Of a stretch of DNA of 29,052 nt, positions 1 through 29,052 are shown piece after piece. Origin of the DNA: a virus; IMG/VR virus record IMGVR_UViG_3300027969_000336, positions 1 to 29,052 of that record. One strand, written 5' to 3'. Below the pieces are notes generated by a model. The model searched no databases. It was not told the origin of the DNA and was given only the letters and a program-made list of their open reading frames with translations. Made by a program: the position numbers and the translations under genes. Numbering within the stretch: position 1 is the first letter of the stretch; each line of letters starts with the position of its first letter.

Positions 1-108
1 CGCAAAAAATCATTCTGTGCTCGGATGTCGGGAATGCCCGGCCCCATGAAAGATGAGAATGGTAAGCCTACCCGCAAAGCGGCCTCTCTTGCAAGATGGA
101 AGTGCTGA
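1..108 (+). CDS. C-terminal end of a small conserved phage protein (DUF6321-like), partial
   Basis: Frame 1 is open from the left edge to TGA at 106-108, giving a 35-residue C-terminal fragment. It contains SFCARMSGMPGPM, then a Lys/Arg-rich stretch, and ends SLARWKC. The layout FCxRMxGM, a short basic stretch and a closing S-L-x-(R/K)-W-x-C matches a small conserved phage protein family I know from aquatic tailed phages (DUF6321-type), whose function is not established. Conserved cysteines at both ends of the fragment could bind metal or form a disulfide, but that is inference. The stop lies one base before the ATG of the next gene at 110, so the two are probably translationally coupled. The start is outside the window. 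Confidence 0.7.
   Translation, partial: RKKSFCARMSGMPGPMKDENGKPTRKAASLARWKC
98..102 (+). promoter_or_regulatory. Shine-Dalgarno (GGAAG) that selects the ATG at 110
   Basis: GGAAG ends seven bases before ATG 110 and lies inside the end of the preceding gene. The earlier in-frame ATGs at 53 and 59 have no comparable site and would overlap the upstream coding region, so 110 is the preferred start. Confidence 0.6.
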
Positions 109-109
109 T

Positions 110-301
110 ATGACTACAAACTCAGACACAGTTAAAAACACACTGGATATTGTTTCAGCGTTTGCAGCCGTAGGATCATTCTTGGAAATGTTTACCCCAA
201 TTTTTGGTTTGGTTGGCGCAATCTGGACATTGATGCGAATCGCCGAAATGATTGCGGGTAAACCATTTGCGGAGATCATCCGTCGAAAGAAGGGTGAGTA
301 A
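110..301 (+). CDS. Small holin-like membrane protein
   Basis: A 63-residue protein. Residues about 13-50 are almost continuously hydrophobic (IVSAFAAVGSFLEM, then IFGLVGAIWTLMRIAEMIAG), and the C-terminus is short and basic (IIRRKKGE). One long or two short membrane helices with a charged C-terminal tail is the usual layout of small phage holins, so a membrane-permeabilising role is possible. A second, better-supported holin lies at 14062, so this could instead be an antiholin or a virion membrane peptide. The start was chosen by the GGAAG site at 98-102. It sits between a small conserved phage gene and an unknown gene two bases downstream. The family is not securely recognised. Confidence 0.5.
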   Translation: MTTNSDTVKNTLDIVSAFAAVGSFLEMFTPIFGLVGAIWTLMRIAEMIAGKPFAEIIRRKKGE

Positions 302-303
302 CC

Positions 304-984
304 GTGCCATTTCCTCTGCTTGGACTTGCTAGTTTGGCTGGGCGTGAATACGCTTATTCACAACCTACTTTTACAGAGCAGGACAATCTGCTTAAGGTTT
401 TAAGCCCACAAACGTATTACACCAATCAGATTATTAACTACCTTGCGGATAAGTTTGATATTGATAGCAGCTTACCACGTGCACAATACCAAGTGCAAGA
501 CGCTTCTCGTGAAGTTTACGGTAATGGGCCAAAAGGTATAAGCCAAGAAGAGTACGACAGACAAATGGCAGACCTAAGCGCACAAGTAAACGCGCCGGGG
601 GCTGTGGAGAAGTTTGAAAATTATCTTCGTGATGCTGACTACGGAACTATTAGTCCCAATACTCAAAATTTTATGGGGCCCCAAGCAGAAGATAGCAACG
701 CTTTTACATTCGGTTCAGACACATTTCCTGTTACTGTAGGGCAGCTACCTGTAGAGAGTAACTTTTCGCCCATACAGCTAGAAGCATTAGAACGGGCTTT
801 ATTGGGCGGTGGTTTTGAAGTTGGCCCCCAACCAGATGTTCCAGATACCCCACGTAGACCTGACTTTACACCAGAGGGGTCTGGCAGCGGTTTTATGCCC
901 CAAGGTGGTGGTAAAAATGAATTTGATGTGCAACAAGAGTACGAGCAATATTTACGTGGCGGACTTACTGGATACAGGAGATAA
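304..984 (+). CDS. Hypothetical protein, 226 residues, Gly/Pro-rich C-terminus
   Basis: Starts with GTG two bases after the previous stop. I do not recognise the family. The first ~90 residues are mixed and probably helical (YTNQIINYLADKFDIDSS, then many Gln/Glu/Tyr), with a likely helix near SQEEYDRQMADLSAQV. From about residue 165 it becomes Gly- and Pro-rich (GPQPDVPDTPRRPDF, GSGSGFMPQGGG), typical of flexible linkers in phage structural or assembly proteins. It ends EQYLRGGLTGYRR. No signal peptide or membrane segment is seen. Its place at the head of the small basic gene cassette suggests a virion-associated role, but this is inference. AGGAG at 976-980, inside its 3' end, serves the next gene. 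Confidence 0.7.
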   Translation: MPFPLLGLASLAGREYAYSQPTFTEQDNLLKVLSPQTYYTNQIINYLADKFDIDSSLPRAQYQVQDASREVYGNGPKGISQEEYDRQMADLSAQVNAPGAVEKFENYLRDADYGTISPNTQNFMGPQAEDSNAFTFGSDTFPVTVGQLPVESNFSPIQLEALERALLGGGFEVGPQPDVPDTPRRPDFTPEGSGSGFMPQGGGKNEFDVQQEYEQYLRGGLTGYRR

Positions 985-986
985 TC

Positions 987-1433
987 ATGCCAAGCTCAAG
1001 TAAAAAACAACACAACTTCATGGCAGCGATTGCGCATAACCCTGCGTTTGCCAAGAAGGTAGGAATTCCGCAGAGTGTAGGGAAAGACTTTAATGAAGCG
1101 GATAAAGGTAAGAAGTTTGGCTCCGGTGGGATGGCCCGCCCCGACCTTCAAAAGATTAACAAACCCAAGACACTTCACGGGAAGATGTCAATCATGAAAG
1201 GTGGCGGTATGGCTAAGAGCGACATGAAAGAAGACATGAAGATGGACTTGAAACAAGACAAGTCTATGATGCAAAAGGCTGTGAACAAACACGAAAGTCG
1301 TTTGCACAAAGGTCAACCTATGACTAAATTGGCTGGTGGCGGCTCCGCCTCTAGCCGTGCTGATGGCTGCGCTACAAAAGGCAAAACCAAAGGCACAATG
1401 ATTAAGATGAACATGGGCGGAATGTCCTGCTAA
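987..1433 (+). CDS. Small basic Gly/Lys/Met-rich protein A with C-terminal ADG-KGKT motif
   Basis: 148 residues, strongly basic. The N-terminus (SSSKKQHNFMAAIAHNPAFA) resembles small phage proteins that begin PSxSKKQ..FM (DUF3008-like layout), after which the sequence becomes low-complexity. It holds GSGGMARPD, KGGGMAKSD and a Met/Lys/Asp stretch (KSDMKEDMKMDLKQDKSMMQ), probably helical. Near the C-terminus come KLAGGG and SSRADGCATKGKTKG, a motif repeated in the next genes. It has AGGAG at 976-980 as ribosome site. Nucleotides 1347-1366 are identical to 1643-1662 in the next gene. Function unknown. High basic charge and low complexity would fit a DNA-associated internal protein or a disordered assembly peptide, which is inference. 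Confidence 0.8.
   Translation: MPSSSKKQHNFMAAIAHNPAFAKKVGIPQSVGKDFNEADKGKKFGSGGMARPDLQKINKPKTLHGKMSIMKGGGMAKSDMKEDMKMDLKQDKSMMQKAVNKHESRLHKGQPMTKLAGGGSASSRADGCATKGKTKGTMIKMNMGGMSC
1347..1366 (+). repeat. 20-base direct repeat, copy 1 (partner 1643-1662)
   Basis: GCCTCTAGCCGTGCTGATGG occurs here and at 1643-1662. In both genes it encodes A-S-S-R-A-D-G within the C-terminal motif, in the same reading frame. Identity at the third codon positions indicates a recent duplication or recombination and not only protein-level convergence. Confidence 0.9.
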
Positions 1434-1441
1434 GGAACACT

Positions 1442-1702
1442 ATGGCTGATCCAATCTACACTGCTGAAATGGGTAAACCACCCACGGATCCCGAGGGCGT
1501 GCCAGCTTCTAAGAAGTCCGCGCCTAAGACTCCAGCGCCTAAAAAGCCTGTGCCTAAAGATACAGTCTACCGCGAAGGTATGCCTGTACCGCAAGACATT
1601 GATGGCGCATCCGTTAAAAAGATGGCTAAGGGCGGTATGACTGCCTCTAGCCGTGCTGATGGATGCTGTACCAAAGGCAAGACACGTGGAAAGATGGTGT
1701 AA
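1442..1702 (+). CDS. Small basic protein B with C-terminal ADG-KGKTRGKMV motif
   Basis: 86 residues in three parts. An acidic/neutral start (MADPIYTAEMGKPPTDPEG) is followed by a Pro/Lys/Ala spacer (about residues 20-45, APKTPAPKKPVPKD). The tail is KKMAKGGMTASSRADG, then CCTKGKTRGKMV. The Pro-Lys spacer looks disordered. The tail aligns with protein A (KLAGGG...RADGCATKGKTKG) and protein C (KMASGG...ANGIAQRGKTRGKMV). Its start follows a TAAGGA stop/SD fusion at 1431-1436. No homologue of known function is recognised. The conserved end on an otherwise divergent body suggests that the tail, not the body, is the shared functional part (inference). Confidence 0.8.
   Translation: MADPIYTAEMGKPPTDPEGVPASKKSAPKTPAPKKPVPKDTVYREGMPVPQDIDGASVKKMAKGGMTASSRADGCCTKGKTRGKMV
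1643..1662 (+). repeat. 20-base direct repeat, copy 2 (partner 1347-1366)
   Basis: Identical to 1347-1366 and in the same codon phase, within the C-terminal motif of protein B. Confidence 0.9.
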
Positions 1703-1703
1703 T
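1685..1703 (+). repeat. 19-base direct repeat, copy 1 (partner 2329-2347)
   Basis: CGTGGAAAGATGGTGTAAT occurs here and at 2329-2347. It encodes R-G-K-M-V-stop in both genes and also contains GGAAAG, a plausible ribosome site for the following gene. The repeat thus carries a gene end and the next gene's initiation signal together. Confidence 0.9.
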
Positions 1704-1704
1704 C

Positions 1705-2346
1705 ATGGCTACAAGATGGGACAACCTACCCGGACTCAATGACGATGTCCTTGAGCGTGCCAGAGAAGATTTTAAAAAAGGCGCAAAAGGCCGTAACGTA
1801 GACTCTTCTAAACTTACTGGCGGCGCTAAAGAAGCCGTTCGGGAAGCTGGCAAACGTGCGGATAATCGTAACGTTGGTCGTGCTGGTGCGGGTCAAGCTA
1901 TGTTTGAACTTGGATACATGGCTGGCCGCAAAATTGACGAAAAGACCGGTCTTGGTAAAAAGATGGTTGATAAGTCTGGGCTTGGTGATGCAGCCGAAAA
2001 AGCAGCAAGCCGACGCGATAAAGTTGAGTTGTCCAAAGACGCTAAAGCTCGCTTAGACGAGGAAGAAGTTGATAACTATCGACGTGATACCGACTCTGCT
2101 GAAAAAGCCCGTAGAGAGTATTCTGGTCGTTATGAAGACGGTACTCGCTTGCCCGATGAGGAAAGCTACAAAGGCGATGGCATGAAGAAAGGCGGCGCAG
2201 TTAAGTCAGCTAAGTTCATGTCATTCTCTAAAAAGGGTAAGCCCGCAGGTATGAAGCCTGTTACAAAGATGGCTTCCGGCGGTTCATTCCGCGCATCTGC
2301 TAATGGTATCGCTCAGCGGGGTAAAACCCGTGGAAAGATGGTGTAA
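1705..2346 (+). CDS. Basic Gly/Lys-rich protein C with C-terminal ANG-RGKTRGKMV motif
   Basis: 213 residues from ATG 1705, two bases after the previous stop. An earlier in-frame ATG at 1663 would overlap gene B and lacks the typical start, so 1705 is preferred. The body is highly charged and probably helical: RAREDFKKGAKGRN, EAVREAGKRADNRN, a more hydrophobic AGQAMFELGYMAGRKIDEK, then KAARRDK-like and RYEDGTRLPDEE stretches. The C-terminal ~45 residues are Gly/Lys-rich and end KMASGGSFRASANG, IAQRGKTRGKMV. This tail matches proteins A and B. Function unknown; a DNA-binding or scaffold-associated virion protein would fit its charge, but nothing proves it. Confidence 0.8.
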   Translation: MATRWDNLPGLNDDVLERAREDFKKGAKGRNVDSSKLTGGAKEAVREAGKRADNRNVGRAGAGQAMFELGYMAGRKIDEKTGLGKKMVDKSGLGDAAEKAASRRDKVELSKDAKARLDEEEVDNYRRDTDSAEKARREYSGRYEDGTRLPDEESYKGDGMKKGGAVKSAKFMSFSKKGKPAGMKPVTKMASGGSFRASANGIAQRGKTRGKMV

Positions 2347-2347
2347 T
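2329..2347 (+). repeat. 19-base direct repeat, copy 2 (partner 1685-1703)
   Basis: Identical to 1685-1703, at the same place relative to the stop codon (TAA) of protein C. Confidence 0.9.
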
Positions 2348-2349
2348 TT

Positions 2350-2583
2350 ATGATGGCATCCCGTGGAATGGGTGATATTCGCCCAAGCAAAATGCCCAAG
2401 GGCAAGCGTAAAGCTCGTCGGGATGACACTGACTTTACACAGTATGCTGAAGGTGGGCCTGTTGGCTTATATGCCAACATTAACGCTAAACGCAAACGCG
2501 GTGAGAAAATGCGTAAACCCGGGCAAAAGGGTGCTCCTACAGCCCAAGATTTCATAAACTCTGCAAAGACGGCTAAAAAATGA
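2350..2583 (+). CDS. Small conserved basic phage protein D (KMPKGKR / GLYANI family)
   Basis: 77 residues; ATGs at 2350 and 2353 are both possible starts. Order of motifs: GDIRPSKMPKGKRKARRDD, DFTQYAEGGPVGLYANINAK, RKRGEKMRKPGQKGAPTAQD, then a C-terminal SAKTAKK. This matches a small basic protein I know from many aquatic tailed-phage genomes, found beside head-tail connector genes. I know of no assigned function. No membrane segment is seen. The last bases overlap the next start as ATGA at 2580-2583, so it is probably coupled to the adaptor gene. YAEGG resembles the (Y)ADGG motifs in the ejection proteins further downstream. Confidence 0.8.
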   Translation: MMASRGMGDIRPSKMPKGKRKARRDDTDFTQYAEGGPVGLYANINAKRKRGEKMRKPGQKGAPTAQDFINSAKTAKK

Positions 2584-3509
2584 CCACATCTGGAGTTGCA
2601 GCGTTTAATCTTGACCTCACGGAGATCGTTGAGGAAGCGTTTGAGCGTGCGGGCTCTGAACTTCGCACGGGATACGACTTACGTACTGCAAGACGAAGTT
2701 TGAATCTTCTTTTTGCAGACTGGGCAAACCGTGGCATTAACATGTGGACATTTGAGCAAGGTACGCTTACCTTTACCCAAGGTTTGGCTACGTATGCGCT
2801 ACCAGACGATACAGTGGACTTGCTAGAGCACGTCATTCGCACGGGCGCAGGCAACTCTTCCACACAGTCTGACCTAACAATTACCCGTATTAGTGTTTCT
2901 ACCTATGCGACCATCCCCAACAAAATGCAGCAAGCCCGCCCAATTCAGGTGTGGTTTCAGCGTTTAGATGGACAGACTTCGTCTATTGGCACTAAGTTAA
3001 GCGGCGGTATTTCTGCTACGGCCACCACAATTACGCTAGTTTCCACAGTTGGATTGCCAACTACTGGCTTTGTTTTGATTGGTAGCGAGACTGTCCAATA
3101 CGGTTATATCAGCGGTAATCAGTTGATGAACTGCTTCCGTGGCCAGAACAATACCACAGCAGACCAACACGCGGATACCACAAACGTCTATTCACAAAAC
3201 TTGCCATCCGTCACTGTTTGGCCGACTCCCGATGGATCACAAACCTACCAATTCGTTTATTGGCGCATGCGCCGTATTGATGACGCAGGTGGCGGCGCTC
3301 GGACTATGGATGTACCTTTCCGTTTCCTGCCCTGCTTGGTTGCTGGACTCGCCTACTACCTTGCACTTAAGGTAGAAAACGGCGCTCAGCGTCTGGACGT
3401 CCTTAAAGCTCAATACGACGAAGCTTGGCAGTTAGCTGCTGGCGAAGATCAAGAACATGCTTCTTTGAGGTTTGTACCGAGGCAAATGTTTATTGGGAGC
3501 GGTACGTAA
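2580..3509 (+). CDS. Head-to-tail adaptor, P22 gp4-like
   Basis: 309 residues. The N-terminal helical part has EIVEEAFERAG and ELRTGYDLRTARRSLNLLFA, then DWANRGINMWTFEQGTLTF and GLATYALPDDTVDLLE. This is the layout of the portal-attached adaptor family typified by P22 gp4. Residues about 136-204 are a small beta-rich insert (SATATTITLVSTVGLPTTGF, ETVQYG, CFRGQNNTTADQHA), a module found inside several phage structural proteins. The C-terminal helix region runs FRFLPCLVAGLAYYLALKV to QYDEAWQLAAGEDQ, ending SLRFVPRQMFIGSGT. It would bind the portal and close the packaged head. It overlaps the preceding gene by ATGA and abuts the zinc-ribbon gene. The family call rests on residue patterns only. 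Confidence 0.75.
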   Translation: MTTSGVAAFNLDLTEIVEEAFERAGSELRTGYDLRTARRSLNLLFADWANRGINMWTFEQGTLTFTQGLATYALPDDTVDLLEHVIRTGAGNSSTQSDLTITRISVSTYATIPNKMQQARPIQVWFQRLDGQTSSIGTKLSGGISATATTITLVSTVGLPTTGFVLIGSETVQYGYISGNQLMNCFRGQNNTTADQHADTTNVYSQNLPSVTVWPTPDGSQTYQFVYWRMRRIDDAGGGARTMDVPFRFLPCLVAGLAYYLALKVENGAQRLDVLKAQYDEAWQLAAGEDQEHASLRFVPRQMFIGSGT

Positions 3510-3938
3510 ATGGGCAATAGGTTTGCTTCCGGTAAGAACAGTATCGCCATGTGCGATCGCTGTGGCTTCCAGTTCAAACTAACGGCGCTTCGTAAAGAAA
3601 TTCAGAAGACCAAGATTTACAATCTGCTTGTTTGTCCTGAGTGCTGGGATCCGGATCAGCCGCAGTTGTTGCTAGGCATGTATCCAGTTGATGATCCGCA
3701 GGCTGTACGTAATCCCCGTAGAGATACGACTTACTACACTGCTGGTACAAATGGACTACAGACAGTTAACTCGACTAGCAATGCCCCGGATGCTGCTGGT
3801 TACGTTACGGGTGGTTCTCGGGATATTCAATGGGGCTGGGCTCCAGTTGGTGGATCGAGTACTTTTGATGCGTCTTTAACACCAAATTACTTGGTGGCAA
3901 CGACATATGTTGGTACAGTTACGGTAACAGTTACTTAG
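3510..3938 (+). CDS. Zinc-ribbon virion-associated protein
   Basis: 142 residues. Cys15-x2-Cys18 (MCDRCGFQ) and Cys42-x2-Cys45 (VCPECWD) form a four-cysteine zinc ribbon with a 23-residue loop, followed by a basic/Pro segment (DDPQAVRNPRRDT). This N-terminal module recurs in aquatic phage genomes next to adaptor genes. Residues from about 75 are Ser/Thr/Gly-rich beta-like sequence (TNGLQTVNSTSNAPDAAGYV) ending in YVGTVTVTVT, which resembles a tail-fibre or decoration segment. The ATG follows the previous stop directly (TAAATG), with GGGAG at 3495-3499. A role in neck assembly is inferred from position only. Confidence 0.75.
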   Translation: MGNRFASGKNSIAMCDRCGFQFKLTALRKEIQKTKIYNLLVCPECWDPDQPQLLLGMYPVDDPQAVRNPRRDTTYYTAGTNGLQTVNSTSNAPDAAGYVTGGSRDIQWGWAPVGGSSTFDASLTPNYLVATTYVGTVTVTVT

Positions 3939-3947
3939 GAGATTAAA

Positions 3948-4142
3948 ATGGGATTCAGAAAAGCAGCAGATGGCGTTACCAAATCAGGTAAAACTAAAGG
4001 TACAAACCTTGGTGATAGCGGCCCAACCGTCGGCATTGAAAGCGGTGCTAAAGGCGGCAAAGGCAAGGGCGGCAAGACTAATGCAGACATGATGTCTATG
4101 GGCCGTAATTTGGCTAAAGTCGCTAATCAGAAACGAGGCTAA
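3948..4142 (+). CDS. Small basic protein E with N-terminal ADG-GKTKG motif
   Basis: 64 residues, Gly/Lys-rich, no hydrophobic segment. It opens MGFRKAADGVTKSGKTKGT, which matches the C-terminal motif of proteins A to C (A(D/N)G-x4-GKT(K/R)G), but here the motif is at the N-terminus. The middle is ESGAKGGKGKGGKTNADMMS and the end is a short helix (GRNLAKVANQKRG). TAGGAG at 3936-3941 fuses the upstream stop with its ribosome site. The transposed position of the motif suggests a modular peptide. Function unknown. Confidence 0.75.
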   Translation: MGFRKAADGVTKSGKTKGTNLGDSGPTVGIESGAKGGKGKGGKTNADMMSMGRNLAKVANQKRG

Positions 4143-4144
4143 TC

Positions 4145-4423
4145 ATGGCTACACAAGTTAAACCAACTACAAAAAATAGCCCCCCAATTAAAACTGGGTC
4201 TAATCGCAACAATAAACCCGCTTCAGCTTACGTTGATCGCGCTAAAGAGGCTACAAGCCAGCTTGCCGCACGCCCAAACAAAAGCAAGCTTGACGAGTAC
4301 GATGTGACTATTGGCAACATCAGCAAGTCTGCTGGTAATGAGCCTGTTAAAACAACCGGCATCAAGATGCGCGGTACAGGTGCAGCTACTAAAGGTCTGA
4401 TGTCACGAGGCCCGATGGCATGA
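4145..4423 (+). CDS. Small basic protein F with C-terminal RGTGAATKG motif
   Basis: 92 residues, rich in Lys, Asn, Thr and Ser in the first 30 positions (NSPPIKTGSNRNNKPASAYV), then a probable helix (DRAKEATSQLAARPNKSKL) and a Gly/Lys-rich end (GIKMRGTGAATKGLMSRGPM). The end loosely resembles the ADG-KGKTRG tails of proteins A to C. It likely belongs to the same kind of small virion-associated peptide. Its TGA overlaps the next ATG (ATGA at 4420-4423). The first 14 bases from the upstream stop (TAATCATGGCTACA at 4140) repeat those at 1700 before protein C. Confidence 0.75.
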   Translation: MATQVKPTTKNSPPIKTGSNRNNKPASAYVDRAKEATSQLAARPNKSKLDEYDVTIGNISKSAGNEPVKTTGIKMRGTGAATKGLMSRGPMA

Positions 4424-5094
4424 ATTACACCGAGTTAAAAGCTGCTATTCAAGCCTACACGGAGAACACGGAGACAAACTTCGTGGCGGAAATTCCTGTC
4501 TTCGTGACTCAGGCTGAGCAGCGCATTTATAACTCGGTGCAGTTTCCTTCTATTCGTAAGAACGTTACCAGTACGATCGCTATTAACACGAAATATTTAG
4601 ATTGCCCGCTTGACTTCTTAGCTGTCTACTCAATGGCGGTTATTGATTCTGATGGCAACTACGAATATTTGCTTAATAAAGACGTTAACTTTATCCGTCA
4701 GGCATACCCTAACCCAACAACAGATACAGGTACGCCTAAGTACTACGCGTTGTTTGGCCCAACAGTATTGAGTTCTACAATCTATGACGAGCTTTCGTTC
4801 ATAATTGGCCCGACAGCGGATAAAAGTTACGGCGTTGAGTTGCACTATTACTATTACCCAGAGTCCATTACAGTTGCATCAGATGGTCAGACATGGCTGG
4901 GTGACAACTTTGATACAGTGCTTTTGTACGGTTCATTAGTCGAGGCTTACACCTACATGAAGGGTGAGCAAGACATGATGGCGCTATACAACGGCAAATA
5001 TCAAGAAGCTTTGGCGCTTGCAAAACGTTTGGGCGATGGTATGGAGCGTCAAGACGCTTATCGTTCTGGTCAGTTCCGTCAGAAGGTAACTTGA
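4420..5094 (+). CDS. Tail adaptor, SU10/T7 gp11-like
   Basis: 224 residues. The N-terminus YTELKAAIQAYTENTE, VTQAEQRIYNSVQFPSIRKN is the helical start typical of the short-tailed phage adaptor family that includes the SU10 adaptor and T7 gp11. The middle is beta-rich (YLDCPLDFLAVYSMAVIDSD, GTPKYYALFGP, LSFIIGPTADKSYGVELHYY). The C-terminal half has WLGDNFDTVLLYGSLVEAYT, then a helix with MMALYNGKYQEALALAKRLG and an Arg-rich end. It would form a ring between the P22 gp4-like protein and the hub/fibres. It overlaps the preceding gene by 4 bases. Assignment is by residue pattern. T7 gp11 is of similar length. Confidence 0.75.
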   Translation: MNYTELKAAIQAYTENTETNFVAEIPVFVTQAEQRIYNSVQFPSIRKNVTSTIAINTKYLDCPLDFLAVYSMAVIDSDGNYEYLLNKDVNFIRQAYPNPTTDTGTPKYYALFGPTVLSSTIYDELSFIIGPTADKSYGVELHYYYYPESITVASDGQTWLGDNFDTVLLYGSLVEAYTYMKGEQDMMALYNGKYQEALALAKRLGDGMERQDAYRSGQFRQKVT

Positions 5095-5095
5095 T

Positions 5096-5515
5096 ATGGC
5101 GATTGTCCAAACCCAAACTACCAGCTTTAAGGCGCAGTTGTATCAAGGTATTCACGACCTAACAACTGACGTTATCAAGATTGCCCTGTACACGGCTAAC
5201 GCTAATCTGAATGAAGACACAACTGTATACAGCACAGATAATGAAGTAGCGGCTACGGGTACGTACTCAGCGGGCGGCTCGCAATTAACACCTATTACAG
5301 TTAGCACTTCTGGTTCTACGGCGTATGTGGGCTTCCCCAATATTGCTTGGACAGGCGCAATCACAGCTAGATGCGCGTTAATCTATAACGTTACGCAAGG
5401 CAACAAATCCGTTGCTGTGTTGGACTTTGGTTCAGACAAGACTTCTACGACCACATTCACAATTACCATGCCGACCAACGGCGCAACCACTTCGTTGATT
5501 AGGAGTTCAAATTGA
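5096..5515 (+). CDS. Beta-rich predicted tail/virion protein, paralogue 1
   Basis: 139 residues, Thr/Ser/Ala-rich and mainly beta. Landmarks are VIKIALYTANANLNEDTTVY, EVAATGTYSAGG, STAYVGFPNIAWTG, CALIYNVTQGNKSVAVLDFG and TFTITMPTNGATTSLIR. The same landmarks in the same order occur in the product of 5713-6189, so the two are paralogues separated by one small gene. The family is common in tailed-phage tail regions but I know no assigned role; a decoration or fibre-base protein would fit. The ATG is one base after the previous TGA. Its stop overlaps the TTG start of the next gene (TTGA). Confidence 0.75.
   Translation: MAIVQTQTTSFKAQLYQGIHDLTTDVIKIALYTANANLNEDTTVYSTDNEVAATGTYSAGGSQLTPITVSTSGSTAYVGFPNIAWTGAITARCALIYNVTQGNKSVAVLDFGSDKTSTTTFTITMPTNGATTSLIRSSN
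5501..5505 (+). promoter_or_regulatory. Shine-Dalgarno AGGAG for a TTG start
   Basis: AGGAG lies six bases before TTG 5512 and inside the last codons of paralogue 1. It is the strongest argument that TTG is the true start, because the next in-frame ATG at 5539 has no such site. Confidence 0.7.
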
Positions 5516-5703
5516 TTGTTACTACAACCAAAGGTGATATGGATGAATCTCTACTTGAGAAAAGAGGGGGAGTCGTCGATAATGAGAACGAATACACCAC
5601 TTGGGTGGAGTATTGGTTAGAGGGTGAATTGGTGCATCGTTCAGCCCATGTAGCCCTGAAGAAAATGCCCCCCATTGTTGCTGAAGCAGCATCTCTTATA
5701 TAA
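5512..5703 (+). CDS. Small conserved phage protein, TTG start
   Basis: 63 residues from TTG: IVTTTKGDMDESLLEKRGGV, then VDNENEYTTWVEYWLEGELV, HRSAHVALKKMPP and AEAASLI. It is acidic in its first half. The pattern GDMDxSLLxKxxGxVDNxNExTTWVEYxLxGELVHRS resembles a short protein found in other aquatic phage tail clusters. I know no function. It sits between two paralogous beta-rich genes and is probably translationally coupled to both: TTGA overlap upstream, TAAGGA stop/SD fusion downstream at 5701-5706. No membrane segment or signal peptide. Confidence 0.75.
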   Translation: MIVTTTKGDMDESLLEKRGGVVDNENEYTTWVEYWLEGELVHRSAHVALKKMPPIVAEAASLI

Positions 5704-5712
5704 GGAAACATC

Positions 5713-6189
5713 ATGGCTAATACCCAAGCAATGTGCACTTCGTTCCTAGGCGAAGTTCTTACTGCAACCCATAATTTTGGTGTAGCGCCTATTCGCGCTG
5801 CTACCACTGCTGACACGTTTAAAGCAGCTTTGTATTTGACAACCGCAACGATTAATGCGTCAACCACTGTGTACTCTTCTACTGGTGAAGTGACAGGCAC
5901 AAACTACACGGCTGGCGGTGTAACAGTAACAAATGCAACTGCGCCTTTGTCTACAAATACATCAACCACTGCCGGTACAGCTTACTGGACGCCTTCAGCT
6001 TCGATCACGTACACAACCGTGACTTTGTCTACAGCGTTCGACACAGTATTTATTTATAACTCTACTCAGAGTAATAAGGCTGTCAGCGTACATACCTTCG
6101 GTTCACAGACAATTACCGCTGGTACATTTACATTGACTATGCCTGCTAATACCACTGCTGCTGCGTTGTTGCGTATCGCTACAACCTGA
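5713..6189 (+). CDS. Beta-rich predicted tail/virion protein, paralogue 2
   Basis: 158 residues. The first ~35 residues (MANTQAMCTSFLGEVLTATH, then APIRAATTADTFKAALYL) are longer than in paralogue 1. After that, shared landmarks follow in order: ASTTVYSSTGEV, NYTAGG, GTAYWTPSASITYT, VFIYNSTQSNKAVSVHTFGS and GTFTLTMPANTTAAALLRI. The shared layout with 5096-5515 shows gene duplication. A virion location is inferred from the Thr/Ser/Gly-rich beta composition and the tail-gene context. The ATG follows a TAAGGA stop/SD fusion. Confidence 0.75.
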   Translation: MANTQAMCTSFLGEVLTATHNFGVAPIRAATTADTFKAALYLTTATINASTTVYSSTGEVTGTNYTAGGVTVTNATAPLSTNTSTTAGTAYWTPSASITYTTVTLSTAFDTVFIYNSTQSNKAVSVHTFGSQTITAGTFTLTMPANTTAAALLRIATT

Positions 6190-6198
6190 AGGTAGGGT

Positions 6199-7038
6199 AT
6201 GGCTCTCGGGTGGGGCGATAATGCGTGGGGTGAATACAGTTGGGGCGGCTCGATTCCTATTACGGGCAATCAAGCTGTTTCGACCGTTGGCACGGCCTCG
6301 CCTATCGTTTCTGTAGCGATTACAGGTGTAGGCGCTTCGGGAGCTGTTGGTACAGTTGTTCAGAGTCAGTCAGCCGCTGAGATTGGTGATTTAGCGACTG
6401 CTTCGGTTGGTACGGTTGGGGCTTCTGTTACGGTTGCTTTGACTGGGGTTAGTGCAACAGGGTTAAATGGTACGCCTTGGGGCTACGACACTTGGGGTAG
6501 TGAGGCTTGGGGTGGTGCTGGTTTAGGTATTGAATACGGGTTTGGGGTTACTGGGGTAAGTGCTACTGGCGCGGTTGGTAATGTTTCAGTCGCGGGGCGT
6601 TCAATTGCGTTAACAGGAGTTGGGGCTTCTGGCGAAGTTGGATCAGTAGTAAATGCGGTTACTAGTGCGATAACAGGAGTTTTGGCAACGGGTAGTGTAG
6701 GTACAGTTGTAGCTACAAGTACTCTAGGCATTACCGGTAACTACGCACAGGGTGAAGTTGGTGGGCCGATTGTTCCGCTGAACTCCAACCAAGCGCAGGG
6801 TTATGTTGGTACAGTAACTCCGGGTAAAACTGTTGAGTTGACTGGTGTAGGTTCAACGGGTGCTGTAGGGATAATGGGTACGCCTAGGACGCTTAGTTTG
6901 ACAGGTAACGGGGCGACGGGTAGTGTTGGAAATGTGGTGGCTGTTTATTGGAAGCTCATCGACGACAAACAATCAAATGTTTGGCAATTAATTGATGACA
7001 AACAGTCAACAACTTGGCAGAATATAAATACTTCGTAA
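6199..7038 (+). CDS. Repeat protein of TG(V)xATGxVG units, probable tail fibre
   Basis: 279 residues. It starts with a Trp-Gly module (GWGDNAWGEYSWGG), and a second Trp-Gly module (PWGYDTWGSEAWGG) lies near residue 95. Most of the rest is about ten copies of a 16-25 residue unit, for example AITGVGASGAVGTV, FGVTGVSATGAVGNV, IALTGVGASGEVGSV, SAITGVLATGSVGTV, LSLTGNGATGSVGNV. The last ~30 residues hold three Trp-centred copies (WKLIDDKQSNVW, WQLIDDKQSTTW, WQNI). Regular Gly/Val/Thr turns suggest an elongated beta-solenoid or fibrous shaft. Copy number may vary between relatives. SD AAGGTAGGG lies just upstream; the gene ends in a TAAGGA fusion. Function as a fibre is inference. Confidence 0.7.
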   Translation: MALGWGDNAWGEYSWGGSIPITGNQAVSTVGTASPIVSVAITGVGASGAVGTVVQSQSAAEIGDLATASVGTVGASVTVALTGVSATGLNGTPWGYDTWGSEAWGGAGLGIEYGFGVTGVSATGAVGNVSVAGRSIALTGVGASGEVGSVVNAVTSAITGVLATGSVGTVVATSTLGITGNYAQGEVGGPIVPLNSNQAQGYVGTVTPGKTVELTGVGSTGAVGIMGTPRTLSLTGNGATGSVGNVVAVYWKLIDDKQSNVWQLIDDKQSTTWQNINTS

Positions 7039-7047
7039 GGAACAAAC

Positions 7048-7674
7048 ATGGCAGCTACAACAACAGAACTAGGGCTAGTAACCCCAACGCAAGGTACGCT
7101 CTCGGGTACATGGGGCGACACAGTCAACAACGGTATTACTGAATACACCAATATTGCTATTGCGGGCACAACCACTTTTAGTGGTGACGGTGCCGTAACT
7201 TTGGTTAACACCACAGGTAGCGCATCTGCTTCAAACATTGCAACCACATCTGCGCAGTACATGATTGTGCGTGTTACGGGTACGCTGACTACTACCAAAG
7301 TTATTACATTTGGTTCTTCTGGCGCAGCCCCTTACAGTAAGTTGTATTTGGTAGACAACGCAGCAACAGGCGGTACTGTAACGTTCAAAGCTTACGGCCA
7401 GACAGGTGTTTCGGTAGCTGTTGGTGAAAAAGTTTTTGTGTTTTACAACGGCACGGACATTGTAAAAATCTCTGGCACATTGGTGTCTGGTATTGTTGGC
7501 CCAGCCAACGGCGGTACAGGCGTTGCAAATAATGCAGCCAGCACACTTACAATTTCGGGTAACTATGCTACAACGCTAACCCTTACCGGCGCAACTTCAG
7601 TCACGATGCCGACATCGGGCACTATTGCCACAAAAGGAAACGCAATAGCTTTTTCAATCGTATTTGGACTTTAA
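7048..7674 (+). CDS. Tail-fibre-like protein (LSGTWGDTVNNG N-terminus)
   Basis: 208 residues. The N-terminus TELGLVTPTQGTLSGTWGDT then VNNGITEYTNIAIAGTTT is a recurrent phage fibre/virion N-terminal module. A beta-rich middle follows: AQYMIVRVTGTLTTTKVI, YLVDNAATGGTVTFKAYGQT, GEKVFVFYNGTDIVKISG. The C-terminal part (GPANGGTGVANNAASTLTIS, TSVTMPTSGTIAT) is a widespread shaft motif of tail fibres that often precedes a receptor-binding tip. Here the protein ends soon after (AIAFSIVFGL), so the tip may be supplied by neighbours. No protease or chaperone motif is visible. It is flanked by TAAGGA stop/SD fusions on both sides. Confidence 0.75.
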   Translation: MAATTTELGLVTPTQGTLSGTWGDTVNNGITEYTNIAIAGTTTFSGDGAVTLVNTTGSASASNIATTSAQYMIVRVTGTLTTTKVITFGSSGAAPYSKLYLVDNAATGGTVTFKAYGQTGVSVAVGEKVFVFYNGTDIVKISGTLVSGIVGPANGGTGVANNAASTLTISGNYATTLTLTGATSVTMPTSGTIATKGNAIAFSIVFGL

Positions 7675-7683
7675 GGACTTAAC

Positions 7684-8079
7684 ATGACCACAGTTAACAT
7701 TGCCGCCGCCACTAGCATTATTGGCACAACTACCTACTTAACACCATCTGCAATTACGGCTGTTGTTTTGTTACCCAACTCAGCAACATCTGCAGCGGTT
7801 TACAAGATTAATCAAATTGTTGCCGCTAATGTAAATGGTTCTGCCGCAGTAAACACAACAGTTTCTATTTACTCAAACGGTGCGGTAGCTCAAGGTTCTG
7901 CCCCTAGTGGTGGTACGGCATACCCCATCGTGTCGGTAGCTTCTGTACCTATTAACGCTTCTTTAATTGTTGTCGATAAAACGTCGGCCATCTATTTGAT
8001 GGAAGGTCAATCCATTACGGTGACATCAGGCACGGCCAGCGGCATCACTTACACGATCAGCTACGAAGTTATCAGCTAA
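7684..8079 (+). CDS. Small beta-rich tail/virion protein
   Basis: 131 residues, no charged clusters, mostly Ala/Thr/Ser/Val/Ile. Sequence pieces: NIAAATSIIGTTTYLTPSAI, TAVVLLPNSATSAAVYKIN, NTTVSIYSNGAVAQGSAP, VPINASLIVVDKTSAIYLME, GQSITVTSGTASGITYTISY. Alternating hydrophobic/polar residues indicate a beta sandwich. Such short proteins commonly accompany fibres in phage tail modules. I do not recognise an assigned family. Its stop is followed by GGAGG-containing spacer and the first polyglycine gene. Confidence 0.7.
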   Translation: MTTVNIAAATSIIGTTTYLTPSAITAVVLLPNSATSAAVYKINQIVAANVNGSAAVNTTVSIYSNGAVAQGSAPSGGTAYPIVSVASVPINASLIVVDKTSAIYLMEGQSITVTSGTASGITYTISYEVIS

Positions 8080-8091
8080 TCGGAGGCAACC

Positions 8092-8970
8092 ATGTCTCTT
8101 AGTAAAGTTGGCGGGATTCTCTCAGCCGGTTTAAACGGCATTAACTACCCTGTCACAGCGGTGGAATACCTTGTCGTGGCTGGCGGGGGTGGTGGTGGAT
8201 GGCTAGGCGGTGGTGGTGGTGGTGGTGGTGTTCTATCTGCTACTGGTCTTTCAGTCACTATTGGCACTTCATACACAATTACTGTAGGTGCAGGTGGCGC
8301 AGCAACAACATCACAAGTTGCAAGTTCTAATGGTTCTAATTCTGTTTTTTCATCCATTACAGCCACTGGCGGTGGAGGCGGTGGGACTTATGACATTAGT
8401 TCTGGCGCAGGGCGTACTGGCGGTTCTGGTGGAGGTGGGGCAGCAACTGGCTCAGGAGGCGGTGCTGGAGGTGCGGGTACAAGCGGTCAAGGATTTGCAG
8501 GCGGTGCTGGACAAGGCCCATCTCCTTTTACTGGTGCTGGTGGTGGCGGTGCTGGCTCAGTTGGCATTGGCGCAACGGCTAGTGTAAAAGCAGGCGATGG
8601 TGGAACTGGATTAGCAAGTTCAATTTCAGGCTCTCAAATATTTTATGCTGGAGGTGCTGGTGGTGGCACACAGGCTTTGCCTTTTGGTATTGGTGCGGCT
8701 GGCGGTGGCAATGGTTGTCAAACTTCACCAGTAAGTTTAAATAGCACTGGATTGGCAAATACTGGCGGTGGCGGTGGTGCTGGTGGTAATCCATCTGGTG
8801 GAACTCCTGCTGTTTTATTTAATGGTGCGGCTGGTGGCTCTGGAATCGTAATTCTCCGCTACCCCTCTTACTTAGCCCCTGCTACATCAACAACAGGCTC
8901 ACCAGAAACTTATGTCACAGGCTTTTGGCGTGTGTACAGATTCGTTGCCTCTGGCACGATTACTTTCTAA
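8092..8970 (+). CDS. Polyglycine adhesin-like protein 1
   Basis: 292 residues. Residues 1-23 (MSLSKVGGILSAGLNGINYP) form a short unique head. From residue 24 the shared domain begins with VEYLVVAGGGGGG. It continues with TVGAGGAA, SVFSSITATGGGGGG, GGSGGGGA, GAGGGGAG, YAGGAGGG, NTGGGGGAGG and GGSGIVILRYP, and closes with VYRFVASGTITF. This is the glycine-rich domain of phage tail tips (PF21722-type). Runs of glycines separated by short loops recall the polyglycine-II sandwich of the S16 gp38 adhesin, where loops bind the receptor. Role as a receptor-binding tip is inference. First of four such genes (five domain copies). Codon use is dominated by GGT/GGC. Confidence 0.8.
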   Translation: MSLSKVGGILSAGLNGINYPVTAVEYLVVAGGGGGGWLGGGGGGGGVLSATGLSVTIGTSYTITVGAGGAATTSQVASSNGSNSVFSSITATGGGGGGTYDISSGAGRTGGSGGGGAATGSGGGAGGAGTSGQGFAGGAGQGPSPFTGAGGGGAGSVGIGATASVKAGDGGTGLASSISGSQIFYAGGAGGGTQALPFGIGAAGGGNGCQTSPVSLNSTGLANTGGGGGAGGNPSGGTPAVLFNGAAGGSGIVILRYPSYLAPATSTTGSPETYVTGFWRVYRFVASGTITF

Positions 8971-8979
8971 GGGATAAAA

Positions 8980-9831
8980 ATGGCAACGGGTCTTTTTACT
9001 CTCAGACAACAAAACCAAGCCCTAAGACAAGGGGCATGGAGTGGTACGCAAAAGACTGCTTGGGTTGAATATCTAGTTGTTGCTGGTGGCGGTGGTGGTG
9101 GCGGTCAAATTGCTGGTGGCGGTGGCGCAGGTGGTTTACTAACTGGCATATTAACTGTTGCCACAGGAACATCTATTACTGCAACTGTTGGTGGCGGTGG
9201 CACTTATGGGCTTGACCAAAACACAACTGGAACAAATGGTGTTAGTTCTGTATTTTCAACTATAACTGCATTAGGTGGAGGCGTAGGTGCTTCTATGGTT
9301 GCGGGCAATGGTATTGGCGGTAGTGGCGGTAGTGGGGGCGGTGGTGCTACTCAATATGCAACAGGTACTGGTGGACAAGGAACTAGTGGACAAGGAAATG
9401 CTGGTGCAAATGGTAGCCCCTATGCGGGTGCTGGCGGTGGCGGTGGCGGTGCAGGGACTGTTGGACTTGTCGCAATAACTACAACAGGTGGTAATGGAGG
9501 CGCAGGGATTGCATCAGTAATCAATGGCACAGTAACTACTTATTCTGGTGGTGGCGGTGGTGGTGGCTCTGTTCGTGGTGCTGGCGGTGTAGGCGGTGGA
9601 GGTAATGGTGGTCAGGGCGGTATAGCGGCAGATGGCTCTACCAATACTGGCGGTGGTGGTGGTGGCGGTGGAAGTGGAGGTTATCGTGGCGGTAACGGAG
9701 GCTCTGGCATTGTCATCATTCGCTACCCAAGCACATTTGCTGATGCCGCAAGTGTGACCAATGGAACAAAAACATCTATTACTGGATGGACTGTTTACAC
9801 CTTCCTTTCTAGTGGTTCAATCACTTTCTAA
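8980..9831 (+). CDS. Polyglycine adhesin-like protein 2
   Basis: 283 residues. The unique head (ATGLFTLRQQNQALRQGAWS) differs from the other copies and could select the attachment site. Then VEYLVVAGGGGGGGQIAGGG, SVFSTITALGGG, GGSGGGGA, GAGGGGGGAG, TYSGGGGGGGS, NTGGGGGGGGSGG, GGSGIVIIRYP and VYTFLSSGSITF follow the same order as protein 1. The most variable parts lie between the glycine runs, as expected for receptor loops. The gene begins 12 bases after the T of the previous stop, in TAAGGG context. Confidence 0.8.
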   Translation: MATGLFTLRQQNQALRQGAWSGTQKTAWVEYLVVAGGGGGGGQIAGGGGAGGLLTGILTVATGTSITATVGGGGTYGLDQNTTGTNGVSSVFSTITALGGGVGASMVAGNGIGGSGGSGGGGATQYATGTGGQGTSGQGNAGANGSPYAGAGGGGGGAGTVGLVAITTTGGNGGAGIASVINGTVTTYSGGGGGGGSVRGAGGVGGGGNGGQGGIAADGSTNTGGGGGGGGSGGYRGGNGGSGIVIIRYPSTFADAASVTNGTKTSITGWTVYTFLSSGSITF

Positions 9832-9840
9832 GGACAAAGC

Positions 9841-10716
9841 ATGAGTCAAACTTTATTAGGTGGATTCCTTTCCGCAACCTTTAATCCTTTGGCGGGTGAT
9901 AAGCCATCTACAGTTGAATACCTTGTGGTTGCTGGCGGAGGTGGCGGTGGTGGGCGACCTTCTAGTCAGGTCGGTGCTGGTGGCGGCGGTGCTGGTGGTT
10001 TATTAACCCTAACAAATTTTCAAGTTGCCACTGGGTCTTCTTTAACCATTACCGTTGGGGCTGGTGGCGCTGGTGGCGCGGGCGGCTCTAACACACAAGG
10101 TGTTTCAGGTTCTAACTCTGTTTTTAGTTCTATTACAGCTATTGGTGGTGGTGGCGCAAGTGGGGGCGGTGTTGCGGCGGCAACTGGCGGTAGTGGTGGC
10201 GGCGCTTTAGGTGGCTCAGACTCAGGCGGATCAGGTACTGGAGGGCAAGGCAATGCTGGTGGCGGTTCTGGAAATCAAAGCCCAAGTTACTCTGGTGCTG
10301 GTGGCGGCGGTGCTGGAAGTCAAGGACAAAATCAAGTTGGCGGTGGATACCAAGCTGGTAATGGTGGTGCAGGTTTAGTTTCTACGATTTCAGGGTCTTC
10401 TGTTCAATATGCTGGTGGCGGCGGTGGCGGAAGTGGAAGTGGCGGTTATCCGGGATTAACTTCTGGCGGAGGCGGCGGCGGTGGAAATGCTGGAAATGGA
10501 ACCGCAGGCACTGCAAATACAGGTGGTGGCGGCGGCGGTGGTTCTTCAACAGCGGGAACTGGTTATGCTGGCGGCGCTGGCGGTTCTGGGATTGTAGTTA
10601 TTCGTTACCCCACATCACAACAAGCACCTGCTTCCACAACCGGAAGCCCTCAGATAAGATATGCTGATGGGTATCAGATTTATATTTGGACATCTTCTGG
10701 CACAGTAACTTTTTAA
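9841..10716 (+). CDS. Polyglycine adhesin-like protein 3
   Basis: 291 residues. Head SQTLLGGFLSATFNPLAG, then VEYLVVAGGGGGGG, TVGAGGAGGAGG, SVFSSITAIGGGG, GGSGGGALGG, GAGGGGAGS, YAGGGGGGSGSGG, NTGGGGGGG, GGSGIVVIRYP and IYIWTSSGTVTF. Same domain order as proteins 1 and 2, with expanded glycine runs. The segment between the RYP motif and the final TF (SQQAPASTTGSPQIRYADGY) resembles the same segment in protein 1 (TSTTGSPETYVTGF). Stop/SD fusion TAAGGAG at the end leads to the small gene at 10726. Confidence 0.8.
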   Translation: MSQTLLGGFLSATFNPLAGDKPSTVEYLVVAGGGGGGGRPSSQVGAGGGGAGGLLTLTNFQVATGSSLTITVGAGGAGGAGGSNTQGVSGSNSVFSSITAIGGGGASGGGVAAATGGSGGGALGGSDSGGSGTGGQGNAGGGSGNQSPSYSGAGGGGAGSQGQNQVGGGYQAGNGGAGLVSTISGSSVQYAGGGGGGSGSGGYPGLTSGGGGGGGNAGNGTAGTANTGGGGGGGSSTAGTGYAGGAGGSGIVVIRYPTSQQAPASTTGSPQIRYADGYQIYIWTSSGTVTF

Positions 10717-10725
10717 GGAGAAAAT

Positions 10726-11079
10726 ATGAGCCATTTTGCAAAAGTAGAAAACGGTGTAGTGACGCAAGTCATCGTCATCGAGCAGGACGTTTTAAACCTT
10801 GGTCACTGGGGCGACCCAGCATCTTGGGTTCAAACAAGTTACAACACTTCTGGTGGAGTTCACTCGCAAGGCGGTACACCGTTGCGTAAGAATTTTGCTG
10901 GTATTGGATTTACATACGACTCGGGCCGTGATGCGTTTATTCCTCCAAAGCCATTTGCGTCTTGGTTGCTAAATGAAAGCACTTGTCAATGGGATGCACC
11001 TACAGCCATGCCTGTTGAAGAAGGTAAGATGTTTACATGGGACGAACCCACAACATCTTGGGTTGAAGTAATCGCCTAA
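10726..11079 (+). CDS. Small conserved tail-associated protein (cyanophage-type)
   Basis: 117 residues: SHFAKVENGVVTQVIVIEQD, GDPASWVQTSYNTSGGVHSQ, LRKNFAGIGFTYDSGRDAFI, PPKPFASWLLNESTCQWDAP and TWDEPTTSWVEV. The blocks WVQTSYNT, LRKNxAGIGxTYDxxRDAFIPPKP and W.LNE.TC.WDAP match a small protein known from T4-like cyanophage and other marine phage structural regions, whose role is not established. It interrupts the polyglycine array, with a TAAGGAG ribosome site. It is not glycine-rich and is well conserved, so it may be a fibre assembly or cap component (inference). Confidence 0.75.
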   Translation: MSHFAKVENGVVTQVIVIEQDVLNLGHWGDPASWVQTSYNTSGGVHSQGGTPLRKNFAGIGFTYDSGRDAFIPPKPFASWLLNESTCQWDAPTAMPVEEGKMFTWDEPTTSWVEVIA

Positions 11080-11090
11080 TAGGAATAATC

Positions 11091-12779
11091 ATGGCTCAAT
11101 ACAGTGGAATGTGGACGCTAAGTCAAGTCAGTCAAGCCGTAAAAGACTTGAATTGGACGGGCATTCCTCCGTCTGTCGTTGAGTATTTGATTGTTGCTGG
11201 AGGCGGTGCAGGTGGTTACAACCTTGGCGGTGGAGGTGGTGCTGGTGGTGTGCTTTCTGGCTACGCAGGAATTACATTAGGTTCTTCATACTTTGTAACT
11301 GTTGGTGCTGGTGGCGCGGCTGGTGGTAATGGCGCTACTACAGGGTCTGGTGGTGCTTCTGTTTTTAATGCTACTAGTTCAGGTGCATCTACAGGATCTA
11401 TTGTTGCTACGGGTGGTGGATATGGCGGCTCAGGATACACCACACCAATTGCTGGCGGCAGTGGTGGCTCTGGCGGCGGTGGCGGCGCACAAGGTGGGCC
11501 TGCTCTTACTGGAGGAGCCGGAATTTCTGGGCAAGGAAGCAGTGGCAGTAGTTCTAGTTCGTCAAGTTATGCTGGTGGCGGCGGTGGCGGTGCAGGTACA
11601 GTTGCAAGTACGGCTGTCTATATTGGCCCACCGGGAATTGGCGGTAACGGCGGTCAAGGTGTTGCATCTGCCATAAGCGGTTCTGTAGTTACATATGGCG
11701 GCGGAGGCGGCGGTTCATGTAATAGCACCTCTCCGGGCGCAGGGGGAGCAGGAGGTGGTGGCAATGCCGTAACTTCTGGCACTGCCATATCTGGAATTAC
11801 AAATACTGGTGGTGGCGGAGGTGGAGGTTGTTTTTTTGGCTCTGGCGGTGATGCTGGAGCAGGTGGGTCAGGTATTGTCATACTTCGCTACCCCGGCTCA
11901 ATTCAGTATTTTACTGGTGGCACAGTAACTTATGCCGCTGGTTATGTCGTTCACTCGTTTACATCTTCAGGCACATTGGCCCCAACAACGGCTACTAATT
12001 TGCTTGGTGCAAACACAATCGTTTTCTTTGCTTCTGGTACATGGACAGCCCCTACAGGCGCTACACAAGTTCAGTATTTAGTTGTAGCGGGCGGTGGTGG
12101 CGGTGGTAGTTGGATGGGTGGAGGCGGCGGCGCTGGTGGCTTCCGTACTGCTACAGGCTTATCTGTGACTGCCGGAACAACCTACACGGTTACTGTTGGC
12201 GCAGGGGGTGCTGGTTCTGCAATTAGAGACACTGTTGCCACAAATGGATCAAATTCCGTTTTTAGTTCCATTACATCTACAGGCGGTGGATATGGCGGTG
12301 CTTCATCCATAGGAACTACATCTGCAAATTCTGGCGGATCAGGTGGTGGTGGATCAGGCACATATGCTGTTGGCTCTGGAAATACTCCATCAACATCACC
12401 TAGCCAAGGAAATAATGGCGGCGCTGGGTCTACTGCTGGCAGTGCTTATGGCGGCGGCGGCGGTGGTGGCGCAAGCGCAGTTGGTACGGCTGGTTCTGGT
12501 TCTGGCGGCGGTGCAGGTGGTGCGGGCACGGCATCTAGCATCACAGGAATTTCTATTACTTATGCTGGCGGAGGCGGCGGCGGAAATAATACTAGTACAC
12601 GCGCTTCTGGAGGTGCTGGCGGTGGTGGGGCTGGTGGCGCTGGGCCTACCATTACAGGTGCTGGAGTTGCTGGAACTGCTAATACAGGTGGTGGTGGCGG
12701 CGGTGCTTGCAATGATGGTAATAACTCTTATGCCTCTGGTAACGGCGGCTCTGGCATCGTAATCATCAAGTGGAGCTAA
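11091..12779 (+). CDS. Double-domain polyglycine adhesin-like protein 4
   Basis: 562 residues, about twice the size of the other polyglycine proteins. Copy 1 runs from VVEYLIVAGGGAGG (residues 29-42) through GGSGIVILRYPGS to a VHSFTSSGTLAPT closing segment. Copy 2 starts near residue 310 with IVFFASGTWTAPTGATQ, then VQYLVVAGGGGGGSWMGGGG, SVFSSITSTGGGYGG, YAGGGGGGN, NTGGGGGG, and ends GGSGIVIIKWS without the closing SGTITF strand. It is thus an internal tandem duplication. The N-terminal head (AQYSGMWTLSQVSQAVKDL) is distinct. GGAG at 12772-12775, within its last codons, serves the next gene. Receptor-tip role inferred. Confidence 0.8.
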   Translation: MAQYSGMWTLSQVSQAVKDLNWTGIPPSVVEYLIVAGGGAGGYNLGGGGGAGGVLSGYAGITLGSSYFVTVGAGGAAGGNGATTGSGGASVFNATSSGASTGSIVATGGGYGGSGYTTPIAGGSGGSGGGGGAQGGPALTGGAGISGQGSSGSSSSSSSYAGGGGGGAGTVASTAVYIGPPGIGGNGGQGVASAISGSVVTYGGGGGGSCNSTSPGAGGAGGGGNAVTSGTAISGITNTGGGGGGGCFFGSGGDAGAGGSGIVILRYPGSIQYFTGGTVTYAAGYVVHSFTSSGTLAPTTATNLLGANTIVFFASGTWTAPTGATQVQYLVVAGGGGGGSWMGGGGGAGGFRTATGLSVTAGTTYTVTVGAGGAGSAIRDTVATNGSNSVFSSITSTGGGYGGASSIGTTSANSGGSGGGGSGTYAVGSGNTPSTSPSQGNNGGAGSTAGSAYGGGGGGGASAVGTAGSGSGGGAGGAGTASSITGISITYAGGGGGGNNTSTRASGGAGGGGAGGAGPTITGAGVAGTANTGGGGGGACNDGNNSYASGNGGSGIVIIKWS

Positions 12780-12786
12780 CCAATGT

Positions 12787-13077
12787 ATGCGCTGGCTCCT
12801 CCTGCTACTGTTGCTGTTGGGGCTAGTTGGAGCCGTAGCCAAGAGTGGCTGTCATGTGCGCGAGTTCTATGGGATTGGCTATACAACGCACGATCCAACC
12901 CAGCGGCACAAGGAAATGATGGCGTGGCTGGATCAGAACGCAGGTCACTGCAAGTCAACAGAATACATAGTCATCTGGAACAATCTGGCAGAGTGGGCGG
13001 GCGCAGCAGATTCCACATGGCTGCGTAGCAAAGTTATTCATGGATACAAAGATGCACTTGAGCGAGAGGCAAAATGA
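12787..13077 (+). CDS. Exported small protein of the lysis region
   Basis: 96 residues from the second ATG of ATGTATG. Residues 1-19 are a signal peptide or anchor (R2 then leucine-rich LLLLLLLLGLVGAVAK), followed by Cys22. The mature part reads VREFYGIGYTTHDPTQRHKE, MMAWLDQNAGHCKSTEYIVI, WNNLAEWAGAADSTWLRSKV and GYKDALEREAK. The mature pattern resembles a small conserved phage protein found next to holin and endolysin genes. The residues before Cys22 (KSG) do not make a good lipobox, so an o-spanin call is not supported. The other frame (ATG 12783) gives no recognisable protein. It overlaps the next gene by ATGA at 13074-13077. A lysis or superinfection role is inferred from position. Confidence 0.7.
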   Translation: MRWLLLLLLLLGLVGAVAKSGCHVREFYGIGYTTHDPTQRHKEMMAWLDQNAGHCKSTEYIVIWNNLAEWAGAADSTWLRSKVIHGYKDALEREAK

Positions 13078-13313
13078 AAGTCAGCTACGACAAGTGGTAT
13101 CCCGTAGTTCAGCCAAGAGGCTTGGTGCAGCAGGAAGCGTTTATCAAGAAGGTAGACAAGCAAAATGCCGAGCACGCTTTGCAAGTTCAGATTGACAATA
13201 CGGTAAAGAAGTTTCACCAGTATGAGTATGAGATTTACGAGTTCAGGATGCGGCAGATAACTCTAAACATTGAAATTGTTGGTTTAAAACGAGACATTGA
13301 TAGATTGGTTTAA
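13074..13313 (+). CDS. Small helical protein of the lysis region
   Basis: 79 residues, no signal peptide and no membrane segment. It has an N-terminal WYPVVQPRGLVQQEAFIKKV, then a long charged, Gln/Tyr-rich stretch (QIDNTVKKFHQYEYEIYEFR) and IVGLKRDIDRLV at the end, probably alpha-helical with coiled-coil character. I do not recognise the family. It overlaps the preceding gene by ATGA and its stop is two bases before the ATG at 13316. Translational coupling within the lysis cassette suggests a co-acting role, perhaps a partner of the exported protein at 12787 or of the membrane protein at 13316. Confidence 0.65.
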   Translation: MKVSYDKWYPVVQPRGLVQQEAFIKKVDKQNAEHALQVQIDNTVKKFHQYEYEIYEFRMRQITLNIEIVGLKRDIDRLV

Positions 13314-13315
13314 AC

Positions 13316-14059
13316 ATGGTTACAGCAAAAAAGGTTCCGGCTAAAGCACCTGCAAAGGTAGCGCCCGTTAAAAGGCGTACACCTAAGCCCAAGGCCGAGC
13401 AGACAATCAATGTTTCTGTTGCCGCGCCAGCACCTGTTAAAGCTGAAGCCAAAAAGGATGATAGCGCCCTTGGTAAAGTCATCGGTTTAATTGAGTGGGT
13501 GGACAATCCCTTTAAGCTGTTTACCGTTATTTTGTTATCGTTCCTGTTCTTTGCAGGGTACTTTGCATGGGATTCCCGTCAGGTCATCCTTCACGCTATT
13601 ACAACGCAGGACAAGATGCCACAGTTGGCAAAGCAAGAGGCGCTACTTGCCCCTGCTCGTAGCTTGATGAAAGACCTAGACGGTTTGGTTGTGTTGGTTC
13701 ACAAAGCTAACTTGACGACAAACAGTCGCACTACTGTGTTAGCCCTGAACGCAGATGGCTCACGGGAGAAGTCAATGGAAGGCACGGTAACGTCTCTATT
13801 TAATGCAAGCGCAGACCGCAATGCCGCTATGGTGGCTATGCTCAACAATGAAGTCCTGTGTGAAGATTTCAACCCATCTTCCAAAGTTGGTGAGTGGGGC
13901 GCTAAACAAGGTGTCAAGTTTATGTGCCGAGGCTCCATCCCCCCTGACATGGGCAAGTTTGCAGGGTATGTAGCCATTGGATTTAAAACCAAGCCAGAGG
14001 ATATTGCGGCGTTGAAGACCCGTATAAACTTGGCTGCAACTGATATGTCGGAGGATTGA
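13316..14059 (+). CDS. Single-pass membrane protein with Ala/Lys/Pro N-terminus
   Basis: 247 residues. Residues 1-45 are a Lys/Ala/Pro-rich, probably disordered cytoplasmic tail (KKVPAKAPAKVAPVKRRTPK). One membrane helix spans about 67-84 (KLFTVILLSFLFFAGYFAW). The remainder (residues 88-247), predicted periplasmic, has SLMKDLDGLVVLVHKANLTT, NSRTTVLALNADGSREKS, a Cys-containing VLCEDFNPSSKVGEWGAKQG, VKFMCRGSIPPDMG and FAGYVAIGFKTKPEDIAALK. The two cysteines could form a disulfide. I know the WVDNPFKL...CRGSIPP pattern from other aquatic phages, beside holin genes, without assigned function. Location directly upstream of the holin suggests lysis control or a spanin-like role (inference). Confidence 0.7.
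   Translation: MVTAKKVPAKAPAKVAPVKRRTPKPKAEQTINVSVAAPAPVKAEAKKDDSALGKVIGLIEWVDNPFKLFTVILLSFLFFAGYFAWDSRQVILHAITTQDKMPQLAKQEALLAPARSLMKDLDGLVVLVHKANLTTNSRTTVLALNADGSREKSMEGTVTSLFNASADRNAAMVAMLNNEVLCEDFNPSSKVGEWGAKQGVKFMCRGSIPPDMGKFAGYVAIGFKTKPEDIAALKTRINLAATDMSED
14050..14054 (+). promoter_or_regulatory. Shine-Dalgarno GGAGG that selects ATG 14062
   Basis: GGAGG ends seven bases before ATG 14062 but only one base before the alternative TTG at 14056, so the holin start is set at 14062. The site lies in the last codons of the preceding gene. Confidence 0.7.
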
Positions 14060-14061
14060 TT

Positions 14062-14556
14062 ATGTTGGATATTTTAAGTGGCGGTATTCTAGGTTCAGTT
14101 TTTGGTGGGCTGTTCCGAATGGCCCCCGAAGTGCTGAAGTTCTTTGACAAGAAAAATGAGCGCCAACACGAACTCAATATGTTTGCCCGTCAGTGCGAAC
14201 TGGAGACGCTACGCGGTCAGCAGAAGTTGGCTGAGATAGGCGCTCAACGCGAAGCCGCTATTGACGTAGGTGTCATGGATGCGTTTAACAACGCTATTAC
14301 ACAGCAAGCCGAGATGGTCAAAGCCGCAGGCGGTTGGGTGGCTAGTCTGTCGGCATCTGTCCGTCCCGTGGTTACATATTGGGTGTTGTTTGTCTGGTCG
14401 TTTATTCACGTATGGTTTGCATGGAACGCATGGCTTGGCGGTGCGCCAGCCGTAGAAGTGTTTAAGACCATGATGACACCTGACTTCTCAGCTTTGTTGT
14501 CTGGGACAATCAACTATTGGTTCCTCGACCGCACCTTGAAGCAACGCGGAATATGA
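14062..14556 (+). CDS. Holin, GTA-type (3TM holin family)
   Basis: 164 residues. N-terminal hydrophobic/Gly-rich helix (LSGGILGSVFGGLFRMAPEV), then a charged helical middle (FFDKKNERQHELNMFARQCE, GQQKLAEIGAQREAAIDVGV), then AAGGWVASLSASVRPVVTYW and a strong membrane helix (VLFVWSFIHVWFAWNAWLGG). It ends NYWFLDRTLKQRGI. The order (amphipathic/hydrophobic head, coiled middle, WVASLSASVRPV, membrane segment, YWFxDR end) is that of the GTA_holin_3TM-type phage holin family. It would form the inner-membrane lesion that releases the muramidase encoded just downstream. The start was decided by GGAGG 14050-14054. Its TGA overlaps the next ATG (ATGA 14553-14556). Confidence 0.75.
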   Translation: MLDILSGGILGSVFGGLFRMAPEVLKFFDKKNERQHELNMFARQCELETLRGQQKLAEIGAQREAAIDVGVMDAFNNAITQQAEMVKAAGGWVASLSASVRPVVTYWVLFVWSFIHVWFAWNAWLGGAPAVEVFKTMMTPDFSALLSGTINYWFLDRTLKQRGI

Positions 14557-14996
14557 ACCTAGAACTAGCCGCTGAACTGTGCCGCCGGTATGAAGGGTAT
14601 CGGGCCAAGCCCTACCTTTGTCCGGCTGGTGTAGCCACGATTGGCTATGGTTCTACCTACTACGCAGACAAACGCAAGGTAACTTTGGAAGATGCCCCGA
14701 TGGATGAACCCACGGCTAGAGCACTTTTAATGATTGAGCTTGAGCATACGTATTTACCGGGTGTTTTGCGTAACTGCCCCGGCCTGATTACTGACGTTCG
14801 TAAGTGCAATGCCATAGTGGATTTTTGTTATAACTTGGGCACTGGACGCTTGCAGACTTCCACGTTAAAGAGGAAAATCAATGCCAATGATTGGGAAGGG
14901 GCAAAAGAACAACTGATGCTCTGGACTAAAGGGGGCGGCAAGGTATTGCCCGGACTACTTAAACGGCGTACTGCTGAGTGCGCTTTACTGGATTGA
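14553..14996 (+). CDS. Endolysin, GH24 muramidase
   Basis: 147 residues from the ATG overlapping the holin stop. T4/P22-type lysozyme: catalytic Glu14 in CRRYEGYR, then PYLCPAGVATIGYG. The catalytic triad spacing E-8aa-C-5aa-T (Glu14, Cys23, Thr29) is seen, where T4 has Asp in the middle position. Family landmarks follow: RKCNAIVDFCYNLGTGRLQT, STLKRKINANDWEGAKEQLM, GGKVLPGLLKRRTAECALL. It cleaves the N-acetylmuramic acid to N-acetylglucosamine bond of peptidoglycan. No signal peptide or SAR segment is visible, so it is cytoplasmic and needs the upstream holin. Length is typical of the family. Start 14553 is preferred over upstream 14517, which would overlap the holin by 40 bases. Confidence 0.9.
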   Translation: MNLELAAELCRRYEGYRAKPYLCPAGVATIGYGSTYYADKRKVTLEDAPMDEPTARALLMIELEHTYLPGVLRNCPGLITDVRKCNAIVDFCYNLGTGRLQTSTLKRKINANDWEGAKEQLMLWTKGGGKVLPGLLKRRTAECALLD

Positions 14997-14999
14997 CCG

Positions 15000-17135
15000 A
15001 TGCCATTACAAAAAGTTTTATTTAAGCCGGGCGTCAACCGTGAAAATACCCGCTACACCAATGAAGGTGGCTGGTATGAGTCGGATAAAATCAGGTTTCG
15101 CCAAGGCACTCCAGAGGTTATTGGCGGGTGGGAACCTTTATCTGCTGACACATACCTTGGCGTTTGCCGTTCATTGTGGAATTGGGTAACGCTTGGTGGT
15201 GATAACCTAATTGGAATTGGCACAAACCTTAAGTTCTATTTGGCGCAAGGTGGTGTGTTTTATGACATTACGCCGATTCGCGCAACTTCCACGATTGACA
15301 ACAATCCTTTTGTAGCAACCGCTAGCTCCGCCACAATCACAGTTACAGACACAAATCATGGCTGTATAACGGGCGATTTTGTAACCTTTAGCGGCGCAGT
15401 TGGCTTAGGCGGCAACATCACAGCCGCTGTTTTAAACGCTGAATACCAAGTTTCGGTTATCAATGCTAACAGCTACACGTTTACTGCGTCTGCTACCGCT
15501 AATGCAACAGATGCTTTAGGTTCCCCCGGCGGCGGTGCTTCGGTTGTTGCGACGTATCAAATTAACGTCGGCCCGGCAATCCCCGCCCCCTTGACCGGCT
15601 GGGGCGCTGGTACTTGGGGTAGTCCTCCCCCTGTTGCACCCCCTTCAACTATTGGCACATGGGGTTATGGTACAACTTCAACAGTTGCTTTGCGCCTGTG
15701 GAATCAAATTAACTATGGTGAAGATCTAGTGTATGGCCCCCGTACAGGCGGTATTTATTATTGGAATGCAACCAACACCGTTACTACTCGGGGCGTATTG
15801 CTTAACAGCCTTGGCGGTACAGTCACATTTACAAATGCTTCGCCGACTGTGGTGACTTCCACTATTCTTTATACAGAAGGTGCGGCAATTCAATTCTCTG
15901 GTGGTTCGCTACCTACCGGTGTATCTGCAGCTACTACATACTACGTCTATACTGTTAATGGGTTGACATTTAATCTGCTTGATAATGCTGGCAACGTAGT
16001 TAACACATCTTCTACGGGCTCCGGCTCTGTGTCTTTAATTGTTGACGTACCTACTGTACAGAACAACATAACGGTGTCGGATAGTTCACGCTTTTTAATT
16101 GCTTTTGGCTGCAATGACTACAACTCCAGCGTACTTGATCCTATGCTGATCCGTTGGTCAGCGCAGGACGACCCTTACAACTGGACACCTGATCCTACAA
16201 ACCAAGCAGGGTTTACTCGCCTATCTCATGGCTCAGAGATTGTTACAACTGTACAGACCCGCCAAGAGATTGTGGTATTTACGGACTCCAGCGTGTATTC
16301 GCTGCAGTATCTTGGCCCACCATATGTATGGGCAGCGCAGCTTCTTGGCGATAATGTTTCGATCATGAGTCCTAACTCGGCAGTGATTGCTTCCGGCGTT
16401 ATTTACTGGATGGGCGTGGATAAATTCTACGCATATGATGGTCGTATACAAACGCTTAATTGTGATCTGCGCCGATATGTGTTCCAAGATTTAAACCAAG
16501 AACAAGCGCTCCAAGTTTTTTGTGGTACAAACGAAGGTTTTAACGAAGTATGGTGGTTCTACTGTTCAGCCGACAGCACTGCTATTGACAAGTACGTAAT
16601 CTATAACTACGTTGAAAAAGTTTGGTATTACGGCACAATGTCTCGTACAGCTTGGCTTGATTCGGGATTACTATCGTACCCCGTTGCCGCCTATTACACC
16701 AGCAGTACCGCTACAGGTAACTTAATCAACCATGAGACTGGTTTGAATGACAATACAACCGGCACTGCTGCTGCGATTGACGCTTATATTTCTTCGTCTG
16801 AGTTCGATATTGGTGACGGCCATAATTTTGGCTTTGTCTGGCGTGTGCTGCCGGACTTAACTTTTGGTGATTCTACGAATGCGCCTTCTGGTGCGGTTCC
16901 AGTAATAACTATGACCCTATATGGTCTGACGAATTCTGGCTCTGGTAGAACAAGTAGCGCAAGTCAGAATGTATCTAGCAGTAGCACCTATGACATTACC
17001 GAAGAGTTTACTGGGCAGATTTACACCCGTATGCGCGGTCGCCAAATGATTTTTAAAGTTAGGTCGAACCAGCTTAATACAGCTTGGCAGTTGGGTGCCC
17101 CTCGTATTGATATACGACCAGACGGACGACGTTGA
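15000..17135 (+). CDS. Tail hub, P22 gp10-like
   Basis: 711 residues. N-terminus MPLQKVLFKPGVNRENTRYT, ESDKIRFRQGTPEVIGGW and YLGVCRSLWNWVTLGGDNLI is typical of the large gp10-like tail hub/packaged-DNA stabilisation family of short-tailed phages. Two beta-rich inserts occur, about residues 104-180 (ATITVTDTNHGCITGDFVTF) and 270-350 (TVTFTNASPTVVTSTILYTE). A Trp-Gly insert (LTGWGAGTWGSPPP, TIGTWGYG) resembles the modules of the 6199-7038 protein. The C-terminal half is mostly beta (FTDSSVYSLQYLGPPYVWAA, FYAYDGRIQTLNCDLRRYVF), ending RIDIRPDGRR. It would sit below the adaptors and hold fibres. No strong ribosome site precedes the ATG. Confidence 0.75.
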   Translation: MPLQKVLFKPGVNRENTRYTNEGGWYESDKIRFRQGTPEVIGGWEPLSADTYLGVCRSLWNWVTLGGDNLIGIGTNLKFYLAQGGVFYDITPIRATSTIDNNPFVATASSATITVTDTNHGCITGDFVTFSGAVGLGGNITAAVLNAEYQVSVINANSYTFTASATANATDALGSPGGGASVVATYQINVGPAIPAPLTGWGAGTWGSPPPVAPPSTIGTWGYGTTSTVALRLWNQINYGEDLVYGPRTGGIYYWNATNTVTTRGVLLNSLGGTVTFTNASPTVVTSTILYTEGAAIQFSGGSLPTGVSAATTYYVYTVNGLTFNLLDNAGNVVNTSSTGSGSVSLIVDVPTVQNNITVSDSSRFLIAFGCNDYNSSVLDPMLIRWSAQDDPYNWTPDPTNQAGFTRLSHGSEIVTTVQTRQEIVVFTDSSVYSLQYLGPPYVWAAQLLGDNVSIMSPNSAVIASGVIYWMGVDKFYAYDGRIQTLNCDLRRYVFQDLNQEQALQVFCGTNEGFNEVWWFYCSADSTAIDKYVIYNYVEKVWYYGTMSRTAWLDSGLLSYPVAAYYTSSTATGNLINHETGLNDNTTGTAAAIDAYISSSEFDIGDGHNFGFVWRVLPDLTFGDSTNAPSGAVPVITMTLYGLTNSGSGRTSSASQNVSSSSTYDITEEFTGQIYTRMRGRQMIFKVRSNQLNTAWQLGAPRIDIRPDGRR

Positions 17136-17782
17136 TGGCTTCTAGCGGTCGCATCATTAACCCCGCAGTACCCAACTTACCATTGGGGACGAAGGAGTAC
17201 GAACAGCGCTATCAAGACCAATTTACAAACATTTTGCGTCTGTATTTTAACCAACTGCGTAATTCATTAAATGAGTTGCTTGGCGGTGCCGGAGGCAAGT
17301 ACATTGCATTTCCTTACGGAGCATTTTCAAGCTACACCAGCCAGTCCACAACTGCCAATACAGCTACGTTACTAACCATGTCTAATACAGACTTCTCCAA
17401 TGCTGTATCGCTTCAGTCAGGGTCGAAGATAACGGTAGAGAATGCTGGTATTTACAACCTGCAGTTTAGTGTGCAAGTGCAAAATTTAGATAACGCGCCG
17501 CAGGATATGTATATCTGGCTTCGTCAAAATGGCACGGACATTGTGGGTTCTACTGGGGTACTCGGACTCCCCGCCCGTAAAAATCCCGGTGATCCATCTC
17601 ATGACATTAAGGGCTGGAATTACTTTTTGTATATGAACGCTAACGATTACGTTCAAATCTATTGGTCGCCCACTATTGCAACGTTTACTATACCGACGTA
17701 CGCGGCTTCGGGCACGCCAACTAAACCATCAACTGCTTCTGTCGTAGCTACACTTTCATTTGTGTCTGCGCTACCAACATGA
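17135..17782 (+). CDS. Jelly-roll virion protein (C1q/TNF-like)
   Basis: 215 residues; ATG 17135 overlaps the previous TGA by one base (TGATG). The earlier TTG at 17132 would add one residue. Residues 1-50 are helical (YEQRYQDQFTNILRLYFNQL, RNSLNELLGG). The rest resembles a C1q/TNF jelly roll: YGAFSSYTSQSTTANTATLL, ITVENAGIYNLQFSVQVQNL, DMYIWLRQNGTDIVGSTGVL, WNYFLYMNANDYVQIYWSP and VATLSFVSALPT. This module recurs in aquatic phages next to gp10-like hubs, probably as a trimeric knob or fibre (inference). A 34-base gap follows, the largest in the window. Confidence 0.75.
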   Translation: MASSGRIINPAVPNLPLGTKEYEQRYQDQFTNILRLYFNQLRNSLNELLGGAGGKYIAFPYGAFSSYTSQSTTANTATLLTMSNTDFSNAVSLQSGSKITVENAGIYNLQFSVQVQNLDNAPQDMYIWLRQNGTDIVGSTGVLGLPARKNPGDPSHDIKGWNYFLYMNANDYVQIYWSPTIATFTIPTYAASGTPTKPSTASVVATLSFVSALPT

Positions 17783-17816
17783 TATTATTGACCAACCCCC
17801 ATTTTGAGAGGCAACT
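17783..17816 (+). promoter_or_regulatory. Largest intergenic gap, with GAGAGG ribosome site
   Basis: 34 bases between the jelly-roll gene and the 968-residue gene. GAGAGG at 17806-17811 lies five bases before ATG 17817. TTGACC at about 17788 resembles a -35 box but no acceptable -10 follows, so no promoter is claimed. Confidence 0.5.
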
Positions 17817-20723
17817 ATGAGCCTTGCAGTACTAGCTGACCACATGGCATCAAAGGGTCGCGGCGGCGATTCGATGCTTATCCACATGGCCCCCCAAGAA
17901 GTTGCGGGGCTTCAAGCTTTGGCAATGGCCCACGGCGGCTCGCTTACGATTAATCCTGATACGGGTTTACCCGAAGCTCTTTCTTTAAAGAAATTGCTCC
18001 CAGCGATTATTGGTTTTGGCATTACAGCCATGACAGGTATCCCTGCTTGGCAGGTTGGCTTGGGTGTTGGCGCAGTTGAGACTGCCCGTACTGGCGATTT
18101 GGGTCGTGGTATTAGCGCAGGTCTTGGTGCCTATGGTGGCGCTGGTTTGGGCGCTAGTTTTACAGCAGCCCCAGTAGCGGAGATGGCGGGTTCTCAAATT
18201 GCGTCTCAAGCTGTGGATCAAGCCGCTTTAGAAGGTATTCAACTCCCATCAAACTACGCGGAAATGGCGGCAAAGACAGCTACTCCTGACCAGCTTATGG
18301 CGGCTAGAGATTCAATGTCGTTTGGAGATTTAGCAAGTAAAGGTGCAAAAGCTATTGCGGATAACCCATCAAGCGTACTCACTAAAGACAACTTTAAATA
18401 TTTAGCCGCCGCCGCTAGCCCTATCCTAGCTGGCGAAGCAGTTAAATCTAATATGCCCCAAACGGTTACTAAGCCCGGCGCAATTCGCCCTTATTCTTAT
18501 GACCCTTATGGTGGTGGTTTTACCGCATACCCTGAATACGAAGTCCCTAAGAGAGCCGCTAGTGGTGGAATTATGGGTTTTGATGAGAGCGTAAATTCGC
18601 CTATGTCCCATCAGAGCCTAAGCAACATGCAGGATACGGGTGGTATGTTTAACTACGCCCACGATGGTGGTGGCGTTATGCGCATGGCTCAAGGCGGTAT
18701 TGCTGGGTATGCTGATGGCGGCTCCGCTGCCGCTGCCTATGCTGCGGCTAACAACATTGATTTAAACAAAAACATTAATCAATGGATTACGGACAACCCC
18801 AACGCAAACCGCGCAACAATTGATGCCGAAATGAATAAGTACGGTATTAGTCAAGACGACGTAAATCGTGCTTTGTCTGGTAGTACAGTAACTTCAGCCG
18901 CAGTTGACTATGGGTTATCTCACGGCATGGGTCTGTCTGACATCAATCAGAACATTGCTAACTTTACTAACGTCACAAACAAGAACGCTACTGATGCACA
19001 AATTGATGCTGCGATGAGCCAGTACGGTATTAGCAATGAAGACGTTGCCCGTGCGTTAGCAGCTACTGGTGGTTCGCAAGGTGAGCAATACGCTGTTCTG
19101 GCCGGTAACATGGGTCTGTCTGGACTTAATCAAAATATCAATAGCTGGCTAGCTGCAAACCCTAAAGCTACTCTTGCCGACGCGCAAGCTGCTATGACTA
19201 CATCCGGCATTAACGAGGCCGACGTTCTGCGTGCTACGGGTAAATCTTTAACAGACTTGTATCCTAAAAAGCTTGTTTGTGGGGACGGTTTTGAGTTGAA
19301 TGCAGCAGGTACGGCGTGTGTAAAGAAAACGCTCACCTGCGGCCCCGGGTATGAACCAAATGCGGCTGGTACTGCTTGTGTGCCTATTACTAAGAAAACG
19401 CTTACTTGCGCAGAAGGGTATGAGCCAAATGCTGCCGGTACTGAATGCGTAAGGAAAACAACCACAGATACAAAAACTATTGTTTGCGGAGTTGGATTCC
19501 ACCCAAGTATTGATGGTAAATCGTGCGTTAAAGACTTAGAAATTGTTGATGATTTCCATTTTTGCCCCACTGGTCAACATTGGGACGCTAGCGCAGGTAA
19601 ATGTGTAGCAAATATTAGCGCAACGCAAGAAACAACCACCACTGTAGACACACCTACGAGTTTAACCACAGCCGTTGATACCGCTCTGCCTGTTGGTGTA
19701 TCCGGTACAACTGGCCCATCTATTATTGGTGGCGGCTCGACAGTCAATCCCAACGGCACAATTACAACTTCTCCAGTTATCCCCGGCATCCCAGTAGGTG
19801 GATTTACGGGTATGGAAGATGTACGTAATGCGTACACTAAAGGTGGCGGTAGTTTGGGTTACGTTCCCTACGCGCCAAAAACAATGGCTGAGTTCAACGC
19901 CAAGTACAACAACTTGACTGGTGGTTCTAAGCAAGCCTACGATTATTTGACGGGTAAGGCTCCTTACTCCCCAACACCTTTTACTCCAACTGGGCAAATC
20001 TTCAAGCCTTACTCGGAGGCTATGGGTATTCCGCAAGACTTAACAAAACGCATGTATATTTTTGATCCCGCGACAAAAACGTACAAACGTAACCCTGACT
20101 ACAAACCACCTTCATACGCAACTGCTGGTACTGCGGCAGCTACGGGTTCAACTACGGGTACTACAGGCGCGGCAACTGATTTAACAGATCAGTCCAAGCC
20201 ACCAACTACTGATCCCGGGCCCGGTAATGAATGGTTATGGGACTACGACAGCAAGAAATGGTACGCCTCAGAGATTCAAAGATCTGCTAACGGTGGTTTG
20301 ATGGCTGAAGGTGGCTTAGCTGCTTTGACTATGGCTCGCGGTGGTAATACGCACGCGCCATTCTTCTCAAAGTCGACTGGTAAATTTACTTCACGAGCCC
20401 CACAGGTTTACGCAGATGGCGGTATGGCTGAGCAATTCAACCTTGGCGGTTACTCTGATGGCGGCAGACTTTTGCGTGGCCCCGGTGATGGTGTGTCCGA
20501 TTCCATCCCTGCAACTATCGGTAACAAGCGTCCTGCACGTTTAGCCGACGGTGAATTTGTAGTGCCCGCACGTATTGTGTCTGAGTTAGGTAATGGCTCG
20601 ACGGAAGCTGGTGCACGCAAGTTGTACGCAATGATGGACAGAGTTCAAGCTGCCCGTAAAGGTTCAATCGGCAAAGGCAAAGTGGCTAACAACAGCCGTT
20701 CCGACAAATATCTTCCCGCATAA
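17817..20723 (+). CDS. Large internal/ejection protein with helical and C-x12-C repeats
   Basis: 968 residues. Residues 1-80 (MLIHMAPQEVAGLQALAMAH, GGSLTINPDTGLPEALSLKK) are a recurrent phage module. Gly/Ala-rich hydrophobic helices follow (about 60-125: LPAIIGFGITAMTG, GISAGLGAYGGAGLGASF), membrane-active in character. Residues about 309-482 hold three ~57-60 residue helical repeats with (M/I)xxYGIS-type and DVxRA cores. Residues 488-596 hold five C-x12-C repeats. A Pro/Thr-rich stretch follows. The end has repeated MAxGG and ADGG motifs, then GDGVSDSIPATIGNKRPARL, ADGEFVVPARIVSELGNGS, YAMMDRVQAARK and KYLPA, a domain common at C-termini of aquatic phage virion proteins. Role in DNA ejection is inferred from position and composition. 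Confidence 0.7.
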   Translation: MSLAVLADHMASKGRGGDSMLIHMAPQEVAGLQALAMAHGGSLTINPDTGLPEALSLKKLLPAIIGFGITAMTGIPAWQVGLGVGAVETARTGDLGRGISAGLGAYGGAGLGASFTAAPVAEMAGSQIASQAVDQAALEGIQLPSNYAEMAAKTATPDQLMAARDSMSFGDLASKGAKAIADNPSSVLTKDNFKYLAAAASPILAGEAVKSNMPQTVTKPGAIRPYSYDPYGGGFTAYPEYEVPKRAASGGIMGFDESVNSPMSHQSLSNMQDTGGMFNYAHDGGGVMRMAQGGIAGYADGGSAAAAYAAANNIDLNKNINQWITDNPNANRATIDAEMNKYGISQDDVNRALSGSTVTSAAVDYGLSHGMGLSDINQNIANFTNVTNKNATDAQIDAAMSQYGISNEDVARALAATGGSQGEQYAVLAGNMGLSGLNQNINSWLAANPKATLADAQAAMTTSGINEADVLRATGKSLTDLYPKKLVCGDGFELNAAGTACVKKTLTCGPGYEPNAAGTACVPITKKTLTCAEGYEPNAAGTECVRKTTTDTKTIVCGVGFHPSIDGKSCVKDLEIVDDFHFCPTGQHWDASAGKCVANISATQETTTTVDTPTSLTTAVDTALPVGVSGTTGPSIIGGGSTVNPNGTITTSPVIPGIPVGGFTGMEDVRNAYTKGGGSLGYVPYAPKTMAEFNAKYNNLTGGSKQAYDYLTGKAPYSPTPFTPTGQIFKPYSEAMGIPQDLTKRMYIFDPATKTYKRNPDYKPPSYATAGTAAATGSTTGTTGAATDLTDQSKPPTTDPGPGNEWLWDYDSKKWYASEIQRSANGGLMAEGGLAALTMARGGNTHAPFFSKSTGKFTSRAPQVYADGGMAEQFNLGGYSDGGRLLRGPGDGVSDSIPATIGNKRPARLADGEFVVPARIVSELGNGSTEAGARKLYAMMDRVQAARKGSIGKGKVANNSRSDKYLPA
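18741..19262 (+). repeat. Three helical repeats, ~57-60 residues each
   Basis: Copies at about 18741-18910, 18911-19090 and 19096-19262 share L(N/S)xN(I)N/xxW, then D/A-x-I-D-A-x-M-x-x-Y-G-I-S-x-x-D-V-x-R-A. Examples: IDAEMNKYGISQDDVNRAL, IDAAMSQYGISNEDVARALA, AQAAMTTSGINEADVLRATG. They are protein-level repeats, with DNA diverged, so duplication is old. Confidence 0.75.
19278..19604 (+). repeat. Five C-x12-C repeats
   Basis: Encodes CGDGFELNAAGTAC, CGPGYEPNAAGTAC, CAEGYEPNAAGTEC, CGVGFHPSIDGKSC and CPTGQHWDASAGKC, each Cys pair exactly 12 residues apart. Linkers are Lys/Thr-rich. Copies 1-3 are near-identical at the protein level, copies 4-5 divergent. Confidence 0.9.
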
Positions 20724-20734
20724 GGAGCCGATAA

Positions 20735-21769
20735 ATGGCTGATACCCCAACACAAATAACGCAAACGAACTACGGCTTTGCACCGGAAATTGCTCCTTAT
20801 GCGCAAGGCTTGTTAGGCCAAGCGCAAGCATTGACTGACACTGAATACAACCCGTACATGCAGTATCAGGGAGAGCGCGTTGCTCAATTCTCCCCATTGC
20901 AAAACCAATCGTATGAAAATGCAGCGTTAATGCAAACTCAGCCCCAGTTGCAGGACGCAACTGCTTTGGCGGGCGAAGCGGGATTAGGCGCTATAAACAC
21001 TGGGTATACATATAACCCATTCCAAACGCAGTCGTTTACTAGCCCTCAAATGGCTGAGAGCTACATGTCTCCGTACATGCACAATGTAGTAGAGCGTCAG
21101 CAAAATGATGCTAATCGCCAAGCCGCAATTGCTCAGCAGGCTCAGGGAGCCCAAGCTGCTCGTTCCGGTGCGTTTGGTGGTAGCGGTGACTATCTTATGC
21201 GTGCTCAAGCTGCTGGTAACTTAGCCCGTCAAAAGGGCGACATTATGGCCCAAGGTCAGCAAGCCGCTTACCAACAAGGCATGGGTCAGTTCAATACAGA
21301 ACAAGCTGCTACACAAAACGCTGCCCAGTTAAATGCGCAACAAGGTCAGTTTGGTGCGGGTCTAGGTCTTCAAGGTTTACAAACAGCACTGACTGCATCA
21401 AATGCACTCGGCAATCTGGGTAACATGCAGTACCAGCAAAACATGGGCGTTAACGCATTGCAGAACCAATACGGTTTGCAACAACAAGCGCAGATGCAGA
21501 CTGACATAAACAACAAGTATCAGGACTTTTTGAACTATCAAAACTACCCATACAAACAATTGGGTTTCATGTCAGACATTATTCGCGGTGTACCATTGAC
21601 TTCTACAGGTTCGTCTGTATACACAGCTCCTCCTTCCACAGCACAAACTGTTGCTTCGTTAGGTCTTGGCGCTGCTGGGGTTAGCAAACTTTGGGGTGGT
21701 GCTAATGGTGGTGTGGCTATGTCTAATGGTGGCGGTCTTGGCGCGCTTGCTCTGAACAACTTGGTCTAA
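20735..21769 (+). CDS. Gln/Ala-rich helical internal (ejection) protein
   Basis: 344 residues. N-terminal YGFAPEIAPYAQGLLGQAQA, then YQGERVAQFSPLQNQSYENA. The middle has SYMSPYMHNVVERQQNDANR, QAAIAQQAQGAQAARSGAFG and GSGDYLMRAQAAGNLARQKG. A Gln/Ala/Asn-rich helical region follows (QFNTEQAATQNAAQLNAQQG), then NYPYKQLGFMSDIIRGVPL and a Gly-rich end (WGGANGGVAMSNGGG). The SGAFGGS...Q block followed by a QNYPYKQLGFMSDxxRG motif is a recognised pattern of large Gln-rich virion proteins in aquatic short-tailed phages, probably internal proteins ejected with DNA (T7 gp14/P22 gp7-type position). No enzymatic motif. ATG follows TAAGGAG; stop is a TAAGGA fusion. Confidence 0.75.
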   Translation: MADTPTQITQTNYGFAPEIAPYAQGLLGQAQALTDTEYNPYMQYQGERVAQFSPLQNQSYENAALMQTQPQLQDATALAGEAGLGAINTGYTYNPFQTQSFTSPQMAESYMSPYMHNVVERQQNDANRQAAIAQQAQGAQAARSGAFGGSGDYLMRAQAAGNLARQKGDIMAQGQQAAYQQGMGQFNTEQAATQNAAQLNAQQGQFGAGLGLQGLQTALTASNALGNLGNMQYQQNMGVNALQNQYGLQQQAQMQTDINNKYQDFLNYQNYPYKQLGFMSDIIRGVPLTSTGSSVYTAPPSTAQTVASLGLGAAGVSKLWGGANGGVAMSNGGGLGALALNNLV

Positions 21770-21779
21770 GGAAAATATC

Positions 21780-23264
21780 ATGGCGATTGATATGGCATCT
21801 GTCTATGCCGCACGGTATAGAAAGCAACCCGACATGCTTCGTGCTGCGGTGATGGGCCAGAGTCCTGACCCCAAGTTAGACTCTTATACAGCGTTAAACG
21901 CACTACGTTTGGTTAAAGAAGCCGACATGATGGATATGGCGGGTCAGGCACAACAGCCAACTTCGTCCCCCTCTATTCTTGCTCAGAACATGGCTCCTCC
22001 TGCACCTCCACAGGGTTTGGCTGGAATGATTCCTATGGGCGCACCCGCAGGTCAAATGCCACAGGGTATGCCGCAGCAACGAGCTCCAATGCCACAGCCT
22101 GTTATGCAAGCAGCCTCTGGTGGTTTAGCTAGTATGCCAACTGCTGATGAAGACTACGCCGATGGCGGTATTGTTGCTTTTAGATTGGGCGGCGATACAG
22201 ACGAAGAAGCAGAATACCAAGGTGAGACTACAGATACAGGCTACTCCGACTCGCGAGGCCGTAGTGTAGATGCTGAAGGTAATCTTATTGATGATGGTAC
22301 AGATGCCGGTACCGGTAACGCAACCGATCGGTTTAACTCTCTTCTGGCTAAGCAAATAGCCCGAATTCAAGGCGGTTCTTCCAGAGTTACAAGCCCAGAA
22401 GATGCGGCTAAGATGGAAGAAGAGTACTACCAGCGTGAACTTAAAAGAGCTGGCCCAGATATATACAAAGAAGAACTTGCACGTGGCCCGCAAGACGAAG
22501 CCGACAGACTTAAAGCAAGACGAGTCGGTGAAGCTAATGCGTTATTCACTGCCGCAGGGAAAGTATTGACCGGTAACAGGCTGTCTACTGGTGCTAGAGA
22601 AGCGTTACCTGCATACGGTAATGAGATGAGCAAAGTAGAACAAGCCGACCAAGCTGCTAAGTCTGCCAACGCAAGAGCGCAGTTTGCACTTAAAGATGCC
22701 CAGCGTAAAGAGCGTATGGGTTCCAGCCGTGCGGCTCAAGCTTCCATGGAAAATTATCGTAAGTTCCAGCAAGATGAGAACAAAGCTACGATGGATAGAG
22801 ACCGAATCGTAGCTGAACTTGCGGCCAAAGGTGTTACGGGCAACCGACCACTTCGCGGCGCTGCTGGTGCTAGTGGGCCTAAGCTCGCTGAACAACTAGG
22901 TGTGGCTGAAATTGAATACGGCAGAAACCCAACCAAAGAAAACAAAATTACCGTTGAAGCTTTGCGCAGGGCTGTGTCACAGACTAAGACTTCGTTTTCT
23001 ACTGGTGAAATTGGGCCAGAAAAAGCTAGGGTCACCACAGCGCCTATACAGCAGCGTATTGACGCTAAGGTTGCCGACTCTATGAAATCTTTCCCAACCA
23101 TGAATCCAGCTTATAGAAGAGCTAAACGAGAGGGGAACGAAGAGGAAGCCAATCGTTTGTGGAAAGCTGAAGAAACTAGATGGCGTGGTATACACTCTAA
23201 AGCTGAAGCCGCAGCAGGTGGAGGACAACCCGGTACTGCTGGTAACCCAATCATAATCCCTTGA
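21780..23264 (+). CDS. Internal virion protein with Pro/Met-rich linker and ADGG motif
   Basis: 494 residues. N-terminus (AIDMASVYAARYRKQPDMLR, DSYTALNALRLVKEADMMD) is helical. Residues about 60-115 are Pro/Met/Gln-rich (QNMAPPAPPQGLAGMIPMGA), followed by QAASGGLASMPTADEDYADG with YADGG as in the 17817 protein. An acidic segment (DTDEEAEYQGETTDT, DAEGNLIDDGTDAG) follows. From residue 180 it is long, charged and helical (ARIQGGSSRVTSPEDAAKME, KVEQADQAAKSANARAQFAL, RRAKREGNEEEANRLWKAEE). It ends GGGQPGTAGNPIIIP. No known catalytic motif. Place between the Gln-rich and polyvalent genes suggests an ejection-complex component (T7 gp15-type position), inferred from order only. Confidence 0.7.
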   Translation: MAIDMASVYAARYRKQPDMLRAAVMGQSPDPKLDSYTALNALRLVKEADMMDMAGQAQQPTSSPSILAQNMAPPAPPQGLAGMIPMGAPAGQMPQGMPQQRAPMPQPVMQAASGGLASMPTADEDYADGGIVAFRLGGDTDEEAEYQGETTDTGYSDSRGRSVDAEGNLIDDGTDAGTGNATDRFNSLLAKQIARIQGGSSRVTSPEDAAKMEEEYYQRELKRAGPDIYKEELARGPQDEADRLKARRVGEANALFTAAGKVLTGNRLSTGAREALPAYGNEMSKVEQADQAAKSANARAQFALKDAQRKERMGSSRAAQASMENYRKFQQDENKATMDRDRIVAELAAKGVTGNRPLRGAAGASGPKLAEQLGVAEIEYGRNPTKENKITVEALRRAVSQTKTSFSTGEIGPEKARVTTAPIQQRIDAKVADSMKSFPTMNPAYRRAKREGNEEEANRLWKAEETRWRGIHSKAEAAAGGGQPGTAGNPIIIP

Positions 23265-23272
23265 GGCTCTAG

Positions 23273-24382
23273 ATGCCCATCTATGAATACCAAGGTAAGC
23301 AATACGATATTGCTACCGACGACCCATCTGCAGCTAAAACTAAGATTCTTAGTTACCTTGGTACTCAGGAAGCACCCCCTGCGCAAGCCCTTGCGCCCAA
23401 ACCTACGCAACCTGCGGCGTCTGCTGATTTCGACTTTGGTTCTCCTATGGGAACTGGTTCAGAAGAAATCATGGCAGCGGCGCAGGCTAAGCCTAGTGTT
23501 CCTCCGGTTAAGAGCGTACTGACAGGCCGCGAAGTTGAATACGATGAGGAAGCTTTAAACCGTGCATCCCGCCGCAAATATGTAGAGCAGGGTGTTAAGG
23601 AAGCCGAGCGCCTCACGGCAGTAGGTAAGCAAAAGTTGGACATTAAAAAAGCCGGGCGTGAAAGACTGCGCCAAGAAGCCGCAAACGAGAACTATGGCTT
23701 TCTAGACTTTGCCGCTGACTCTGGTATCGACTTGACCAAAGGTGTAGTCGGCTTGGGTGAGACCTACGTTGGTTTGCTCAACCTTACTTCGGGCGGTGCG
23801 GCGGGCAAGGTGTTAGGGCGTATGGGCTATGACCCAGAACGTACAACTGAATTCTTAAATGGTTTCCAATCTCTTACTCGTAAAGACGCACGGCAAAGTG
23901 TTAAAGAGGCTGAAGGTTTTCTCGATACCCTAGCTGCGCTGTCTGTTAACCCAACAGAACTGATTGGTTCTGTAGTTGAGTCCCTTCCCGGCACAGTTGC
24001 GTCTGGCGGCGTAGGCGGTAAGTTTGTTCGCTCTATTGTTAGCAAAGCCGCGCTTGAAGCAGAAGGCTTAGGGTTAGTCGGCCAGCAGGCTCAAAACTTT
24101 ATTACCCAAAAAGTTAAAGACCAGACATACCGCATCGCGGCTGTTACTGGTAGTGCAGAAGGCGCACAAACCGCTGGTTCTATTGCTGAAAAAGCCCGCC
24201 AAAAAGACGAGACTGGAGTGATTACGTTGTACCGGCAATTGCTGCTGGTTTTGGTACGGCTGCGGTTTCTGCAGTATCCGGTAAAGTTGCACAGAAACTT
24301 GGTATTGGCGACGTTGAAACTAATATTGCTGCGCGATCGGCAGGTGTTAAGGGTATTGGTACTGGAGAAGGCGCATACCTAA
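23273..24382 (+). CDS. Large polyvalent virion protein, N-terminal part (frame-disrupted)
   Basis: Opens MPIYEYQGKQYDIATDDPSA (a short N-terminal module common to large phage proteins), then a Pro-rich linker (residues 35-90) and a helical region with DIKKAGRERLRQEAANENYG. A membrane-active Gly/Ala stretch follows: GVVGLGETYVGLLNLTSGGA, FLDTLAALSVNPTELIGSVV, PGTVASGGVGGKFVRSIVSK. The plausible protein sequence ends at about residue 315 (EKARQKDETG). The remaining ~55 codons (VITLYRQLLLVLVRLRFLQY and on, to TAA at 24380-24382) are an out-of-frame reading of the following region, so this ORF is the front of a longer gene continued in frame 1. SD: none strong before ATG 23273; the stop of the previous gene is 8 bases upstream. 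Confidence 0.7.
   Translation: MPIYEYQGKQYDIATDDPSAAKTKILSYLGTQEAPPAQALAPKPTQPAASADFDFGSPMGTGSEEIMAAAQAKPSVPPVKSVLTGREVEYDEEALNRASRRKYVEQGVKEAERLTAVGKQKLDIKKAGRERLRQEAANENYGFLDFAADSGIDLTKGVVGLGETYVGLLNLTSGGAAGKVLGRMGYDPERTTEFLNGFQSLTRKDARQSVKEAEGFLDTLAALSVNPTELIGSVVESLPGTVASGGVGGKFVRSIVSKAALEAEGLGLVGQQAQNFITQKVKDQTYRIAAVTGSAEGAQTAGSIAEKARQKDETGVITLYRQLLLVLVRLRFLQYPVKLHRNLVLATLKLILLRDRQVLRVLVLEKAHT
24190..24222 (+). other. Frame break inside the polyvalent gene
   Basis: Frame 2 coding (SIAEKARQKDETG) passes into frame 1 coding (DYVVPAIAAGFG) within this interval. Frame 1 is blocked upstream by TGA at 24187-24189, so the change must occur after it. An A5 run at 24201-24205 is the obvious indel site: one missing A would restore a continuous reading (K-R-R-D-W-S-D-Y). 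No XXXYYYZ slippery heptamer is present in the correct phase, so a programmed shift is not supported. Confidence 0.75.
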
Positions 24383-27300
24383 CTAGGTTGTTTAAAGAGG
24401 TGTTCAAAGAAGGCGTACTTGAAGAGATGCCTCAAGGAACCCAAGAACAGATTTTTACCAACCTTGCTACCGGTCGCCCATGGGATGAAAACATTGGCAA
24501 AGCCGCTGCTCAAAGTTTAATGACCGGTATAGCTATGGCTGGTGGTCATAGCACAGGCGTTGCTGCGCTGCAAAAAACTTCTTCCACATTAAATAATGCT
24601 TTGTTTGGTCTCTCTAAAGAACAGCAAAAGCAGCAAGAAGAAGAGCTAAAACAAACTGAAGAAGCGCCCCCACCTCCACCACCTCCACCACCTCCGCCAC
24701 CTGCGGCTACTGCGGAAAAGCAACCATCCTCTGAAGTGCAGGCCGATCAAGCCCGGGCCGATAAAATTACTGCGCTTACGCAAGTATTAGAGAAGCAGGG
24801 CATACCCGCAGATAATGCCGAGAGGATTGCTACACGCAGAGTCGATGCGGAGTTAAAAGCTGAAAACAAAGTTGCAGCTATTAAAGTACCCGAAGGTCGT
24901 GTAGAACAAATCACACAGGACTTAATTGCGGCTGGAGTTCCACCACAACAGGCAAAGATTGACGCACAGCAATTAGCTCAAGAGGAGGCACAATCAGATG
25001 AGCTTGCGCAGACAGAAACAGGAGGAACAGCAAATGTTGCTGAACCTATCAGTACTCCAAGTGGAGAAAGCGTTAGCATGGCTGGACAGCCCAGTCCAGA
25101 ACCCCCCGCCGGAGGAGTTGGAGTCATTGAGCCAAGTGGAGTGGTTTCTACTAGACCGGATGTTGCAGGAGTTACTGTTGGAGAAACAGTCGAGCCGCCT
25201 GCACTAGTGGAAGCGCCCCCTGCGGAAACACCTGCGGAAACACCTGCGGAAACAACCGCTAAAACTACTATTGGTGAATCCGTTTTATGGCAAGGGAACC
25301 CCGTTAAAGTTCTAAGCAAACCTAATGTTGAGCCAGATGGAATTTCTTATACAAGAGTCAAGTTTCAAAATGCTGCTGGAACCTTTGAGGGCGAAGGCGC
25401 AACAGATCACTATATTCCTACCGAAGAATTAAACACAGAAGCCCCACCAGAAACTGAAGGAGCCCAACTTGGCACTGAAACCTCTGAAGCCATCAAAACA
25501 ACGCAAGAAGGACAAGCGGCACCAACAGCCGGAGCAGGTAAAGGTAAAGGCAAACGTGGTCGGCCACCTGTTCAGCAACGCCACGTAGTTACAGAAAACT
25601 CCGAAGGCGGGTTTGACCACGTTACAAATGGCGAAGTAACTGCAACGTACGCAAATAAAAAGCAAGCTATTGCAGCTGTCAATCTAGCTAAGGCGCAAGA
25701 TGACAACAACCCTGTAAAAGTTGCTAAGTTTCAAGCCGAACTAGATAAAGCACTTGCCTCAAAAGGTAAAGGCCGACCAGCTAAGGCTGTGTCAGAAGAA
25801 GGTGTAGAGGAGCTAAACCGAGAAGATAAAGTAGAGCTTGATGCTTTGGAGTCGGCGCTTGAAGCGTACAACTCACCCGGAAGTAAAGACAAAATACAGG
25901 GCGCAGCAGAATACATTAACGATGCTGCTAACGATAAGACTGCGCCTGAAGCAGTGCGTAAACGTGCCAAGCAAATGCTTGAGGATGACGTTGATCCAAA
26001 GGATATCCCTAAGAAGTTGCGTTCTTCTGAAGCAAAAGTAGCCAAGCCTGACACAGGGTTTAGCAAGCTGACTAACGGCTCACAAGCAATTGCGCAGATT
26101 ATCAAGACTGGTAATCTGTTCCAGCGGTTTGTTGCGCAACGTATCCGCAACTTTGTAGTCGGCGTTAAGTTCGTAGTTGTTGAGAAAGGCGATCCAATGC
26201 CGCCCGAGTTGAGTGGCGCTCGTGGATTGTTTGTTTATACACCCGGGTCTAAAGAACGTACCATATACGTGCGTGGTAGTAGCTTTGGAGACCAACAAGG
26301 CATAAATAACATAACAGTGCTACACGAATTGCTGCACGCAGCAACGGCTAGTCGTATTGAAGCAGGTCTATTAAAAGGCTTTAAGAACGCTAGCCTTCAG
26401 AAGTTTATGCGTGAGATGGAAAGCTTGATGAAGCGTACGCAAGAAGCGTATGAAGAAGGCGTGCTGTTTGGCGATATTCCTCCCGCAGTGCAGCAAATGA
26501 TTGAAGGCACTACTGACCGCGATAGAACCGGCAAGATAGTTATAGGTGTGTTTGCCGACCCACATGAGTTCTTGGCTTACGGCATGTCTAGCCCTGAATT
26601 CCAGAAGTTCTTAATGAGCGTACAAGGTACACGTGGCACGGGCTTCTCTGGGTTCGTTACTAGTATCCGTGATTTGTTTGGTGTTAAGCAAAGTGAAGCT
26701 ACTGCGTTTACTGACTTAGTCGACATTACCGACAAAATGCTTGGTAAAAGACTGACCCGAGTTGAAACTAAAGCTGGCGCGCTTCCGCAAAAAGACGGCT
26801 TTACTCCTCCCGAATTTGACGAGCAAGCAGATATTAGAGTAAAACGTTCCGCTTTAGAACTAGAACGTGACGCACGCAAGGCAAAACAAAACGTAGCTAA
26901 CTCACGTGAAGGCGATATAGCTACGGCTGTAGAAGCTATGCAGAAAGAACGTGACCCGTCTAAGGTGCGTCAGATTCTTTCTAACGCTTGGAGTTGGGCC
27001 GACTACAAACAACGTGAAGCCATGGTGCGCTTGCCTACGTTTGATTTCCTTGCAAAGTGGGCTGCCGAAAAAGGTATTAGTGCGCTTACCCAAACCAACG
27101 TATACCTTGAACGTATGTTGGGTATGTCTCAGCAGTTCTTGGCTGGTGCTGAACAAATTGTCGGTATGCTTGACCGTGGGTTTAAAGAAGACAAAAACCT
27201 TAGCCGCAAGGCATTTGAAGACTTTGTATACGCAACTACTATTGCTGAGATTGACCCTTCTAACCCCAATGCAGTTGAGCGTAGCGTAACCCTTGACAAA

Positions 27301-29052
27301 GACTATGCGGCACTTGGCCCTGTTGGTCAGCGCATGTACAAAGACCTGCGTAATTACTACGAAGGCATTATTGAGTTGTACTCTGACCTGCTTGACGATC
27401 AAATTCAAAATGCGCAAGGTCTAACAATAGCCGACAAAAACAAGTTAATGGCTATGCTACGCAAAACGTTCGAAGCTAAAGCGCGTATCAAGCCTTACTT
27501 CCCGTTAGTGCGTCGTGGTGATTTTTGGTTGGCTATTGGGTCAGGTGAGAAGCGTAGGTTCTACACATTTGAAAGCCGCATCGACCGCAATAATAAAGCC
27601 GCTGAGCTTGCCGCCCACAAGGGTGATGACGTCGAAGACATGTTGTTCCGTCAGGAATTTGTGCAGGGTAATGACCTTGGTTCGTTGCGTACAGCGTCCA
27701 AAGATTCTAGCCAGATGCTCAAACAAACGTTTGACGCTATCGACAAAATGGAAATGGGTGAGGACTCTGCTGAAGCTAAAGAAGGCTTAAAAGATGCTGT
27801 GTATCAAATTTATTTGAGCACAATGCCGGAGCAGACTTTCCGTAAGCAATTTACGCATCGTAAGAACCGCATGGGTTTCAGCACCGATGTAAGACAGAAC
27901 GTAGCTACAACTGCGGCTAAGCAGGCAACTCAGTTGGCTCGTTTGAAATACGCACCTCTGCTTCGCAACTCTTTGTCTGGCGCACGTGAAGCTATACGCG
28001 AACGGGAAGAGCTATCCCCATTTGTGCAAGAAGCTGAGAAGCGGGTTAACTTGGCACTGTCCGGCGGTAACGGATCATTAGGTGAAGCTGTTGCTGGCAC
28101 AGCTAATAAAGCTTCCTTCTTCTGGTACTTGTCTGGCGCATCATCGGCTTTGATTCAGCCAAGTAGCATCTTTATTTCTGGTTTACCCGTACTCGCTGGT
28201 AACTACAACAATGCTACCGGTGCTGGCCTAGAGCTCGCAAAGATGGTTACTTTGGTTAACCAATACAGCATCCTGCGCACCAACTCAGACGGCACAACTT
28301 CTATCTCTGCACCAAGTATTGCTAATAGTAAGTCTCTCCCTGCGGATGAGCGCAAAGCAGTTAGCGAAATGGTTTCACGTGGCGTGTCTCAGTCTACCTA
28401 CGCATCTATGGTGTGGGGTTACAAACAGACACCGACTGAGTCTATGTACTTCAGTTTGAATAAAGGCTTTGGCAATATCCCCGTTGCTTATGGCAAAGGT
28501 AAACGTATGGCTAGCTTTTTGGTTGGCGCTTTGATGCACAACACCGAGCGCTTAAGCCGAGAAGCAGTGTACCTAGCCGCGTATCGTTTGGGTAAGAAGC
28601 AAGGTTTGTCGTATGGGGACGCAGTTCAAAAAGCAGTCGACTCTACCAACGAAGCGTTAGGTAACTACGATGTTACAAACAAGCCTCGCTTTATGCAACA
28701 AGGCATTGGTAAGGTTGCGTTCCAGTTTAAGATGTACCCATTGCAGATGACTCTGCTAATGCTGACTAACCTCAAGAAAATGTTGCCGTTCCTTAATAAA
28801 AAAGGAAAGAAAGAGGCAGCAACTAAGTTCTTCGGCATGATGGGCACTTCTGCACTACTCGGCGGCGTAACAAACATGGCTCTATTTAGCCCCATCATGG
28901 GGCTAATTGGTTGGGCTTGGGGTCAGATGCGTGGGGATGATGACTGGCCTGAAGAGCTTAAAGACCTTGACTTTACAACTTGGTTCCGCACTGTGTTTCT
29001 ACCCGAGCACCTTGGTGACGTTACAGTTGGTGGCGTACCAGTAAGTGACTTA
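24190..29052 (+). CDS. Large polyvalent virion protein, C-terminal part, open at right edge
   Basis: 1,621 codons open in frame 1 from just after TGA 24187-24189 to the window end. No good start is visible (first ATG 24427, no clear ribosome site), so it is read as the continuation of the 23273 gene. It begins DYVVPAIAAGFGTAAVSAVS. Features: P12 run (residues 160-171), acidic/PAET linker, AT-hook-like KGKGKRGRPP, then an HExxH site (VLHELLHAA, His712/His716) with EFLAYG 77 residues later, the layout of a gluzincin. Next come long charged helices and membrane-like segments, then an LPD38-like part (about 28440-28790: NEALGNYDVTNKPRFMQQG, GKVAFQFKMYPLQ). A role in DNA ejection or early takeover of the cell is inferred. 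The combined protein is at least about 1,900 residues. Confidence 0.75.
24667..24702 (+). repeat. Polyproline tract, 12 codons
   Basis: Twelve consecutive proline codons (mixed CCC/CCA/CCT/CCG) separate a helical segment from a helix with VLEKQGIPADNAERIATR. A rigid spacer between domains is the likely purpose. Codons differ, so it is not a simple nucleotide repeat. Confidence 0.9.
25219..25254 (+). repeat. Three tandem 12-base repeats encoding PAET
   Basis: CCTGCGGAAACA occurs three times head to tail within an acidic linker of the polyvalent protein. It could change copy number by slippage without shifting frame. Confidence 0.9.
26323..26568 (+). other. Predicted zinc-metallopeptidase centre (HExxH...E)
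   Basis: HELLH is encoded at 26323-26337, preceded by IYVRGSSFGDQQ and followed by ATASRIEAGLL. A downstream EFLAYG (Glu codon 26566-26568) within DPHEFLAYGMSSPEF supplies a candidate third zinc ligand. Active metallopeptidases of the gluzincin type have HExxH plus a downstream Glu. This is a residue-pattern call. Confidence 0.55.

Follow-up and report, generated by a model that had tools for sequence, protein, structure and literature searches.

Disulfide-ready half-EGF hairpins as candidate swappable inserts in a large phage protein of the ejection cassette

Introduction

Phage internal proteins are made in the reducing cytoplasm, and disulfides are therefore seldom considered in them. What, then, might regularly paired cysteines (Cys) do in such a protein? 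The question is raised by a virus record of 29,052 bases (IMG/VR record IMGVR_UViG_3300027969_000336, positions 1 to 29,052; this whole stretch is called the window below), whose gene at 17817..20723 (ORF and translation; + strand, as are all window features below) encodes a phage protein of 968 aa with five Cys units, which belongs to the head/ejection cassette. A sequence-only reading had likened these units to EGF-like and other secreted Cys-rich repeats, and had proposed that in an internal, ejected protein their disulfides would form only outside the cytoplasm, so that folding could be triggered in the periplasm. In the literature on phage disulfides, EGF-like domains, ejection proteins or prohead core proteins, no description of such units was recognised by title or start of abstract, and one may exist; what is new here, in our judgement, is that phage head and ejection proteins would carry disulfide-ready hairpins as modular inserts.

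Results

Layout of the protein and its five cysteine units

The 968-aa protein begins with a conserved N-terminal domain (aa 1-153; 17817..18275) of hydrophobic, Gly-rich helices, delimited by alignments A1 and A2, hydropathy and the structural model. Its highest 19-residue Kyte-Doolittle mean is 1.53 (aa 60-78), the model places helices within 55-139, and the domain is present in 94 loci. At aa 304-474 (18726..19238; model secondary structure) there follow three repeats of about 61 aa, each predicted to form four helices, in agreement with the DNA repeats D2 and D3, whose spacing is 183. The conserved C-terminal region (20463..20720, including DGVSDSIPATIGNKRPARLADGEFVVPARIVSELGNGS; alignment A1) is also found in Planktothrix phage Pag-Yong1, with 50% identity over aa 893-953; the Pag-Yong1 relative has no Cys. 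Across the family the N- and C-terminal parts are conserved and the middle is hypervariable (alignments A1 and A2).

All ten Cys of the protein lie within 19278-19604 and form five C-x12-C units, so that the sequence-only reading was exact in its count and coordinates; the codon of Cys488 begins at 19278 and that of Cys596 finishes at 19604. The units are unit 1, CGDGFELNAAGTAC (Cys 488/501; 19278..19319; model strands 492-494/501-503); unit 2, CGPGYEPNAAGTAC (508/521; 19338..19379; strands 512-514/521-523); unit 3, CAEGYEPNAAGTEC (531/544; 19407..19448; strands 535-537/544-546); unit 4, CGVGFHPSIDGKSC (557/570; 19485..19526; strands 561-563/570-572); and unit 5, CPTGQHWDASAGKC (583/596; 19563..19604; strands 587-590/595-598). 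The G(Y/F)xxNAAGTxC pattern that had been ascribed to the repeats holds for units 1-3; units 4 (GFHPSIDGKSC) and 5 (GQHWDASAGKC) are divergent and keep the x12 spacing but not the NAAGT core.

Such regularity is hardly expected by chance. When ten Cys were placed at random in 968 aa, at least five spacings of 13 residues arose in 0 of 200,000 trials, and when they were packed at random into the same 112 aa, in 29 of 200,000 (27 with five, 2 with six). The remaining 32 genes of the window hold 34 Cys per 8,558 aa (0.4%). The linkers 544-557 and 570-583 are likewise x12, which leaves the last six Cys evenly spaced and gives seven C-x12-C matches in total. By comparison with related sequences, the Cys pairing is set by homology, spacing alone being insufficient: the within-unit spacing is constant at 13 in relatives, and the between-unit spacing is variable (7, 10, 13 and 13 in the window; 12, 13 or 15 in relatives). 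Units 1 and 2 are identical at 12 of 15 residues, yet 9 of the 12 codons for these shared residues differ, and a recent tandem duplication of units was rejected on this ground.

EGF likeness and predicted fold

With regard to the proposed EGF resemblance, Pfam cEGF (PF12662; cut-off 26.6) matches the whole protein at 30.8 bits (E 2.7e-7) and the 117-aa stretch at 44.7 bits (E 1.2e-11, three stretches). CPL1-like also exceeds its cut-off for the 117-aa piece (28.2 vs 27.4 bits), CBM_14 (chitin-binding) appears in unit 5 below cut-off (E 0.022), and NCBIfam gave no match above any cut-off. An EGF-like domain is defined by six Cys with an 'ababcc' disulfide order. Here there are two Cys per unit and ten in total, and a full EGF domain was rejected with four of the six Cys missing. 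Because these other EGF Cys are missing, the units are, as judged from their residues, half-EGF hairpins and not EGF domains; the resemblance thus held for the profile match and the predicted hairpins and failed for the complete domain.

AlphaFold2 models, whose overall confidence is low, contain five two-stranded hairpins, whether the stretch was modelled by itself (mean pLDDT 62.6) or as part of the entire protein (62.2). In the whole-protein model the pLDDT block means are 73-88 over aa 481-550 and lower for units 4-5. In every modelled unit the first Cys lies four residues ahead of strand 1 and the second Cys inside strand 2. When the low-confidence module model was compared by VIA-align, the best match was mGlu2 (Z 2.8, rmsd 4.8, 43 aligned), and the fibrillin fragment cbEGF9hyb2cbEGF10 gave Z 2.1 (rmsd 2.8, 34 aligned); the low-confidence whole model reached a best Z of 4.4 against the PDB. 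A PDB sequence search gave a best E of 0.016, and a BFVD search gave nothing at E <=0.001, with A0A6J5S8K4 at E 0.046 (56% identity over 104 columns). Cys-free hairpins are also predicted by the model at aa 640-652 and 747-758 (window 19734-20090), so this protein may have a longer series of hairpins, of which the Cys units would be the stapled ones.

Cysteine pairs in the protein family

The family was assembled by an alignment-based search, of which the best 80 of at least 586 confirmed relatives were kept. The query alignment A1 had a Cys unit in 11 of its 14 rows, so the share of relatives with Cys is no population estimate. A set of 78 relatives (L094-L171) was fetched irrespective of Cys; L093 was left out of it because the same contig had already come in, as L009, through the Cys pattern, and L006 was counted as pattern-fetched for the same kind of reason. 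Cys is absent from 68 of these 78, which were drawn from the best 80 of at least 586; nine have C-x12-C pairs only, and one (L158) has three Cys, none of them in such a pair; 26 of the 29 Cys in the set sit in C-x12-C pairs. The nine pair-carriers are not all independent, as the hairpins of L099/L120 and of L137/L138 are identical. Since most relatives (68 of the 78) manage without Cys, the units are dispensable for the protein family. Over the 94 loci a consecutive Cys spacing of 13 occurs 32 times and the next commonest, 12 and 64, three times each, and in 15 of the 23 relatives with Cys the entire protein has two and no more.

The most direct comparison is offered by unit 5, an anchored site at which relatives can have Cys-less hairpins. 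It was located by the V-[PKA]-[NI] motif that follows it, with the pattern left free at both Cys positions, and 13 rows were matched. Both Cys are present in eight rows (the window itself, as L004, being counted among them), neither in five, and one alone in none. The five Cys-less rows have V/I, A/L, I/L, P/L and T/L in place of the pair, and their hairpins are one or two residues shorter. In L002 the whole Cys-unit region is absent and the flanks are conserved. That both Cys are present or absent together in the sequences speaks for a function as a pair, most simply in a disulfide, and the simplest reading of the pair would be a disulfide staple that is retained or lost together. The relatives show the Cys unit as what appears to be a swappable insert in the variable middle of the protein.

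Among 51 family members, Pfam detects DUF4214 in five, cEGF in five, CBM_14 in one (E 2.6e-6) and PT-HINT in one. A Hint-type insert (PT-HINT E 4.3e-5, below cut-off) lies right behind the Cys hairpin at residues ~545-677 of L009:2-2902 (-), and supplies the only three extra Cys of that protein. A second pattern, of GYH(Y/F)D form, matched eight stretches, three of them on contigs found before, always with a within-unit spacing of 13 and with a variable linker. Six of the eight have the family N-terminal domain; of the other two, L191 has its 5' end cut off and L192 encodes a different short protein. The single hairpin of L192, CPTGFHFDEELKKC (- strand, 4160-4203), lies in a 175-residue open frame, which makes it another unrelated carrier. 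In phage isolates, the 968-aa query found five records with a best coverage of 6%, a second family member found three Planktothrix/Synechococcus phage records only, and the downstream gene found none.

Gene neighbourhood

The gene neighbourhood was compared over 92 loci, after L004, which is the window, and L093, which shares its contig with L009, had been dropped. A virion structural gene (phrog_3287; 15000..17135) lies upstream in 84 of the 92, and an immediate upstream gene that has no PHROG match (17132..17782) is directly upstream in 83. The downstream gene (20735..21769) encodes a relative of PHROG 4287 'DNA ejection protein' (E 2.9e-11), found downstream in 72 of the 92 loci; 72 is also the number of loci whose sequence runs on for 600 nt or more downstream. 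We take the gene order here to resemble that of P22, with its tail, gp14, gp7, gp20 and gp16 genes. It appears plausible that the 968-aa protein is internal and ejected, because of this gene order, the ejection-protein relative and the hydrophobic N-terminal helices. That part of the sequence-only reading thus remains reasonable, and a match to a known ejection family is missing: the PHROG matches of the protein are phrog_3503 and one weak match only. The literature on podovirus virion proteomes yielded no proteomic record of it. It was reported that functional domains are swapped among ejection proteins (PMC8954989), and the words 'disulfide' and 'cysteine' are absent from the main text of that review.

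Elsewhere in the window, consecutive genes at 8092-12779 encode similar Gly-rich proteins with the motif EYL(V/I)VAGGG, probably tail-fibre paralogues. At 23273-24388 a large downstream protein appears split, by a sequencing error or a real break; a 369-aa ORF has an unrelated-looking tail at its end, and a 1555-aa ORF begins at 24388 in another frame.

The same hairpin in gp68-like prohead core proteins

Each of the 15 gp68-like prohead core proteins of T4-type phages that were read (L029, L030, L172-L178 and L182-L187; mostly Ackermannviridae, with those of X1, Bhz51 and ACP17 read without their N-terminal part) also has one C-x12-C hairpin, always in the same position. Thirteen of the 15 have no other Cys and two have one more. 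T4 gp68 has no Cys and shows a gap where the hairpin sits in the gp68-like proteins. Several gp68-like genes adjoin the prohead protease gene, and tblastn with one gp68-like protein matches 312 phage records. The similarity does not extend to the whole protein, the match being confined to residues 9-42 of the 117-aa query. In a proteomic study of phage Sajous1, a prohead core protein, which may differ from the gp68-like ones, is named among the virion proteins, and its peptide counts were low (PMC10892097).

The gp68-like core proteins are head-building by annotation, and head building takes place in the cytoplasm. That they carry the same hairpin speaks against a role outside the cytoplasm only, and the presence of a hairpin is thus no indication of export. 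The idea that disulfides form only outside the cytoplasm and trigger periplasmic folding loses its footing on several counts: all 15 gp68-like prohead core proteins that were read carry the hairpin, relatives replace both Cys so that the hairpin site can do without them, and virions are in any case surrounded by an oxidising medium once released. A periplasmic trigger for folding is thus one option among several and unproven.

Other viral and bacterial carriers

A pattern of NAxGT form with x12 matched 24 viral stretches, and an x13 control matched one, in a 43-residue open frame; a direct search of viral contigs with the 117-aa stretch gave no pattern match. Twelve of the 24 belong to the family of the 968-aa protein (11 by N-terminal profile and L020, whose N-terminus is cut, by tblastn), with one unit of NAxGT form each. 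L014 is a gp68-like protein, and L007, L018 and L019 look like chance open stretches. Unrelated viral carriers are L023 (14 units), L011/L016 (up to 8), L013, L021/L025 and L008/L028. The 14 tandem C-x12-C units of L023 lie in an unrelated phage protein of 1237 aa (L023:903-4613, +), and L016:12095-14746 (+) joins RTX calcium-binding repeats (E 8.2e-10) to eight C-x12-C hairpins in the part seen; both elements are of sorts usual in secreted proteins.

In bacteria, 62 loci match the pattern, and 24 of the 30 ORFs whose 5' end lies inside the locus have a signal-peptide-like N-terminus by a simple rule. Bacterial relatives of the hairpin thus look mostly secreted, as judged from these N-termini, and in this respect the expectation of related secreted repeats was borne out. 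The bacterial matches oftener have extra preceding Cys: a Cys at -2 occurs in 16 of 53 bacterial pattern matches vs 0 of 25 viral ones (ORFs of at least 80 aa), and a further Cys just before the match in 40 of 53 vs 7 of 25. Capture from a named host surface protein, which had been suggested for the repeat, was set aside; a search by pattern alone identified no close bacterial donor.

Discussion

In the most likely account, to which we give a probability of about 0.5, the units would each fold locally into a disulfide-ready hairpin, and the segment that they form would act as a spacer or make contacts in a protein that is ejected. The segment would consist of five tandem beta-hairpins of half-EGF (cEGF) type, in each of which the two Cys are probably joined by a disulfide, and the tandem would be inserted as a swappable unit in the variable middle of a large ejection-cassette protein. 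Briefly, the 968-aa protein would be packed in the head and would leave with or ahead of the DNA. The short loops would fold singly and give a tough, narrow, protease-resistant spacer or contact segment, positioned in the host envelope and flanked by the hydrophobic N-terminal and the conserved C-terminal parts. With a 14-residue loop the oxidised hairpin should remain narrow enough for tail passage, so oxidation could occur in the released virion or in the periplasm, and a periplasmic trigger would be unneeded.

The gp68-like proteins bring in a different account, in which the hairpin serves head-internal assembly through contacts that it makes, still in the reducing cytoplasm, to packaged DNA or inside the procapsid; the paired Cys would be buried thiols or oxidised only late, and the likeness to secreted repeats would be incidental. 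In all 15 cases a very basic protein has a single hairpin in a constant position; this, the absence of the hairpin from T4 gp68 and the several genes beside the prohead protease gene speak for such a role. However, gp68-like proteins and the 968-aa protein have only the hairpin in common, a short motif may arise twice, and bacterial carriers are mostly secreted-looking, so that we hold the assembly account to be rather improbable. It is also unlikely that the hairpins are just one kind of filler among several, a linker that is neutral or sets length and has no task of its own. The hypervariable middle, the 68 of 78 relatives without Cys and the helical repeats, DUF4214, Hint and hairpins found in different members would all suit a filler; two signs of selection tell against it, namely the residues that units 1 and 2 keep (12 of 15) despite nine differing codons and the Cys pair that is halved in 0 of 13 rows at the anchored site.

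Binding of host surface or glycans by a tail-exposed protein, after the manner of secreted Cys-rich repeats, would agree with the secreted-looking bacterial relatives and with CBM_14, weak in unit 5 (below cut-off) and present in 1 of 51 members. This seems very unlikely to us, as the gene sits between structural genes and the ejection-protein relative, and the conserved hydrophobic N-terminal helices suit an internal membrane-active protein better. Even less credible is the binding of a metal (zinc or iron-sulfur) by the Cys in place of disulfides. Ten Cys close by could ligate metals, but the two Cys of 15 of the 23 Cys-bearing relatives are too few for a usual four-ligand site in one chain, and C-x12-C with a variable linker is, to our knowledge, not a usual metal motif.

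A broader reading takes in tailed phages at large, where the half-EGF hairpin would be a general capsid-internal module and its disulfide would work as a redox clock. We regard this broader reading as speculative and doubtful. The module would be inserted or removed whole in at least two unrelated head proteins, the ejection-cassette protein and the gp68-like core proteins; the bond would be open during head building in the reducing cytoplasm, would close after virion release, and the closed bond would harden the internal protein for ejection. A paired, swappable Cys hairpin makes redox-dependent head maturation or genome ejection testable in laboratory phages, because the prohead core protein of cultured phages has the same hairpin.

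Three known systems can be set beside the units. Like cEGF-type domains, they have a C-x2-G-aromatic ... C hairpin with a long loop; unlike a full EGF-like domain, they keep the last Cys pair only, and the other four EGF Cys are absent. As with the podovirus ejection proteins (T7 gp14-gp15-gp16 and P22 gp7-gp20-gp16), the gene lies in a structural/ejection cassette, whereas the 968-aa protein has no sequence match to a known ejection protein. With the gp68-like proteins (PHROG 3503 'head scaffolding protein') it shares the same hairpin, as in CPPGYHPNAEGTACVP vs CGPGYEPNAAGTACVP, but theirs is a short, very basic core protein, and here the hairpins stand in a protein of 968 aa with other conserved ends.
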